This document shows, piece after piece, positions 1-55,426 of a DNA stretch of 55,426 nt. Position numbers and translations under genes: made by a program. Position 1 is the first letter of the stretch, and each line of letters starts with the position of its first letter. The DNA lies in IMG/VR virus record IMGVR_UViG_3300045253_000025, positions 1-55,426 of that record; one strand, written 5' to 3'. The notes below the pieces were generated by a model that saw nothing but the letters and a program-made list of their open reading frames with translations, searched no databases and had not been told where the DNA came from. The stretch comes from a virus.

Positions 1-127
1 TCCCTTCGGCTTGGCTAGCTCAATCAATTCAACGATCCGGGGAGAGCAAGCTTTGGCTTCTTCCTTCGATGGCTCCCGAACGGTACGAGCTTGCAGATCG
101 AGCCAGGGAGCGCAAGCCAGGATGTTC
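1..127. repeat. Direct terminal overlap (left copy)
   Basis: These 127 bases are identical to 55300-55426. The sequence continues coherently through the join: the glycosylase reading frame at 55126-55426 runs on into 1-483. The window is therefore a closed circle cut at an arbitrary point. The exact 127-base length suggests assembler k-mer overlap rather than a packaged terminal repeat. Confidence 0.95.
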
Positions 128-483
128 GAGAGAAGATACTTGTACTTGGATGCTACCGGCTTCCGAGGAATGATAACCCGGAGTGGGCTAGACTCAATCC
201 GCATCGGGCTAGACTCAATCAGCAGCCGATCCATTAGCTTCCCGGCTGGTCCAATCATAACCTCCCCTAAAGCGTCCTCACTCGATCCGGGAGCCTCTGC
301 AATGTACAGCACATCACAGGGGATATCCCCTCTCGCTAAGACGTGATTCGAGGCAGTCGCGTTTAATGGGCAGCGGGCGCAATAGAGCCACTCCTTGACG
401 TGAGCCGCCCAGCGATCTGCAACCGCTCGACCACCTGAGACGCGGACGATTGGGAACAGAGCGTTGATAGTATCGGTTTTCAT
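1..483 (-). CDS. Uracil-DNA glycosylase-like, N-terminal 161 codons (gene crosses contig join)
   Basis: The start codon is at 483-481, and the frame stays open to base 1 and across the join to the stop at 55126, giving about 218 residues. Residues 60-80 read IAEAPGSSEDALGEVMIGP followed by AGKLMDRLL. This matches the signature of family 4-type uracil-DNA glycosylases (GEAPG..ED..G.PFVG.AG). An early C-x2-C pair (CARC) could be part of the iron-sulphur cluster ligands known in that family. The likely role is removing uracil from phage DNA, fitting the ThyX and DNA polymerase of the same genome. It starts one base after the stop of the Ala-rich gene upstream. Subfamily (UDG-4, UDG-5 or UdgX) is not resolved. 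Confidence 0.85.
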   Translation of the reverse strand, partial: MKTDTINALFPIVRVSGGRAVADRWAAHVKEWLYCARCPLNATASNHVLARGDIPCDVLYIAEAPGSSEDALGEVMIGPAGKLMDRLLIESSPMRIESSPLRVIIPRKPVASKYKYLLSNILACAPWLDLQARTVREPSKEEAKACSPRIVELIELAKPKG

Positions 484-484
484 C

Positions 485-1099
485 TCAGATTTTTGGGGGT
501 TTAGGGAAATGTTTTCTAACGATATCCGCACATTGAGCATACGTTGATTCTCTGGCGGCATAGGCGGCATCGGCGGCATAGGCGGCATAGGCGGCAACGG
601 CGGCATCGGCGGCAACGGCGGCATCGGCGGCATAGGCGGCAACGGCGGCATAGGCGGCATAGGCGGCAACGGCGGCATCGGCGGCATAGGCGGCAACGGC
701 GGCATAGGCGGCATAGGCGGCATCGGCGGCAGCGGCGGCAGCGGCGGCAGCGGATCGAGCCTCCTTCAATTCTTCAATCGTTGCCTTGCCATTTGCCCAT
801 CGCTCTGAAGTCTCAATGCAATCCCTTACTCGTCTGTCGTTTGGATATCGTTTCTCATAGATCGGTAGAGCAAGCCTTGCGCACTCACAAGCACAAAGGA
901 CTAACTTTTTCCTTCCGTCGCTTTCAGGTTCTCCCGCCAGTTTCCCCAAAATCCAAAGCATCCAATCCCCTCGCTTACAATTCTTCCATGCGGAAGCAGC
1001 GGAGCGTTGCGTATCGAGCCATTCAAGAGGCTCGTCACAAGGTTGGAACTTTCGGACTCGATTCGACAGCTTCATCTTCGTTTTTTCTTTTGCAGCCAT
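485..1099 (-). CDS. Imm5-like phage protein with long Ala/Tyr repeat
   Basis: This 204-residue protein has an N-terminal part with PCDEPLEWL, GDWMLWILGKLAG and LVLCACECARLALP. That pattern resembles Imm-5-like putative immunity proteins common in phages of many hosts. Residues ~117-185 are a low-complexity run of AAYAAYAAV and AADAAV units. The tail STYAQCADIVRKHFP is typical of the same family. The alanine tract is encoded by the tandem DNA repeat at 555-757. It overlaps the upstream zinc-finger gene by 28 bases, so the true start may be the internal Met of MKLSNRV. The family's function is not established. Confidence 0.7.
   Translation of the reverse strand: MAAKEKTKMKLSNRVRKFQPCDEPLEWLDTQRSAASAWKNCKRGDWMLWILGKLAGEPESDGRKKLVLCACECARLALPIYEKRYPNDRRVRDCIETSERWANGKATIEELKEARSAAAAAAAAADAAYAAYAAVAAYAADAAVAAYAAYAAVAAYAADAAVAADAAVAAYAAYAADAAYAARESTYAQCADIVRKHFPKPPKI
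555..757 (-). repeat. Tandem GGCGGCATA / GGCGGCAAC coding repeat
   Basis: On the plus strand, nine-base units (GGCGGC followed by ATA, AAC or ATC) repeat more than twenty times. On the coding strand they encode Ala-Ala plus Tyr, Val or Asp. Copy number is probably variable through replication slippage. The antisense frame gives an Arg/His-rich peptide that is only a shadow. Confidence 0.9.
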
Positions 1100-1257
1100 C
1101 TCAACATCTCCTTAGATTTCTTCTTCCGGCAGGATTGACAATATATCTTTGACTCTCCGTCACGCTTCTTCCCGCAACGGATGCAGCAACCAGATTTCTT
1201 CCGTCTCGCCTGATAGGCGAGCGAAGCGCGGATATGGGATTGCTGCATCCGTTTCAT
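1072..1257 (-). CDS. Small basic zinc-ribbon protein
   Basis: Sixty-one residues, strongly basic, with a clear four-cysteine motif: C-I-R-C about residues 25-28 and C-Q-S-C about residues 41-44. This is a short zinc ribbon of the kind found in small nucleic-acid-binding phage proteins and at the edges of HNH enzymes. No HNH histidines are visible. It lies three bases after the TOPRIM protein's stop and overlaps the following gene. Function unknown. Confidence 0.6.
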   Translation of the reverse strand: MKRMQQSHIRASLAYQARRKKSGCCIRCGKKRDGESKIYCQSCRKKKSKEMLRWLQKKKRR

Positions 1258-1260
1258 AAT

Positions 1261-2169
1261 TCAGGATTTCCCGTTAGAAAGAAAAGAAGCTACATCCTCC
1301 CAACGATTAGACGCTTCGCTGAGCAATTCCCGATGAGTTTCCTCCTCTAAAACAGCATCACCCCATTCATCCTCATCTCGAAGATGTTTAATCGCGTTCT
1401 CAATAATTCCGGCGAGTGTTGTAGGATCGAGAGCATCTAGTTCCCAACTCTCATCGCCGTATTCAGCGATATAACCGGCATACCGGCTATCAGTGGTCTT
1501 TGCCGGGTTTGGAGGAGGCGAGTATTCCTCAACCTGATCCATATTGAGAGCAAGACGATCAACTTTCAGGGTAAGACCGAAGATCGCTAACCGATCTCGA
1601 ATATCTCTAGTCATGTCAATCCCGCTAGGATCATGGTCTCCGAAGTGGAGAATGATCGGCGTTTGACCAGCTTTTTTATATCGAAGAAGACGTTGAGCGG
1701 CAGACCACATCTCCGACTGACTCGTATATCCACGACAAGAAAAGTAAGAGACATCGAGCGGAGTACAAGCCCTTTCAATGACATTTCGTAAAGCATCCTT
1801 CTCAACCCAGACTTCAGGTCTATAAGTTTGACCGGCCCATTTGTCGATACGAAACTGACGCGCACATGTTCCAACAATGTCCGATGGATCATCCCAATGA
1901 GCAACGCTTCGTAACTCTCGTGTCAAATCGCTAATCCGGTCCCAATCAATCAGACCGGCAAGGCGAGCATCATTCACTACAGAACCGAGTCGCTTATACT
2001 CGGCTTGCTTGTTAGCAATAATGTCACGTGAGACCATCTGATAGTACAATTGGCGGAGAGTTAACTCGTACCCCATCTCCTCGTACTCGTTAATGATCTC
2101 GTTAGCTTTGTCGATCAAGCCTTGAGATATAGCAGAGAAAGAGCGAGGAACATAACAGATTTTTGGCAT
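1261..2169 (-). CDS. Topoisomerase VI subunit A / Spo11-like TOPRIM protein
   Basis: The 302-residue protein has an N-terminal wHTH-like part with LTLRQLYYQMVSRD, then a TOPRIM-like core. VEKDAL (Glu about 123) and HFGDHDPSG (Asp 178, Asp 180) match the metal-binding residues of TOPRIM domains. Proteins of this layout occur in many phages and resemble the DNA-cutting subunit of archaeal topoisomerase VI without the ATPase partner. Its phage role is not settled; nicking, cleavage or regulation are possible. It sits in the leftward operon started by the promoter at 2750-2778. Confidence 0.75.
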   Translation of the reverse strand: MPKICYVPRSFSAISQGLIDKANEIINEYEEMGYELTLRQLYYQMVSRDIIANKQAEYKRLGSVVNDARLAGLIDWDRISDLTRELRSVAHWDDPSDIVGTCARQFRIDKWAGQTYRPEVWVEKDALRNVIERACTPLDVSYFSCRGYTSQSEMWSAAQRLLRYKKAGQTPIILHFGDHDPSGIDMTRDIRDRLAIFGLTLKVDRLALNMDQVEEYSPPPNPAKTTDSRYAGYIAEYGDESWELDALDPTTLAGIIENAIKHLRDEDEWGDAVLEEETHRELLSEASNRWEDVASFLSNGKS

Positions 2170-2173
2170 CTCG

Positions 2174-2485
2174 TTACCTCGCTACGATCTTGACGGTCGT
2201 CTGTTCCGTCTTAGTGGTATTAGAATTGATTAAACGGGAAAGGGTCGGGGTCATTTTCTGAGAAGAAACAACACACTTCCAATCCGTGCGATCGACCTCG
2301 AACTTCGAGACCGTTGCTCGGAACAAATCACCTTCGACTTCAGATTCGCCGGAATCGGCTAACTCGTCGCGGAGAGCCGTCTCCTTCGCTTTGAGATCAG
2401 CGATCTGAGCTTTGACATCGCCAAGCTGATCGACGATCTCGGACAGAGGACGGACGGGCTTTCTGATCTTGAGGGTTGCGGACAT
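2174..2485 (-). CDS. Hypothetical protein, coiled coil then small beta domain
   Basis: 103 residues. Residues ~13-45 form a heptad-like coiled coil (EIVDQLGDVKAQIADLKAKE), followed by EGDLFRATVSKFEVDRTDWK. That arrangement recurs in short phage proteins of unknown function encoded near recombination genes. It is the second gene of the leftward operon, four bases before the TOPRIM gene. A copy of the dispersed TTTTCTGAGAAGAA motif lies inside it at 2252-2268. Confidence 0.5.
   Translation of the reverse strand: MSATLKIRKPVRPLSEIVDQLGDVKAQIADLKAKETALRDELADSGESEVEGDLFRATVSKFEVDRTDWKCVVSSQKMTPTLSRLINSNTTKTEQTTVKIVAR
2252..2268 (+). repeat. Dispersed motif, type B core, in 103-residue gene
   Basis: CATTTTCTGAGAAGAAA. 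On the coding strand read as VSSQKM. One of several in-gene copies in different frames. Confidence 0.6.
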
Positions 2486-2515
2486 CTCTTTTCTCCTTGA
2501 ATGAAACGGGTGTAA

Positions 2516-2707
2516 CTAATTGACCTCTGCTTCACGAACAGACTCAAGCCTTTCGTTCAAACAGTTACAGATATGGCAAGCGATATCAGAGTATCGCGTT
2601 TCGGCATAGGTCAAATCGTCATCGCCTTTAATGGCGAAAATCACGATTGCCATACCGAGAGAATTTCGAACGAACTCCTCGCAAACCCGAAATTGTTTTA
2701 CGTTCAT
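2516..2707 (-). CDS. Hypothetical 63-residue protein
   Basis: First gene after the promoter at 2750-2778. It starts with MNVKQFRVCEEFVRN, with a good GGAGATG-type ribosome site just upstream. It has a short hydrophobic stretch (MAIVIFAIKG) and a C-x2-C (CHIC). No family recognised. Confidence 0.5.
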   Translation of the reverse strand: MNVKQFRVCEEFVRNSLGMAIVIFAIKGDDDLTYAETRYSDIACHICNCLNERLESVREAEVN

Positions 2708-2749
2708 CTCATCATCTCCTTGCTTGGGTGTTTGGTCCTGACACTCATC

Positions 2750-2778
2750 AATATATGTCGGTTCAATACGGGTGTCAA
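2750..2778 (-). promoter_or_regulatory. Sigma70-type promoter, leftward (early operon)
   Basis: On the minus strand: TTGACA at 2778-2773, a 17-base spacer, then TATATT at 2755-2750. This is the best -10 in the window. Predicted start is near 2743, about 35 bases before the 63-residue gene at 2707. A copy of the 12-mer TTTTGAGACTTC lies just upstream at 2803-2792. Confidence 0.75.
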
Positions 2779-2791
2779 GGTCAATAATCTA

Positions 2792-2803
2792 GAAGTCTCA
2801 AAA
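2792..2803 (-). promoter_or_regulatory. Candidate operator 12-mer TTTTGAGACTTC
   Basis: Exact copy on the minus strand. The same 12-mer appears in the spacers of the promoters at 29354 and 53574 and at 31664, with near copies at 2847 and 38259. Here it lies between the divergent gene sets, next to a dispersed element, so it is a plausible repressor-binding site. Confidence 0.45.
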
Positions 2804-2830
2804 TAATTCTTCTCATAGAACTCATGGGGG
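2802..2830 (-). repeat. Dispersed element type A (opposite orientation)
   Basis: Plus strand AATAATTCTTCTCATAGAAC then TCATGGGGG. It is flanked by two operator-like 12-mers at 2792 and 2847, making this the densest regulatory spot in the window. Confidence 0.7.
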
Positions 2831-2846
2831 TACGGGGGCTAGCCTG

Positions 2847-2858
2847 TTTTGAGACTTT
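2847..2858 (+). promoter_or_regulatory. Candidate operator 12-mer (near copy)
   Basis: TTTTGAGACTTT, one mismatch to the 12-mer and in opposite orientation to the 2792-2803 copy. The two flank a dispersed element at 2802-2830 and precede the plus-strand gene at 2875, where CATAAT lies shortly after it. Confidence 0.4.
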
Positions 2859-2874
2859 CAGCCATAATACCCCC

Positions 2875-3273
2875 ATGCCAGCCAAAGGCCAAAAGATGCG
2901 TAATCCCCGGCCTCCCTACCGGATTATCGCTAAGAGCCGGGGAGTCTCGATACGGGGCGGGGTTTGCGCCTATGTCGCTAATCTCTTAGAGGCTAACGAG
3001 ACCCTTCCCAGGCGGCGGAAGCTGACCGACAAGCGGCTGGAGGCTCTGATTAAGGTCGAATACCCGGAAGCCAGATCAGTGAAGCGATTGCTCAAAGGGG
3101 AGATCACGATCGGCTACTGGCGAGCGTTGTATAACTCCGGCTTGCTCTCTAAAGACCTCGTGACCGGGAAATATCAGAAGCCGAAAGTCAGAAGCCGACA
3201 GTACGATCAGAAGGGAAGGATTCTCAATCCTTGGAATGGAAAACCGTATGACGATCAAAATCAGAGCGGCTAA
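2875..3273 (+). CDS. Hypothetical basic plus-strand protein
   Basis: 132 residues from the ATG at 2875. An upstream in-frame ATG at 2824 would add 17 residues, but those codons cover the operator-like region. The protein is Arg/Lys rich with two Gly-rich turns and motifs such as KLTDKRLEALIKVEYPEARS and GYWRALYNSGLLSKD. It may be a small helix-turn-helix DNA-binding protein, given its place opposite an early promoter flanked by operator-like repeats, which would suit a regulator. That is inference; no family recognised. Confidence 0.5.
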   Translation: MPAKGQKMRNPRPPYRIIAKSRGVSIRGGVCAYVANLLEANETLPRRRKLTDKRLEALIKVEYPEARSVKRLLKGEITIGYWRALYNSGLLSKDLVTGKYQKPKVRSRQYDQKGRILNPWNGKPYDDQNQSG

Positions 3274-3646
3274 GCGAAGGAAACCTGCGGTTTCTCTGGA
3301 AGAAAAATTCCTGAAGGCTTGGAGGAGCCAAGATAACTGGCTGGCTCCGATGCGGGAATACCGATTCGACGAAGATCGAAAATGGAGATTCGATTTTGCT
3401 TGGATCATTCCACAAAGAGATTCCAACGGAAATATCGTCAGGGCAGATATTCAAGTCGCGGTTGAGATCGAAGGCGGAGTCTTTCGACGCGGAAGGCATA
3501 CTCGCGGGAAGGGATTCTCGAATGATTGCGACAAGTATAATGCTGCGGTTTCCCAAGGATGGAGAATCTTGAGATACACCGACAAGCACCTGACGAAGAA
3601 GCGGATCAAGGAGACGATCCGGCAAGTGGCTTGGCTCTTGTCTTAG
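3236..3646 (+). CDS. PD-(D/E)XK / VRR-NUC-like nuclease
   Basis: 136 residues, or 132 from the second ATG at 3248. Sequence order fits a small PD-(D/E)XK nuclease: EYRFDEDRKWRFDFAW (Asp), then VAVEIEGG (E-x-E), then GRHTRGKGFSNDCDKYN and GWRILRYT. Such DUF559/VRR-type proteins act as Holliday-junction resolvases or structure-specific nucleases in phages. It overlaps the upstream gene by 38 bases. Its stop overlaps that of the converging tail-tip gene by three bases (3643-3646). A dispersed hairpin element lies in its 5' part at 3279-3309. Confidence 0.7.
   Translation: MENRMTIKIRAAKRRKPAVSLEEKFLKAWRSQDNWLAPMREYRFDEDRKWRFDFAWIIPQRDSNGNIVRADIQVAVEIEGGVFRRGRHTRGKGFSNDCDKYNAAVSQGWRILRYTDKHLTKKRIKETIRQVAWLLS
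3279..3309 (+). repeat. Dispersed element type B with hairpin, in nuclease gene
   Basis: GGAAACCTGCGGTTTCTCTG then GAAGAAAAATT. Lies in the 5' coding region of the PD-(D/E)XK-like gene, keeping the AACC-TGC-GGTT hairpin. Confidence 0.65.
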
Positions 3647-5751
3647 TCCAGAGCGATAATCATCACCTGACATTGCCCAGAGACGTTCGCGTTGACGGCA
3701 CTGGTATTTCCTAATGCTAGAGCAATCTCATCTCCAGCATAGAGAGCGATCCGGTACATCGAGGTTACATGGAAGTGCATGTTTGTCATCGTAACTTGAG
3801 TGACCGTGATCGTCTCCGCTCCTTGAGCGCCCGCGACGGAGAAGGTTCCGCCAGAAGGATATTTGACGAGGTTGATATTATTAGGCCATACCGTTCCATC
3901 CATTCCGCCAGAGTCATTACTTCCCGTTCCTGCAACCGAAGTGGACTTCCAGGAATCTCCTGAGCGTTTACAGACGATATCGAAGTTGACGAGGATCGGT
4001 CCCGTAAGAGTGTCGGCTCCTCCAGCGTGTGACAGAGAAGCAGCCGCCCAGATCAGATAATTGCCGGGAGAGCGGACGATGAACGACCCTCCGGAATCTG
4101 GATTGCCGGAGTCGTTGTAATCCAGATCGACCATGAACGCGACAGCCGAAGCGAAGTTGAAGTAGGAGATCGGATCGCTGCTCGTCATATCACATTCGTA
4201 TCCTGCATGGAACGTACTGAACCGCTGCACGTCGAGCGTCGTCGCAAAGATCGTTGGGAAGTCCGCATCCGAGTCGTCGATCCCTCCCAATAGAACAAAC
4301 CCACTCGTAGCCGTTACATCTCCAGCCGTTCCGGTTGCATAGGACTTGATTAGCTGCCAGCTACCGTAGCTCGGTCCCCAGACATCCATTGCAGCGGGAG
4401 TAGGGAAACCGGGATCATAAGCAGCGCGGCAGGGGAACTCCGTTGAGCAGTAACCGATGGCGTTCTGAGCAACCTCGTCACCCTTATTGAAGTAATAAAC
4501 TTGTCCAGTACGAGAGCCACGAGCAAGACCCGTATCGGAGCTACGAGTCGTTCGACGACCGAGAAGATAATCCCCATCCCCATCCGTATCAGAGCCGTAG
4601 ATTTCAATGCAGCCGTAGGGGATACAAGTCGATGCCGACGTATTCTTCCATCGGGTCGGAGGAGCAGCTTGCGGAGGACGATATGGAGGACGAGAGACAG
4701 GGAACTGACGAGCCTCGAAGAACTCCGTCGAAGGACCAGCGGCATCTCCATAATCCCGCCATGTGACGGAATGGATTCCCGTACCGGGAAGGATCGTCTT
4801 GGGGAAGCCGCGATACAGACGGCGGGTCGTCTTGGAACATTCTTGCAGGCGAATAGCAGCTAGAGCGGAGAGTTGCGTAGCTCGATCTGCAATATTAGTC
4901 GATGTACCGGGGTACTCCAGATTCTCCCAGATCGTGAAGTAGGTTCCTGCTACGGCTCCTGATAGGCCGGAGGAAGTCGAGACGGAATGATAATCCTGAT
5001 AGCCTTTGGTGTAGGAATCCGTGATTGGGAAATTGATGATGATCTTCTCCGGCAGATTTCCGGCACTGGCGGAGGAAGGAGCGTAGGAGGAGATGAAACG
5101 GGAATTGAGAGCGGAGAAGTCGATCGCTCCATACTCGACGATCGAGAAAGCATCCGTGATCGGATTGTAGACGAGCGTACATTCCAGTAGCTCCAGGATG
5201 TCGTTGTAGGCTTCCCAAGCCGTTCGATCTCCGAGATAGACGATGGGAGGAGTCCCGGTCGGAGTGTAAGGCAGGGCTGGAGCGGAGATCAACGTCGGGA
5301 AGGTAGACCAGAGATCGGAGAGGACTCCTCCGTAAGTCGTGGCTTGGTAGGGAGCGGTAATCGCCTTAGACATTATGAAGTTGACACGACGATCTGAGAC
5401 TTCAACCAGATACGGGCAGTTGTCGGAAGGGGTATCAGGATCGTTGGCGTAGAGAGCCGTGATCGAACATACGATCAAACGAGTCAAGATCGTTGTATCG
5501 TTGTTGACCGGCTTATCGGCAACAATCTTGAACGAAGCTGAGACGTTTGAAGAATCCGCCAGCGTTACCGCATCGGATTTTCTGAGAAGAAAATACCCCT
5601 TACCCGGTTCTCGTCCACGAGTCAGACAGAAGGAGTTCGCCTTCCCGAACCAGTGAGCCGTCTGCCAGCCTTTGCGAGTCGCTTCCTTCCATAAGTTAGC
5701 GGCGTCGAGGCATTGCAGACCCCCCAAAGTAATGGAGACGATATTCGACAC
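3643..5751 (-). CDS. Large tail-tip protein with C1q-like C-terminal domain
   Basis: 702 residues and no signal peptide. The N-terminal ~330 residues are a beta-rich structural part, including LWSTFPTL and YNDILELLECTLVYNP, the latter resembling hub or tail-tip proteins that dock on the tube. The C-terminal ~190 residues (from about AATTLDVQRF through YRIALYAGDEIAL) look like a C1q/TNF-type jelly roll, common at receptor-binding ends. It ends the leftward virion block. A dispersed element just upstream (5763-5787) supplies its AAGGGG ribosome site. Assignment is by pattern and position only. Confidence 0.55.
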   Translation of the reverse strand: MSNIVSITLGGLQCLDAANLWKEATRKGWQTAHWFGKANSFCLTRGREPGKGYFLLRKSDAVTLADSSNVSASFKIVADKPVNNDTTILTRLIVCSITALYANDPDTPSDNCPYLVEVSDRRVNFIMSKAITAPYQATTYGGVLSDLWSTFPTLISAPALPYTPTGTPPIVYLGDRTAWEAYNDILELLECTLVYNPITDAFSIVEYGAIDFSALNSRFISSYAPSSASAGNLPEKIIINFPITDSYTKGYQDYHSVSTSSGLSGAVAGTYFTIWENLEYPGTSTNIADRATQLSALAAIRLQECSKTTRRLYRGFPKTILPGTGIHSVTWRDYGDAAGPSTEFFEARQFPVSRPPYRPPQAAPPTRWKNTSASTCIPYGCIEIYGSDTDGDGDYLLGRRTTRSSDTGLARGSRTGQVYYFNKGDEVAQNAIGYCSTEFPCRAAYDPGFPTPAAMDVWGPSYGSWQLIKSYATGTAGDVTATSGFVLLGGIDDSDADFPTIFATTLDVQRFSTFHAGYECDMTSSDPISYFNFASAVAFMVDLDYNDSGNPDSGGSFIVRSPGNYLIWAAASLSHAGGADTLTGPILVNFDIVCKRSGDSWKSTSVAGTGSNDSGGMDGTVWPNNINLVKYPSGGTFSVAGAQGAETITVTQVTMTNMHFHVTSMYRIALYAGDEIALALGNTSAVNANVSGQCQVMIIALD
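5575..5593 (+). repeat. Dispersed motif, type B core, in tail-tip gene
   Basis: GGATTTTCTGAGAAGAAAA. Coding strand read as YFLLRKSD. Confidence 0.6.
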
Positions 5752-5762
5752 ATAGATACCCC

Positions 5763-5787
5763 TTGAGTTTTTTGAGAAGAATTATTT
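5763..5787 (+). repeat. Dispersed element type A
   Basis: Plus strand TTGAGTTTTTTGAGAAG then AATTATTT. Read on the minus strand, the TAA within it is the stop of the gene at 5782, and the following AAGGGG serves the gene starting at 5751. Confidence 0.85.
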
Positions 5788-6051
5788 AGAGTTAATTAAA
5801 TCTTTGAATCGTTCTTTCCCTTCTTCACTTTTGTAATAATCATCGACAGCCTGCTGGATTGCTTCCACTAGCTTTTCATCCTGCATGAAACCATTGAGTA
5901 ATAGGAAGCTACTAGCAACACGATGATCTTCTCCAAACCTCACATCAAAACCCCGAATTAGCATCACAAGTGATCCCTTCCAAGAACGACCGTAAAGGGT
6001 CGTCTCAAAGGGTCTCAACAGATTCATCCTATCCTCATAAGTCGCACTCAC
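5782..6051 (-). CDS. Hypothetical 89-residue protein
   Basis: Starts with GTG at 6051-6049, forming a GTGA overlap with the upstream stop, so start and translation are coupled. MSATYEDRMNLLRPFETTLYGRSWKGSL and GFDVRFGEDHRVASSFLLLNG suggest a compact alpha/beta protein ending in a charged helix. No family recognised. An alternative ATG start exists at residue 9. Confidence 0.5.
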   Translation of the reverse strand: MSATYEDRMNLLRPFETTLYGRSWKGSLVMLIRGFDVRFGEDHRVASSFLLLNGFMQDEKLVEAIQQAVDDYYKSEEGKERFKDLINSK

Positions 6052-6338
6052 TTCAACCTCCTAGCGATGAACGCTAATTTCTTCTTGAGCGAGAGATTGG
6101 AGGATGGCCGGACTCCCGCTCTCGTCCCAGCCATCTGAATCGGTTTATGATCTCCGCCTACGATTTTGTGGTCATACCTCCAGCTAGCCAAATGCCTTAA
6201 TCGAAGCGGTAGAGCAGAGAATACTTTTGAGAGCGTAGGTTTCTTTTTGTGACGATGATCATAGATCGTGCGGACTCCCTTGAGTTCTGCAACTGCGCCC
6301 CACCTGCGAGACTTCGAGAATCGTTGGCGAAGGCTCAT
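6048..6338 (-). CDS. Small basic protein (possible cassette-family member)
   Basis: 96 residues beginning MSLRQRFSKSRRWG at 6338, where the ATGA overlaps the stop of the previous small basic gene. About a third of residues are Lys, Arg or His, with no acidic domain. It lacks the M-x-x-GT-x-x-L start of the core family but shares size, charge and position in the train of small genes after the portal. The frame is open upstream to 6458, but the ATGA junction favours 6338. Confidence 0.45.
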   Translation of the reverse strand: MSLRQRFSKSRRWGAVAELKGVRTIYDHRHKKKPTLSKVFSALPLRLRHLASWRYDHKIVGGDHKPIQMAGTRAGVRPSSNLSLKKKLAFIARRLK

Positions 6339-6553
6339 TTGGCTTTGACAATCTTGAGACTGGGTTTGAACTTGCTTCGCTTTGGCTTGAGCGTTTTTCG
6401 TCCGAGTAAATGCTCTCGGTAATTTTTTGCTCCGTAGAGTCCTCGCATCTGCTTCCATCCAGCGGCTTGAGATTTGACACTAGAACCCATATGTGTGTTG
6501 TAGTTCCGCTGCCCTTGAAGGATGCTATGAAGTTTGCGGGTTGAGTCTTTCAT
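6335..6553 (-). CDS. Small basic cassette-family protein
   Basis: 72 residues starting MKDSTRKLHSILQGQRNY, a divergent form of the shared start M-[KR]-x-[GS]-T-x-[RK]-L. Strongly basic, with a KPKRSKFKPSLKIVKAK tail. Its ribosome site is inside a dispersed hairpin element (6554-6585, GGAGAAGAAAG before ATG). Function unknown. Confidence 0.6.
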   Translation of the reverse strand: MKDSTRKLHSILQGQRNYNTHMGSSVKSQAAGWKQMRGLYGAKNYREHLLGRKTLKPKRSKFKPSLKIVKAK

Positions 6554-6585
6554 CTTTCTTCTCCAGAAAAAACCCGGAGGGTTTC
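6554..6585 (-). repeat. Dispersed element type B with hairpin
   Basis: On the minus strand: GAAACCCTCCGGGTTT hairpin, then TTTCTGGAGAAGAAAG, directly followed by the ATG at 6553. Here the element doubles as leader and ribosome site. Confidence 0.8.
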
Positions 6586-6610
6586 AATAAAGGTTCGGTC
6601 AAAGACCGCT

Positions 6611-6787
6611 TCAGTCGTAGTAATTCGTGAGAATCTGGCGATACTTTTTGCTACCGACTCGCTTCCGTTCTTCTCGTCGATATAAAGCGAGAGTTTTTCT
6701 TCCTGACTTCCCGGCAAAGGTAGTTCCATGCTTGGCTTGTCTTGTCAAGACGTGGAGTAGCTTATGAGTGTTCCGCTTGAGCGTCAT
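6611..6787 (-). CDS. Small basic protein downstream of portal
   Basis: 58 residues (MTLKRNTHKLLHVLTRQAKH at the start, ending QILTNYYD). ATG at 6787-6785 overlaps the portal stop as ATGA. The T-x-K-L-L core and the high Lys/Arg content place it near the cassette family. No domain recognised. Confidence 0.6.
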   Translation of the reverse strand: MTLKRNTHKLLHVLTRQAKHGTTFAGKSGRKTLALYRREERKRVGSKKYRQILTNYYD

Positions 6788-8025
6788 GCGACTTTCCTTT
6801 TCAAACCGATTTGTAATGCTAGTTGTGATCCCGGTTCCGGCTCGTCTGCAACTAACGAAGGCTTCCCGTCCGAAGTCGGAGACATGGCCGGGGGAGCTTC
6901 GCTGGCAGGAATGTCCAAGAGCGAAAAGGGGATGATCTCGTATTGGTCGTCTCCGAAATTCATCTTTGAGCCGATCTTGAAAACGAACTTATCAGCATCT
7001 CCGATCAGCCGGTTGACTTCCTCCTGCAAGATCGAGAAGAAAGCTTCTTGAGCGATGGATCGCCCGTTACCGCCTCCCATCGGGCCTGTCGCTTCAGGAC
7101 GAGCCATCTCAGGCGGGATACCCATCCCCTTGAGTTCTTCGTCGGATAAGAGGTTGCCTAGCTCCATGAGGCTCTCAGGGATCGGCTGGACGGTCGGGGG
7201 GATGACTTCCCATTGACGAGTACCAGCAGCGTCGGTGGTATTGGGCATTGCCCAGCTACCCCCGGTCTTCATCTTATCCAGGATTTCCCGCATCATATCC
7301 TTTGCCTGTCTTATCTCATACTGGCCTGGACCGATCTCGACCTTCTGAGGACCAGGGGGATAATAGCCGCCTCCGCCCTGGAAAGCGTACTTATGGAAGA
7401 ACAGCCTACGGGCATCCCGGTAGCCACCGTCCGTCCAGGCTTCGAGCCAGGGAAGGTATGCCCCCTTCAATCGGCTCTCGCCGTACCAAGGATGGACTTC
7501 CCGGCTATGGACGTGCCAGAAGACTTTCGGAGTCAGGAGTTTGAGCTTAGCAACTCCCTGAGAGCCGTAGCCACGGTTATTACGGATATTCGCTCCGACC
7601 AGCATCCCGTTGACCGTCAGGGCGCGACAGTCAAGGAAGTGCAGGTACTTGAGATCGTCGAAGTCTACCGTCCCTTTGGTCTCGTCCATTTTCCAAAGGA
7701 TTTCACAGCAGGAAGCTCCCCATTCGAGAGCTTTTAATGCTCGGATGGAAGCGTTGCGCCAGAAGCGGGAGACGTTATCGACGAGCCATTGCTTGACCTC
7801 CGGCTGGTTGCATTTGATGTAGAAGCGGGACTTCGCCAAGATCGGGCCTTTGATGAGCCAGAGACCAAAGCGGATCGTCGGATCGGAGAGCATCTCGACG
7901 ATGGTACGGACGGTGAACAAGGGAGCGCGGCGATAGACCTCGTAGGGGTACAAGTAAGCAGCCGGGAGATAGTCACGAGTGACTGGCGGCTGATCGGCCT
8001 GGAAGGGGAGAAGGTTCTGATCCAT
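6784..8025 (-). CDS. Portal protein (Mu gp29 / DUF935-like)
   Basis: 413 residues. Features fitting portal proteins are IVEMLSDPTIRFGLWLIKGPI near the N-terminus, the segment WHVHSREVHPWYGESRLKGAYLPWLEAW around residues 170-200, the glycine-rich wing and the C-terminal long helices. Portals form the dodecameric ring at the capsid vertex through which DNA enters. It lies unusually far from the terminase, after the tail genes. A small basic gene overlaps its stop, and another precedes it by two bases. Confidence 0.8.
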   Translation of the reverse strand: MDQNLLPFQADQPPVTRDYLPAAYLYPYEVYRRAPLFTVRTIVEMLSDPTIRFGLWLIKGPILAKSRFYIKCNQPEVKQWLVDNVSRFWRNASIRALKALEWGASCCEILWKMDETKGTVDFDDLKYLHFLDCRALTVNGMLVGANIRNNRGYGSQGVAKLKLLTPKVFWHVHSREVHPWYGESRLKGAYLPWLEAWTDGGYRDARRLFFHKYAFQGGGGYYPPGPQKVEIGPGQYEIRQAKDMMREILDKMKTGGSWAMPNTTDAAGTRQWEVIPPTVQPIPESLMELGNLLSDEELKGMGIPPEMARPEATGPMGGGNGRSIAQEAFFSILQEEVNRLIGDADKFVFKIGSKMNFGDDQYEIIPFSLLDIPASEAPPAMSPTSDGKPSLVADEPEPGSQLALQIGLKRKVA

Positions 8026-8027
8026 GA

Positions 8028-8264
8028 CTACAATCCAAATTTGTTGCTGAGACGCTGATACTCGGAGCCTGACGGAAGCGATTTGACTCCGCGTCCTCCG
8101 GTCATCGCTCGGCCTGTTCGGATACGAGCAGCAATCATCTTCCGGGTGTATGTCCCCTTCGGATTATTCATCAGCCTAGATGCTCGATTCCCTTTGAGAT
8201 TGAAATGCTCCTTCGCGTATTTCCGAGTTGCTGACTGAACTCGTTTGACGAGAGTCTTGCTCAT
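8028..8264 (-). CDS. Small basic cassette-type protein
   Basis: 78 residues, starting MSKTLVKRVQSATRKYAKEH, rich in Arg, Lys, Gly and Asn. Its ATG (8264) overlaps the stop of the -1 frameshift extension as ATGA, supporting translation of both. Resembles the other small basic proteins in size, charge and placement, though with a different N-terminal motif. Confidence 0.6.
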   Translation of the reverse strand: MSKTLVKRVQSATRKYAKEHFNLKGNRASRLMNNPKGTYTRKMIAARIRTGRAMTGGRGVKSLPSGSEYQRLSNKFGL

Positions 8265-8793
8265 TTGGTTTGCTTCGCTCTTAAAAATTCCGCAGCGATC
8301 CGATCCGCCTGATCTTCTGATTCACCGAGAACCAGCATCCTCATTTGCTTGTATTCTAGCTCGGACATCGAATTGATTGAACCGTGATAATAGCGGTGGG
8401 TTAAGCGGATTTGAGGAAGGGATTCCAGCAGCAGGAATTGCTCGATACGGGTTAGCTGGAAGGGGTTGAGTCCATACCAAAAACCGACTTCAAATAGGGA
8501 TCGAATTTTTTTTTAAAGTAGTCGTAGGCGGAGTCGATAGTGAGGATGAACTGCCAAATTTGGGAGACGGATAGATCGACTCCCCCATAGCCGACTTTGA
8601 GCCACTCGTGAGTCTTGGCGGCTCGCTCGACTCGATCTTCTGTCTCCTTATAGAGGCGGTCGAGGAATAGACGGGCTTCGATGACATCGACTGTGATCGG
8701 TTCTTTGCCTTCTCCCAGACCGAACTCGATTAGCATTTCGGGGATCGAGACGGAGAATTTTTCAGGAGCAAGCGTGCTAGCGTTATCAGGCAT
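8261..8793 (-). CDS. Probable -1 frameshift product (tail-assembly-chaperone-like, GT form)
   Basis: The zero-frame gene (8452-8793) contains TTT AAA AAA AAA TTC at 8517-8503. A -1 slip on the run of nine A's (8514-8506) joins it to an open frame that runs to TGA at 8263-8261, adding about 81 residues beginning IRSLFEVGFWYGLNPFQL. The fused product is about 177 residues. The extension would otherwise leave 8265-8451 empty, and its stop overlaps the next gene's ATG. Lambda-like phages make G and GT tail chaperones in this way. The product and its rate are inference. Confidence 0.65.
8452..8793 (-). CDS. Tail-assembly-chaperone-like protein, short form
   Basis: 113 residues ending FDPYLKSVFGMDSTPSS. 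Acidic and helical (DVIEARLFLDRLYKETEDRVERAAK), without signal or membrane segments. Together with the downstream -1 frame, it has the classic G/GT layout. Unusually, it lies after the tape-measure-like gene and before the portal, rather than between tube and tape measure, so another head-neck role cannot be excluded. Confidence 0.6.
   Translation of the reverse strand: MPDNASTLAPEKFSVSIPEMLIEFGLGEGKEPITVDVIEARLFLDRLYKETEDRVERAAKTHEWLKVGYGGVDLSVSQIWQFILTIDSAYDYFKKKFDPYLKSVFGMDSTPSS
8506..8514 (-). promoter_or_regulatory. Slippery run A9 for -1 ribosomal frameshift
   Basis: Nine consecutive A's on the coding strand, preceded by TTT. This permits tandem -1 slippage of AAA-AAA codons into the downstream frame. 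Sequencing error in a homopolymer is the main alternative, although either explanation joins the two frames. Confidence 0.6.
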
Positions 8794-8796
8794 GAT

Positions 8797-10680
8797 TTAA
8801 TTCTCCGGGACTTGAACTAATGCGGTATGGCCGGGAGGAACCGTCTTGGTATCGAATTGGACGGATAAATTTCCCCGATTGGGAATGTCGGAGATGTCAT
8901 ACAGGTAATACCATGCAGAACCATAAACGGCAATCCCGCCGATCGTTCCGACTCGCTTCGAGGGGACCAGCGACCAGCGGAGGAGATGCGGCTCGTAAGA
9001 ACCGTCTCCGACTGTCTTGATTTTGGGGATCGGACAAGGATATCCAATTCGCAGGGCTCGCCCTCGCATCACGAGATAGATCGGGGAAGGACCACGAGAG
9101 TAGACGTGAGCAAAAGTCTGACCAGCGACAGCGGTCGATCCTCCGGTCGGAGTCGATAGCTGGAATGATTTTCCGTTGAGGTCGATTGTCGGGGGTTTGG
9201 TATCGTCTTGTGTTCCAGGGACAGTGACAGAAACAGCTTGAGTATCGGCAGAACATTCAATAGAGTTTTCAAAGAGCGTCCAAGAGGATTTTTCTGGAGG
9301 AGAAGTAGGAGCAAAGGAGACCGGAAGGGTCGTAACGCGAGCGGGATTAGGAAGCGGTGGGACTTGGACGGTTCCGATATTGCTGGTATCGGAGCGGCAG
9401 AAGTCTACGATTGGAGAGTCGTTAGTGTTATCGACCAGACCGGCGAAGCCGCGAGGACCGATCACGCTTTTGATCGAGTTGACCCAGCGAGGCCATGACC
9501 AGCCTGTCCCAGCGGAACCGGCAATCCCTGGATCAATGAACATCCGGCTTGTAACCAGGAATTGAGAGTAGGTCGTGCTGAATTCGATTGCTAGCTGGAA
9601 AGAAAACTGGCGGGCATAGATGGATTCGCGGACGCGAAGCGATCGGATGATCGGCTTGGTTACGAAATTGGTCTGGCCGATAAAACCCAGACGACCAGCA
9701 GCAACCATCTGGAAGATTTGCCAGGGCAGACCACGGCTCTGATTGGGATACATGCGGATCACGACTGAGAGCGAAGTCACCCAACGAGTTGTAGGGTAAG
9801 CTTTCTGATCGTCGTATTCGCCGGGAGAGTGCAGGGGAGCGATTGAGGGAGCGGAGCCTTTGGAAGTCAGAGAGCCTTGCGGGTTGACGGGAGAGATTTC
9901 CTGATCGGCCTGGATGTTCTCGACACCATCGGGGTAAGCAAACTCAGAGTCGATCTCTTTATCGACAATCACGAAGTTCATCAGCTTGCGATCTTCGGAG
10001 ACTTGATAATTGTCGGAGCGTTTGAAGCCGCCAGGGACGGGAAAGCTGAGTACGTCGCGGGCAGCTTCCGCCGTGGCGGTGATTCGACGACCGTTGCGAG
10101 CGACTCGAATCTGTAGCTGGCCGCGAATCGTGCGCGTCGTAAGACGGCGCTCATCGAGCGACCAGACGACTCCGAAAGCGAACTCTCCGAAGGGACCGGG
10201 TGAAGCTCCGGTTGGATCGCCCTGACAGTCGATCAGAGTAAAGGAGCAGGACCAGATCAATTGCAGAGCTTTGTTATCTCCAACCGGCTCCAGAGTCTCG
10301 ATATGTGGCTTAGGACCGAAGTCGATATCGTAGACCAGCGTCGTTCCGGCAGCGGGAGTATTGAGGGTGGTATCGGAAGTGATCGTCATGTTTCCGAAAC
10401 CGACTTGATTGAGAACAAGGTAAGAGCCGTAGGTCGAGAGCCGGGTACGGAGAGCCGGAATGTAAGCCGACATATCCAGCGAAGCGGTAGGAGCAGAGCC
10501 AGCGTCGAAAGCCATGACTTCGGAGGTCAGGATGGCCTGGACGGTTAGAGTGTACTTTCGCTTCGTAACCGTCCGACCGGAGATATCGGGAATTTCCTGC
10601 TGAGTAATTGACCAATGCGACTGAGCCGGAAAGACGAATCCGTTGTAGGCGATCTGGGATGTAGCAGGTAGGCGAGGCAT
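8797..10680 (-). CDS. Large virion protein, probably tail or baseplate
   Basis: 627 residues, beta-rich, no signal peptide and no enzyme motif. Internal segments such as RSLRVRESIYARQFSFQLAIEFSTTYSQFL, with repeated paired strands, look like structural tail protein. It lies directly after the tape-measure-like gene. In siphophages such a place is used by distal-tail or hub proteins. The exact role is not identifiable from sequence. It carries a dispersed motif at 9286-9305. Confidence 0.5.
   Translation of the reverse strand: MPRLPATSQIAYNGFVFPAQSHWSITQQEIPDISGRTVTKRKYTLTVQAILTSEVMAFDAGSAPTASLDMSAYIPALRTRLSTYGSYLVLNQVGFGNMTITSDTTLNTPAAGTTLVYDIDFGPKPHIETLEPVGDNKALQLIWSCSFTLIDCQGDPTGASPGPFGEFAFGVVWSLDERRLTTRTIRGQLQIRVARNGRRITATAEAARDVLSFPVPGGFKRSDNYQVSEDRKLMNFVIVDKEIDSEFAYPDGVENIQADQEISPVNPQGSLTSKGSAPSIAPLHSPGEYDDQKAYPTTRWVTSLSVVIRMYPNQSRGLPWQIFQMVAAGRLGFIGQTNFVTKPIIRSLRVRESIYARQFSFQLAIEFSTTYSQFLVTSRMFIDPGIAGSAGTGWSWPRWVNSIKSVIGPRGFAGLVDNTNDSPIVDFCRSDTSNIGTVQVPPLPNPARVTTLPVSFAPTSPPEKSSWTLFENSIECSADTQAVSVTVPGTQDDTKPPTIDLNGKSFQLSTPTGGSTAVAGQTFAHVYSRGPSPIYLVMRGRALRIGYPCPIPKIKTVGDGSYEPHLLRWSLVPSKRVGTIGGIAVYGSAWYYLYDISDIPNRGNLSVQFDTKTVPPGHTALVQVPEN
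9286..9305 (+). repeat. Dispersed motif, type B core, in 627-residue gene
   Basis: GGATTTTTCTGGAGGAGAAG. Coding strand read as TSPPEKSS. Confidence 0.55.
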
Positions 10681-10692
10681 ATAGCAAAGCGA

Positions 10693-11832
10693 TCAAAATA
10701 CTCCAGGTGGAATCGCTCCTTGAGGATTGAACGTCGAAGGACCGACCGGATTGAATTGCAGGGTATTAGGATTAGGAGTCAGGAGGTTGAGCAGAGCATC
10801 GAAGCCGCCTTTGTCATTCTCATTTACATCGACCAGTTTACCTAAGAGGATCAGAATCTCAGAGAGTCCCCAGGTGAAATAAGCCAGAGCAGCACGGAAG
10901 ACCACTTCCCAAAATTCGGGAGGAAGTTGGGAGAGCAAGCGACCTAGCAGCTTGAGCGGAGCGAGGATGCCCTTGAGAATTTCGATGATCGTCTCGAAGG
11001 CAGGACCGAAGACGTTAACGAAGTCGGCCAGGATTTCTTGAATCTCCTGGAGGATGTCTGTCACCTTCTGCATGATCTGAGCGAGTTCGGGACCGGCAGT
11101 CTCTGCGACGTACTGACCCGTCTGGACTTGAGTGACCTCTCGCTCGGCTAGAGCTTGCTGGATATCGCCGGAGTAAGTCTCCGCAATATCGGTGAGCTTG
11201 GAGAGGGCTTCCCCGGCTGCGACGGCTCCGACGATCAAGGCTCCGAAAGGTCCAGTTGCTTCGACAGCGGCTCCGGCTGCGATGCCTGCTCCGGCTCCCA
11301 GAACGGACGAGCCGGTTGCAGAGCCGACTCCAGCAGCAGCGGCGGTTCCCACGACTTCGGGGGTCAGGAGGCTCTTGAGCTTGGCAAATAAGCCGTCTGG
11401 TTCTTTGGCTTCCTTATTCCCCTTACGCATGATCTTTTCCAGATCATCCATATGCTCCTTGAAGTCTTTAACAGCCTTAGCTTCAGCCTCAAAGTCGGGC
11501 AGAGACCCTAGCGGGTCTTCTGAAGAAGAAGATGAACCGGCTTTGGCTCCGCCGAAGAAGTCGGCGGGAGACATCCGTTCTTGTTCTTCAGGGCTGCTTT
11601 TTTTGTTCTTCTTGCCTCGACCCATCGGATCGGCATTTGCGCCAGCCCAAGGCTCCATAGGCGGAGCAGCGAAGGGACCGTAAGAGCCGGAGGGCTGCTG
11701 GAAGGCAGCTTGCCCCTTGGGATCGAGATGCGGGTAGCGGCGATAGAACCGCTTGGACTCCTCCTCCAGATTGGACGGGCCTTTGTCGCCGGAATCGACT
11801 AACTCAATTTTGAGGCGGGCTTCTTCGGCCAT
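10693..11832 (-). CDS. Tape-measure-like tail protein (short)
   Basis: 379 residues. The N-terminal third is Pro/Ser-rich with a KKNKKSSPEEQE segment. It is followed by an Ala/Gly-rich hydrophobic stretch (VVGTAAAAGVGSATGSSVLGAGAG, split here only by reading) and long amphipathic helices (AQIMQKVTDILQEIQEILADFV). This combination of hydrophobic and coiled-coil segments, directly after the tube gene, fits a tape measure. At 379 residues it would specify only a short tail, or the protein may be another internal tail component. Confidence 0.5.
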   Translation of the reverse strand: MAEEARLKIELVDSGDKGPSNLEEESKRFYRRYPHLDPKGQAAFQQPSGSYGPFAAPPMEPWAGANADPMGRGKKNKKSSPEEQERMSPADFFGGAKAGSSSSSEDPLGSLPDFEAEAKAVKDFKEHMDDLEKIMRKGNKEAKEPDGLFAKLKSLLTPEVVGTAAAAGVGSATGSSVLGAGAGIAAGAAVEATGPFGALIVGAVAAGEALSKLTDIAETYSGDIQQALAEREVTQVQTGQYVAETAGPELAQIMQKVTDILQEIQEILADFVNVFGPAFETIIEILKGILAPLKLLGRLLSQLPPEFWEVVFRAALAYFTWGLSEILILLGKLVDVNENDKGGFDALLNLLTPNPNTLQFNPVGPSTFNPQGAIPPGVF

Positions 11833-11847
11833 AGGAGAAGAATCCTC

Positions 11848-12366
11848 CTATGCGAGAGTGAAGAACTTGTTGACCGACGAAGCGGTAAAGGGGAGAGCTA
11901 CAAATTGCAGCGGGATACGCCGGAGACGGGGAGCCAGTAGATGCGAGACATTGAATCCGGGAGCAAGGACAGCGTTAGTAAACGTAGCGGTCGTAAAGCT
12001 GGGAGCGCCAGCGGCAGCGGGCGTATTGGCGACGGCAGTCAAAACTAACGCGGCGGATTTGGTAGAGAGCAGCGAGCCGATAATCCCAGCGTCCATCACT
12101 CCGAAGACGGTCCCCAAGAACCAGTACGAGGAAAGGACTTTGCCCCATTCCGTGAGCGTGAAGTCGATTGTCATGTAGCCGGAGACTCCTCGCATGACGG
12201 CATCCTGAGTCGTGTCTCCGAAATTGTCTCCCCGGATTTCCTCGACGGCTTTGGAATAAGAGAAGCGAATCCCGTCCTCGATCTGACCGAGAGACGTACC
12301 TCCCAGAGTTACGGTATAACCGCCTGAGATGAACGTGAAATTGAGTTGGTCAACGGCGACGGACAT
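11848..12366 (-). CDS. Tail tube-like major tail protein
   Basis: 172 residues. FTFISGGYTVTLGGTSLGQIEDGIRFSYSKAVEEIRGDNFGDTTQDAVMRG is the pattern of tube proteins: an early beta strand, a phrase G.. ED.I and a loop contacting the next ring. It is followed by IDFTLTEWGK and a hydrophobic beta half. Position before the tape-measure-like gene supports this. A small basic cassette gene lies three bases upstream. Confidence 0.6.
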   Translation of the reverse strand: MSVAVDQLNFTFISGGYTVTLGGTSLGQIEDGIRFSYSKAVEEIRGDNFGDTTQDAVMRGVSGYMTIDFTLTEWGKVLSSYWFLGTVFGVMDAGIIGSLLSTKSAALVLTAVANTPAAAGAPSFTTATFTNAVLAPGFNVSHLLAPRLRRIPLQFVALPFTASSVNKFFTLA

Positions 12367-12369
12367 TGT

Positions 12370-12558
12370 TTACTTTCCAAATTCTTTCGGGAATCGCTTG
12401 TAGGAATTGCGGAGCCATTTTGCGCCCTTGGTTCCTAGATGGGATCGAGTTTGGCGGAGGTCTTTAGCGAATGATTTTCGATCGAAGCCGCGATACTTCG
12501 CGTGATACTCCCTTCGAGCTTTGAGACCTTTTATCAGTCGCTTGGTTCCAGTCTTCAT
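12370..12558 (-). CDS. Small basic cassette-family protein (core member)
   Basis: 62 residues starting MKTGTKRLIKGLKARREYHA, a prototype of the family. About 40 percent of residues are Lys, Arg or His. ATGA overlap with the zinc-binding gene upstream. No known domain. Possible roles (nucleic-acid binding, virion packing, capsid cargo) are guesses. Confidence 0.7.
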   Translation of the reverse strand: MKTGTKRLIKGLKARREYHAKYRGFDRKSFAKDLRQTRSHLGTKGAKWLRNSYKRFPKEFGK

Positions 12559-12929
12559 TCTTCTTCCTCCGCTTCAGTGTCTTTGATCGTCTGAGAGCAG
12601 TCGTAGCAGGTGCAGGCGACCGGCTCTGCCGTCAGATGCTTAACCTTGGCTCGCTTCCGTCCGCAAGCGATGGAGAACGCTTTATGCGGCTGGAGATTGG
12701 AGCCGTCGATCTCGCCAGCAGGATCGGGTACGAGCAGATGGATGATCTCCAGACGAGTCAGGTGTTCGGTGGACTTACACTTCGGGCATTGGTGGGAATC
12801 AGGAGCGTCGATGTCGAGGAAGAAGCAAGTCTTCCGCCAGTAATCGGCAGCGAGACATTCCGGGGAATCGCAGCGGAACGGTCGGAGACGTTTGCCGGTT
12901 GCTTCGATAGTGGCTTGTTCGGTGGTCAT
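12555..12929 (-). CDS. Zinc-binding virion-region protein
   Basis: 124 residues with several cysteine pairs: FRCDSPEC near residue 20, HQCPKCKS near 48 and CTCYDC near 108. These suggest one or two zinc ribbons. The C-terminus is acidic (EAEEEE). It lies between the tail-terminator-like and tube genes and is flanked on both sides by small basic proteins through ATGA overlaps. Function unknown. Confidence 0.55.
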   Translation of the reverse strand: MTTEQATIEATGKRLRPFRCDSPECLAADYWRKTCFFLDIDAPDSHQCPKCKSTEHLTRLEIIHLLVPDPAGEIDGSNLQPHKAFSIACGRKRAKVKHLTAEPVACTCYDCSQTIKDTEAEEEE

Positions 12930-13099
12930 ACTTTTGCAAAGGGAGATCGACCCTCTCGTTTAATCGAGTCTCGATAAGATTTTTTCCCTACTCGGAATTG
13001 AGACTCCCGATGATACCGATTTTGACCCTTGCGATCTCCTTTTCGACGAGATAGCTGCCATCGGAATCCCTTCATCAGCCTTTTCGTTCCGGTTCTCAT
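12926..13099 (-). CDS. Small basic cassette-family protein (core member)
   Basis: 57 residues starting MRTGTKRLMKGFRWQLSRRK and ending GRSPFAKV. Both ends overlap neighbours as ATGA (13099-13096 and 12929-12926), so it is inserted seamlessly into the operon. Very basic. Function unknown. Confidence 0.7.
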   Translation of the reverse strand: MRTGTKRLMKGFRWQLSRRKGDRKGQNRYHRESQFRVGKKSYRDSIKREGRSPFAKV

Positions 13100-13653
13100 T
13101 CTTCCTCCGTTATGTCGGCTCCGACTGCCTGGATTCTTCTTGCTCCGCCAAAATAAGCGGTCATCGTCCAGGCGGCAATGGATTCTGATTGTGCGGTGCT
13201 AAATATCCAATCGCCGGTACGAGGGACGGGAGCGGGATCGTTCCCCTGCCAGCGGAGGTATTCGATGATTGGTCTCGTGTCGAAGTCAGGTAGGAGAGCA
13301 TTGGCTTGTTGGATCAGTTCAGGGCGTTTGTGCAGGGCGATGATGATCTTTCGCAGGAGTGGCTCGAAGCCTTTGAGGTTCTTGAGGAATAGCTCCTTCA
13401 TCTTGACATCTTCAGGAGCGATCGGGGCACGAAGCGTAATCGTGACTCCGATATCGTAGACCTCGTCTAAAATCTCCATCCCGTCAGGGATGTCTCCGGG
13501 TTTCCAAGCCAGCGGGTGGATTGCCACGAATCGCTTGCCGAAATTGGGATTAGGTTGACCATCTTCTTGGCACTGACACTCGTTATCGGTAAAGCCTACG
13601 TCCGGCTGGCGCAGGCGGTCTTGAACGGCTTGGAGGACGGCGGCTAAGGACAT
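13096..13653 (-). CDS. Tail terminator/neck-like protein
   Basis: 185 residues: LAAVLQAVQDRLRQP at the N-terminus, then GKRFVAIHPLAWKPGD, EVYDIGVTITLRAP, and a C-terminal beta strand segment SIAAWTMTAYFGGAR. The order helix, strand, strands resembles tail-terminator (gpU-like) or tail-completion proteins placed just before the tube gene. Weak family evidence; position is the main support. Confidence 0.45.
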   Translation of the reverse strand: MSLAAVLQAVQDRLRQPDVGFTDNECQCQEDGQPNPNFGKRFVAIHPLAWKPGDIPDGMEILDEVYDIGVTITLRAPIAPEDVKMKELFLKNLKGFEPLLRKIIIALHKRPELIQQANALLPDFDTRPIIEYLRWQGNDPAPVPRTGDWIFSTAQSESIAAWTMTAYFGGARRIQAVGADITEEE

Positions 13654-13660
13654 TCATTCT

Positions 13661-14404
13661 CTACTTCCCTAACCTCTCGGCAAAGTATTTGACGGTGGAC
13701 TTCCCCGCTTCGACCAGAGCTTCATTGAGCCAAGGGCGGATTCGAGATTGGGGAGGCCAGAAGGGACGCATCTTGTGTTGATACCCGGCATAAGGGACTT
13801 TCGAGCCAATGGAAATTTCGCTCTGACTGACCTCGAAAATCTGATCTTGTGGGAAGGTGTAGCTGACTTCGTTTATCCTGCCAGGGGTCAGGGATTTAAT
13901 CAAGCGGTCGGAGACTCGCATAATATCGACTTTCCGATTGCCCAGGGTCTCCAGCCGGGTTTTGGCTCCCATCGACTTCAGGACTGCCCAGGCGATTTGG
14001 GAGGCTTGAGCTTTGGCTTTGGCTTCTCCGATCTTGGAAGCGAGGCGCTTGAGATTGGAGAAGAAAATCCCCCGCCATAATTTGTCTTCCCCCGGAGTGA
14101 GCAGACCGCGTACCCTCTTGCCAACGATCCCAACTCGCTTGAGTTCGCCCTTAGTGATGGGCCTAGCGGCGATGGTTTCCCGCTTGAGCGGTCTCCAGGA
14201 GTATCCCAGATCGTCGGTTCCTCCTTTGCTCTTGATGAGCCACTGGCGGTAGATTTTCTGAAGAAGAAAGTAGGCTAAGTGAGTGCGGAAGAATTGGCCG
14301 ATTTTGTATTCGTCGGGGAGTCGTCCATCGAGGATGCCGGGGAGCTTGTGCAGGAGGGCTTTGAGTTGACGCTTGGAGCCTCGATATTTTACGGCTGTCT
14401 CCAT
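13661..14404 (-). CDS. Virion morphogenesis / tail completion-like protein
   Basis: 247 residues, basic. The C-terminal part has SIGSKVPYAGYQHKMRPFWPPQSR followed by WLNEAL. This is the arrangement seen in phage virion morphogenesis proteins (Mu gpG/P2 gpS-like), where VPYA.YH and RPF are near the end. Such proteins finish the tail or neck. It lies between a connector-like and a terminator-like gene. It contains a dispersed motif at 14251-14270. Confidence 0.55.
   Translation of the reverse strand: METAVKYRGSKRQLKALLHKLPGILDGRLPDEYKIGQFFRTHLAYFLLQKIYRQWLIKSKGGTDDLGYSWRPLKRETIAARPITKGELKRVGIVGKRVRGLLTPGEDKLWRGIFFSNLKRLASKIGEAKAKAQASQIAWAVLKSMGAKTRLETLGNRKVDIMRVSDRLIKSLTPGRINEVSYTFPQDQIFEVSQSEISIGSKVPYAGYQHKMRPFWPPQSRIRPWLNEALVEAGKSTVKYFAERLGK
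14251..14270 (+). repeat. Dispersed motif, type B core, in morphogenesis gene
   Basis: AGATTTTCTGAAGAAGAAAG. Coding strand read as YFLLQKI. Confidence 0.65.
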
Positions 14405-14415
14405 ACCCTAATGTA

Positions 14416-14934
14416 CTATCGGAAGAGGTTATCGTATCCGAGCCATTGCGGGTCGTTGTCTTGACGGTCGTAAGTTCCACCGACCTGAGTTACAGGCTGG
14501 ACTCTGACCTTAGCCGTCGTGAAGTGATCGTCAATTCTGTAGTTCGAGAGCGAGGGACACATATTGCCACGGTTCGCTAGACCGGGGACTTGCAACTGAC
14601 CGGCTTGGATTCGCTCCAGGATTGCTAGGACTCGCTGATACTCGTCCTCGTACTGGCCTGGATCGCCCCGACGCTTGGAGAGGAAGTAGCAACCGACTTT
14701 CGTTGCCCAGCGGCGGACGATCTTGGAAGCTTTGAGATCGACCGGCTCATACCAGTTTTCCAGGTACAGGTAGATCGTCTGGGAAGCTTCGTCGATTACG
14801 TCTTGCAGGGAATCGGTCTGATCGTCTCCGGTTCCGTCGTCATCCAGCCGGAGATCGACGCCGGTACGAGACCAGACCCGCTCCAATTCGGCGCGTGTCG
14901 TTAAGTCGTAGAGTGTCGGATCGGCGACGGACAT
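14416..14934 (-). CDS. Head-tail connector (DUF1320/gp36-like)
   Basis: 172 residues. DLTTRAELERVW at the start, DVIDEASQTIYLYLENWYEP, then VRRWATKVGCYFLSKRRG and YEDEYQRVLAILERIQAG. This helix pattern (accumulating helices ending with IAGG-like loops) matches Mu gp36/DUF1320-type adaptors that bind beneath the portal. TAATG overlap with the small basic gene upstream. Confidence 0.6.
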   Translation of the reverse strand: MSVADPTLYDLTTRAELERVWSRTGVDLRLDDDGTGDDQTDSLQDVIDEASQTIYLYLENWYEPVDLKASKIVRRWATKVGCYFLSKRRGDPGQYEDEYQRVLAILERIQAGQLQVPGLANRGNMCPSLSNYRIDDHFTTAKVRVQPVTQVGGTYDRQDNDPQWLGYDNLFR

Positions 14935-15110
14935 TATAGCGGCAAGTCTCCATGACTCTTAAGACGTTGTTTCGTTTGTCGTGGTCGTAGCTTTCTCGAC
15001 CCTCGAAGGAATTTTGCTAATACCCGGCGATGAGTTCCGGGATGATATGCGGCTTGGTCTTGTTTCCAATTCTTCAAACCAGCGATTAGCCTAGATGTTC
15101 CTTTTCTCAT
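14934..15110 (-). CDS. Small basic cassette-family protein (core member)
   Basis: 58 residues starting MRKGTSRLIAGLKNWKQDQA, ending SHGDLPL. The frame is open upstream to 15158, but the MRKGTSRL start is conserved in the family and lies two bases after the upstream stop. Downstream stop forms TAATG with the connector gene. Confidence 0.7.
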   Translation of the reverse strand: MRKGTSRLIAGLKNWKQDQAAYHPGTHRRVLAKFLRGSRKLRPRQTKQRLKSHGDLPL

Positions 15111-15112
15111 CT

Positions 15113-15448
15113 TCAAACTCCGAAAGGCCGGTTCGAGGCTGGGAACACCCGCTCCCACTTGATCGCGTAATTCGATGCACTGACTACAATCTTATACCTG
15201 CTGCCATCAGATAAAGAAACGGCTGATAAGTCAACAGTCCCTCGGTAATGCCCATTGTCGATGGAGATTCCCCCGTCTCCGACATGAGGCATCGAGACTG
15301 CCGTTGCGCCGGAGAGAGCATTCCCGCTCGAATCGTAGATTGTGAAAGTCAAGATGGCATCGGTAACAGCAACATTCGTCAGAGCGTTCTTGAGCGGCTC
15401 CGTCGTGAATACGTCGAGCGAGTTGTCGAGGGGGATGAAGTCGATCAT
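15113..15448 (-). CDS. Small beta-sandwich virion protein
   Basis: 111 residues: LKNALTNVAVTDAILTFTIYDSSGNAL, then GHYRGTVDLSAVSLSDGSRYKIVVSASN. This is an Ig-like or bacteriophage-type beta sandwich pattern. No enzyme residues. Likely a minor virion or decoration protein by position. Confidence 0.5.
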   Translation of the reverse strand: MIDFIPLDNSLDVFTTEPLKNALTNVAVTDAILTFTIYDSSGNALSGATAVSMPHVGDGGISIDNGHYRGTVDLSAVSLSDGSRYKIVVSASNYAIKWERVFPASNRPFGV

Positions 15449-15451
15449 GCG

Positions 15452-15640
15452 TCAATCATCGAGAGCTAGCTTGGCCTGATAATGCGGCTCGATCGAGAGC
15501 TTGGATTGGTAATGCGGTTCAATGGCAAAATGAGACAGGAGGGAGATGCCGGGGGGAGTGGGACCGGCAGACTCGTAACCTTGGGTGATTGGAAACCCGG
15601 ACAGGAAGCCTTGCGTGATGATCGTATCGGAAGGAAGCAT
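15452..15640 (-). CDS. Hypothetical 62-residue protein with internal repeats
   Basis: Carries internal duplications: TQGFLSGFPITQGY and SHFAIEPHYQSKLSIEPHYQAKL, the latter with IEPHYQ[SA]KL repeated twice. Its start follows a type A element (15648-15672) with the AAGGGG ribosome site. No family recognised. Confidence 0.5.
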   Translation of the reverse strand: MLPSDTIITQGFLSGFPITQGYESAGPTPPGISLLSHFAIEPHYQSKLSIEPHYQAKLALDD

Positions 15641-15647
15641 ATACCCC

Positions 15648-15672
15648 TTTGAGTTTTGTGAGAAGTATTATC
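15648..15672 (+). repeat. Dispersed element type A
   Basis: TTTGAGTTTTGTGAGAAG then TATTATC. On the minus strand it includes the TAA stop of the gene at 15668 and leads into AAAGGGGTATATG of the next gene. Confidence 0.85.
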
Positions 15673-15841
15673 GGGTAGTTTTCAGGGAACGGACCAGCTT
15701 TCGGTAACGGCCTGCATTTCCTCCTCGACGTTCGGAGCGGTGCATCCTAGAAACCTCTGAACGACTATGACCGATCCCGCCAACATATTTATTGCGGATC
15801 GAGCGAAGATTTTTTATCAGCTTTTTGGTTCCCGATCTCAT
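15668..15841 (-). CDS. Small basic cassette-family protein (core member)
   Basis: 57 residues starting MRSGTKKLIKNLRSIRNK and ending RKLVRSLKTTR. ATGA overlap with the upstream structural gene. The stop codon is part of a type A dispersed element. Strongly basic. Confidence 0.7.
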   Translation of the reverse strand: MRSGTKKLIKNLRSIRNKYVGGIGHSRSEVSRMHRSERRGGNAGRYRKLVRSLKTTR

Positions 15842-16413
15842 TGCGGAGTCCTCGTGGATGGAGCGGTTACGGAATCGAGCAAGAAGGAAGTCACGACAGT
15901 CACGTTATCAGAAGCGTAGAGAGTCAAGACTTTGGTTGTACGGTTGATCGCCCATTTGCCGAAGCCTTGAGCGCGGGCAGCGTTGAGACAGTCAGCCAGA
16001 GTATGGGCAACGTTTCCCGTCGAAGGGATAGCGAGGTCTTTGATGGCGAAGTTGTCGTAAGCATCGACGATCCGAGTCCCATTGCAGAATAAAATTTGGG
16101 GTGGGATGTCTACGCGGTGGGCGTTAGGAGCGGGAGTCGCATCGTAAGCCAGGACGAAGTAGGTTCCAGCACTCGCCAAGAGAGCGGCAGGGAAGGTTGC
16201 TCGGAACAGGCCGGTTCCGGTTCCGTTGGTCATGGTCGTCTCTTGAGTGAGCGTGATCGCTCCGGCTGGGAATTGGGCGTCAGTTGTAGCGGAGAGCAAA
16301 GTCAGGGTTGCTCCTGAACCACGATAGACTCCTAGACCGCCTGACAAGGTTCCGAAGATCAGAGCCTTGGTAATCGTCTTGTTGGCGTCGATAAATTGAA
16401 TTTCGTTTGCCAC
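15838..16413 (-). CDS. Putative virion protein, beta-rich
   Basis: 191 residues: ANKTITKALIFGTLSGGLGVYRGSG, then TGTGLFRATFPAALLASAGTYFVLAYDATPAPNAHRVD, and a C-terminal KWAINRTTKVLTLYASDN. The C-terminal piece resembles small phage appendage domains. Sits in the structural block. No firm family. Confidence 0.45.
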   Translation of the reverse strand: MANEIQFIDANKTITKALIFGTLSGGLGVYRGSGATLTLLSATTDAQFPAGAITLTQETTMTNGTGTGLFRATFPAALLASAGTYFVLAYDATPAPNAHRVDIPPQILFCNGTRIVDAYDNFAIKDLAIPSTGNVAHTLADCLNAARAQGFGKWAINRTTKVLTLYASDNVTVVTSFLLDSVTAPSTRTPQ

Positions 16414-16425
16414 GACTGATTAAAT

Positions 16426-16764
16426 TTAAAACACCTTTGCGAGTTGTATTGCTACATTGATGCTGGCACTGTTCCAAGCGACCACAGCTTGCAGATAGAG
16501 CGTCGTATCCGCCGACGTACTGAAAATTCGTTTGAGTAGAGTAGCATCGGGAATAAATCCTAGAAGATTTGCACCGATAGTCAGAGCTACTACAACGTCT
16601 ACTCCTCCGTCCGTCGTGCCGATCCTCAATCCGCCAGTGATGGCGTTGCCGGTGGTGTTATTGATGTAGATGCCGGTAATGGCATGGTTCTTTGGGACCG
16701 TGACCGTACCGTTTGCGGCAAGCGTGGCTTGAATCGTTTTAGTGGCGTAAGGATCATAACCCAT
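16426..16764 (-). CDS. Putative virion protein, beta-rich
   Basis: 112 residues: TIQATLAANGTVTVPKNHAITGIYINNTTGNAITGGLRIGTTDGG followed by VVAWNSASINVAIQLAKVF. The pattern fits small trimeric appendage or fibre-associated proteins of phages. Lies immediately after the large fibre fusion gene. Confidence 0.45.
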   Translation of the reverse strand: MGYDPYATKTIQATLAANGTVTVPKNHAITGIYINNTTGNAITGGLRIGTTDGGVDVVVALTIGANLLGFIPDATLLKRIFSTSADTTLYLQAVVAWNSASINVAIQLAKVF

Positions 16765-16782
16765 ATTTTCACAGACTCCGAT

Positions 16783-19617
16783 CTATTGCACATTCCAATT
16801 CGTACCGTCCCAAACAAATTCCTTATAATCTCCCGCTGACATATTGACGGTCGTAACTGCTGATGCGTCGAAGATATTGTCGCTTCCAGCGCGAGAAATA
16901 ACCAGCGTGCCGCTGCCAGCGTGCTTCACACCAACCCAAGCTCCTGACGCTCCAGCCGGTAGTGTCCAGGTAGTTCCGCTGCCGGTGTAGACGTAGGGCG
17001 TGTTATTGGTAAGCGTAGCACTAGCAGTATTGATGCGTGAGATTGCGGCGCGAGCAGTGGACAGTGTTCCGCTGGTCGGCAGCGTTACATTGGTCGCACC
17101 CGTCGTTGTTAGCGTAAGAGCGTTCGCGCCGGAAGTCGTAAAGGCTGCTGCCGTCGTTATGTTGCCCCCAAGATCAATCGTCTTGTTGGCGTCGTTCAGC
17201 TTGAAATTCAGCGTGCGCTCGTCGTTATTGCTGGCGTCGGGAAATGCGAGGATGATGTTGAAGCCCGAACTGCAGCTAAACCCGGCAGACCCATCGACTG
17301 AGAAATTACCGCCAATGGCTAAATCACTCGCTACGGTCATTCCGCCATCGGCTGTGACAGCCCCATGCAGTGTAGATGTCCCAGTAACGTAAAGATTGCC
17401 ATCGGTCTTGATTGTGCTTGCGGCGGAGCGGTAGAGGTTGGCCGTAGCATCGCTGTCGGAGAATCGAATTTTGTTCGCTACGATCTCTTGCGCGCCATTG
17501 CCAAGCACGAGCCGGTCGCTGGCGTTGAGTTTTGCCAGAGCGATGTAGCCGTTACCGGCGAAGTTCAACTGTTTGAGAGCATCGCTGTTGTTAAGAGTAT
17601 TGACCAACGGGCCAGGCAAGAAAAACACACCACTCTGGAGCGTAGCATAGGTGCTGTTACCAGCCTCGTTCGTCCATGTGAATTGCGTAGCGGCAAACGT
17701 GCTACTAATAACGCCAGCTTCTGTACAGGACATGCCCAGTGCTCGTCGCTCTACGTTTGATGGGGTACGGAAAATTATGAATGCTTCGTCTTGGAAAACT
17801 CCAGGGCTTGTCTCGTAGTGATTCTCAAGCTGTACCCAAACACCGCTTTTCGTAATGTCCTTACTCGTACCGACATTCGTACCGATCTGTATAACGTGAT
17901 CCCCACGTGATGCCACTACGTTCGTGCCGACCGTTGATGTAATAGTAAATGGGAGTGAGCCGTCGCTGATACTCGTATGACCTTTAAAGAGATCAATTCC
18001 GCTACCGTCAGTAGTTCCGACTGTAATGAGTGAAAGAAAAGATGGACTCGCGGTTGTACGGATATCCTGAATAGCGTTTAGCACGCTACCGCTTGTGCTG
18101 AGGCTTGTTCCGATTGACGTAGTACCAGTTCCTCCATTAGCGGCAGGTAGCGTGCCGGTGACTCCGGTTGTAAGTGGTAAACCAGTACAGCTTGTCAATG
18201 TACCTGAAGATGGCGTCCCAAGAATGGGCGTCACAAGTGTAGGCGATGTAGCGAATACCACAGCACCACTACCCGTCTCGTTCGTAAGCAAAGTGGCTAG
18301 ATTGGCTGAAGATGGAGTTGCTAAAAATGCAGAAGCTCCAGAAGCCAGTCCACTAACGCCTGTACTAATTGGAAGTCCAGTGCAGTTAGTCAATGTGCCG
18401 GAAGAAGGAGTACCTAGAACTGGGGTAGTAAGAGTTGGAGAAGTCAGAGTCTTATTTGTTAGAGTTGCTGTACCGTCAATCGTATCAAAGCCCCCAGTAG
18501 CGTTGACGTTGTTTCCTAGAGCGGTTGCGACTCCTGTACCGAAAGAGGTAATCCCTGTTCCACCATTAGCGACAGGCAGAGTTCCTGTAATAGCAGAAGT
18601 CAACGAGATATTTGTAAGCGTATTGGATGATCCAGAGATTGTCTTACTTGTGAACGTCTGAACGGTAGAAAGATCAGCGATCGTTCCTGACGGGACTGTC
18701 TTTGTTCCCCAGGAGTCGATAGTCGATCCATTAGTAATCCCGTACCCAACAGCAGTCGTCGGGGTCGATCTGACTTGAGACCAAAGAACTCCGATCTGGG
18801 GACCGGGGCCGGAGGAGAAAGTTCCCGTTCGTGAAGGAGACTTCGAGACTTGCTCGTATATCCAGCGGCCTTGCTCCTTCTTCGCTCGATAGCGATAAAT
18901 AAAGCCGTCGCTCAAAACACCTTCGTATAAATCTTTCTCGACTCGAAACCATTGAATCCAGAAAGGCTGCTTAGGAGTAACCGGGTTTTCGACAACCGCC
19001 TCCGGTCTAACGACCGTATTTTCTGGAGAAGAAAGAGAGAACATCTTCTCGGATTCGGCTTGCGAAGCTCCGGTTGGGAATGGACCGATCCGCTTTTCGT
19101 AAGATGCGATCCAATCGGAAGCGATCTCCTGCTGCGCTTGGCGGAGATCGAGATCGCTGGAGCAGACTAGATCATGAAGCTTGTTCTCCAGCTTGTCTTT
19201 GAGCCTTGCTCCATACCGACCTGCATAGGACTGAGGCCAGAGATTCTTAAGATCGTTGGAACCTCCGAGTTCTAACGGGATTAGATGATCGACTTCGTAC
19301 TGAGACCGATCAGACCAAGGAATGCCGTAAGAGGCAAAGACTTTCTTTTTGAGTGATTCGGGGACGTTACGGACGCGAGCGGTATAGCCGGGACGGGAGA
19401 GGTCATCGACGCCAATCGTGGGGAAGTAAGCCCCTGGAGTTTTAGTAGGGTCGGGGAGGACTCCGGGAGTGGTGACGGATCGAGAATCGGTAGCAGGTCG
19501 GGAAACCGGGGACAGAGCAACGGACGATGAATCATTGATCCAACCGCCATCAGGCGCAGGGGAACAGCCTCCAACGAGGAAGATCGAAAGCAGGATTGGC
19601 AGGAGCCAGCGGTTCAT
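16783..19617 (-). CDS. Lipoprotein-signal + HNH-like + tail-fibre-repeat fusion
   Basis: 944 residues. Residues 1-18 are a lipoprotein signal (hydrophobic run then LVGGC, lipidated Cys 18). Residues ~75-170 hold an HNH-like part with VDHLIPLELGGSND (His 111) and NLWPQSY. From about residue 280 the protein becomes typical fibre sequence: repeats of LTNKTLTSPTLTTPVLG and SSGTLTNCTGLP, then trimeric beta segments to the end. The likely role is an adhesion fibre. A cleaved lipoprotein signal and a nuclease-like module on a fibre are unusual; the fibre part may have been captured. Base and codon style changes near 18,700. Confidence 0.65.
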   Translation of the reverse strand: MNRWLLPILLSIFLVGGCSPAPDGGWINDSSSVALSPVSRPATDSRSVTTPGVLPDPTKTPGAYFPTIGVDDLSRPGYTARVRNVPESLKKKVFASYGIPWSDRSQYEVDHLIPLELGGSNDLKNLWPQSYAGRYGARLKDKLENKLHDLVCSSDLDLRQAQQEIASDWIASYEKRIGPFPTGASQAESEKMFSLSSPENTVVRPEAVVENPVTPKQPFWIQWFRVEKDLYEGVLSDGFIYRYRAKKEQGRWIYEQVSKSPSRTGTFSSGPGPQIGVLWSQVRSTPTTAVGYGITNGSTIDSWGTKTVPSGTIADLSTVQTFTSKTISGSSNTLTNISLTSAITGTLPVANGGTGITSFGTGVATALGNNVNATGGFDTIDGTATLTNKTLTSPTLTTPVLGTPSSGTLTNCTGLPISTGVSGLASGASAFLATPSSANLATLLTNETGSGAVVFATSPTLVTPILGTPSSGTLTSCTGLPLTTGVTGTLPAANGGTGTTSIGTSLSTSGSVLNAIQDIRTTASPSFLSLITVGTTDGSGIDLFKGHTSISDGSLPFTITSTVGTNVVASRGDHVIQIGTNVGTSKDITKSGVWVQLENHYETSPGVFQDEAFIIFRTPSNVERRALGMSCTEAGVISSTFAATQFTWTNEAGNSTYATLQSGVFFLPGPLVNTLNNSDALKQLNFAGNGYIALAKLNASDRLVLGNGAQEIVANKIRFSDSDATANLYRSAASTIKTDGNLYVTGTSTLHGAVTADGGMTVASDLAIGGNFSVDGSAGFSCSSGFNIILAFPDASNNDERTLNFKLNDANKTIDLGGNITTAAAFTTSGANALTLTTTGATNVTLPTSGTLSTARAAISRINTASATLTNNTPYVYTGSGTTWTLPAGASGAWVGVKHAGSGTLVISRAGSDNIFDASAVTTVNMSAGDYKEFVWDGTNWNVQ
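19016..19035 (+). repeat. Dispersed motif, type B core, in lipoprotein-fibre gene
   Basis: GTATTTTCTGGAGAAGAAAG. Coding strand read as LSSPENT. Confidence 0.65.
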
Positions 19618-19907
19618 TTTCTTCTCAAGAAATAGTGACCAACAAAAGTCTCGATTCGAGGTTTGCCTAGCCGTTTTCGCAGATCATTCTCCCAATTCGT
19701 GAGGATGCAATTTGAGAGCGGATCGGTCGTCATTTGAACCAGCAGCGTACCTAACGGAATCCACACGGCGATACTCATCCAGCCATAACCGGGCCAGACG
19801 CTATCCCAAAGTTTCCACACCACAACCGGCATTGCTAAGCCAGTCACAAGGACAGCGATGCAGCCGATGAAATGAAAAACGACCAAAAACATAAGCAGTA
19901 GTTTCAT
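19614..19907 (-). CDS. Small membrane protein, probably lysis-related
   Basis: 97 residues. Two or three membrane helices: MKLLLMFLVVFHFIGCIAVLVTGL, then MSIAVWIPLGTLLVQM. A basic tail follows. ATGA overlap with the lipoprotein-fibre gene. Could be a holin or pinholin-type protein. No lysozyme family gene is visible next to it. Confidence 0.45.
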   Translation of the reverse strand: MKLLLMFLVVFHFIGCIAVLVTGLAMPVVVWKLWDSVWPGYGWMSIAVWIPLGTLLVQMTTDPLSNCILTNWENDLRKRLGKPRIETFVGHYFLRRK

Positions 19908-19914
19908 ACCCGGT

Positions 19915-20163
19915 TTATTGGAGACGGATCAAAGGATGACCGATCAGAGCCATCAGCAGGCTGATGAGCAGTACCACGACCAGTATGACGAAGATTACGC
20001 GAATGACCTGAAAGGCCAAAGGCGGTCCCCAGCCTTGCTTTTCGATATAGCCGATCAAGAACCAGAGCAAGCCCAACACGACGGCTCCAATCAGCAGCCC
20101 CAGAATCGTTGAGACAATTCCAGCCAAGCTTACGTCGATCACGGCCAGAGAGAGAGTAATCAT
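19915..20163 (-). CDS. Small two-helix membrane protein, holin-like
   Basis: 82 residues, mostly hydrophobic: a helix from GIVSTILGLLIGAVVLGLLWFLIGY, a short loop EKQGWGPP, then a second helix VIRVIFVILVVVLLISLLMALIG. The arrangement fits a holin, but no sequence family was recognised. Its ribosome site lies in a type B element (20169-20205). Confidence 0.5.
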   Translation of the reverse strand: MITLSLAVIDVSLAGIVSTILGLLIGAVVLGLLWFLIGYIEKQGWGPPLAFQVIRVIFVILVVVLLISLLMALIGHPLIRLQ

Positions 20164-20168
20164 ATTAT

Positions 20169-20205
20169 TTTCCTTTCCAGAAAAATGTACCCGGACGGTA
20201 ATCCG
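20169..20205 (-). repeat. Dispersed element type B with hairpin
   Basis: Minus strand: hairpin CGGATTACCGTCCG then GGGTACATTTTTCTGG and AAAGGAAAATAAT before the ATG at 20163. It serves as a leader of the holin-like gene. Confidence 0.65.
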
Positions 20206-20214
20206 TCAGGGGTG

Positions 20215-20451
20215 TTAGTCGTCGCTGTAGATTTCTTCCCAGCGGTGATTCTTCTTGTAGTCCTTGGAGAAGTCAGTTTCGGGGAACGCTCCGACGTAGG
20301 CCCAATTACGGAGGTACTTGAGTTGGCGATGGTCTCCGCTGATGACTTGCTTGATCTCGAATAACTGAATCGTAGCAGTCACGAGAGAGCAAGCCAGGAA
20401 GACAGCGGTCCCGATGCCGATGCCGAAGCGTGTGTTTTCGTTGATGGTCAT
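20215..20451 (-). CDS. Small membrane protein
   Basis: 78 residues with one N-terminal helix (FGIGIGTAVFLACSLVTATIQLFE) and an acidic/aromatic tail (FPETDFSKDYKKNHRWEEIYSDD). It overlaps the coiled-coil gene upstream by four bases (ATGA). Possible antiholin or spanin-like role is speculative. Confidence 0.45.
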   Translation of the reverse strand: MTINENTRFGIGIGTAVFLACSLVTATIQLFEIKQVISGDHRQLKYLRNWAYVGAFPETDFSKDYKKNHRWEEIYSDD

Positions 20452-20996
20452 TGATGCAACTTTGCTAATTGTACGATCAGACTGGCGAGACCGAGAACGA
20501 CTGAGATAGCAACTCCGATCCAGAGAGCCGTGGTTGCTTGACCTCTTTCTTGTGCTGTGTCCTTGCCAAGCAATGAGCTACGATACTTTTCTAACTCGGC
20601 TACCTTGTTCTTGACTTCCTCCAATCGCTCCGCTTCGGAATTGAATCGGGACTCGACTTCCTGACGCGGCATCGTTGCCTTGTTCTGCTCATCCAGCTTG
20701 CGGGAGAGATCGTTGTGCGTTTGATTATAGGACTTCTGCGCTTCTTCGGCTTTGGTGATCGCTTTCTCGGAGGCGGCAAAGGCAGCGTCGGTAAGTTTCT
20801 GCTGAGCGGCTAACGCAGCGTTGACTGCAACCTCTGCTGATTTAAATTGCTGATCGTATCTGCGATCTCGCTCCTCATAGCGTTTGTCTCGCTCGTCATA
20901 ACGGCGGTCTCGCTCGTCGAGCTTGGTCTCGATGATCTCACGAGTCAGGGCGATCAAACCGTTTTCTCTGCTCGTAAGTTGGGGTTGTTCACTCAT
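20448..20996 (-). CDS. Coiled-coil protein with C-terminal membrane anchor
   Basis: 182 residues. Residues ~25-55 are repeats of ERDRRYDERDKRYEE type, followed by long Ala/Glu/Lys coiled coil, and a C-terminal membrane helix (TALWIGVAISVVLGLASLIVQL). This layout is common in phages next to lysis genes, where it is of unknown function. Possible spanin or holin accessory. It follows a strong terminator at 21030-21070. Confidence 0.5.
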   Translation of the reverse strand: MSEQPQLTSRENGLIALTREIIETKLDERDRRYDERDKRYEERDRRYDQQFKSAEVAVNAALAAQQKLTDAAFAASEKAITKAEEAQKSYNQTHNDLSRKLDEQNKATMPRQEVESRFNSEAERLEEVKNKVAELEKYRSSLLGKDTAQERGQATTALWIGVAISVVLGLASLIVQLAKLHQ

Positions 20997-20998
20997 GT

Positions 20999-21025
20999 AT
21001 CCGGCTTGTACTCAGGCAGGATTAG
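20999..21025 (-). repeat. 27-bp repeat, copy 1
   Basis: Plus strand TGTATCCGGCTTGTACTCAG followed by GCAGGATT. One mismatch to 51882-51908. Lies in the leader of the coiled-coil gene, directly after a terminator. Confidence 0.7.
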
Positions 21026-21029
21026 GTCA

Positions 21030-21070
21030 ATAAAAAAGCCGGGTCGAAGGCGTATTCATCCGACCCGGCT
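21030..21070 (-). terminator. Rho-independent terminator
   Basis: Minus strand: AGCCGGGTCG at 21070-21061 pairs perfectly with CGACCCGGCT at 21046-21037 (10 bp), followed by a run of Ts. It ends the transcript through the capsid genes and the gene at 21152-21799. Confidence 0.9.
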
Positions 21071-21151
21071 CCTCAAGGAGACTCCCGGTGAGCATCAGAC
21101 CGGGATCAGAGATTATTCATAACGGAAGTAGACTCCGCTGGTTTGGTTGCT

Positions 21152-21799
21152 CTATGTCCGGCCAACGTAATCGGCGGTTACGAGATCGAACGTACCCGCT
21201 GCCGTACCGTTGGTGGAGTGCAGGATCAAAGGCTGGTTGATGTCGGGCGTGACGAATAGCGGCTTACCGCCACTGGAGTAGGTGTTACGGACGGAGACCG
21301 TGGGAGTCAGGTTCCAAAGGGCTTGCTCGGTATCAGCAGCGACTCCGAAGAACCAGACATCCTGACCGATATTGAATCCGCCTGTCGGGACGTTGGCCGT
21401 CAAGGTGATTGCTAGCGTTGCTACCGACGAGACGACGTACAGGTTGTAGATACCCGTCGTCGGATTCTTGATGACGAGGTAGTCGTTCGCAGCGATGGCG
21501 TTGACGGCGGCAGGTATCTCCCCGTAGGGGCTGGCGAGCATGGAGCTAGCCGGAGTGCCGGGATCGGCTGTAAGATTGATGACCGCCTGGGCAGCGGCAG
21601 CGGCGGTGGAGAGCGTTGTATGGCCCAACGGACGCATGACCGTGATCGTGTGAGCCGTCGAGCCTAGAGAATAGGCAAGATAGGTTAAGGCGGTACGATA
21701 GCCGGAATAGGGCGGGATCACAACGTCAATGACCGTGTTCGCGCTTTGCGTCTTACCGGCTGCTCTGTAGGAAGCCACTGAGTTGAAGAAGAAGCCCAT
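21152..21799 (-). CDS. Virion protein, beta-rich
   Basis: 215 residues, starting MGFFFNSVASYRAAGKTQSANTV. TALTYLAYSLGSTAHTITVMRPLGHTTLS fits a small decoration or fibre-type beta protein. It follows the major capsid gene and precedes a terminator. Its start lies behind a type A element. No family recognised. Confidence 0.5.
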   Translation of the reverse strand: MGFFFNSVASYRAAGKTQSANTVIDVVIPPYSGYRTALTYLAYSLGSTAHTITVMRPLGHTTLSTAAAAAQAVINLTADPGTPASSMLASPYGEIPAAVNAIAANDYLVIKNPTTGIYNLYVVSSVATLAITLTANVPTGGFNIGQDVWFFGVAADTEQALWNLTPTVSVRNTYSSGGKPLFVTPDINQPLILHSTNGTAAGTFDLVTADYVGRT

Positions 21800-21810
21800 A
21801 GGGATACCTG

Positions 21811-21836
21811 TCTGAGTTTTGTGAGAAGAATTATTT
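21811..21836 (+). repeat. Dispersed element type A
   Basis: TCTGAGTTTTGTGAGAAGAA then TTATTT. Its TAA (minus) is the stop of the 39-residue basic gene at 21831, and it leads to the gene starting at 21799. Confidence 0.85.
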
Positions 21837-21950
21837 GCGTTTTCGAGGCTTGCGTTTTGGTTTTCCGCCGTAAGCTTCAGGATGGTTTCGACGGGATACC
21901 TTTTCCCAGAAGTCAGCAGAGCTTTTGTTAAGTTTGATGAGGCGAGTCAT
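21831..21950 (-). CDS. Very short basic protein behind major capsid gene
   Basis: 39 residues, MTRLIKLNKSSADFWEKVSR then a KPKRKPRKRK tail. T-R-L-I-K matches the core of the cassette family (GTKRLIKGL) without the first residues. TGATG overlap with the capsid stop. Its stop is inside a type A element. Confidence 0.6.
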   Translation of the reverse strand: MTRLIKLNKSSADFWEKVSRRNHPEAYGGKPKRKPRKRK

Positions 21951-23092
21951 CAGTAAATGACCGTGGGGCTGAAGACGCAATTCGGGACGTACAAAGCCGG
22001 GAGGCCGTTGAGGACTGCTTTTAAGTCCCAGCCTGCCGGGTCGATGACCTGAGTCGTCCAGGCGGCGAAGCCGAATCGCTCCGTCCCTTGATCGAGAAGG
22101 TTTTCCATGACAAGCTCGGAGCCGTTCATCCAGGAACACCAATCGAAATCGACGGCGGGCAGGATCACGGCTCGGTTGTCCGGGATGACCTTGATGTTGT
22201 TTCCGGCGTAATCGACGAGCAAGGCGTCGTAGGAGTGGAAGGCCATGTAGGGGATGCCCTTGAATACAACTTCCAAGCCGGTGTCTTGAACGCCATCGGG
22301 ACCACGGAACTCCGTCCGCTCGAAGCGAGACCAGACGGTATTGGCGATGCCAGCAGCTTCGAGGAGTCCGGTGTTTTTGAACAAAGGAGCCATCGTCACG
22401 GAGTTGACCCAGACATCGCGGATCGGTCGTCCAGTAAGAGCTTCCTGAGCCGCGTTCATCTTGAAGAACTGGCCGATAATGTCGGCGGCAGGATCGTTCC
22501 AGGGGCGTTCGATGATCGCAGCGTCAGTTGAATTGACCGTAGCCGCCATCTGGTTCTTGTTGCCTGCTGGAATCTGGAAGTTGACCGTGAAGTTGCCGGA
22601 GCCGGTTTCGACCGGGTTGACATCATCGCCGGAGATCAGGAAGTCATGGGAGCCTAAGAGCATCCGGGAACACATGAACTCACGAGCGTTGACAAACTTC
22701 TGAGCTAGGAAGCGTTCCTGCTTGGTGATGTAGGACTGGCCGGAAGCATCGACGGCTCCCCAATTCTGACCGAGAGGACGAGTACGAAAAACCTTCTCCG
22801 CTAGGATCGGAATCTTCTCATGGAAGCGAGCCATCGTCATGGCGACGTGGCCGATGACCTGCGGAGCGGAGGTTGCCGGGCCGACTGCCGGAGCGCGTCC
22901 TTTTGCCATCGTGCGCGTGCGGTTGAACTGATCGTAACCGGCGACGTGACCGCCAGGGCTTTCGACGTTGCGACCGTCCATCCCCATGCCGAGATAATCC
23001 TGGACGCGGGATTGCGGTTGCTTGATCGTCGAGATGACCCTCGTCACCTGATAAGTCGAGAGCAGTTGTTCGAGGGAGACGTTAGTTGCCAT
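21950..23092 (-). CDS. Major capsid protein
   Basis: 380 residues. MATNVSLEQLLSTYQVTRVIS, a segment with KQERFLAQKFVNAREFMCSRML (spine helix pattern) and DVWVNSVTMAPLFKN, then IKVIPDNRAVILP and the end WDLKAVLNGLPALYVPN. These agree with lambda gpE-like HK97-fold capsid proteins (E-loop, spine helix, P-domain, A-domain). It lies one gene after the decoration protein. Role: shell of the capsid. Confidence 0.75.
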   Translation of the reverse strand: MATNVSLEQLLSTYQVTRVISTIKQPQSRVQDYLGMGMDGRNVESPGGHVAGYDQFNRTRTMAKGRAPAVGPATSAPQVIGHVAMTMARFHEKIPILAEKVFRTRPLGQNWGAVDASGQSYITKQERFLAQKFVNAREFMCSRMLLGSHDFLISGDDVNPVETGSGNFTVNFQIPAGNKNQMAATVNSTDAAIIERPWNDPAADIIGQFFKMNAAQEALTGRPIRDVWVNSVTMAPLFKNTGLLEAAGIANTVWSRFERTEFRGPDGVQDTGLEVVFKGIPYMAFHSYDALLVDYAGNNIKVIPDNRAVILPAVDFDWCSWMNGSELVMENLLDQGTERFGFAAWTTQVIDPAGWDLKAVLNGLPALYVPNCVFSPTVIY

Positions 23093-23125
23093 GATCGGTT
23101 ATCCGGTGAGGGTTAGGTTACTTCG

Positions 23126-23377
23126 TTACTTTCCATCAGGTCGTTTGTCGAGACCTTTTTCCTTCAAAATTGCGGCTACGTCGTCAACGTGCAGCATATC
23201 GCAAATGCATGCGCCAGTATCGTTCGTGATCGGTGCAATACTGCCGTTGCAAGTGTCATTGCCCGGCACAGCACTATGCAAGACACCAAACGAAACAATT
23301 TTTGCTCCGTCGCCGTAGCCACCGAGTTTCACACAGATGTCCCCATTCTTCGCTTCTCGTCCGTTTCTGTAGTGCAT
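23126..23377 (-). CDS. Small Cys-containing hypothetical protein
   Basis: 83 residues from the ATG at 23377, starting MHYRNGREAKNGDICVKLGG. Later GVLHSAVPGNDTCNGSIAP and ACICDMLHVDDV. The opening RNGREAKNGD is a pattern in small phage proteins of unknown function. The start codon is inside a type A element in opposite orientation, where GAGAAG acts as ribosome site. Codon style differs from neighbours. Confidence 0.5.
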   Translation of the reverse strand: MHYRNGREAKNGDICVKLGGYGDGAKIVSFGVLHSAVPGNDTCNGSIAPITNDTGACICDMLHVDDVAAILKEKGLDKRPDGK

Positions 23378-23402
23378 AATTCTTCTCAGGAAACTCAAAG
23401 GG
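23375..23402 (-). repeat. Dispersed element type A (opposite orientation)
   Basis: Reads as CTTTGAGTTTCCTGAGAAG then AATTATG on the minus strand, where it supplies a GAGAAG ribosome site and the ATG of the gene at 23377. Confidence 0.75.
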
Positions 23403-23419
23403 ATGTACTGGATTACGGA

Positions 23420-24415
23420 TTAGCTCACGATCGTCGCAGGCTGGATCAGGGCGTACAGGGCGTTGAGTTGGGCGTTGAGCGTGGCGAAATTGTTGTTGAT
23501 ACCAGGGGCGGTATTGGAAGCAGCGGTATTGCCGATAGCGACCAAGGCGGCTCCTGCCGTACCCGTCGTGTTGTCAGTCAAGGAAGTCAGCAAGGTCGAG
23601 CCTGCAACCCAGGCATGGGAGATGACCAGAGCTTCTCCGGTCGAAAGACCGATGACCTCGAAGTAGGCTCCGATCTTGGCTCCTGTCGTCAGGGCAGCAA
23701 TCGAGTCAGCTGCCTTATCACCGTTGACGACCAGCGTATCGGCGGGAGATGCCGTGAGGGTCATGTTCTGAGCTTCCATGTTGTAGAAGCCAAAACGGAG
23801 ACCATCCTGCATAACTGGTAGAGTGAAGTTGACCGCTCCAACTGTCCCGCGTGTCGTAAACAGCGTGTTGTTGTCTGCGACCATGACCGTGTAGTCGGCA
23901 GTCTTAGCAACCACTCGCTGCCAGCCGCCAAAGCAAGCGCCTTGGACTTGATCGTCGATGATGAAGCGACCCGTCTGAGTGAGCAAAGCTCGGATTAGAT
24001 ACTCATGGGTTGCACCGGAGAGGCCGATCGACGTAGCGCCCGGCTGGAGGATGCCGGTTGCCTTGAGTGTTCCGCCGACGATCGCGTAACCCATAAAGCG
24101 ATCCGCATCGGAGCCAGCGGCTTGCATCTTCTGCGAGTACATCAGCACGCCAGCGATATGCTGGGAGCCGTCCGTCGCGGTCGGAGACCATGTGGTCCAT
24201 TTGCCAGTAGACGTGACTTTGCCTAGCAGCAGACCAGGCCGGAGCAGATCGGTCGGGGTATTCGCGGAGTCGCGGGTTGCTCCGTCCAGGAAAACGTTGA
24301 CGACTTTCTGATCTTCCTTGCGACCCCACCAAACGATTCCCTCAACCGTCTGGAGAGCGGTTCCAATACCGGGAAGTTGCCAGCCACCTGTAAAGCCAAC
24401 GTCGATACCTTGCAT
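23420..24415 (-). CDS. Head decoration-like protein
   Basis: 331 residues. Residues ~55-95 (LLRPGLLLGKVTSTGKWTT followed by IAGVLMYSQ) match the core of lambda gpD-type decoration proteins. Extended beta-rich regions follow (FTLPVMQDGLRFGFYN, LTASPADTLVVNGDKAAD), with a C-terminal coiled segment. Such proteins trimerise on the outside of the expanded capsid. It lies between protease/scaffold and major capsid genes, as expected. Confidence 0.65.
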   Translation of the reverse strand: MQGIDVGFTGGWQLPGIGTALQTVEGIVWWGRKEDQKVVNVFLDGATRDSANTPTDLLRPGLLLGKVTSTGKWTTWSPTATDGSQHIAGVLMYSQKMQAAGSDADRFMGYAIVGGTLKATGILQPGATSIGLSGATHEYLIRALLTQTGRFIIDDQVQGACFGGWQRVVAKTADYTVMVADNNTLFTTRGTVGAVNFTLPVMQDGLRFGFYNMEAQNMTLTASPADTLVVNGDKAADSIAALTTGAKIGAYFEVIGLSTGEALVISHAWVAGSTLLTSLTDNTTGTAGAALVAIGNTAASNTAPGINNNFATLNAQLNALYALIQPATIVS

Positions 24416-24460
24416 GATCTTATACCTTCAAAGTGAGGTTGTACGGTCCTTTGCAGGACT

Positions 24461-24592
24461 GAACGTGCGACTCGAAAGAGGCGAGCAAACGAAAAAAGGC
24501 CCAATGGTATCGGCGCGCCGTTGAGCCTTGAGTGTGCTGGTTTCGATCCGGGTAATTAAGCCGAACCGTCGCCTCTATCGAGTTGTACGTTC
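24461..24592 (-). ncRNA. Long inverted repeat (21 of 24 pairs) enclosing a terminator
   Basis: Arms at 24461-24484 and 24569-24592 pair on the transcript at 21 of 24 positions (read GAACGTACAACTCGATAGAG on the proximal arm). The 84-base loop carries the terminator at 24492-24528. The element fills the gap between protease and decoration genes. It is either a structured regulatory leader or a DNA operator. Confidence 0.6.
24492..24528 (-). terminator. Rho-independent terminator
   Basis: Minus strand AGGCTCAA pairs with TTGGGCCT (one G-U), with a GC-rich inner CGGCGCGCCG, then six Ts. It separates the protease gene and the decoration/capsid genes, so it may attenuate rather than end transcription. 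Confidence 0.8.
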
Positions 24593-24630
24593 TTACTTGA
24601 TTGTCAAAACCTCGTGGATTCTTTCAAGAC

Positions 24631-25902
24631 CTACTTTGCCGGAGCATAGCCGGAGTTTGCAAGTTGAGCAGCGACCATATCGTCGAAGCCTTCGTCGCCT
24701 TCGTTCAGGACGGTTGAGCCTTCCAGACCTTCGGGAAGGTCAGCCTCGACGGCGACGGACATTTGAGAGCCGTTGGATTTCTTGCCCTGTCCTTTGCCTT
24801 GGCCGCTGACTTGCTTGAGCAAGCCGTTCTCCGGGAGCGCTTCGAGCGAATCGAGTAGCTCGTCCAGGAGTGTCGGCAAGGGTTTCCCGGATTCGCTGTC
24901 CAGCGAAAGCTGGAAGCCTTCGAGCTTGGGCAGAAGCTTTTTCTTGGCATAGTCGGGAGTGATCCGACCGGAGGCGACGAGCAGCTTGATCCGGTTCGAG
25001 TAGCCGCCTTTGGCTTGAGTGGTCGCCAGATCGAGGAGAGCCTGATTGACTTCGGGCATGAGATTACCTTCGGTATCGGTAAGGGACATTGCGATCGGTG
25101 TTGGAAGCTCTTTAACTTTCGTATCGTTGGTTCCGTCTCCCTGATTCTGCCCCATGATGGCAATACATGCAATACAGACCCGCTCCAGGAAATTATCCCC
25201 GGTCGTATCGTCGGGGAGATCGAGCGGAGGAGTCATCTTGCGGAGATAGGCCAGAGCATCCTTGACGGCATAGGCTCCCCTAACCCCTTCGTCCCGTTGA
25301 GCATTGGGATCAGAACCTTCCTCGACGGTCTTCTTCTTGCCACCTCCCTGCTCTGATTGCTCAAGCTCATCGTTCGCCAATCCGAGAAGAACGTCGTCGG
25401 AGACTTCGACTCCCAGCGGAGCCATGTAGAGCGAAAGAGCGATTGCGGACTGATCGGCTTCGACTTTAGGAGTGAAGTTTAATTGACCAGCCTGGACCGG
25501 ATGGACGACGGCAGCGATATGGACCGGGACATCTTTCCATTCCCGGCCAGAGCCATCAGTCCACTTCGGTTTGATGAACGGCGAGACTTCGCGGACAGTT
25601 GCGCCCAGCTTCTCCGCATCGGCGGCTATAGGGACATCGACTTCGCCGTAGAGACACTGATCGAGCGGATCGACGAAGAACTTATCCCAAAAGCCCGCGT
25701 TATTTTGCGGGTTGAACTCGGTAGGTGTGGCCCCATCGTGACCCCAGGGAAGCGGAATCTTGATTCCAGCAGCGATCATCTCCGTCAGCGTATCGCCTTG
25801 CTTCTTGATCCGCTCCGGGGTGAAGACCTCAATCTTCCGCTTCTTATCAGGAGTGGTAGCGAGGACGCGACCAGGGCGGAGAATTTGCTTGATGAATCGC
25901 AT
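24631..25902 (-). CDS. Prohead protease / scaffold (Mu gpI-like)
   Basis: 423 residues. N-terminal ~170: RVLATTPDKKRKIEVFTPERIKKQGDTLTEMIAAGIKIPLPWGHDG, GEVDVPIAADAEKLGATVREVSPFI and AAVVHPVQAGQLNFTP. This is the form of phage head protease domains where a His in WGHD and a Ser/His later would be catalytic. Acidic, helical C-terminal ~250 residues fit the fused scaffold. It precedes decoration and capsid genes and is followed by the terminator structure. Confidence 0.6.
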   Translation of the reverse strand: MRFIKQILRPGRVLATTPDKKRKIEVFTPERIKKQGDTLTEMIAAGIKIPLPWGHDGATPTEFNPQNNAGFWDKFFVDPLDQCLYGEVDVPIAADAEKLGATVREVSPFIKPKWTDGSGREWKDVPVHIAAVVHPVQAGQLNFTPKVEADQSAIALSLYMAPLGVEVSDDVLLGLANDELEQSEQGGGKKKTVEEGSDPNAQRDEGVRGAYAVKDALAYLRKMTPPLDLPDDTTGDNFLERVCIACIAIMGQNQGDGTNDTKVKELPTPIAMSLTDTEGNLMPEVNQALLDLATTQAKGGYSNRIKLLVASGRITPDYAKKKLLPKLEGFQLSLDSESGKPLPTLLDELLDSLEALPENGLLKQVSGQGKGQGKKSNGSQMSVAVEADLPEGLEGSTVLNEGDEGFDDMVAAQLANSGYAPAK

Positions 25903-25905
25903 TGG

Positions 25906-26070
25906 TTATTTACTATTGACGAGCGGAGAATACTGCCGCTTAATACCACGACGGATCGAAGCTCTGCCTAATGGATTGTTTCGGTAGTAGCTATTGAGCC
26001 AGCCCTTATCCCAATGCTGCCTCGCTTTGCGAAAACCTCGCATCAGCTTTTTTGTTCCCGCTCGCATCAT
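25906..26070 (-). CDS. Small basic cassette-family protein (core member)
   Basis: 54 residues (MMRAGTKKLMRGFRKARQHW), or 53 from the second ATG. TAATG overlap with the next paralog upstream. Strongly basic. One of four core family members in tandem, all directly upstream of the protease gene. Confidence 0.7.
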   Translation of the reverse strand: MMRAGTKKLMRGFRKARQHWDKGWLNSYYRNNPLGRASIRRGIKRQYSPLVNSK

Positions 26071-26249
26071 TACTTTCCAGTCTTGTAGCTCTTGAGTTCT
26101 TTTCGAGCGAACTGCTTTAGCTTGGTTCGATGGGCTTTCCCGTAACCTGTCGCTCTCGCGTACTTGTGCGAGTTGAGAGCATCCTGACGACCAAAAGCGA
26201 GACGTGAATGTCTCAATGCCTGCATCAGTCGAACAGTTCCACGTTTCAT
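26070..26249 (-). CDS. Small basic cassette-family protein (core member)
   Basis: 59 residues starting MKRGTVRLMQALRHSRLAFG. Overlaps both neighbours by one base (TGATG upstream, TAATG downstream), so the tandem set is translationally coupled. Confidence 0.7.
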   Translation of the reverse strand: MKRGTVRLMQALRHSRLAFGRQDALNSHKYARATGYGKAHRTKLKQFARKELKSYKTGK

Positions 26250-26413
26250 CAGAAGTTCCGTTTGATCCGCTCTCGAAGGAGTTTTGAGCCGTGAGTCTTC
26301 TTCAGGAATTTAAGGTATCGGCCTTGATCTTTCCAGCCTCCGCCTTCTCTTACGGAACGGCTGAATCTCCGTCTAGCAAACGATCCGATCAGTTGTCGCG
26401 TGGAGCCTTTCAT
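26249..26413 (-). CDS. Small basic cassette-family protein (core member)
   Basis: 54 residues starting MKGSTRQLIGSFARRRFSRS and ending LLRERIKRNF. ATGA with the upstream member, TGATG with the downstream one. Contains Ser in place of Gly at the position before Thr (G-S-T). Confidence 0.7.
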   Translation of the reverse strand: MKGSTRQLIGSFARRRFSRSVREGGGWKDQGRYLKFLKKTHGSKLLRERIKRNF

Positions 26414-26580
26414 CCCGAATAGTAATGCTGCTTGACTTTCTCCCGCCGTTCGCTGGCTTGAGTTCGGCCCTTCGCTCGAATCCCTTTCTCACGCTTCGCC
26501 AAGTCAGAACGATTCCAGTGACCGAACTTCCTTTTTCGATTACGAAAAGAAGCAATCAGTCGCTTGGTTCCGTATTTCAT
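26410..26580 (-). CDS. Small basic cassette-family protein (core member)
   Basis: 56 residues starting MKYGTKRLIASFRNRKRKFG and ending QHYYSG. ATGA overlap with the next paralog downstream. About 40 percent Lys/Arg. It lies 23 bases after the last small gene of the tandem set. Confidence 0.7.
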   Translation of the reverse strand: MKYGTKRLIASFRNRKRKFGHWNRSDLAKREKGIRAKGRTQASERREKVKQHYYSG

Positions 26581-26603
26581 TTCAAGGAGAACGAAGGATT
26601 AAG

Positions 26604-26771
26604 TCAAGAGTTACGAGATAATCGACGGTAAAACTTTCGGCTTAAAGTCGGTCTTCCTCGTTGTCTCTTACTACAAAGAGTTGTTTTCTTTAGATCATTC
26701 CCAGAGGGAGTTGTAATCGGAAGTGATCCGAATCCTTTACGAGACATTCGCTCAATCCAATCAATCCGCAT
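26604..26771 (-). CDS. Small basic protein (possible cassette-family member)
   Basis: 55 residues starting MRIDWIERMSRKGFGS and ending YRRLSRNS. Very basic but without the GT-x-x-L start. TGATG overlap with the membrane gene upstream and followed by four core family members. Confidence 0.5.
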   Translation of the reverse strand: MRIDWIERMSRKGFGSLPITTPSGNDLKKTTLCSKRQRGRPTLSRKFYRRLSRNS

Positions 26772-27013
26772 CACTCCCCTCGCTGTCGAAGGTCTTCACG
26801 GATCGCATAAGACAGACCGCATAGCACCATCGAAAAGAATCCCGCTACGAGTCCTTCACCCCACCCCAATTCTTCAATCTCGATTCCGATGGGGAGATGC
26901 AACAGGAGATAAATATCGGCAACCAGACCAGCAACTCCCAGCACCATGACCGCTGCCCAGAAGGCGCGGCGGAGGAAGCGGTAGAGATGGATGAGGGGAT
27001 GATGAGGATTCAT
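26771..27013 (-). CDS. Small membrane protein
   Basis: 80 residues from the ATG at 27013 (a GTG at 27019 would add two). Two hydrophobic segments: FWAAVMVLGVAGLVADIYLLLHL and LVAGFFSMVLCGLSYAI. It lies at the divergence with the plus-strand gene. No family recognised. Confidence 0.5.
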   Translation of the reverse strand: MNPHHPLIHLYRFLRRAFWAAVMVLGVAGLVADIYLLLHLPIGIEIEELGWGEGLVAGFFSMVLCGLSYAIREDLRQRGE

Positions 27014-27072
27014 TACCACAATCCTTACCCATCACTCGGATACATTCAATAGGGATTTTCGAGTAAGCTGGG

Positions 27073-27103
27073 AGAAACCTGCGGTTTTTCTAAAGAAGAA
27101 AGG
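27073..27103 (+). repeat. Dispersed element type B with hairpin
   Basis: GAAACCTGCGGTTTTTCT then AAAGAAGAAAGG. Directly before the ATG at 27110, where GAAGAAAGG acts as the ribosome site. Confidence 0.8.
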
Positions 27104-27109
27104 GATAAC

Positions 27110-28453
27110 ATGGCGATCAACTATACGACTCTATTTCAAGACTTAGGCGAATTCCTCGAAGGGATCAACGAGAAATACACTTGGATGACAACGACGCTTC
27201 CGGCTCGGTACTCGGAGATCGGAGTCCAGTTATCGGGGAATGGTCGCTACGATACGCTCGATGGGCTGGAGCCGCTGTATGAGTCCTTCCAGGACCAGAC
27301 ACTCGGCTGGATCGGGATTCTGCAATCGTATGCGTCCAGGCGGTTGACCCATCTGACGACGATCATCGAGCAGTTGCCTTTGCCGATCGGAGCCGGGATC
27401 AGTCAAGTGCTGGCGGAATTGATTCGGGATATGATCGCTAACTCCCAGACGATCAATAAATCGACCGTGACGCTGGGATCGGTTACGGCCAATGGAACGA
27501 ACATCGGGGATACCACGATTCTGACGACTAAGCTCCTGGATGGAGTCACTCCGCCTTGGCAGCAGGCAAACGCGATCCCGCAGTATGCGAATGTGAACAG
27601 TGAACTGGTGGTAGCGTCGGAGACGATCACGCTGACTTGTACTCGTGACTCGGAGACGGATGGGGTCAGTGAGGGGTCGGAGTCGTGGGACTGGCAGGGA
27701 GGAGCGTCGGGAGGGAATCTCTACGACTGGCGGGGAGAGGGGTCGGGGTCAGGACCGTCGATCCAGACAGCGAACGCGGCAGGGATCGTGACCAATGGCG
27801 AGTTCGAGAATTTCACTGTCGCCAATACGCCGGATAACTGGGCGGTTGATAATGGGACGGTAGGGACAACGATCTTGAAAGATGCTTCCGATTTTAAGAG
27901 AGGGGCGGCGTCATTGAAGTTTACCGGGAATGGAGCGGAGGCGACTCAGCAGATCAGCCAGCCGATCACGACGCTGACTCCGCTGCGATGCTATGGAGTC
28001 GCGTTATGGGTCAAAGGGCAATCGGGAATTGCAGCAGGAGCCTTGACGATCTCGTTTACCGGGACGGGATATTCCGCTTCCTCGACGGAGAAGATCAGTC
28101 TCAATGCGGCGGCTCTAGCGGCTCTGACTAGCTGGACGCTGAAGAATTTCTTCGTCGTCTTACCGGCGACGTTGCCTTCGGATTGGAAGCTCGTGATCTC
28201 AGTCGGCTCGACGTTGACTAATGCAAAGTCGGTTCGGTTCGATGGGCTGGTCGTCAAGCCAGTGGACTATCATGGCGGATTTGGAGTAATCGCGGTTGCA
28301 GGCGCAACTCCGGCCCTGAGACGGGATCGGTATACGTTTACCGTGGCGAACAATGACGCGGGAGTCTTCCAGAAATTCATGCGGAAGACTTACTTGACCC
28401 AGCTACCTTCTTCCGCTTCGTCTTCGATTGATGACGCTCTGGCAAGCGATTGA
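27110..28453 (+). CDS. Plus-strand virion-like protein with carbohydrate-binding domain
   Basis: 447 residues. The N-terminal ~130 residues are helical (FQDLGEFLEGINEKYTWMTTT, HLTTIIEQLPLPIGAGISQV). The middle includes a Ser/Gly-rich linker. Residues ~230-380 (NGEFENFTVANTPDNWAVD, FKRGAASLKFTG, LRCYGVALWVKG) match a CBM4/9-like carbohydrate-binding beta sandwich. It may be a virion appendage that docks on the host surface. It is the only large plus-strand gene, divergent from the membrane gene at 27013. Codon style matches neighbours. Confidence 0.6.
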   Translation: MAINYTTLFQDLGEFLEGINEKYTWMTTTLPARYSEIGVQLSGNGRYDTLDGLEPLYESFQDQTLGWIGILQSYASRRLTHLTTIIEQLPLPIGAGISQVLAELIRDMIANSQTINKSTVTLGSVTANGTNIGDTTILTTKLLDGVTPPWQQANAIPQYANVNSELVVASETITLTCTRDSETDGVSEGSESWDWQGGASGGNLYDWRGEGSGSGPSIQTANAAGIVTNGEFENFTVANTPDNWAVDNGTVGTTILKDASDFKRGAASLKFTGNGAEATQQISQPITTLTPLRCYGVALWVKGQSGIAAGALTISFTGTGYSASSTEKISLNAAALAALTSWTLKNFFVVLPATLPSDWKLVISVGSTLTNAKSVRFDGLVVKPVDYHGGFGVIAVAGATPALRRDRYTFTVANNDAGVFQKFMRKTYLTQLPSSASSSIDDALASD

Positions 28454-28560
28454 TCTCGTGATGAGTTGCATCGAGCCAGGAGGACCAGCGAGTCTTTCTT
28501 AGAATCGCATCCGTTGGGGTCAGAGCTACCGCAGACTTGATGAACGGTCGGAGCGGATAG

Positions 28561-28788
28561 TCAACAGAAGCAGCCGTATTGGTGCAGGATTTCATGGATG
28601 GGGACTCCAGTAACATCGACTTCAATCTCATCGAATTGCTCGACGGCTAACTCGTGAAGCTCAAGAGAGCCGGGCTGAGACTTAGCAGCGAATTGGATTG
28701 GGCCGAAGGGGACGATCCGACCGAGAGCATCCGACCAGTGAGCTTTGCGGAAGTAGCGGACGCGGCGGGGAGTCTGGACGGGGATCAT
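28561..28788 (-). CDS. Hypothetical protein coupled to acyl carrier gene
   Basis: 75 residues from the ATG at 28788, which overlaps the ACP stop as ATGA. MIPVQTPRRVRYFRKAHWSDALGRIVPFGPIQF, then ELHELAVEQFDEIEVDVTGVP and HEILHQYGCFC. No family recognised. Its coupling to the ACP suggests a shared pathway or partner. Confidence 0.5.
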   Translation of the reverse strand: MIPVQTPRRVRYFRKAHWSDALGRIVPFGPIQFAAKSQPGSLELHELAVEQFDEIEVDVTGVPIHEILHQYGCFC

Positions 28789-29036
28789 GGTTTGGCCTGC
28801 TCCTTCCTGATCCAATCGACTAGCTGGCCGACTGTCTCGATACGATGGCCGTTGCTCTCGCTGCCTATCACATCATCGGGAATCGAGAGGTTTAACTCCT
28901 CCTCCAGATTCATCACGATCTCCACGATGTCCAGGGAATCCATTTGCAGGTCACGGATGAAGTCAGTATCGGGAGTGACATCGACTCCCATCTGCTGCTT
29001 GAAGATATCGGCTACGCGAGTGAACAGATCATCCAT
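28785..29036 (-). CDS. acpP-like: Acyl carrier protein
   Basis: 83 residues, the usual ACP size. It has the conserved phosphopantetheine site DSLD at residues 33-36 (Ser 34) and the helix that follows (DIVEIVMNLEEELNLSIPDD), including the E-x-x-F-x-I-x-I-[PS]-D pattern. Strong fit to the PP-binding family. ACPs carry acyl or other thioester intermediates on 4'-phosphopantetheine. Phage ACPs are rare. Neighbouring glycosyltransferase and methyltransferase genes suggest a small modification pathway, but no acyltransferase is seen. Confidence 0.85.
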   Translation of the reverse strand: MDDLFTRVADIFKQQMGVDVTPDTDFIRDLQMDSLDIVEIVMNLEEELNLSIPDDVIGSESNGHRIETVGQLVDWIRKEQAKP

Positions 29037-29038
29037 GA

Positions 29039-29305
29039 CTAGGTTTCCTTGTCGGAAGTCGAAGGGGCGAAGTGCGGAGTCCCTTGCTCGATGGCCGGAA
29101 GTGGACGACTAGGGATTGGCAGGATGCGATCCAGGGAATCGTGGTCTAAGGAACGGAGGAACTTCTGCTTGACGATCTCGCCTTCGAGAACTAGCTGGCG
29201 GGAATGAAGCGATTGAATCTCCGTCTCCAGGTTTGTCGTGATATGCTCCCAAACGACATTGGAGACGGCGAAGCAGACGGCGAGGATTAAGGCTAAGGCT
29301 TTCAT
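29039..29305 (-). CDS. Small secreted/anchored coiled-coil protein
   Basis: 88 residues. N-terminal hydrophobic segment (MKALALILAVCFAVSNVVW), then a coiled coil (ETEIQSLHSRQLVLEGEIVKQKF) and a Pro-rich acidic tail. Topology fits an inner-membrane spanin component or other periplasmic protein. It is the first gene after the promoter at 29354-29382. Confidence 0.45.
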   Translation of the reverse strand: MKALALILAVCFAVSNVVWEHITTNLETEIQSLHSRQLVLEGEIVKQKFLRSLDHDSLDRILPIPSRPLPAIEQGTPHFAPSTSDKET

Positions 29306-29353
29306 TTGGAAGTGATCCTAAACGGGTGTGAAAATAGAATCAATACCAGATAT

Positions 29354-29382
29354 ACCCTAGCTGAAGTCTCAAAAACTGTCAA
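29354..29382 (-). promoter_or_regulatory. Sigma70-type promoter, leftward
   Basis: Minus strand: TTGACA at 29382-29377, 17-base spacer, TAGGGT at 29359-29354. The spacer contains an exact TTTTGAGACTTC (29374-29363). Predicted to drive the 29305, ACP and downstream genes. Confidence 0.7.
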
Positions 29383-29388
29383 GGTCAA

Positions 29389-29784
29389 TTATCTCCCGAA
29401 CCAGCCCCAGCCTTTCGGTTTCCCCGGCTTCTTGACTTTCTTCCCCCGGAAATAACGAAGCCCTTCCTTAGCCTTGATCTTGAGCTTCTTCTTCAGGCTT
29501 GCGCAGGCCCTCCGCTCCCTGTCGGCTTGCTTGTGACAGGATTCGCAGAGGAACTCGATGTCCTCGTCCCGCTCGCGTCCTAGCGTCAGGTAATGCTTGT
29601 GATGGGCAAACAGGGGATGCTTCTTGCTGGATCGCTTATAGCAGCGTTCGCAATAGCTAACCGGACGACGCCCGTCCGGTTTTTCTGAAGAAGAAAGGAA
29701 TCTACGATCGCGGATTGCGTTCCGCCTCTGTCGCCAGGATTCGGAGTTCAGGTAGCGGACGTACTGGCGGGAGCGTTTAGCCAT
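29389..29784 (-). CDS. HNH endonuclease
   Basis: 131 residues, basic. Zn and active-site motif: CERCYKRSSKKH, then HHKHYLTLGRERDED, then FLCESCHKQAD, a classical HNH layout with two C-x2-C pairs. HNH proteins of this size in tailed phages often assist the terminase in DNA packaging; others are free-standing homing nucleases. It lies ~1.9 kb from the terminase. Contains a type B element at 29671-29698. Confidence 0.75.
   Translation of the reverse strand: MAKRSRQYVRYLNSESWRQRRNAIRDRRFLSSSEKPDGRRPVSYCERCYKRSSKKHPLFAHHKHYLTLGRERDEDIEFLCESCHKQADRERRACASLKKKLKIKAKEGLRYFRGKKVKKPGKPKGWGWFGR
29671..29698 (+). repeat. Dispersed element type B inside HNH gene
   Basis: CCCGTCCGGTTTTTCTGAAG then AAGAAAGG. 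On the coding strand it reads as part of FLSSSEKPDG. The AACC/GGTT-type hairpin is only partly kept. Confidence 0.75.
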
Positions 29785-29803
29785 ATACCCCTCCTTTGGC
29801 TGC

Positions 29804-29832
29804 TAATAATACTTCTCAGAATACTCAGAGGG
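29804..29832 (-). repeat. Dispersed element type A (opposite orientation)
   Basis: Plus strand TAATAATACTTCTCAGAATA then CTCAGAGGG. It faces the copy at 29931-29955 and lies in the leader of the HNH gene. Confidence 0.75.
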
Positions 29833-29894
29833 TCTGTAGGTGGAAGGATGACTCTAGAGTTTCGTAGACTGAACATATGTATATACTATACAAC

Positions 29895-30080
29895 TACTGT
29901 ATTAGCTTTCTAGGAAGGGGTACTCTCCCCCTGAGTTTTTTGAGAAGAATTATTACTCTTTTCAACGATATCAATAATCTCCTTAAAGTCTTCCATCGGA
30001 ATTTCAATATAATGTTCCTGATCTGTTTTGAGGGTGACGGCCAGCTTTCCGACGATGATATCAACAACCCGGATAATCAT
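29895..30080 (-). CDS. Small hypothetical protein
   Basis: 61 residues starting MIIRVVDIIVGKLAVTLKTD with YIEIPMEDFKEIIDIVEK. The last 17 codons run through a type A element, whose usual in-frame TAA is here out of frame. Its leader is a type B element (30081-30101). Function unknown. Confidence 0.5.
29931..29955 (+). repeat. Dispersed element type A
   Basis: CCTGAGTTTTTTGAGAAG then AATTATT. Faces the copy at 29804-29832, bracketing an A/T-rich stretch that includes the inverted repeat GTATA..TATAC. No gene start follows it. Confidence 0.8.
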
Positions 30081-30101
30081 TTCTTTCTCCTTCAGAAAAA
30101 C
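30081..30101 (-). repeat. Dispersed element type B (short form)
   Basis: Minus strand GTTTTTCTGAAGGAGAAAG then AA and the ATG at 30080. Used as ribosome site. Confidence 0.7.
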
Positions 30102-30685
30102 TACGCTGTCCAGATCGTTCCGACAGGATTCTTAGCGTTTGGGATTAGCTCTAGGACTGCTTGCCTGACTCTCGGTTCCTGGAAGTCGTGACCGCAGAGC
30201 AAGCCGTCAGGAGTCAGCAGATTCCGCCAGAGCATGATATCCCGATAGACCTCCTCGAAGTGATGATCCCCGTCGATAAAGACCAGATCAAGATGATCGA
30301 GCTGATTGCTTCTGATTCGCTTAGCGACTTCGATTGCTCCTTCTGCTGATGTCATGCGCAAGAGGACCAGCTTCCCAGAGTCGAGATACGTCTGGAGATT
30401 CTTCTTGGCTTCTGCTTCCAGCCAATCAGGACCACGGACGATCGAGTCCAGCATCGGATAGACGGCTCCATCGGACGAAGGGCAATCGTCTCCGGGATTC
30501 CCGATGAATGGATCGACTCCGATCACATAGCCATAGACGTGCTGAGCCAGGGCCGATGTTGAGCGTCCTTTCCAGACTCCGATCTCAGCGATGTACTTGC
30601 AGCAGGAGGCTTGCTGAGCTAGCCAGCGAAGCTCTTTGTCGGACATCCAGCCTTGAATGGTCTGGGAGTAGGAGATGTCGATCAT
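30101..30685 (-). CDS. Class I SAM-dependent methyltransferase
   Basis: 194 residues. IAEIGVWKGRSTSALAQHV is motif I, VIGVDPF motif II, and LVFIDGDHHFEEVYRDI then LLTPDGLLCGHDF the following core. This is the Methyltransf_24 type, often found with glycan or lipid modification clusters. It overlaps the glycosyltransferase-like gene by four bases, suggesting joint action on a sugar or surface polymer. Confidence 0.75.
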   Translation of the reverse strand: MIDISYSQTIQGWMSDKELRWLAQQASCCKYIAEIGVWKGRSTSALAQHVYGYVIGVDPFIGNPGDDCPSSDGAVYPMLDSIVRGPDWLEAEAKKNLQTYLDSGKLVLLRMTSAEGAIEVAKRIRSNQLDHLDLVFIDGDHHFEEVYRDIMLWRNLLTPDGLLCGHDFQEPRVRQAVLELIPNAKNPVGTIWTA

Positions 30686-31629
30686 CGCTTCTCCTTGTAG
30701 GCTAGCGGCTCATCGTGATCGAGCGTTCCCCACTTCCCGCGATTCGGATATCGCATCTCTCCAACGTGATCCAAGAAGACCTTCTTAGTAGCGTAGACCT
30801 TGCACTTCCAATCCCAGAGCATCCAGGAGAATCGCCAGTCTTCCGAGTCGTGATCGACGTAATACTTCTCCCCGGTTCGGTTGTTGGGATGAGGTCGGTT
30901 TTCCGGTTCCCACGGTTCTCCAAATGAAACTTCTTTCTTCTCAACAGCAGGAGCGTAGATATGCGAGATGCAGTTGAAGGAAACCTTGAGTCTTTGCTGT
31001 GGGTAATTCGATGAGCCTTGAGGCGGATCGTAATACTCCGTAGCTGAGCACCAATCCTTGCGGAGATCAGCGATCCAACAGCCGGTATTGACCGTCAGGG
31101 GATGCTTGGGATAGCCGGTATCAGCGGAGGAGAAAGTATCTGGGGTCTGGATATCAAGCCCACCGTAGATACCGGGATGGTTCTTGGCAAGGATTCCTTC
31201 CTCCAATTCCTTGAGCGTGAATCGAAACAGCGGATTGATCCTGTCTTTGTGATCTCCGATCCCGCAAGAGGTCAGACCGTGAGCAGACTTCAAAGGACTG
31301 ATGGCGCTTACCACGTCTGCGCCTAGCCGCTCACACTCATCGACCAGTATATCGAGCCAGAAGACGACGGGAGCGATGTCGGTATGAAGCATAGCGAAGT
31401 GAGTAATCTCTCCTCGATCCCGATACTCCAGAGCTTCCGCCCAGAGGCGGTTGAAGCAGTTGCCCAGCATCGAGTCGGAATGATCCCGGACGAGGATCGG
31501 CTGCTTGTGATAGAAGTCGGGAGGGATGTAGTTCTTCGAGGTCGCAGTCAGGATTCCCGATAGCACTCCGCGATGGAGCCATGAGTCATACATCGGGATC
31601 GCCAGATAGACGCGGGGACGATCAGTCAT
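30682..31629 (-). CDS. GT-A-type glycosyltransferase-like protein
   Basis: 315 residues. VYLAIPMYDSWLHRGVLSGIL near the start, HFAMLHTDIAPVVFWLDILVDEC (with HTDI in the DxD place) and a GYPKHPLTVNTGCW segment. These are features of phage and bacterial GT-A glycosyltransferase-like proteins. Donor and acceptor are unknown. It precedes the methyltransferase (ATGA overlap) and follows the terminase. Good GGAGG ribosome site. Confidence 0.6.
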   Translation of the reverse strand: MTDRPRVYLAIPMYDSWLHRGVLSGILTATSKNYIPPDFYHKQPILVRDHSDSMLGNCFNRLWAEALEYRDRGEITHFAMLHTDIAPVVFWLDILVDECERLGADVVSAISPLKSAHGLTSCGIGDHKDRINPLFRFTLKELEEGILAKNHPGIYGGLDIQTPDTFSSADTGYPKHPLTVNTGCWIADLRKDWCSATEYYDPPQGSSNYPQQRLKVSFNCISHIYAPAVEKKEVSFGEPWEPENRPHPNNRTGEKYYVDHDSEDWRFSWMLWDWKCKVYATKKVFLDHVGEMRYPNRGKWGTLDHDEPLAYKEKR

Positions 31630-31663
31630 AGAAGCCTCCTTGAGTTATCGGAAGGCTACCACA

Positions 31664-31675
31664 TTTTGAGACTTC
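31664..31675 (+). promoter_or_regulatory. Candidate operator 12-mer TTTTGAGACTTC
   Basis: Exact copy in the 45-base gap between terminase and glycosyltransferase genes. No good -35/-10 pair around it, so it may be a free regulator site. Confidence 0.4.
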
Positions 31676-33162
31676 TATCTACCCCAGACTCCAGGTATCG
31701 AAGAAGCTCCCCAAGCGGAAGGAACTGAATCAGAGGAGAGCGGGTTATCAGCAGAGCTATAGTTCGCTACTTCCAGGGCCGCATAAGCCAGCGTATCGAC
31801 GATATCGTCCTGCTGGCGGGGATGACCGATCCAGGCGAAGATTTCCGTCTCAGCGTCAGCCAGAGCCGAATCAGGCTGGGTAAATCGGTTGTCCGTGTTC
31901 TCGTGAATGTATTCCGGGAACCAGATTCTCCCGGCTTTCATCTGCACCATCGCGGGAGTCGCACGAGTAACCTTATCCGCTGCGCGTGGATTGAGACCGC
32001 GAATCGGAAGTCCCTTGCGTTGAGCGATCTGGAAGACTCCCAGATTCGCTCCATTGGATTCGATGGCAATGTAGTCTGGTCTCCAAAGCTGGTACGCTTC
32101 GTTGAGATGTGGAAAGATATCGGGAATCTCCTTTTGGAAGCGGACCATATCCCAAAAGATCAGATCGTTGTCGGGAGTGACGAACCACGTCGAGATGACC
32201 GTCCAGGACGGCTCGTCATTCTTGTAGACGGAAGCGCCTCCAGGCATCTCTCGAAGCGAAGCAGCGGGATCGACCGTCTGAAAGCATCTACAGGCGGCTC
32301 GGTGGATCGTCTTGCCGGTACGGCCAGGACCGAGATAGATGTAGTCGCCATGTAGGGAGTACCGCTTGACCCAATCGTACTTGAACCGACCAGCTTCCTG
32401 CACGTCCCAATTCCCGGCCAGCATTTGTTCCCTGGTTACGGGATCAAGTTCTTGCAAGGATTCGATGTAGCCTTCCTGATCGACGTGAGGGTTATCAGTG
32501 ACGAAGGAGGGAAGGTACAGACGGGAAGGATGAGTCCCTAAGAATTTCCCATTGACGTTTTTGATCTGGAACCGCTTCTTGAGCCAGCCGGAAGTAGCAG
32601 GGTCATTTCTCTTAGGCGGATTGGAAGCGCATCGCATCCGAAGCGGAGCGTTGATCTCGTTCCGCCTCCGCAAGCGAGTGAACAGGTACAGGTAGTCTTG
32701 CTCGTTGAAGTGTGACACCTCATCGAAGCCGACGTACTGGAACTCGGAGGAGTCGTATCGTGCATAGACATTGAAGTCTCCTAAGTAGCCGAACTGGAGG
32801 GAAGCTCCAGAGGGAAACGTAAAGCGGTTGTCTTGAGGGCTGAACTTTGCGTCGGTATCAGCAAGCCAAGTCAGAGCAACATTGAAGATCGAGGAGGACA
32901 TCTTCCCAGCGGTTAGCTCAGTACGGAAGATGATCGCGGAGTAACCTGGGACATCAACGTATTGCAAAGCGCCCATCAGGAGCCAGATCGACTTGCCTCC
33001 GCCAGCGGCTCCTCCAAATAGAATCTCTCGATTGGGGAGTGTCAGTCCGACGAGTTGCTTCGATGTCGGCTCGTAGGGGATATACTTCGTCCACTTAAGC
33101 GAGAAGCGATCCCGGAAGGATGAGAGCGATACGTTAAGAGGAGTAGAAGCGGCTCGGATCAT
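31675..33162 (-). CDS. terL: Terminase large subunit
   Basis: 495 residues. Walker A FGGAAGGGKSIWL at ~49-61, Walker B VGFDEVSHF at ~144-152, and the C-terminal RNase H-like nuclease with DYIAIESNGANLGV and late acidic DAETEIFAWIGHPRQQDDIVDTLAY. Length and order fit TerL of tailed phages. Motor and nuclease for DNA packaging. The small subunit lies ~5 kb upstream, separated by unrelated genes. Confidence 0.9.
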   Translation of the reverse strand: MIRAASTPLNVSLSSFRDRFSLKWTKYIPYEPTSKQLVGLTLPNREILFGGAAGGGKSIWLLMGALQYVDVPGYSAIIFRTELTAGKMSSSIFNVALTWLADTDAKFSPQDNRFTFPSGASLQFGYLGDFNVYARYDSSEFQYVGFDEVSHFNEQDYLYLFTRLRRRNEINAPLRMRCASNPPKRNDPATSGWLKKRFQIKNVNGKFLGTHPSRLYLPSFVTDNPHVDQEGYIESLQELDPVTREQMLAGNWDVQEAGRFKYDWVKRYSLHGDYIYLGPGRTGKTIHRAACRCFQTVDPAASLREMPGGASVYKNDEPSWTVISTWFVTPDNDLIFWDMVRFQKEIPDIFPHLNEAYQLWRPDYIAIESNGANLGVFQIAQRKGLPIRGLNPRAADKVTRATPAMVQMKAGRIWFPEYIHENTDNRFTQPDSALADAETEIFAWIGHPRQQDDIVDTLAYAALEVANYSSADNPLSSDSVPSAWGASSIPGVWGR

Positions 33163-33171
33163 GCTTCTATT

Positions 33172-33942
33172 CTACCGCATTACCTGCCAAGCTCGCTGGA
33201 TGGCTGCTGAGACTCGATTCGCATAGACCCCTTGCATCGAATACTGGAAGGGATGATCGGAGAGCTTGCGCAGGCAGACGAACAAGCAAGTAGATTCGGA
33301 AACGTAATTGAACTGTCGAGCTAGTTCGAGTACTCGCTCACGAGATTCGACTCCGAAATACTCTCCTTTATTCGTCGCATACATCGCCTCGATCTTGTAA
33401 TCATTCTCGACAGCCAGATCGAAGTACAACGTCGGTTGCAGATTGTAGAAGCCATGCTCGATCCATCCCGTCCAAGGAGACTCGTGGATCATCAGCCCTC
33501 CGGCTTTGCAGTAGTCGTGCATCGTCTTGAAGACTTGGCCGATGTTGAAGATATGCTCGGCAGTTCCATGATTGATAATCAGATCAATAGGGATCGTCCT
33601 ATCGGGAGGCTGATCGGGAGGCTCGTTCAAATTCATCCTTAAAGCTTTCTCATCTCCATGCAAATCAATCGAGACGATCTGCTTCGGAGAAAGGAATATC
33701 TCGTAGACGATCTCGGCTAGACGGCGGAGAGTTCGAGAAGTGGCACTCGATAGATTGCTGAGCGACTTGACTTCCTGCTGGAGACGATCAGGGAAGATAT
33801 CATCGAGCATCTCGCAAGGACTCATATCCCCATACCAAGTCGCCTGACCGATCTCTAGGATCGAGCCTCCCTTCGCAGTCTTCAGGACTCCGCTATTGGC
33901 TAGCTCCCGGAAGATTCGATACCAATCTTTAGTGATTGCCAT
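33172..33942 (-). CDS. SAM-dependent methyltransferase-like protein
   Basis: 256 residues. ILEIGQATWYGD in the SAM-binding place, then a DLIINHGTAEHIFNIGQVFKTMHDYCKAGGLMIHESPW core. Fits class I methyltransferases acting on small molecules or glycans. It sits directly before the terminase gene and near the glycosyltransferase-like gene. Confidence 0.6.
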   Translation of the reverse strand: MAITKDWYRIFRELANSGVLKTAKGGSILEIGQATWYGDMSPCEMLDDIFPDRLQQEVKSLSNLSSATSRTLRRLAEIVYEIFLSPKQIVSIDLHGDEKALRMNLNEPPDQPPDRTIPIDLIINHGTAEHIFNIGQVFKTMHDYCKAGGLMIHESPWTGWIEHGFYNLQPTLYFDLAVENDYKIEAMYATNKGEYFGVESRERVLELARQFNYVSESTCLFVCLRKLSDHPFQYSMQGVYANRVSAAIQRAWQVMR

Positions 33943-33946
33943 AGGA

Positions 33947-34105
33947 CTACTCCTCCTCGTTGATGCAGGCTAACTCGTATTCCTTACGCTCGATCTGCTT
34001 CTCCAAATCCAGGATCGTATTGTCGAGAGCCTCCCGCGATCGCTCGGCTTGAGTCAGCCGGGTACGGAGATCGTCTAGCTCTTGGCGGATTTGAGTAGCG
34101 GTCAT
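33947..34105 (-). CDS. Small coiled-coil protein
   Basis: 52 residues, MTATQIRQELDDLRTRLTQ then ERSREALDNTILDLEKQIER, a nearly uninterrupted coiled coil. Fits exactly between neighbouring genes. Function unknown. Confidence 0.6.
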   Translation of the reverse strand: MTATQIRQELDDLRTRLTQAERSREALDNTILDLEKQIERKEYELACINEEE

Positions 34106-34107
34106 TG

Positions 34108-34473
34108 CTATTTCTTTCCGACCGTAATCCCCATCGTCTGCATCCAGGCGGAAGCATACATATTCGCGGCTTCGGCTACGGCGACGACGTTGCAGGGGAT
34201 GACGGTATCCCGCTGGTTGATAAGCCTCTCTAGCTCGGCTTCTTCGTCATCGGAGCAGCCGATTCCCTTGGCTTCCAGTTCCGCAATCCGATAGTTGTTG
34301 ACTCCTGACCCCTGACGAGCAAAGCCGAAGTCGATGGCGGCTAGCTGAGCGAGGCAAGCGATTGAGGCTTGATGAAACAGAGCGAACGCTTGAGCTTCCA
34401 GCATTTGCTTTTGAGCAATGGGATCGGTTGCCATTGCTCGTAGCATATCGGGAGTAAGAACCGGACCGGGCAT
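34108..34473 (-). CDS. Hypothetical 121-residue protein
   Basis: Helical: PDMLRAMATDPIAQKQMLEAQAFALFHQA, CSDDEEAELERLINQRDTVIP, then NVVAVAEAANMYASAWMQTMG. No signal peptide. No family recognised. Part of the run of small genes before the methyltransferase. Confidence 0.5.
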   Translation of the reverse strand: MPGPVLTPDMLRAMATDPIAQKQMLEAQAFALFHQASIACLAQLAAIDFGFARQGSGVNNYRIAELEAKGIGCSDDEEAELERLINQRDTVIPCNVVAVAEAANMYASAWMQTMGITVGKK

Positions 34474-34490
34474 GGAGACCTCCTTGAGTT

Positions 34491-34835
34491 TTAGACGACT
34501 TCGTATCGAGCTTCTTCTTCAGCCAGCATGTATTCGGCCATGTCGAACGCATTACGGCGGTAAGCGGCTAGCTGCTCCCGCTGGAAGCAGCGAGGGTCAA
34601 TCAGCCCTAAGCGAGCGCAGAAGCCGGAGATGATTCCTGAAGCATAGATGCGGATCGCCTGGACTTGAGCCATTGTCATCGGCTGATCTCCGGGAGCAGG
34701 CTCTTTCGGGAGATCACGCTCCGGGAGTACCTGGAGATGGGAGAGATCGTGACCCTTCCGCTTGGCTTCCGCGATATCTTGTTCAGTTGGAGGATCAATC
34801 TTCGGTCTTGGTCCGATCTGATGATTTCTCCCCAT
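34491..34835 (-). CDS. Hypothetical 114-residue protein
   Basis: Starts MGRNHQIGPRPKIDPPTEQDI, then MTMAQVQAIRIYASGIISGF and DPRCFQREQLAAYRRNAFDMAEYMLAEE. First gene after the promoter at 34874-34902. No family recognised. Confidence 0.5.
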   Translation of the reverse strand: MGRNHQIGPRPKIDPPTEQDIAEAKRKGHDLSHLQVLPERDLPKEPAPGDQPMTMAQVQAIRIYASGIISGFCARLGLIDPRCFQREQLAAYRRNAFDMAEYMLAEEEARYEVV

Positions 34836-34873
34836 GATTCGCTCCGTCGTTTAGCTTCGTGCTGATTGGGGAA

Positions 34874-34902
34874 AGCGTAGCAGTAGAGGGGAAGCTTGTC
34901 AA
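34874..34902 (-). promoter_or_regulatory. Sigma70-type promoter, leftward
   Basis: Minus strand: TTGACA (34902-34897), 17-base spacer, TACGCT (34879-34874). Lies at the end of the large unknown gene and precedes the 114-residue gene by ~35 bases. Confidence 0.65.
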
Positions 34903-36362
34903 ACTGACTTGCTAGCAACCTTGCTCTGGGATGCTATCGCACGACGGAGATCGCCAACTAAAATGCGTACGCCAAAGCTCGAAGTGACTACCACATCATC
35001 GCTCCATAGGCGAGTCGATTCGTAGTCGATAGCCCACTCCGCAAACGGTTTCAGCGCCTCCCGTGCCGCGTCCCGCTCTCTTTGGAGCGTAGAGAAGGCG
35101 GCGCGAATGGCGTCAACTGCCCGGGCAATATCTGCCGGATGTGTCGTCTTGCCCCATCGTTTTTCGAGGATTTCGCACAATATGCTTTCGATTTCGCCCG
35201 GGCATTCCCCCGTCCCTTGTGGCTGTTGGGATTCCAGTTCGGTGAGTTTCTTCTCGGCCGCAACCCATCGTCGCACAATTTCAGGTCGCACCAATACGTT
35301 GCAGGTCAGCGAATCAGGTCCATCGTTACCGTCATCCATCCAGTTCCAATACTCCCCGATTGATTCTGTGCGATGAAGGCCATGCAGTTCTGATCTTGCC
35401 ACATCCAACTCCTGCCGCGTTTTATATTCCAGTTTGTTCGCCTCTCTCCGAAGATTATCCAGCCGTTCATTGCACGCTTTCGCCCGTTCCAGTTCCCCCC
35501 TCAGCCGCGCAACTTCGCTGCTGTCGTCGGCGGGGCGGGCCTCGGCTATCGACAATATCTTTTCGTATCTGTCCGTCCTTACCAACGTCCACTCGCCATC
35601 GTGCAACTTCCTGAGAATATCGCCAAGCGGGGTTATCGGCTCTGTCGGCGCGCTGGGGGGCGGGGTGATGGGTGGCATCGTGATATGCTCTGTCGCCACG
35701 CATCCCGGCATTTGACATCCCATCACATATTCCGCCTCTGCCTTGCAATCGTATTTTCTCGCTTCGTTGGCGTCGGTCGTCCACCGCTCCGGCAGCATGG
35801 CGTCTCCGTATTGGCCGTATTGCCGCTTCCACCAATGCGGCACGCCTTCAATGGTGCGCTCGATAAGCCAATACGGTTCACCCGGTATCGCTTGTTTGGA
35901 GCCAGCGGGGTCGTCCTTCGGCTCTGGTGGCATATAGCGAATGTCCGCGTTTTCTGGTCCGCTCGCTGGCACATTGTTCGGTTCGACGCGGCGAAAGCGG
36001 GAAGCTAAAAGCGGCTGCTCATCGTCGCCGATCAGGAAGCCTTCAAGTTGGACGAGCTTCATTTCGTCGTCAGTCCACGCGCGGGCAATCTTGTAATAAC
36101 ATCCATGCACGACTTTGCCAGCGAAATACTCGTCGATGTATGTGTCGTCCGTACAGATTGCCACATCGCCCGGCTTGAAGTCCCCGACTTTCAACTCCTG
36201 CGGCTCAGAGGCGCGGAGTGTGGAGAGGACGACTTTCTTTCGTTCTTGATATTCGCGTTGTGCTTCGACTGCTTTCTCCCACGGCAGGTTCTTGGTGTAT
36301 GCCGTGGCTTCTTTCAACAGCCACTCGATCTCATCTACGGTTGCTTGTGGTAGGATGGGCAT
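34899..36362 (-). CDS. Large hypothetical protein, composite
   Basis: About 487 residues from the likely ATG at 36362 (an upstream ATG would add 14). Regions: an early helical part (VDEIEWLLKEATAYTKNLPWEKA), a beta-rich part with FKPGDVAICTDDTYIDEYFAG and a Pro-rich stretch (PPITPPPSAPTEP), then a coiled coil (SEVARLRGELERAKACNERL). Its codon and base style differ from typical genes here, suggesting recent transfer. No function recognised. Confidence 0.5.
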   Translation of the reverse strand: MPILPQATVDEIEWLLKEATAYTKNLPWEKAVEAQREYQERKKVVLSTLRASEPQELKVGDFKPGDVAICTDDTYIDEYFAGKVVHGCYYKIARAWTDDEMKLVQLEGFLIGDDEQPLLASRFRRVEPNNVPASGPENADIRYMPPEPKDDPAGSKQAIPGEPYWLIERTIEGVPHWWKRQYGQYGDAMLPERWTTDANEARKYDCKAEAEYVMGCQMPGCVATEHITMPPITPPPSAPTEPITPLGDILRKLHDGEWTLVRTDRYEKILSIAEARPADDSSEVARLRGELERAKACNERLDNLRREANKLEYKTRQELDVARSELHGLHRTESIGEYWNWMDDGNDGPDSLTCNVLVRPEIVRRWVAAEKKLTELESQQPQGTGECPGEIESILCEILEKRWGKTTHPADIARAVDAIRAAFSTLQRERDAAREALKPFAEWAIDYESTRLWSDDVVVTSSFGVRILVGDLRRAIASQSKVASKSV

Positions 36363-36376
36363 GGAGTTTAGTCCGG

Positions 36377-36808
36377 TTAGAAGTAAAGGCTCGCTAGGTG
36401 CCAAGTCGGCGGTACGTAGGGCAAATCAAACTGATTGCAGAACTTTTCAATCCACTTGTCGGCATCGGGCTGCTGCGACAGGTGTCTATGTCCAAGGTCT
36501 ATTTGTTCGTCGTACTCGACTCGCATTTCAAGGCAACAGCAATGGACGACGAACCGCTCGCAATCCTCCGCGCCGAACCAACGCATCTCGACGTGCTCTG
36601 GCGTAGCTTCGTATGCTCGCAGCTTGATCCGCCATTCGTCCCATTCCGGCGATTTGTAATCAGTGCTAGTCGGCCGCGTCGGTTGATGCTCTGAATCCCA
36701 CTTGTCATTTATGCCGTGATAGTCGTAATCGACAACGCGATATTTCTCGCTAGCGATTTTTCCAATGTCGATTCCGTAGTAAATGATTCCGTGCGGGTCT
36801 GTGCTCAT
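36377..36808 (-). CDS. Hypothetical 143-residue protein
   Basis: Starts MSTDPHGIIYYGIDIGKIAS, then DSEHQPTRPTSTDYKSPEWDEWRIKLRAYE and CERFVVHCCCLEMRVEYDEQ. An acidic, Trp- and Tyr-rich protein with an unusual CCC. TGATG overlap with a possible small gene upstream. No family recognised. Same foreign codon style as its neighbours. Confidence 0.5.
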   Translation of the reverse strand: MSTDPHGIIYYGIDIGKIASEKYRVVDYDYHGINDKWDSEHQPTRPTSTDYKSPEWDEWRIKLRAYEATPEHVEMRWFGAEDCERFVVHCCCLEMRVEYDEQIDLGHRHLSQQPDADKWIEKFCNQFDLPYVPPTWHLASLYF

Positions 36809-36897
36809 CACCCACCTCCCCCAGCAGCGGACAGCGCGGCAGAGAGGGTCGGGCCATAAAACTCGCGCGAATCTTCGTCGGGATGTTCCCCGGCCAT
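36808..36897 (-). CDS. Possible short gene, maybe a frameshifted remnant
   Basis: 29 residues from the ATG (MAGEHPDEDSREFYGPTLSA and so on). The same frame is open upstream past TGCILASWRGEEIEVEFDPS but without a normal start. An ATG with a short reading (MIESERNPTIPA) lies in another frame at ~36988. Either a non-standard start or a frameshift. Weak. Confidence 0.25.
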   Translation of the reverse strand: MAGEHPDEDSREFYGPTLSAALSAAGGGG

Positions 36898-36978
36898 ACT
36901 CGGATCAAACTCAACTTCTATTTCTTCGCCGCGCCAAGATGCCAAGATGCAGCCGGTATCGTGGGATTCCTCTCAGAT

Positions 36979-37221
36979 TCAATCATCGTGTTTCTCTCCC
37001 CATTGGACTAACGACATTTGCCACAGATTCAGCGGCAGCGATTGTTCGTCAACTGACAAGCCTCGATAGTCCACCGTCAACGTATATCTCGTAATCCAGT
37101 CACGACTCGGCAGCAATTCGCAAGAGGCAATCGTACAACTACGTGGCGTGGGAAACTCAAGGCCGCCGATTTCAACCAACCGTGGGCATATCAGCATCAG
37201 GTTTAGCAGGAAAGTTATCAT
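36979..37221 (-). CDS. Hypothetical 80-residue protein
   Basis: Starts MITFLLNLMLICPRLVEIGG at 37221 in ATGA overlap with the membrane gene upstream, then SCTIASCELLPSRDWITRYTL. A hydrophobic start suggests a membrane-linked or exported protein. Unknown function. Confidence 0.45.
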   Translation of the reverse strand: MITFLLNLMLICPRLVEIGGLEFPTPRSCTIASCELLPSRDWITRYTLTVDYRGLSVDEQSLPLNLWQMSLVQWGEKHDD

Positions 37222-37397
37222 GTGAAAAACACAAGAATCAGTAGTTTGAGCACGCCGAATCCACCTACGAAACCAGCCAGCGGAAACAGAACAATACCCA
37301 CGCATCCGGCAGGCGCACGGAGACAACCAGGCAGCGTCAGGATCAGCGTCAAGGCGGCACACACGAATCCGAATATTGATGATATTAGGTTGGGCAT
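37218..37397 (-). CDS. Small membrane protein
   Basis: 59 residues from the ATG at 37397. Two hydrophobic helices: FGFVCAALTLILTLPGCL and VGIVLFPLAGFVGGFGVLKLL. No family. Coupled to the following gene. Confidence 0.45.
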   Translation of the reverse strand: MPNLISSIFGFVCAALTLILTLPGCLRAPAGCVGIVLFPLAGFVGGFGVLKLLILVFFT

Positions 37398-37401
37398 GGG
37401 G

Positions 37402-37566
37402 TTAACCAAAAATACCTTTTTCGGTGAATGTAACCAAAAAGAAAGCGATTGCTACTATAACTCCGAATGTCAATCCCAGATTCGATCCGGTATCGAGCCA
37501 TAGATCAAGGGCAATGCACCCTATTCCGCATCCCCATGTACAAGCACAAACTAAATTTCTTCTCAT
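37402..37566 (-). CDS. Small membrane protein
   Basis: 54 residues: MRRNLVCACTWGCGIGCIAL then GLTFGVIVAIAFFLVTFTEK. One or two membrane segments and five Cys near the N-terminus. Lies between TerS and the next small membrane gene. Confidence 0.45.
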   Translation of the reverse strand: MRRNLVCACTWGCGIGCIALDLWLDTGSNLGLTFGVIVAIAFFLVTFTEKGIFG

Positions 37567-37603
37567 TGCGGTTTCTTCCCTCTAAGTTTGGTGGGCATAA
37601 ATT

Positions 37604-38275
37604 TTATTCTCCTTCCTCAAGAATCTCCTCATCCTGAATTTCATTCACCTGCTTATTTTTCTGAAAAGAAAGAGCCAGGGCTTTACCCGCTTCCGTCATC
37701 TGTACCAAACCTAACTCCTCCATCACCCCTAACGCTTCCAGGATCGTCTCATCGGCTGGAATCACTTTCCCAGCTACGATCATCTGACCATTGACTTCGA
37801 TCGGATTCTCCCCGCCTTCGATCACATGCTCAATCTTCTCCGAATCCCATCCTGGTTCGTTGACCTTCGAGCGATGCTTAACGCGAAGGAACGTCGTGGG
37901 ATTCGTTTTCTTAACTTCGATCTCCGCCGTCAAGCGAGCAATCGCCGTTGCACGTCGTACATCCCGGTAGAAACGACTGTACGGAGATTCCTTATTGATT
38001 TGCGTCTCATCCCGTCCTCGATTCATCCATTCCGTAAATGTATCAGGGTGTACACCCATACAGGAAGCCGCTACATGGTCCCACGCGCCTGCTCGGATGT
38101 AGCCTAGCATCCTCGTATAAATTTCTTCCGGCATCAATTCCAGCGTAGGGCGTCTGCCATTCGATTTCCGCATTACGGAAACGGGACCGGAAGGCAATTC
38201 GTACTCCGGCGAATCCTGCTTAGCCGGTCGAGAGACGGGCTTCGATCGAGATCGCTTATTTTGAGACTTACGCAT
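37604..38275 (-). CDS. terS: Terminase small subunit
   Basis: 223 residues, with a basic N-terminus (MRKSQNKRSRSKPVSRP). It then has an HTH-like part: YIRAGAWDHVAASCMGVHPDTFTEWMNRG, typical of the DNA-binding domain of TerS, and YSRFYRDVRRATAIARLTAE with KKTNPTTFLRVKHRS. The acidic C-terminus would bind TerL. TerS recognises the packaging site. The promoter at 38282-38310 would start transcription almost at the ATG. A dispersed motif lies at 37653-37674. Confidence 0.75.
   Translation of the reverse strand: MRKSQNKRSRSKPVSRPAKQDSPEYELPSGPVSVMRKSNGRRPTLELMPEEIYTRMLGYIRAGAWDHVAASCMGVHPDTFTEWMNRGRDETQINKESPYSRFYRDVRRATAIARLTAEIEVKKTNPTTFLRVKHRSKVNEPGWDSEKIEHVIEGGENPIEVNGQMIVAGKVIPADETILEALGVMEELGLVQMTEAGKALALSFQKNKQVNEIQDEEILEEGE
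37653..37674 (+). repeat. Dispersed motif, type B core, in terS
   Basis: TTATTTTTCTGAAAAGAAAG. On the coding strand it spans part of SFQKNKQ. The hairpin part is absent. Confidence 0.6.
38259..38270 (+). promoter_or_regulatory. Candidate operator 12-mer (near copy)
   Basis: TTTTGAGACTTA, one mismatch, on the plus strand inside the first codons of terS and just downstream of its promoter. A bound protein there would block transcription. Confidence 0.4.
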
Positions 38276-38281
38276 CCCTGC

Positions 38282-38310
38282 ACCTTAACGATTCTAAGAG
38301 CCGATGTCAA
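38282..38310 (-). promoter_or_regulatory. Sigma70-type promoter, leftward (terS)
   Basis: Minus strand: TTGACA (38310-38305), 17-base spacer, TAAGGT (38287-38282). Predicted start is near 38275, the first base of the terS ATG, which would make a leaderless or near-leaderless mRNA. Confidence 0.65.
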
Positions 38311-38312
38311 AC

Positions 38313-38561
38313 TCAACCGTTGATCTCATAATGCTGGGTTGCGGGAATGATCTGAGTGGTTCTTACATCCCTTATAGCTGTCTTCGGATTCTCTCGAATA
38401 ATGACAAGAGCTAGACTTCGAGCGGCTCTGATTTCCGTCAATCGCTTCTCGAAGAAAGCTATCCCTTCCTTAACTGTCGAGAACTCAGCAATTGCTTTGA
38501 AAGCTTGCTTGAGACATTCCTGATATGCTTCCTCGATCACGTCCTCATCGGTCGATGTCAT
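38313..38561 (-). CDS. Hypothetical 82-residue protein
   Basis: Acidic and helical: TDEDVIEEAYQECLKQAFKAIAEFSTVKEGIAFFEKRLTEIRAAR. Lies one base after the ParB-like gene and just upstream of the terS promoter. No family recognised. Confidence 0.5.
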   Translation of the reverse strand: MTSTDEDVIEEAYQECLKQAFKAIAEFSTVKEGIAFFEKRLTEIRAARSLALVIIRENPKTAIRDVRTTQIIPATQHYEING

Positions 38562-38562
38562 C

Positions 38563-39186
38563 TCATTTACTCCTGATTAGAGTTACCTTGTCGAGATTCA
38601 ATCCACCATCCTTACTCGATCGCTCCTTCTTCCGGCCTGCTCGATCCAGCTTCCCCTCAATCTCCGCATACGTCCGGGAGGAGACTTCCATGACAGAGAA
38701 GGTACGCTTCCGGGAAGGCTTATCCTGAGACTCATCACGGAGATCATTGAGCATCGCTTCCGTCGCTTCATTCGTCTCGTCCACGAGCTTCCCAATCCGC
38801 TGGTCTTCTTCCTCGATCAATGCAGCTAGCTTGATGTTATCCGCTCGTGCTAGCTCTCCCAGGGGATCGAGCGTCAAAACCAGGCTTCGCTCCTGGTCTA
38901 CTGTCCAGCGTCCGGTAATAACGGGGACAATCGCTTCAGGATCAAGCCCCTTACGAGCATGGCCGTCTATCAGGCGATTAGTCGTCAGATTGTAGAGCAA
39001 GGCTCCAGCCCAGCCATTGCGTCTAATCCCGTCCCTCAATGCGTTAAGCTGCTTAGATGGGTGAGTTTTCCAGTTCTGGGGATGATCGGTAAGAGAGGCA
39101 GCTTTGACCCAGACCAGGGACTCGATCCCAGGCATCCCTTCTGGTCGGGGAAAGACCTCCAGTCGTGGCTTCCTTACCTTCCCCAT
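38563..39186 (-). CDS. ParB-like domain protein
   Basis: 207 residues. SLVWVKAASLTDHPQNWKTH, then DGIRRNGWAGALLYNLTTNRLIDGHARKG follows the ParB/Srx N-terminal fold with its G-H-x-R motif. ParB-type proteins in phages are often methylation- or nuclease-linked, or pair with terminases. DNA binding and a CTPase or nuclease activity are possible. It lies before the terminases. Confidence 0.65.
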   Translation of the reverse strand: MGKVRKPRLEVFPRPEGMPGIESLVWVKAASLTDHPQNWKTHPSKQLNALRDGIRRNGWAGALLYNLTTNRLIDGHARKGLDPEAIVPVITGRWTVDQERSLVLTLDPLGELARADNIKLAALIEEEDQRIGKLVDETNEATEAMLNDLRDESQDKPSRKRTFSVMEVSSRTYAEIEGKLDRAGRKKERSSKDGGLNLDKVTLIRSK

Positions 39187-39193
39187 ATACCCC

Positions 39194-39218
39194 TCTGAGT
39201 TCTGTGAGAAGAATTATT
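39194..39218 (+). repeat. Dispersed element type A
   Basis: TCTGAGTTCTGTGAGAAGAA then TTATT. The minus TAA is the stop of the gene at 39214, and AGAGGGGTATATG of the ParB-like gene follows. Confidence 0.85.
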
Positions 39219-39456
39219 CCCCTTCTTCATCCTCTAAAGTATCGTTATCGAGAGCCATGATTCCGACTTGCTGCGCCAAACCGGCACAAGTATGACAACA
39301 GCCATCCCAAAATAGAACACGGTTCATAATCCCCGTTCGATGATTGTCCTTCTCATTTTTAGCCATCACTACAATCCCCGCAATAACGATATGATCGAAG
39401 CGATCCTTCAACTCCGCGATCAATTCAGCAGTAGTAGCAGATTCTAAATCTGTCAT
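39214..39456 (-). CDS. Hypothetical 80-residue protein with Cys motif
   Basis: Starts MTDLESATTAELIAELKDRF and contains GCCHTCAG. An amphipathic helix, then a beta strand (HIVIAGIVVMAK), then possible zinc-binding Cys and His. ATGA overlap with the upstream gene. Function unknown. Confidence 0.5.
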   Translation of the reverse strand: MTDLESATTAELIAELKDRFDHIVIAGIVVMAKNEKDNHRTGIMNRVLFWDGCCHTCAGLAQQVGIMALDNDTLEDEEGE

Positions 39457-39620
39457 TTATGCTTCTCATGAATCCCTAGCTGGAAGCACATCAGGAGCGA
39501 GATGGCTTCGTACATCCCGTAGAGTCTGGCGATCTCGATTAGCTGATCCAGTTCGGCCAACTTGCGGGAGCGAGCATCCTTCATCCAATTCGCGTAGACC
39601 ATTCCATTATCCTTTTTCAT
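39453..39620 (-). CDS. Hypothetical 55-residue protein
   Basis: Starts MKKDNGMVYANWMKDARSRK at 39620 behind AAGGAGGAGA, the best ribosome site in the area; the frame is open upstream. Then LAELDQLIEIARLYGMYEAIS. Helical. Unknown. Confidence 0.5.
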   Translation of the reverse strand: MKKDNGMVYANWMKDARSRKLAELDQLIEIARLYGMYEAISLLMCFQLGIHEKHK

Positions 39621-39649
39621 CTCGAATCTCCTCCTTGAATGAAGAATAA

Positions 39650-39725
39650 AAATTGAGAATCGCGGAAGTCGGAAGCCCCAGCAGGCACGGATACGGTGGT
39701 TCTGCCAGGGACTCCCGCGACTCTC
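39650..39725 (-). terminator. Rho-independent terminator with long stem
   Basis: Minus strand: GAGAGTCGCGGGAGTC (39725-39710) pairs with GACTTCCGCGATTCTC (39670-39655), 14 Watson-Crick plus two G-U pairs, followed by AATTTTTATT. A second smaller hairpin is at 39730-39759. Ends the transcript of the 39767-40408 gene. Confidence 0.8.
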
Positions 39726-39766
39726 ACTCCCATCCGAGACAGGCAAGTATCCCGGATGGAATTTCC

Positions 39767-40408
39767 TTAGACTTGGCCGATGACTTCCGCTCCAACCTCT
39801 CCCGGCTCCGGGGGCGCAATCGAATCGGAGAGGACGATATCGAACGGACGGGGATCGGAGGGATTGCCGGAAGCATCGGTATCAACCAGCGTCCCGATGA
39901 TATGCTGGGCAGCGTCTCCCGTCAGGATCGCTCCGCTATCATCGGCTTCAACGGGTACGGGAGTATCCGACTGGACTTGAGCCGGATCGTTGAGCGTAGC
40001 GACGTAGGAAGCCGGGGACGAGACAGTCAGAGTTCGAGTCGCTACGTCCTTGGTACGAGGATTGGTCTTGTCAAGCGGGGGAACGTTCAAACGGTACTGG
40101 AGCATGGTTTCACCTATTTGGTTGATGACAGTGAGAGTTACCAAACCGGGTAACGGCGGAGCTTGTTGATTCGCATCATCGAGCGTTTCTTGTAGCTTGT
40201 CGATCTTAGGATCAGTTCTCTCTAGCTGCAAGATCAAAGCATCGTCAGACTCGATCTCTTTGTTGATCTTCAAAGCCAGGAAGTCTATAGCTCCCGGACT
40301 TGTGGGAGTCCCTAATAGGGAATCGAGCTTGGGAGCGATCTCATTGAGCTTTGCCAGAACAAGATCGAGCTTATGCTGAGTCCGCTGAAGTTCGATGATG
40401 ATGCCCAT
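39767..40408 (-). CDS. Hypothetical protein, coiled coil plus beta domain
   Basis: 213 residues from the ATG at 40408 (open upstream to 40459). N-terminal coiled coil (MGIIIELQRTQHKLDLVLAK, then LQLERTDPKIDKLQETLDD), then LVTLTVINQIGETMLQYRLNVPP and a Ser/Thr/Pro-rich Ig-like C-terminus. Resembles phage proteins of unknown function with a similar two-part design. Perhaps a minor surface protein. Confidence 0.5.
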   Translation of the reverse strand: MGIIIELQRTQHKLDLVLAKLNEIAPKLDSLLGTPTSPGAIDFLALKINKEIESDDALILQLERTDPKIDKLQETLDDANQQAPPLPGLVTLTVINQIGETMLQYRLNVPPLDKTNPRTKDVATRTLTVSSPASYVATLNDPAQVQSDTPVPVEADDSGAILTGDAAQHIIGTLVDTDASGNPSDPRPFDIVLSDSIAPPEPGEVGAEVIGQV

Positions 40409-40586
40409 CGGCCAGAATCCCTTTAGCCAGCGTAAGAACCGTCTCCATGACAGACGCATGAATTAAATCCGCTGGAGGAGGGGCCGCGACACCCTTTCCC
40501 CCAGCGGCAGAGAAAAGACTAGTGGAAAACTGCCGTTGCTCTTGTTCGGCCAAGGATGCCGGTATGGACTCGTACCTTTGAAGCAC
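40371..40586 (-). CDS. Possible overlapping short gene
   Basis: 71 residues (MLQRYESIPASLAEQEQRQF then STSLFSAAGGKGVAAPPPADLIHASVMETVLTLAKGI). It fills the space between neighbouring genes but overlaps both (68 and 38 bases) and has no clear ribosome site. Weak call. Confidence 0.3.
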   Translation of the reverse strand: MLQRYESIPASLAEQEQRQFSTSLFSAAGGKGVAAPPPADLIHASVMETVLTLAKGILADGHHHRTSADSA

Positions 40587-40938
40587 CCTGAGCGGAGAAG
40601 CTAAAGCTACCCCCGGAGCTACTGAATGATCTTGATCCCCCAGAGGAGAAGACTACGAACGAAGGATTCGCATAAAGTACCGGCTGACCGACGATTGCAA
40701 ACGATTGACCTACGAAAGCCTGATTCGAGCAGGAGCAACCGCCATCAAACGTCTGGAACGACTGGAAGCCGACAGCAGGACCGCAAGCCATCACTGGCGA
40801 AGCCAGAGCCAGGACCGTCAGACCGACCAGCAAGACGGCGCAGACCTTGGCGGCATGGTGCAAAACGTGATGAGCGTGATGGTGAAACAAATGGAAGCAA
40901 ATGGCAAAGAACGACAGAAGTGAGGCGAAGCGATACAT
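40519..40938 (-). CDS. Membrane or exported His- and Ser-rich protein
   Basis: 139 residues. Hydrophobic His-rich start (MYRFASLLSFFAICFHLFHH), a membrane segment (VCAVLLVGLTVLALASPVMA), then C-containing GGCSCSNQAF and a Ser/Gly/Phe-rich tail. VMAC could be a signal-cleavage or lipobox-like site. It ends the cytochrome operon, so a role in the envelope is likely. Unknown family. Confidence 0.5.
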   Translation of the reverse strand: MYRFASLLSFFAICFHLFHHHAHHVLHHAAKVCAVLLVGLTVLALASPVMACGPAVGFQSFQTFDGGCSCSNQAFVGQSFAIVGQPVLYANPSFVVFSSGGSRSFSSSGGSFSFSAQGASKVRVHTGILGRTRATAVFH

Positions 40939-40942
40939 GGTT

Positions 40943-40970
40943 AAACCTCCGGTTTTTCTGAGAAAGAAAG
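40943..40970 (+). repeat. Dispersed element type B with hairpin
   Basis: TAAACCTCCGGTTTTTCT then GAGAAAGAAAG, in the gap between two minus-strand genes. Read on the minus strand, the element ends with GGAGG of the gene at 40938. Confidence 0.8.
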
Positions 40971-40979
40971 AACTGCTAA

Positions 40980-42053
40980 TCAGCCACCAAGTATCCTAGC
41001 AATCAAAGCGGATTTTTCCAATCCCGATAATTCCCCGCCGTTCTTAGGCATATGCCTAGCTGGATCATGGGAGTTGATCCGATCTTGAACCTTACCGGCA
41101 ATATCTCTCCGCTCATCAGGAGCAAACGTATCAATCGCCAGGAAATTGAGATCACCTTTCGGCTTCTCGTTCCCGTGACAGTTAGCACATTTGTTGTTGA
41201 TGACTACTTGGCCTAATAACTGTTGATTGCGGTTAAGAGTTCGAGACTGTGGGTTGACTGGAGCCGGAGGGGGCTGAGACGGGTTATCCTGGTATCCCTG
41301 ATCCGGTTGCTGATTCTGCTGCGGTTGCTCGGCAGGCTGTTGCTGAGGAATCGGTGGCGGAGTAATGATCGTCTTGCGATTAAGTGATGGCTCCGAATGA
41401 CTCATCCTGATTTCCGACTGAGCCGGATAGGCTGCTGAGACGGCAGAGACATAACCATCAGCAACGGCTCTAACGGTAGCGATCCTTTCATTAGACCCTT
41501 GCTCCTGCGAGGCGAGAGCTTGCGCGCCTCCCAGAGCGGCGGAGTGCAGGTTATCGACGCGACCAATCGCTCGGAAATATTCATGAACGGCGAGATTGTA
41601 ATCGGGCGTAGCGGCTGGATACGAAGCAAGGCCGTAAGCGGTACTCCCGATCTGAACTCCGGGGAAGGCTTGCGAGATGTAAGTCAGAGTATCCGTGACG
41701 GCTCCAGTATAACCGTTGGCATAATTCCCGTTTCCGTAGTTGTACCCATTAGCGGCTTTGATTCCTAATGAACGGAGCAAGTCTAAGCGATCGGCTCTCC
41801 GTTCCCGCTGCTCCGCGAAGCGGAGTACATCCTTCTCGAACGAGTCCGACTCGACATTGATCCGTGAGTCGATCCGCTGGAGTTGGGTGTAACACCAATC
41901 CCCATAGCAATTACGGTAAGCACGATACAACCAAGAACCATTATCAGTGTCGTAGCGATAGAGATTATTACCGAGAGGAGTCCAGTCGTTTGCATAGATC
42001 GTCCCTCCAATCGAAAGCGTGAGCAGAGCCAGAGCCAACAGAATCCTTTTCAT
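40980..42053 (-). CDS. Exported cytochrome c-like protein
   Basis: 357 residues. Residues 1-21 are a clear signal peptide (MKRILLALALLTLSIGGTIYA). The centre is Tyr/Asn/Gln-rich with a Pro/Gln linker (PPPIPQQQPAEQPQQNQQ). The C-terminal ~70 residues are a c-type cytochrome: CANCH at residues 289-293, then KGDL and a possible axial Met at about 335 (RHMPK). This looks like the small haem domain of planctomycete-type PSD1 proteins. If haem is attached, it acts outside the cytoplasm using the host's cytochrome maturation system. ATGA overlap with the next upstream gene. Confidence 0.8.
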   Translation of the reverse strand: MKRILLALALLTLSIGGTIYANDWTPLGNNLYRYDTDNGSWLYRAYRNCYGDWCYTQLQRIDSRINVESDSFEKDVLRFAEQRERRADRLDLLRSLGIKAANGYNYGNGNYANGYTGAVTDTLTYISQAFPGVQIGSTAYGLASYPAATPDYNLAVHEYFRAIGRVDNLHSAALGGAQALASQEQGSNERIATVRAVADGYVSAVSAAYPAQSEIRMSHSEPSLNRKTIITPPPIPQQQPAEQPQQNQQPDQGYQDNPSQPPPAPVNPQSRTLNRNQQLLGQVVINNKCANCHGNEKPKGDLNFLAIDTFAPDERRDIAGKVQDRINSHDPARHMPKNGGELSGLEKSALIARILGG

Positions 42054-43996
42054 TTTTGTACCTCGTCGGGGAATAAGCCTTTGACCTTACTAGCTGCTGC
42101 CCAATCACCTTGTCGATGGCGATTGTTCCAAAGCAGATCGTTCGGCTTTAATTTGCCGGAGGAGGCTAATTCTTGCAAGTCCGCGTAAGTAAGCGGTCCT
42201 CGCTGGCGAGTTGTACCCTCTGTGATGTACCACCATTTCGGCTCGTTCTTATCCGATTCGAGAGGTTTTACATCCGACTTATCGGGACTCTCAAAATCAG
42301 GGATTACGATCTCATCGGTAGAGGGTCGAGGAGACGTAACCGATTGCGGGAGTTCGATTTTCGTCGGATTCATCTCAACAGTAGGCTTGGGCTTGTCTAC
42401 CAGCTTAGGCTTGATGATTCCCAGCGTTGGCATCACAAGGGACTGGAGAGCAGGGTAGAGCGGCTCGAACTGACGACGAGTGATTTTGAGACTCTTCTTG
42501 TCGGCTCCCTTCGGCCAGTCCCATCTCTTCTCTTCGACTAACCATTTCACCATCGGATCAGCGGGAGTCAGAAGCAAGGCAATACGAGCATCTGTTGCTA
42601 TAAGATTTCCCTGGTTGGGAGCAGGTAAAATCTTCGTCAGGACTGCAATCGGGTCTCCGTCAGGATCAACCCCTAGCTCATCACAAGCGGAAGCAGCATC
42701 AAGATATTTGTACTCGTAATTGTTGTAGGCTAATGTCATCGCCTCGCAGACATCTTTGGCCGTGAGTCCACCAGTGACGAAGGTAAACGTATCGAAGGAA
42801 TCTCTTGCATCTCCGAGTACCTTATCGAGTTGAGACTGGCGAGCGCCATAGAGAAACTGGATTTGGCGGATTGCCTCGAATTGCTTTTGATCGTTATTGA
42901 TCGTGACATCGCCTAGGACGCGAAGACGACCATCGAGCAGTTGCTTGACCTGATTCGTTGCTGGTTGCCAGAGACCGTTAGGACCGTGACAACGGATGCA
43001 GGAGATCATCGGTTGAAGACGATCTGTAAACGGTTCTGGAATTAAACTATCTCTAACCAGATTCGGAGGAGCTTCCGAAACGAGGATTCCATCCCCATTC
43101 CAAAGTGTACATTCGATGGCTCCATTGCGAAGCTTGGCGAGAGATTCCTGTCCTTGGGATTTGGAATTGCGTAGGGAGAGGAAAGCGTCAAATCCGGGAT
43201 CGGTCTGATCGTCGAAGATGTCTTGCGTCACGACGACGATCGACGGACCTTCGGAGGGAGGAACGTCGGAAGATTCGTACATCTCGATGCCACGAGCCTT
43301 GCCAGTGACTTTCGAGATCGTAACTAGACGGTTGAAGGAGTTATGCTGGCGAATCCGTTCCAGTGGAACTCCTCGCTCCGCCAAGTAGTCGGCAAGCTTC
43401 GTCTTGCCAGGAACCAGACCACGGAAGGCATAGTAAGAGCCGCCATCGGCGGAAGTTCCTCCCTGCTTGATAAGCCAATCGTAGCGGTAGCAGAGACCGA
43501 CCGGGAAAGCCGTATCGAGATGCGGAGCGGATTCGACGATCGTCTTTTTGGATTTGGAATCAGTTTGAGAGATGTAGAAGTAGGGGTCTTTTTCTGAAAG
43601 AGAATCCCATATCCGCATTTGCTCCTTGACTTGCTCGATCGTGTCTCCATACCGCCAACCTTCGACCCGTATCAAAGCTCCTCCAGCGACTAGCGGCGGT
43701 TGGACAGGGACGGAGGAGCGATTGACTACGGAGTTGAGGAATAACGTAACAGCAGCGTAGGTCTGCTTGGATGAGTCTCGCAGCCAGACGTAGCGGACAG
43801 AAGGCTGGAGCAATGGAGAGATCGTCTCCAGATCGGCTAAGCAGAGAGTAGCGGCGGTTGCCGGAACACGAGGAGGCGGTTTGAGGACCGGCATCGGATT
43901 AGGATGCTGGATAGGCGGGAGATTCGATGGGCCTTGAGCGGAAGCTGAGACAGCAACCAGCAGCAGCACGCAGGCCAGTATCCTATGGGCAGTCAT
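42050..43996 (-). CDS. Exported protein with CxxCH motif and GYF-like domain
   Basis: 648 residues. Signal peptide MTAHRILACVLLLVAVSASA (cleavage after ASA). CIRCH at 333-337 in ISCIRCHGPNGLWQP is a haem-binding motif as in c-type cytochromes. The C-terminal ~65 residues (WWYITEGTTRQRGPLTYADL and so on) are a GYF_2-type domain, which binds Pro-rich peptides. The Pro-rich linker of the neighbouring cytochrome is a possible partner. Coupled to it by ATGA. Such proteins are known from planctomycetes. In a phage this is unexpected. Confidence 0.75.
   Translation of the reverse strand: MTAHRILACVLLLVAVSASAQGPSNLPPIQHPNPMPVLKPPPRVPATAATLCLADLETISPLLQPSVRYVWLRDSSKQTYAAVTLFLNSVVNRSSVPVQPPLVAGGALIRVEGWRYGDTIEQVKEQMRIWDSLSEKDPYFYISQTDSKSKKTIVESAPHLDTAFPVGLCYRYDWLIKQGGTSADGGSYYAFRGLVPGKTKLADYLAERGVPLERIRQHNSFNRLVTISKVTGKARGIEMYESSDVPPSEGPSIVVVTQDIFDDQTDPGFDAFLSLRNSKSQGQESLAKLRNGAIECTLWNGDGILVSEAPPNLVRDSLIPEPFTDRLQPMISCIRCHGPNGLWQPATNQVKQLLDGRLRVLGDVTINNDQKQFEAIRQIQFLYGARQSQLDKVLGDARDSFDTFTFVTGGLTAKDVCEAMTLAYNNYEYKYLDAASACDELGVDPDGDPIAVLTKILPAPNQGNLIATDARIALLLTPADPMVKWLVEEKRWDWPKGADKKSLKITRRQFEPLYPALQSLVMPTLGIIKPKLVDKPKPTVEMNPTKIELPQSVTSPRPSTDEIVIPDFESPDKSDVKPLESDKNEPKWWYITEGTTRQRGPLTYADLQELASSGKLKPNDLLWNNRHRQGDWAAASKVKGLFPDEVQK
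43585..43605 (+). repeat. Dispersed motif, type B core (degenerate), in 648-residue gene
   Basis: GGTCTTTTTCTGAAAGAGAA. Coding strand read as SLSEKDP. Confidence 0.5.
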
Positions 43997-44034
43997 TGCC
44001 TTCTCCTTGGATTATGGGATTCCTGAACTAACTT

Positions 44035-45015
44035 TTAACCGACTCCGAACGTCTCTCCGCCTATCGCCGGAACATTGACCCCCATTAGCTGACCCTTGAC
44101 TGCCGGGCTGTGCAGACCATGTGGACTCGGCGGAAGTGGTCCCGGAGGAACTGGACCAGGAGGAGGAACTGGAACCGGGATCGGAGGCGTAGGCGGGGCT
44201 GGAGGCGGCGGCAGGACTCCACCGGGGACCGCGTTGATCGCCCAGCAGTCCGAAGCCAGATTCGGATTCGTAGCGTAGTCGTAAGGAATCCAGCCGTAGC
44301 CGTTCTCGCCCCAGGGATGGCTGGGACCGTTCATCCAGTGATTGCGGAATTTGAACATCCCGCGCTTCTTGCTCCAGCCGACTAGCGATACGTCATGACC
44401 GCCAATCGGAGTCTCTCCGGGGGAGGGAACCGTCAAAACTCCGGTCGTCGAGGCTTGCTGGGATTCGATCTGACGAAAGACATCGAAGCCGAACAAGATC
44501 GGACGGCGGGTAGTGTACAGGATACCTTGCATCTGCGAGAGCGAGATTTGCACCGCATCGTAGGATACGATCCGGTTAGCGACAGCGGCGTCGAAGCAAG
44601 CTTGTGGCGGCTGCTGGCGGAACTTGACAGGATCGTCGGAGTAAGGCCAGAGCGATTCCTTGCAGAAGCCGTACTTGTTCAAAGCTTTGAGCATCGTCCG
44701 GTTATTGACCCCGGAGTCCTGCGGGATAGTTCCCATCAGCAGGCGGGTGATGTAATAGATGAACAAGCGGGATGCAGATTCGAGGACGAGACCCTGCTTG
44801 ATCTGATCTTCCATGATGCACTCATCAGCGGTATTAGGACCGCACGATCCGAGACCTCCCTGGTCTAACTGCGGAACCTTGTCGAAGTAATCCGAGACGG
44901 AGAGATCGAACTCATCCGGCAGAGCATCGGTAATCCTGCGAGGAGAGAACAGCTTGTGATCGCGGTCGAGAGTCTCCGGCTTTTGTCTTAGTAACCCGAA
45001 AGCATGGACTGCCAT
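44035..45015 (-). CDS. Papain-like (C1A) cysteine peptidase
   Basis: 326 residues from the ATG at 45015 behind a GAGGAG site. PQLDQGGLGSCGPN places the catalytic Cys at 58 with the preceding Gln of the oxyanion hole; GGHDVSLVGW gives His 207; FRNHWMNG the Asn at 225. These match the papain triad. A Pro-rich C-terminal linker (PPPPAPPTPPIPVPVPPPG) follows. No signal peptide is visible. Substrate unknown. A role in lysis, virion maturation or host-protein attack is possible. Confidence 0.8.
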   Translation of the reverse strand: MAVHAFGLLRQKPETLDRDHKLFSPRRITDALPDEFDLSVSDYFDKVPQLDQGGLGSCGPNTADECIMEDQIKQGLVLESASRLFIYYITRLLMGTIPQDSGVNNRTMLKALNKYGFCKESLWPYSDDPVKFRQQPPQACFDAAVANRIVSYDAVQISLSQMQGILYTTRRPILFGFDVFRQIESQQASTTGVLTVPSPGETPIGGHDVSLVGWSKKRGMFKFRNHWMNGPSHPWGENGYGWIPYDYATNPNLASDCWAINAVPGGVLPPPPAPPTPPIPVPVPPPGPVPPGPLPPSPHGLHSPAVKGQLMGVNVPAIGGETFGVG

Positions 45016-45377
45016 TGTCGAAGCTCCTCTAAGATTTTTGGTTCCAAGATATCCCAATCAACGCAAGGCTTACCATTTGGTCCGATCAGCGTCGGACAAC
45101 CTTCCGCCCGATCATCGACCAGCTTATCGTAATAAATCTTGCGAGCAAACCACCACCATTCCTTAGCGAAGTGAACTCCTCGATCCTTACAAAACTTTTC
45201 CGCCCACCATAGCAGCGGTCCTACTCGATTCGTCCAAAGTACAATTGTGGCTCCAGCAGCTACGAATTTCTTGATTGAGTCCGTCGCCTTCGTTCCCTTC
45301 GATCCTACAACCTCGACTTGAGAGAACGGGAAGACATAACAGGCTATCGTACAATCAAAATCGAGGGCGAGGATCAT
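44988..45377 (-). CDS. HAD-like hydrolase
   Basis: 129 residues. MILALDFDCTIA (the DxD motif with D6 and D8, the latter followed by C rather than the usual G), then TIVLWTNRVG (motif II with T/S), a later K (KDRG, KEWW) and VDDRAEG (acidic motif IV). Fits a small HAD family phosphatase. The usual second Asp plus Gly is changed, so the activity needs caution. It overlaps the peptidase start by 28 bases. Confidence 0.65.
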   Translation of the reverse strand: MILALDFDCTIACYVFPFSQVEVVGSKGTKATDSIKKFVAAGATIVLWTNRVGPLLWWAEKFCKDRGVHFAKEWWWFARKIYYDKLVDDRAEGCPTLIGPNGKPCVDWDILEPKILEELRQWQSMLSGY

Positions 45378-45381
45378 CGGA

Positions 45382-45858
45382 CTACTTCTTGTGCGCATGG
45401 CCTCCGTGACCGTGATCCGCTTTCTTGTGCGGAGCTTCTTCCTCGTCTTCGGCGTCCTTCCCCTTCTTCGCGTGAGCCGTCTCCGTGGCGGGAGTCGGGC
45501 CTGATCCGGCCAGCCCACCGAGGATCGCCAGGATCGCGTCAATGATCGGCTTGAACTGCTGATACAAAGCTAGCAGTTGCTTGAATACGTCGATCAGACC
45601 GGCACGATTGTACTCGCCTTCGATCTCCACTCCTTGCCGCTCGGCTTCACCAGCCGATAGACGGGCGGTGAGTGGGGTCAGGGCGTCAAGGTCTTGAGCG
45701 ATCGGCAGGAGCGTGAGTTCGATATCGGAGATCGCTTGCAGCTTCGCAGCGTAGCCGACAGCCGTTTGCAGCTTGCCGAAAGCAGCCTGGAACTGACCCA
45801 GGACAGCGGCGTCTTTCATCAAGATACGGAGTAGCTGGATGAAGGTGATCGTTCGCAT
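45382..45858 (-). CDS. Hypothetical protein with His-rich tail
   Basis: 158 residues from the ATG at 45858. Long helices (FIQLLRILMKDAAVLGQFQAAF, DVFKQLLALYQQFKPIIDAILAIL), then an acidic linker and KKADHGHGGHAHKK, a possible metal-binding end. First gene after the promoter at 45929-45957. No family recognised. Confidence 0.5.
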   Translation of the reverse strand: MRTITFIQLLRILMKDAAVLGQFQAAFGKLQTAVGYAAKLQAISDIELTLLPIAQDLDALTPLTARLSAGEAERQGVEIEGEYNRAGLIDVFKQLLALYQQFKPIIDAILAILGGLAGSGPTPATETAHAKKGKDAEDEEEAPHKKADHGHGGHAHKK

Positions 45859-45880
45859 GGATTTTTCCTCCTTCGAGAGT

Positions 45881-45910
45881 CGAATACTTCTTAGAAAACT
45901 CAGATAGGGG
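45881..45910 (-). repeat. Dispersed element type A (opposite orientation, degenerate)
   Basis: Plus strand CGAATACTTCTTAGAAAACT then CAGATAGGGG. Lies between the promoter at 45929 and the gene at 45858. Confidence 0.6.
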
Positions 45911-45928
45911 TAGTGACTCGCAAGGGTC

Positions 45929-45957
45929 AGGTTAGCCATTTTGAGAATTAGAGTCAA
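45929..45957 (-). promoter_or_regulatory. Sigma70-type promoter, leftward
   Basis: Minus strand: TTGACT (45957-45952), 17-base spacer, TAACCT (45934-45929). The spacer contains TCTCAAAA, part of the 12-mer in opposite orientation. Expected to drive the cargo block with peptidase and cytochromes. Confidence 0.65.
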
Positions 45958-46683
45958 CTAGGGACCGACCCGTCCATTCTTAACAAATGCAGCGTATGTA
46001 AGCGGCCATCCAGTCGCTAGTGATTGCTCGGCTGCTCGTGCGGCAACCTCAATTTCATACAGCGGATAGCTGACAAACTTTGCGTCCGGCTCATGTGTCC
46101 GCAACGACAGAAACGCCATTAGCGAACGCGGATTGCATGTAACCCAGCAAGACGAGTAAATACCTACTCCAAGGGCAGTACGAGCAATGCCCGGATCAAA
46201 CCCCTCCGCTAGCGATTGCTCATAATCGTCATAGGCAATTTGATATGCCCGCTTTTTTCGATCGCAGAACTTGGCATAGAGTTCGTCGTCATCGCAAAGC
46301 GTGAATTTCGGACGACCGGGCTTCCAGCCGTCAACTTTCATCATCGGTCGATCACGCGGCGGCAGATAGAATAGTGGAGCAAGTTGTTTGTATCTTGCCG
46401 ATTCTTCGTTGTAGGAAAATCCAATCCTATGCCGATGCCACTCCCGCCAGACAAAGATTGGAGCATGGACAAAGAACGTCAAGGCAGAATGTTCAAACGG
46501 TGTACCGTGACGATGCAACATCAAATAGTTAATCAGACCCGCATTGCCTTCAGCACTTTCCGGCTTAGCAAACTCCGCAGCCATCTCACCCGATGTTGAC
46601 ACTTTTGCGGCAGCAACAACCATATGGTCTCCGCCAGCTTTGTCTATCAGTCGTACCGTGACTACACTCGTTGTCTCAATCAT
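45958..46683 (-). CDS. thyX: Flavin-dependent thymidylate synthase
   Basis: 241 residues. The signature RHRIGFSYNEESARY is at residues 84-98 (RHR-x7-S with neighbouring residues of ThyX). LINYLMLHRHGTPFEHSALTF fits the flavin/substrate region and the late SLRTHEPDAK the tail. Makes dTMP from dUMP using FAD and methylene-tetrahydrofolate. With uracil-DNA glycosylase in the same genome, it points to active protection of thymine-containing DNA. Codon style differs from neighbours, so it may be recently acquired. Confidence 0.9.
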   Translation of the reverse strand: MIETTSVVTVRLIDKAGGDHMVVAAAKVSTSGEMAAEFAKPESAEGNAGLINYLMLHRHGTPFEHSALTFFVHAPIFVWREWHRHRIGFSYNEESARYKQLAPLFYLPPRDRPMMKVDGWKPGRPKFTLCDDDELYAKFCDRKKRAYQIAYDDYEQSLAEGFDPGIARTALGVGIYSSCWVTCNPRSLMAFLSLRTHEPDAKFVSYPLYEIEVAARAAEQSLATGWPLTYAAFVKNGRVGP

Positions 46684-46789
46684 TTTTTTCTTCCTTTCTA
46701 TCTTTCCCCGAACAAGACCAGCATCTTCCCTCGATCAGATTCTCCTCCGGGATCAAAACGGAACAGTAGATACAGGCGGCGACTCCGGC
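46676..46789 (-). other. Open frame with zinc-ribbon motif, in frame after a TGA stop
   Basis: Thirty-seven codons run on in the same frame after the TGA of the 46790-46972 gene: CIYC and CWSC with 13 residues between, ending at TGA inside the ThyX start (AATGATTGA). No ATG, GTG or usable TTG start precedes the cysteines. Either translation reads through the TGA or starts oddly, or a once longer protein was truncated. Confidence 0.4.
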
Positions 46790-46972
46790 TCAATCCAGCT
46801 TCTCGTTGACCATCTCGACGCGCTGATCGGGATGGAGGGCAAGGTATTCGTAATTGACGATTTCGCCGGTTCGGATGTCAACGAACTCAACCCCCAGCTT
46901 CGCCGTCTCCGCGAAAGCGACTTCCAGGAGCAGCTTCGCCTTTTCGATCGGGAGCAGCTTGGATGCGGTCAT
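46790..46972 (-). CDS. Small helical protein
   Basis: 60 residues, MTASKLLPIEKAKLLLEVAF then ETAKLGVEFVDIRTGEIVNYEYLA. Good ribosome site (GAAAGGAATCGCC before ATG). Overlaps the CsrA gene by 86 bases. Its frame continues past the stop into a zinc-ribbon coding stretch. Function unknown. Confidence 0.5.
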   Translation of the reverse strand: MTASKLLPIEKAKLLLEVAFAETAKLGVEFVDIRTGEIVNYEYLALHPDQRVEMVNEKLD

Positions 46973-47156
46973 GGCGATTCCTTTCTTCGCGTTGGATGGC
47001 GTCGTAGACCTCTGAGCGATTGATCGAGATCGACGGATCACATTCGATATGCAGTCGAACCTTGTCACCACGAATATCAGCGACGGTAATTTTAATATCC
47101 GCGTTCTTACCGATGTAGATTTTTTCGTTTCGCTTACGGGAAAGGACGAGACCCAT
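46887..47156 (-). CDS. csrA-like: CsrA-like RNA-binding regulator
   Basis: 89 residues; the usual CsrA is ~61-70. The start MGLVLSRKRNEKIYIGKNAD with IKITVADIRGDKVRLHIECDPSISINRSEVYDAI matches CsrA strands 1-5. The conserved LSRK and the R of VxxxRxEVYD are kept in the form SINRSEVYD. CsrA dimers bind GGA in leader RNAs and block or change translation. The extended tail overlaps the next gene. The genome contains many GGA-rich leaders. A phage-encoded copy could change host or phage expression. Confidence 0.85.
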   Translation of the reverse strand: MGLVLSRKRNEKIYIGKNADIKITVADIRGDKVRLHIECDPSISINRSEVYDAIQREERNRHDRIQAAPDRKGEAAPGSRFRGDGEAGG

Positions 47157-47171
47157 TGGAGAGATTCCTTT

Positions 47172-49316
47172 CTATTTAGAGACCTTATGCACCTTCGCCT
47201 TGGCTCGCTTCCATAACGAGAGTAGAGGCGGAGAGAGGGAATAAACGAATGCGGGCTGGCCCGGTTTCTCAAACTTGGATTTTGGCTTGTGTTCCTGACG
47301 AGATCGAAAAGCAATCTTTAGCTCAACCAAGTCTCCGAGTTTTCTCTGGAGAGAAGAATGAGGGATGCCCATCTCTCCCGTTAGCTCGTCGATCGTGACT
47401 CCCTTCGGATAGCCAACCAGGATTCTCACGATGTCCAGATGGAATCCGTAAGCGGTATCGAAGGCTAGCTTCTCCGCAATCCGGTAACATCGCTCATCGA
47501 CGGAGCGGAGGCGGAAGACAATCGCTAAGGCTTGAGCGGTTTTGATAATCTGCTTGCACAAGCGAGAACCAATTTCCGATTGAGGACGATAACGGATATC
47601 CTGCTTATGGTCTCGATCTACGGTTGCCCGCAAGCAAGCGATCACTTGCGCCAAAGGGATGATCCGCTCCGCTAGCGAGATCGGAACTGTAGGCAGGCGG
47701 GGGAGGTCTTGCTCCACGAAGTCGGCTAGCCGCTCCTGGAGTCGGAGACGATCCTTATCGAATTGCTGGGGATGTCGAGCGTGCTTCTGCTCCAGCTTGA
47801 GGACTTCCCGGACGTGCTTCTCTCGATCGTAGTCGTGCGGAATAAATTCCCATTTGAGGAACCGCTCGCCTAACGAAGCATGGGATTCCTTGTGAATGAT
47901 GTGAGTCACTCCAGCCAGCGTACCGAAAGTTCCTTCATACGTCCGGCGCTTGACGGTGTTCCCATAAGAGCAAGTAATCAGGCCATCGTAAGCATCACGG
48001 AGAATCGAATAGATTTCCTCCTGAGTCATCCAAGGTTGCTTCATCAGCCAAGTATAGTCCTTAATGATGAGCAGCTTTCCCGTATCGGGATTTGGCTTCC
48101 CGCTCGGATCAATCCCGTCATGGATCAGTTGCGGGATGAGGGAGGGATCGGAACCGTCTTCTAGTTCCATCCCGGAGATCAGCGAGTGCGGGCGAAGCGT
48201 GGATTCGTAATGGCATTGCTCCGAGTGACTGACGGTACGAAGCATCAGGGTCTTCCCCGACGACGGAGGACCGACAATGAATACCCAGATTGGGTCTCCG
48301 CTCCAGCGAGAGGCGATGACTACTGCCAGCATGATCGCCAAGGAGTTTTCCATCTCCTTCGGCAGGTAATAGATCTTCCGATACTCAGCAAGCAAGCGAT
48401 CGAAGGAGAGGGGCTTCCCCTTCACTCTCAGCGGCTTCTCAGGTTGAGCCTCTTTCTCCTTCTCCGGCCCCGGTTTCCCCTCTGCCTTCGACGCTTGGCG
48501 GGTAATAGTTACTTCCTCGCACATCTTCAGTAACTCAGCCCAAGCCTTCTTAGGAGCCTTGGCATGGGCTGATACGAAGTCATTGAGATCGTAGCCTTTT
48601 TTGAGCTTCTTCGGCCAGCGGATACGATGGATCGACTTGGCGACGGGAGAGAGCATCTTAATTGCCCTGTCCATCCCTTTTACCCCAGCTTCGTCATTAT
48701 CGTAGAGTAGCCAGATATCCCGATCACGGAAGGACTCGACCCAATCGGCCTTGAACGTGCTAGCGCCTGGAGCGCCTAGAACCGCTCCCGACGCTCCTGC
48801 CTTCGACCGAAGCCAGTCCAAGGCAAAGCGATCCCAATCGCCTTCCGCGATATAGACAGTCTCAGCCATCGGCAGGGAGTGGACTCCCAAGAGATGCAGC
48901 GGCGTCGGTTGCATGACCGGGCCTTTGCCGTCCCAGGAGCGGACTCCGGCAAACTTCCCTTCGAGGTTGTAGACCGGGAATAAAAAGGCTCCGTCTCGAA
49001 CTCCGAATTTGACCAGCTTTGGGGAGAACGCTTCAGCCGGAAGATTACGAGCTTTTGCTAATCGCTTAAGATCGAAACCTTCCTTAGCTTTCTCAGCCGA
49101 CTCGTATATTTTCTGAAGAAAAGAGGAGGTATTGCCCTGCTCTCCACAAGCGCCAGCGTGGCACTTCCATTGCCCCGTATCCGGGTTGACGTGAAAATGC
49201 TTTTCCTTGAAGCAGAAGGGGCAGTCTCCGACCGCTTCGCCTGAGCCGTTGATCGAGAAGTCGAGACCGAAGAACTCGAACGGGCCTAGCTTGGATTCCT
49301 TGGCTTTGGCAGTCAT
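47172..49316 (-). CDS. Primase-helicase
   Basis: 714 residues. An N-terminal zinc finger has C32-x2-C35 (DCPFC) and C52, C57 (KCHAGACG). TOPRIM includes AEGDWD at ~157-162 and YDNDEAG at ~205-211. A charged linker follows, and a helicase-type ATPase has Walker A GPPSSGKTLM at ~349-358. It primes and unwinds the fork for the family A polymerase. Late LTGEMGIPHSSLQRKLGDLVELK resembles a winged helix. Transcribed from the promoter at 49361-49389. Confidence 0.85.
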   Translation of the reverse strand: MTAKAKESKLGPFEFFGLDFSINGSGEAVGDCPFCFKEKHFHVNPDTGQWKCHAGACGEQGNTSSFLQKIYESAEKAKEGFDLKRLAKARNLPAEAFSPKLVKFGVRDGAFLFPVYNLEGKFAGVRSWDGKGPVMQPTPLHLLGVHSLPMAETVYIAEGDWDRFALDWLRSKAGASGAVLGAPGASTFKADWVESFRDRDIWLLYDNDEAGVKGMDRAIKMLSPVAKSIHRIRWPKKLKKGYDLNDFVSAHAKAPKKAWAELLKMCEEVTITRQASKAEGKPGPEKEKEAQPEKPLRVKGKPLSFDRLLAEYRKIYYLPKEMENSLAIMLAVVIASRWSGDPIWVFIVGPPSSGKTLMLRTVSHSEQCHYESTLRPHSLISGMELEDGSDPSLIPQLIHDGIDPSGKPNPDTGKLLIIKDYTWLMKQPWMTQEEIYSILRDAYDGLITCSYGNTVKRRTYEGTFGTLAGVTHIIHKESHASLGERFLKWEFIPHDYDREKHVREVLKLEQKHARHPQQFDKDRLRLQERLADFVEQDLPRLPTVPISLAERIIPLAQVIACLRATVDRDHKQDIRYRPQSEIGSRLCKQIIKTAQALAIVFRLRSVDERCYRIAEKLAFDTAYGFHLDIVRILVGYPKGVTIDELTGEMGIPHSSLQRKLGDLVELKIAFRSRQEHKPKSKFEKPGQPAFVYSLSPPLLSLWKRAKAKVHKVSK
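49105..49127 (+). repeat. Dispersed motif, type B core, in primase-helicase gene
   Basis: TATATTTTCTGAAGAAAAGA then GG. On the coding strand it encodes part of SSFLQKIYE. The same DNA core elsewhere is read in other frames. Confidence 0.6.
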
Positions 49317-49360
49317 CGCCTAGCCTTCCTTTCCCGTAGTAAATCGTGGGTGAGCGTTCC

Positions 49361-49389
49361 GTTGTAGAGAGACCTCCAAATTGAGTCAA
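49361..49389 (-). promoter_or_regulatory. Sigma70-type promoter, leftward (primase-helicase)
   Basis: Minus strand: TTGACT (49389-49384), 17-base spacer, TACAAC (49366-49361). Predicted start near 49354, ~38 bases before the ATG at 49316. The spacer includes GAGGTCTC, related to the 12-mer. Confidence 0.65.
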
Positions 49390-49574
49390 GACAACTTTTT
49401 CCCACAAAACGGGCAATGAGAAGCTATCAATCGTTTCGGTCGTATGCCTCGATGCTTCTCACTAAGAATTGTCGAGATAAAGATTTGATCCTTTCTAAAT
49501 AGGTTTGATTCGATCTCTGTATTAAATTCCGCTAGCTTCTTATTGACCTCTTTGAAACATTCATGCTCAAGCAT
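49386..49574 (-). CDS. Small protein with C-terminal CPFCG motif
   Basis: 62 residues from the ATG at 49574 (MLEHECFKEVNKKLAEFNTE), ending HCPFCGKKLS. The single CPFCG is common in short phage proteins that bind zinc or act as partners. The ribosome site is from a type A element (49585-49609). Confidence 0.55.
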   Translation of the reverse strand: MLEHECFKEVNKKLAEFNTEIESNLFRKDQIFISTILSEKHRGIRPKRLIASHCPFCGKKLS

Positions 49575-49584
49575 AGACCCTCCC

Positions 49585-49609
49585 TTGAGTTTTGTGAGAA
49601 GAATTATTT
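49585..49609 (+). repeat. Dispersed element type A
   Basis: TTGAGTTTTGTGAGAAGAAT then TATTT. Minus TAA is the stop of the gene at 49604, and AAGGGAGGG precedes the gene at 49574. Confidence 0.85.
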
Positions 49610-49831
49610 GGCTTTCTGCTGATCGGTTCTTCGCAATGCTTCGGCAGTCCATAACTCTGGTCCAATCTCATCTCTTAGCTGTACGACATACGACGGCTCT
49701 CCCGGTTCTTCTTGAAATGTCGCCTCAGCTTCTACGCAAGCTTGAATGATCTGCTGGGCATCGTACTCCTGCGGAGGAACGATACAGGGACAACAATATT
49801 GCTCTGAGAAAATTACTCGATGATCGGTCAT
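49604..49831 (-). CDS. Hypothetical 75-residue protein
   Basis: Starts MTDHRVIFSEQYCCPCIVPP at 49831 (ATGA with the polymerase stop). CCPC, then YDAQQIIQACVEAEATFQEEPGEPSYVVQLRDEIGPEL. Some similarity to small phage proteins of unknown function. Coupled to the polymerase. Confidence 0.5.
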   Translation of the reverse strand: MTDHRVIFSEQYCCPCIVPPQEYDAQQIIQACVEAEATFQEEPGEPSYVVQLRDEIGPELWTAEALRRTDQQKAK

Positions 49832-51765
49832 ACCTCGATCTCCTTTGGCTCCGACCATTTCTTCGTAACGACTGAGACGGAAACGGGGGTCGGAATCCCG
49901 TAGCGTTGTCCTGGTTCTTCCATCTGCTCAACGATCCATTCTCGCATTGACTTGTTGGATTTGAGATCGGCAGGTAGCTCCAGGATCAACTCATCGTGTA
50001 CTTGGAGAACGATCTTCGGACGAGGAACAGTCCGAGAGACGTACTGGCATCGCTCGTTATATTTCAGATTCAACATCGCTTCCTTGATGATGTCTCCCGC
50101 TGATCCCTGGATGCGGTTATTGAAAGCGGAGTAGGGACGTTCCCGGTCGATCGGGATTCGATAGCCGGAAAGCGTCGTCGTGTATCCCTTTCGCTTGGCG
50201 TCAGAGATCGTCTCGTCCATCAGCGAGGAGACTCCCACGAACCGCTGGCGGAATCGCTGGTAGGCTCCGGCCATACCCGCCGTATCGTCTCCGCGCTTCT
50301 CGCCTGCTCCATAGGGTACGGCAAAGTCAAAATTCTTGGTCCGCTTGTACTTCCAATGATGTGGGGAACATTTGTCCTTCAGTTGATCGCCGGGGAGATT
50401 CCACATCTCCATCGCTACGGCCAGATGGATCGACTCACCCCGCTCGAAAGCAGCGATCAGCTTCTCCTCTTTGGCGAGGTAAGCCATGATCCGCCATTCG
50501 AGATTGGAGTAGTCGATATCGTACCAGAAGCAACCGGAGCGAGGACCAAATAGCATCCGTAGCGGCATCTCCGCCTTGAGGCTGACGTTCTGCGCGTTGG
50601 GATCGGAGGAGGAATAGCGGGTAGCGACCGTTCCCCATTGGTTGAGCGAAGGATGAATAATCCACTGGCGATCTTCCAGGCGGGAGCCGCGAAGATAATC
50701 GGAGGAGTAATTGACGGCGGAGTTGGCGTTGCGATTTGTCAGGAGCGTATCAATCAGGATCGCTCGGTCTGATTTGTCCTTGACGTACTCCCGCTCTCCA
50801 CCTTCCTCGTTGCACTCATTACCGATTCGCAACCACCATGCCTTGAGGACATCCTTGTCCGTCGAGGGAGCGGACTCTCCAGTCTGCTTATTCGGCTTGC
50901 CGCGTTTGATGACTGGCATCCGTAGCTTGCCGAAAAACAGCTTCGAGAGTTGCTGATGAGAGTTGGGGTTGAACTCGCCATCGAAACCGAACCGCTTGGC
51001 GCAGCGGACGATCTTCTCCTTCGAGCGGGATTGGATTGACTTGTATCGCCTGATCTCTCGATGGAGCATCATCTTGTGAGTGCAGAGACCGGCTTCCTGC
51101 ATCTCGTTAGTGACCGGGATCAATCGTCGCTCCCGCTCGTAGAGAGCGGAGAGACCTTCCAGAGCCAGACATTCCTTGAAGAAGATGTAGAGCCGCATCG
51201 TACGGATCGCATCGTTGACTCCGTAGCGAGACAGGAGCGTTGACTTAGGATCGGCAGCCTTGGGAAGCCAGTAATCCCATTGCCATTCTTCCGCCAAGTT
51301 CCAGCCTGCTTTCTTGGCGACTGATCCGACGCGGCGGAGACGCTGGACTTCTTTCGCTAGCTCTCGCTCGTCGTCATCCGGGAAGTCGAGATACTTGAGA
51401 GCGAGGTCTTTCAGGTTGTGGGATTCGCGGGAGTTCAAGACGTGCGACATTCCCAGCGTATCATCGAGCTTGTCCCAGAGAGGATTCTTGGCGAAATAAT
51501 TCTGAAACTCGTAGCCGATATTCGAGAGAGCTTTGATATCGAAGGTTGCATTATGAAAGATCAGCCGATCAGCGGAGCCGATCAAGTCGATGATCTCGTG
51601 ACGATCCAGGCAGGGGATAGCAACGGAGCGGGTGAACGGATCGACCTTCCACTCCCACCAACAGGTATTTCCCTTGTCATCACAAGTCGAGACAGCGAAG
51701 GGACGGCAACCGCTATAGAGAGCAGTTCCGTTTGTCTCACAATCCAGAGCAAGCAGTTTGGGCAT
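49828..51765 (-). CDS. polA-like: Family A DNA polymerase
   Basis: 645 residues. The N-terminal 3'-5' exonuclease starts with LALDCETNG (~5-13) and HNATFDIKAL. Polymerase motif A is FWYDIDYSNLEWRIM (~413-427), the O-helix is KRTKNFDFAVPYGAG (~473-487) and motif C is QVHDELILELP (~588-598). All catalytic residues are present. It replicates phage DNA with the primase-helicase. Next to it lie an ssDNA-binding-like gene and a terminator. Motif B has F/Y as usual, so dideoxynucleotide behaviour is not predicted here. Confidence 0.95.
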   Translation of the reverse strand: MPKLLALDCETNGTALYSGCRPFAVSTCDDKGNTCWWEWKVDPFTRSVAIPCLDRHEIIDLIGSADRLIFHNATFDIKALSNIGYEFQNYFAKNPLWDKLDDTLGMSHVLNSRESHNLKDLALKYLDFPDDDERELAKEVQRLRRVGSVAKKAGWNLAEEWQWDYWLPKAADPKSTLLSRYGVNDAIRTMRLYIFFKECLALEGLSALYERERRLIPVTNEMQEAGLCTHKMMLHREIRRYKSIQSRSKEKIVRCAKRFGFDGEFNPNSHQQLSKLFFGKLRMPVIKRGKPNKQTGESAPSTDKDVLKAWWLRIGNECNEEGGEREYVKDKSDRAILIDTLLTNRNANSAVNYSSDYLRGSRLEDRQWIIHPSLNQWGTVATRYSSSDPNAQNVSLKAEMPLRMLFGPRSGCFWYDIDYSNLEWRIMAYLAKEEKLIAAFERGESIHLAVAMEMWNLPGDQLKDKCSPHHWKYKRTKNFDFAVPYGAGEKRGDDTAGMAGAYQRFRQRFVGVSSLMDETISDAKRKGYTTTLSGYRIPIDRERPYSAFNNRIQGSAGDIIKEAMLNLKYNERCQYVSRTVPRPKIVLQVHDELILELPADLKSNKSMREWIVEQMEEPGQRYGIPTPVSVSVVTKKWSEPKEIEV

Positions 51766-51783
51766 TGGAATCCTTCCGCGATA

Positions 51784-51819
51784 GAAAACCCGCTCCGCAG
51801 CATCATACTACGGAGCGGG
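51784..51819 (-). terminator. Rho-independent terminator
   Basis: Minus strand CCCGCTCCG (51819-51811) pairs with CGGAGCGGG (51797-51789), nine perfect pairs, then TTTTC. Lies between the ssDNA-binding-like gene and the polymerase gene. Confidence 0.85.
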
Positions 51820-51881
51820 ACACCCGTTACCTAGCGGAGATGAAATGCTAGGCTGCGATCCGATCCTCCTTGAGCCTCTGT

Positions 51882-51908
51882 ATCCGGCCTGTACTCAGGC
51901 AGGATTTC
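51882..51908 (-). repeat. 27-bp repeat, copy 2
   Basis: Plus strand TGTATCCGGCCTGTACTCAG then GCAGGATT. One mismatch to 20999-21025. It can form a GCCTG-AGTA-CAGGC hairpin on the transcript. Lies downstream of the ssDNA-binding-like gene. Confidence 0.7.
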
Positions 51909-51923
51909 TATTCCGGTCCCAAC

Positions 51924-52490
51924 CTACTTCTCTTTCCCCCCGCGTCCGTTCGTTTCCACGAGACTCAAGACGTTCAGATTGAGGTACTGGCCGGAGTCTC
52001 CCCCGAATTTAATCCGAATCTTGCAGACCGGCTTTTCCTTGGAGATCGCTTCGGCCAGCTTGGGAAGCTCAGCAGGAGTGATGTCCTCGACGTTGTAACC
52101 GATCGTATCGAGCGTCCGCTGGAAGCGGTTGATCGCTTCGATGGCTTTGGTCTCGTCGGAGTGAGCCAGCGTATCACGGCGATAGGGCTGCATCCCCTTA
52201 GCGTCTCCTGCCGTCTGAACAACGAAGCGGAGAATGAACCAGGGAGTGACCGGCTGAGCCGGGCGATAGCTGGACGAGGAAGGCTTACCGACAGCAGGCT
52301 TGGCTGGGAATAAGCCGGTCTGCGCAGAAACCAGTTGAGCAGTGTAATCGCCTTCGGGAATCTTCGGCTGGTCGAAACCTCCGCCTCCCATATCCTTAGC
52401 TTTCTTCCAGTTCTTTGCCAACGAAGGATCGGACCAAGCTTTCGAATCGACCTTGCCCTTCGTGGCTCCTGACTTCTTCGAGAATGACAT
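51924..52490 (-). CDS. ssDNA-binding-like protein (DUF669-type)
   Basis: 188 residues. A basic N-terminus, then IPEGDYTAQLVSAQTG and TPWFILRFVVQTAGDAKGM, a C-terminal ITPAELPKLAEAISKEKPVCKIRIKF. The order of strands with a KPVCKI segment resembles DUF669/SSB-like phage proteins that coat single strands during recombination. Adjacent to recombinase and exonuclease genes. Confidence 0.6.
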   Translation of the reverse strand: MSFSKKSGATKGKVDSKAWSDPSLAKNWKKAKDMGGGGFDQPKIPEGDYTAQLVSAQTGLFPAKPAVGKPSSSSYRPAQPVTPWFILRFVVQTAGDAKGMQPYRRDTLAHSDETKAIEAINRFQRTLDTIGYNVEDITPAELPKLAEAISKEKPVCKIRIKFGGDSGQYLNLNVLSLVETNGRGGKEK

Positions 52491-52549
52491 AACGGGTTAC
52501 TCCTTAAATGAAAAACAAAACTGACAATCAAAAAGGGAAGCTGCCGTGT

Positions 52550-52612
52550 GGTTACTGCTTCACTCCGTTGAACCACCTTCCGGTCACTGCAAAGCAGCCT
52601 ATTTTCGGCAGC
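52550..52612 (-). ncRNA. Three-way-junction RNA element, possible terminator
   Basis: Minus transcript: GCTGCCG/CGGCAGC (52612-52606 with 52556-52550) closes over two inner hairpins, CTGC-TTT-GCAG (52597-52587) and GTGGTT/AACCAC (52576-52558). A run of Ts follows at ~52545-52541. It sits between recombinase and ssDNA-binding-like genes. A terminator is the simplest reading; a structured leader is an alternative. Confidence 0.5.
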
Positions 52613-52615
52613 CCC

Positions 52616-53539
52616 CTATTTTTTCTTCCGCTTGAACTTCGAGACTTCGATATCAGAATTATCCGGCTCATCTTCCTCGTCTTCCTCCTCCTCGAATGGA
52701 TCGCGGAGCTTGTTTTGGAAAGCGAGGTTGAGATTCTTCCAAGCTTGCTCCGGGCCTTCGCCAGCGGGGACGCATCGTAAGGGATGGCCGTCTTCGCAAT
52801 CAAGGAAGCAATCCGTCGAGCGAGCATTGCCAATCCAAAGCGACTCGGTTCCCCGGACGAAGATCACCCGCTGAGCTTCCTTGTAGCCGTAGTAAAAAGC
52901 AAAGTCGGTATACATCTTGAGGAACTTGAACATCCGAGGAGTACAGGACGGAGAAGTCTGGTTATATGCAGACTGCGAGTCTTCGACCTCTAGCTCCCGC
53001 TGCTTGGCATGGGAGAGGAACGTCACGATCACTCCGTTGTCCCGGTACGCTTCGCAAAGACCCAAGATGAGCGAATCTACCGCATCCCAATCCTGATGCT
53101 CAAACGCTCCATGATCGGTAATTCCTCGCTGACGACACTGGTACTCACGAGCAAGAACGTACAAAGCATCGGCAGTATCAAAATGAACGCAAGCCGGGCG
53201 GGATTTTTCTGGTAAAGAAAGATACTTCTCCTGGTATTTAATGAGCCGGGCGAATGTCAATTCCGGCTCTCCAGCTTTGCGATCCGGGATCATCATAATC
53301 GGCAGATTCCTCCGGCCTCGCTCCATCTGGAAGTTGACGGAATCTTCGATCTCGGCTAGCAGGGATGACTTGCCGACTCCCTTAGCGCCGTAGATCAGGA
53401 TGATATGTTCGAGCAGCGTCTTGGGCGGCTCATTCTTGTGGGTCGGGAGATGGATTCCAGCGAGGTCTTCCGATTGGCCGTTAGATTCAGATCGCTTGGA
53501 ACGGGTCGATCCACCGCGTTCTTTCTTGACGATGGGCAT
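52616..53539 (-). CDS. RecA/Sak4-like ATPase recombinase
   Basis: 307 residues. Walker A IYGAKGVGKSS (~49-59), Walker B-like ACVHFDTAD (~116-124), then GVIVTFLSHAKQRE with sensor features. The C-terminus has the acidic EEEEDEEDE and basic KFKRKKK. This fits Sak4-like single-strand annealing/recombination ATPases of phages. It lies with exonuclease and ssDNA-binding-like genes. Transcribed from the promoter at 53574-53602. Dispersed motif at 53200-53221. Confidence 0.75.
   Translation of the reverse strand: MPIVKKERGGSTRSKRSESNGQSEDLAGIHLPTHKNEPPKTLLEHIILIYGAKGVGKSSLLAEIEDSVNFQMERGRRNLPIMMIPDRKAGEPELTFARLIKYQEKYLSLPEKSRPACVHFDTADALYVLAREYQCRQRGITDHGAFEHQDWDAVDSLILGLCEAYRDNGVIVTFLSHAKQRELEVEDSQSAYNQTSPSCTPRMFKFLKMYTDFAFYYGYKEAQRVIFVRGTESLWIGNARSTDCFLDCEDGHPLRCVPAGEGPEQAWKNLNLAFQNKLRDPFEEEEDEEDEPDNSDIEVSKFKRKKK
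53200..53221 (+). repeat. Dispersed motif, type B core, in recombinase gene
   Basis: GGGATTTTTCTGGTAAAGAA then AG. On the coding strand it encodes LSLPEKSRP. Same core, different frame from the primase-helicase copy. Confidence 0.55.
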
Positions 53540-53573
53540 CTCAAAAATCCTTTCGATACGAGTGAGAAGTCAA

Positions 53574-53602
53574 AGGGTAGCGAAGTCTCAAAATCCTGTC
53601 AA
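53574..53602 (-). promoter_or_regulatory. Sigma70-type promoter, leftward (recombination genes)
   Basis: Minus strand: TTGACA (53602-53597), 17-base spacer, TACCCT (53579-53574). The spacer contains an exact TTTTGAGACTTC (53593-53582). The rest of the gap 53603-53733 holds no gene. Confidence 0.7.
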
Positions 53603-53733
53603 GTCTAAAAATGATAGCTGAATACCGCCTACCGTATTGCACGAGTCTCGGCACACTTCGAGCGTCACGAACTGCATCCTCGCGTCAGATAGCCAACACT
53701 GACAAACCTAGCTATCTCAGCCATCTCAGTGAT

Positions 53734-54786
53734 TCAATCCTCCAATTCTGGGAAGGGGATTTTCCGCTTGTATAAGCCGAAGGGTGAGTTTTTTGTAATC
53801 AGATCGAATAGATCGGAGCGGCCTCCGTACCTTGTGAATAGCGACCCCGGCTTGAAGTAATGCTCGGCAGCTTCGGTATGGCCGTAGACTTTGATTGCCT
53901 CGTACCAGCGGACGATCTGAGCAAGGTACTTATCTAGCTGGTCGGTAACGAATCGCTCGATGTCATCGGGTGAAAAGATTACACGGAATCGGATGAAATA
54001 ATGGGCGGGGTCTTTGTCGATATCGGCAGCGATGCGATCGACGAACATCTCAACCGTTTTGTCCTTGAGCGTCATCCGATGCCCAGGCTGACGAACCAGA
54101 TCATAGACGACGCCACGGATCGGCTTGCCTAGCTCCTGCTCTGCGCAGTAGCAGTACATCCCGGTCTGAAGATCAAAGGGAAGTGAATCGCGGATACCGT
54201 CTTCGTCGATACGTCCCTTGGTCTTCATCTCGTGGAGATAGAGACCGGGAGCTTCCTTATACTTGTCGTCGAAGATTCCGTCTTTGCGACCAGTGAGTGG
54301 AATGAAGTAAGTATCATCGGGACTATCTAAGTCTGATATTCTGGTATCGTAAAGCGTCTTGAAGACCCGCTCCCGCTCGACCCATTTTCGTTCCTTGTCG
54401 GTCTTCTTCCAAAATTCGAGATACTTGGGAAGCATCATCTCAACCGTCTTGTGGATGACTTCGAGTTGCTTGATCTCCTTGTCGGTTAGACCGGCTAACT
54501 GGATTGACTTCTTGCGATAGGCTTTGATCGCCGCTTTCGGACCGAGACCATCTGTGTGAATGCGAGCCAGAGCGTCATGGAAACAGGAACCGAACTCGAT
54601 CGGATCGGAAGTAACTTTTTTCGACCAGCCTTCCATGACGTGCAACCGGAAATGTTCCCGATCTTCGAGGAAGGTCTGGATCGAGCCTTGCGTCAGTCCG
54701 TCACGATACAAGTCCCAGATCGGCTCCGACTTGATCGGGCGCTTGCGGGACGGGATCGCGGACGGTTTCTTCTTGGTGAATGGCAT
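53734..54786 (-). CDS. PD-(D/E)XK exonuclease (Cas4/RecB-like)
   Basis: 350 residues from the ATG at 54786 (12 extra codons upstream in frame). FGSCFHDALARIHTDG carries the conserved His, then PLTGRKDGIFDD (Asp), YLHEMKTKGRI (E-x-K) and FDLQTGMYCYCAEQ (Q-x3-Y). This is the arrangement of the PDDEXK_1/Cas4-type family used in phage recombination. Probably a 5'-3' exonuclease with the Sak4-like and ssDNA-binding-like proteins. Confidence 0.8.
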   Translation of the reverse strand: MPFTKKKPSAIPSRKRPIKSEPIWDLYRDGLTQGSIQTFLEDREHFRLHVMEGWSKKVTSDPIEFGSCFHDALARIHTDGLGPKAAIKAYRKKSIQLAGLTDKEIKQLEVIHKTVEMMLPKYLEFWKKTDKERKWVERERVFKTLYDTRISDLDSPDDTYFIPLTGRKDGIFDDKYKEAPGLYLHEMKTKGRIDEDGIRDSLPFDLQTGMYCYCAEQELGKPIRGVVYDLVRQPGHRMTLKDKTVEMFVDRIAADIDKDPAHYFIRFRVIFSPDDIERFVTDQLDKYLAQIVRWYEAIKVYGHTEAAEHYFKPGSLFTRYGGRSDLFDLITKNSPFGLYKRKIPFPELED

Positions 54787-54788
54787 CG

Positions 54789-54977
54789 TTAAATCTTCCT
54801 GACTTGGGGGTACTTCTGGCAAAGCTCGGTATAGTTCCGCTGGATGACCTTGTATTTTTCTTCGCTCAAGCCGCTGTCTCGGATCGCTTGCGGATCGAAC
54901 ATATCGTAAGCCCCGGACGATCGGATCACTTCGTATCGCTCGAAGTCCTCAATGCGGATTTCTTGCCAATAGATCAT
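54789..54977 (-). CDS. Hypothetical 62-residue protein
   Basis: MIYWQEIRIEDFERYEVIRS then DMFDPQAIRDSGLSEEKYKVI. Charged and helical. ATGA overlap with the next membrane gene upstream, two bases before the exonuclease. No family recognised. Confidence 0.5.
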   Translation of the reverse strand: MIYWQEIRIEDFERYEVIRSSGAYDMFDPQAIRDSGLSEEKYKVIQRNYTELCQKYPQVRKI

Positions 54978-55126
54978 TTTCGCTTCTCTTGTTTTGCTTC
55001 TTCGGTAAGCATCGAATCGTCTAAATAATCGAGTATCTTCCCTAAAACTCCGACTTTGCGAGCCAGAAAACCTACGAGCAATACCCCAGCCAGATAACCG
55101 AGACAGAATCCCTGCCAGAACTCCAT
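54974..55126 (-). CDS. Small membrane protein
   Basis: 50 residues: MEFWQGFCLGYLAGVLLVGF then LARKVGVLGKILDYL and a charged tail. One membrane helix. Its ATG overlaps the glycosylase stop (TGATG), its stop overlaps the next start (ATGA). Unknown function. Confidence 0.55.
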   Translation of the reverse strand: MEFWQGFCLGYLAGVLLVGFLARKVGVLGKILDYLDDSMLTEEAKQEKRK

Positions 55127-55426
55127 CACAAAATCCTTTCTAAGAATCCTCGCAGCTTCAAGACGTTCCGCTTCCAGTCGAGGACCAAATCCTTGCGGGG
55201 GGAAGTCTCGTGCAGAAAATAAGCCGGGTGAGTGATCTCGATAGTCGGGAGATTCGTATCGGGACCGAACCGCTCCGCGACCCGGCCAACGTAAACGATT
55301 CCCTTCGGCTTGGCTAGCTCAATCAATTCAACGATCCGGGGAGAGCAAGCTTTGGCTTCTTCCTTCGATGGCTCCCGAACGGTACGAGCTTGCAGATCGA
55401 GCCAGGGAGCGCAAGCCAGGATGTTC
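55126..55426 (-). CDS. Uracil-DNA glycosylase-like, C-terminal part
   Basis: This continues the gene that begins at 483. The C-terminal part contains GIVYVGRVAERFGP and then THPAYFLHE. The latter fits the second active-site loop of uracil-DNA glycosylases (H-P-[AS]). Bases 55300-55426 repeat 1-127, so only the part down to 55126 is additional. The stop TGA at 55128-55126 overlaps the ATG of the next small membrane gene by one base, implying translational coupling. Confidence 0.85.
   Translation of the reverse strand, partial: NILACAPWLDLQARTVREPSKEEAKACSPRIVELIELAKPKGIVYVGRVAERFGPDTNLPTIEITHPAYFLHETSPRKDLVLDWKRNVLKLRGFLERIL
55300..55426. repeat. Direct terminal overlap (right copy)
   Basis: This is the second copy of the 127-base overlap. 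Removing it gives a circle of about 55,299 bp. It lies inside the uracil-DNA glycosylase gene, which would be an odd place for a natural genome end. Confidence 0.95.

Follow-up and report, generated by a model that had tools for sequence, protein, structure and literature searches.

An exported pair of putative haem c-type proteins is a conserved, protease-linked module in phages and prophages of planctomycetes

Two exported proteins with CxxCH motifs, designated A and B in this study, form a core module of planctomycete phages and are not stray respiratory cargo. Such cargo had been considered in the sequence-only reading of this DNA; the pair proved to be a fixed and syntenic component of these phages, next to genes for a protease and the terminase subunits. 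Judged by their sequences, A and B are a split and rearranged version of a dihaem protein family of the hosts. The fixed position fits a late envelope or lysis module better than a metabolic gene acquired by chance, and action of A and B in such a module is a reading which we regard as quite possible, based on comparison of the loci.

The pair was detected in the window, i.e. the whole stretch of 55,426 bp that was analysed, with the following features:

42050..43996, minus strand: gene A, exported protein of 648 aa whose single CxxCH is CIRCH at residues 333-337; distantly homologous to the C-terminal part of the host two-haem fusions
42986..43000, minus strand: CIRCH haem-attachment motif of A, kept in 26/26 phage A and 35/35 host homologues
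42074..42232, minus strand: GYF_2 domain of A, residues 589-641 (profile match, E 3.8e-9)
40980..42053, minus strand: gene B, exported protein of 357 aa with a Pro/Gln-rich linker and a C-terminal class I (PSCyt1-like) cytochrome c domain
41175..41189, minus strand: CANCH haem-attachment motif of B (residue 289 on), kept in 21/21 B proteins
41046..41051, minus strand: conserved Met335-Pro336 of B, the presumed distal haem ligand (MP in 21/21 B proteins)

The basic description given earlier was confirmed. The motifs begin at residue 333 (CIRCH, A) and residue 289 (CANCH, B), both N-termini carry a hydrophobic, signal-peptide-like segment according to hydropathy, and the two reading frames (42050-43996 and 40980-42053) share an ATGA overlap. 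When the residues were shuffled, a CxxCH arose by chance with P = 0.0007 (0.07%) for A and likewise for B. From these sequences we strongly infer that haem c is attached to both proteins.

A homology search had been proposed, and it upheld the cytochrome assignment of B in part only. PSCyt1 (PF07635) matched residues 289-338 of the window B with E 6e-4 and 20.8 bits, just below the cut-off of 22 bits, and a CBB3-type match was obtained with E 1.3e-3 (L119 B: E 1.7e-5, Pfam). Like PSCyt1 and other class I cytochromes c, B has its CxxCH near the start of the domain, a Met-Pro (29-43 residues beyond CxxCH in each of the 21 B proteins) and a C-terminal helix; unlike them, it scores below the curated cut-offs and has an unrelated exported N-terminal part attached.

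For A, GYF_2 was the only domain match in Pfam (36.6 bits, cut-off 25.8), which bears out the GYF-like C-terminal domain described before. This domain had also been taken as the part that holds the partner protein. Scans of four other phage A proteins (L112, L114, L119 and L146) did not detect it, and it is thus particular to the window A among those tested, so that GYF cannot explain the pairing of A and B and was ruled out as pairing device. Neither A nor B matched PHROGs, and NCBIfam gave nothing meaningful for them. AlphaFold2 modelled the window A fairly well (pLDDT 72, pTM 0.69) and the L119 A (L119:9404-10819; pLDDT 85, pTM 0.86) well, the latter as a globular, folded domain whose signal peptide is predicted to be cleaved. 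Foldseek detected no relative of either model in the PDB (best E 0.62 and 0.85, respectively), nor one of the L119 model among viral structures (best E 0.09). The A domain is therefore, as far as models go, a candidate for a new fold of a large host protein family without Pfam entry.

The occurrence of the pair in related contigs, for which a search had likewise been suggested, was established by profile-guided scans. A was detected in five further IMG/VR contigs (L111, L112, L113, L114 and L119), each time followed by B; this number is a lower bound, because scans of IMG/VR need exact short patterns. Single-sequence scans of IMG/VR and of the genomes found none, and a tblastn search with A and B gave no match among 50,697 phage and 72,556 plasmid records. 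Beside A and B, sharing among the six viral contigs is limited to DnaB (L112 and L114), a matrixin (L111, L114 and L119) and one weak match between L119 and the window.

The genome sets comprised the phylum to which the genome behind L020 (Singulisphaera) belongs and the class of genome G375. In 392 planctomycete genomes, the phage-A profile detected a single standalone A, located in prophage L146 of G375 together with a terminase (phrog_38, E 1.2e-70) and a portal (phrog_21, E 2.5e-31). The second search, in 398 genomes of the class of G375, showed a two-humped score distribution with 18 genomes at E ≤ 1.5e-61, whose frames mostly comprised 453-714 aa, and the fused host proteins from 8e-51 on. 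One additional genome with A came from a further search, and G544 (E 5e-83, frame of 863 aa) showed the same A-B-matrixin layout. Nineteen loci were fetched after the 398-genome search. Including the window, 26 phage-type A loci were obtained (the window, 5 viral contigs and 20 planctomycete genome loci). TerL and portal occur in ten of the 20 genome loci, i.e. in at least 10 prophages, and in L197 a portal lies about 15 kb off on the same contig. B with its CxxCH follows A in 21 of the 22 loci in which the contig continues. The exception is L146, where A (L146:5637-7088) has a C-terminal V/Q-rich tail resembling the one of gene C described below and B is missing, an apparent deletion fusion.

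The surroundings of the pair in the window comprise the following features:

1..127, no strand: left copy of the direct terminal repeat, which is exact and 127 bp long (right copy at 55300-55426)
31675..33162, minus strand: terminase large subunit (phrog_979, E 4e-62)
37604..38275, minus strand: terminase small subunit
38563..39186, minus strand: ParB-like protein; in the prophages it is likewise found downstream of the module
40519..40938, minus strand: gene C, immediately downstream of B; small F/V/S-rich exported protein
44035..45057, minus strand: papain-family (C1) protease gene directly upstream of A, without signal peptide (Pfam E 2.3e-5; PDB 3OIS cysteine protease, E 1.4e-30)
45382..45957, minus strand: small protein upstream of the protease, placed like the small S and T proteins of the prophages (by position only)

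The terminal repeat indicates that the contig is a complete or nearly complete genome, which also encodes portal, major head, DNA polymerase and primase. Two further genes may be mentioned: a phage DNA topoisomerase (1261-2169; phrog_6247, E 6e-110) and a lipoprotein-like phage protein of 944 aa (16783-19617), which begins with MNRWLLPILLSIFLVGGCSP and has no PHROG or NCBIfam match. Small exported proteins resembling C, whose sequence is of low complexity, come after B in L112, L114 and L119 as well and are its possible homologues. The N-terminus of C is rich in His (HHHAHHVLHH) and the protein encoded at 45382-45957 ends with HGHGGHAHKK; both are possibly metal- or haem-binding.

The claim that such layouts occur in planctomycete proteins also held, as a host family combining PSCyt1 with the A domain was found. 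Consensus lines of this type of exported planctomycete protein served as query only, and the conclusions rest on the real sequences fetched with it: 317 confirmed loci in genome contigs were retrieved and 80 kept. The host proteins, which occur in Planctomycetota and Poribacteria, consist of PSCyt1, the A domain, which has no name in Pfam, and a WD40, FGE-sulfatase, Peripla_BP_6 or TPR module; 78 of 81 host ORFs contain both CxxCH, 356-376 residues apart. Nothing is known of the functions of planctomycete-specific cytochromes (PMC5615132). A fused two-haem protein of poribacterial type (CARCH, CIGCH) was also seen at 8894-13171 of L110 (IMGVR_UViG_2740892559_000001), possibly a contig of a host that was wrongly filed under viruses.

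A profile of 46 real host proteins matched residues 41-520 of the window A with 21.7 bits in hmmsearch, and hhalign aligned the two over 439 columns, SCxxCH included (probability 96.3, E 1.6e-9). BLAST of A alone against 294 planctomycete genomes gave one chance match only. A profile of the host N-terminal cytochrome domains matched 6 of 6 viral B proteins and ranked the window B top among all ORFs of the window (E 7.6e-5; next ORF 0.23). Since both proteins match the host fusion, they correspond to the two haem parts of one host protein, present as two genes in reversed order. A is filed as a homologue and not as a member of the fusion family, because the PSCyt1 of the phages resides in the separate gene B.

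The host fusions and the phage pair share both haem domains, the SCxxCH, an alignment over the full length of the A domain and an invariant Asp and Glu at alignment columns 458 and 500 (D458, E500). They differ in that the phage domains are encoded separately, in reversed order and without a variable C-terminal module (GYF_2 being present in the window A only, among those tested), and in that His residues conserved in the hosts are lost from phage A. The His of the 'YH' motif is present in 32/35 hosts and in 0/25 phage A, 24 of which have 'YY' instead; that of 'ERH' in 35/35 hosts and 1/26 phage A; and that of 'FxHDGGE' in 33/35 hosts and 5/26 phage A. As the CxxCH is kept, the loss of these residues suggests that phage A retains the haem but not the complete active or ligand site of the host protein. 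In two trees the phage A proteins formed one side of a branch with a support of 100/100; their inner branching order is unsure due to long branches.

A protease gene, which belongs to one of three unrelated families, is next to the pair in 21 of 24 testable loci. Subtilases occupy this slot in 11 loci (L146 by Pfam, E 1.6e-58; the others by homology and the GTSM motif). Matrixins were found in 8 loci, by Pfam in L114, L119 and L111, by homology and the HExxHxxGxxH motif in L190, L194, L196 and L197, and by this motif alone in L195 (M10). Papains were found in 2 loci, in the window, where the gene stands in the slot taken by subtilases or matrixins in related phages, and in L188 (E 5e-39 to the window papain). 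A cysteine-protease-like protein in the slot of L192 and L193 was unconfirmed and left out of the count, and no protease was found near L112. In many loci the gap between A and the protease gene measures 7-60 bp, or the two genes overlap. Most proteases of the slot have no signal peptide; the matrixins of L194-L196 have an N-terminal membrane segment. Apart from L146, which lacks B, the pattern is departed from in L188 (7624-11485), where the papain gene lies between A and B, and in L111, where the matrixin comes after B. Upstream of the module in one phage (L119:4655-6538), a radical SAM/SPASM protein and an FkbM-type methyltransferase are encoded.

In ten prophages the module is followed by genes for a ParB-like protein, TerS, TerL and portal. 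Upstream of the protease, 11 loci encode a small protein (S) with one membrane segment and a coiled coil, and 9 loci a second protein (T) of about 135 aa; in L114 a protein with two membrane segments lies in this region. The S protein, NLTATAILGWYAWH..., occurs at L146:3717-4094, L183:11992-12366, L193:12714-13097 and others; S and T are both conserved and were unnamed in PHROGs where tested. Neither S nor T showed a significant holin match; it is possible that they are holins or accessory lysis proteins. No lipobox was present in the A and B proteins read.

The resemblance of this gene order to the lysis region of lambda is the reason why a late envelope or lysis role is favoured. A and B would be exported, receive their haem from the cytochrome c maturation machinery of the host and meet in the periplasm, where they might serve in the late module together with the neighbouring protease. 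As most lineages encode a protease without signal peptide, holin-like release would be needed, as for an endolysin; owing to the membrane segment of the three matrixins, this analogy is not uniform. A and B, on a scaffold taken from an envelope haem protein of the host, would then act on the host envelope in the final step of infection, in the place and at the time of spanins. The haem itself could be a redox trigger, an oxidant or a structural cross-link only. The full proposal, that planctomycete phages end infection by haem-dependent envelope breaching with an exported split dihaem pair stripped of the host His and an exchangeable protease in the place of endolysin and spanins, is speculative and rather doubtful. 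No description of such a module was found in the literature, and haem use of this kind was found for no other phage.

Lambda and lambdoid phages keep genes for lysogenic conversion, such as bor, between their lysis and terminase genes. A, B and C might accordingly be surface proteins by which a prophage alters the envelope of its host, resulting in conversion or superinfection exclusion. All three proteins are exported, TerL and portal mark at least 10 loci as prophages, and the location corresponds to the lambdoid one. However, the genes for A and the protease share a strand and are closely coupled, and the window phage, in which no integrase was noticed, has the pair too; this explanation is therefore not very likely.

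It is also unlikely that A and B are an auxiliary metabolic pair, which carries electrons in the periplasm and sustains respiration of the host or another oxidation during infection. The class I type domain of B with its Met-Pro distal ligand is the usual build of a carrier and the host homologues are dihaem proteins. In contrast, A shows beyond its CxxCH neither a conserved Met nor any other pattern of ligands that a simple carrier would have, and it has lost the host-conserved His, and the fixed place of the pair by protease and terminase genes in many divergent phages is unlike that of sporadic metabolic genes.

The protease gene is the most constant neighbour of the pair even though its family changes, and A and B could regulate the protease or be its substrates instead of acting on the envelope. 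This would require the same partner for three unrelated folds and would bring together exported proteins with proteases that mostly have no signal peptide, which makes it improbable. Even less probable is a virion or tail-associated role, in which A and B bind or reduce a component of the cell surface during entry. Structural and tape-measure genes do lie downstream of the pair in L113, and C is a small exported protein of low complexity, but signal peptides direct A and B out of the cytoplasm, the site of virion assembly, and in most loci the pair adjoins protease and terminase genes and not tail genes.

Chance motifs or a chimera of phage and host, compatible at first sight with a single contig and a B score just below the Pfam cut-off, can be dismissed, as the CxxCH is conserved in 26/26 A and 21/21 B proteins and the terminal repeat, the phage gene set and the recurrence of the pair in five other, independent viral contigs and in prophages exclude a chimera. 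Neither of the two findings named beforehand as overturning the reading, non-conserved motifs and a chimera, was borne out.

The module shows that conserved exported proteins of putative haem c type can be core genes of phages, and it links functionally dark planctomycete-specific cytochromes to phage infection. It provides a small, tractable two-gene version of the host dihaem family, and a protein domain (that of A) with a confident model and no solved relative. In addition, candidate lysis genes can be named for phages of a phylum whose lysis appears undescribed, as far as could be found.

In lambda, the genes are arranged in the order holin, endolysin, Rz/Rz1 spanins, terminase and portal. 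The module described here has a comparable order of small membrane protein, protease, an overlapping pair of genes for exported proteins, TerS, TerL and portal. It differs from the lambda-type cassette in that no holin is proven and in that the enzyme is a protease of changing family with a possible activity on the cell wall; furthermore, the exported pair consists of putative haem proteins and not of coiled-coil and lipoprotein spanins. Auxiliary metabolic genes of the tetrapyrrole type are known from aquatic phages, which carry genes of the Shemin pathway (PMC11480375). Both cases represent haem-related genes in phages; while the Shemin-type genes serve to make tetrapyrroles, A and B are exported proteins that most probably carry haem and belong to a syntenic core module.
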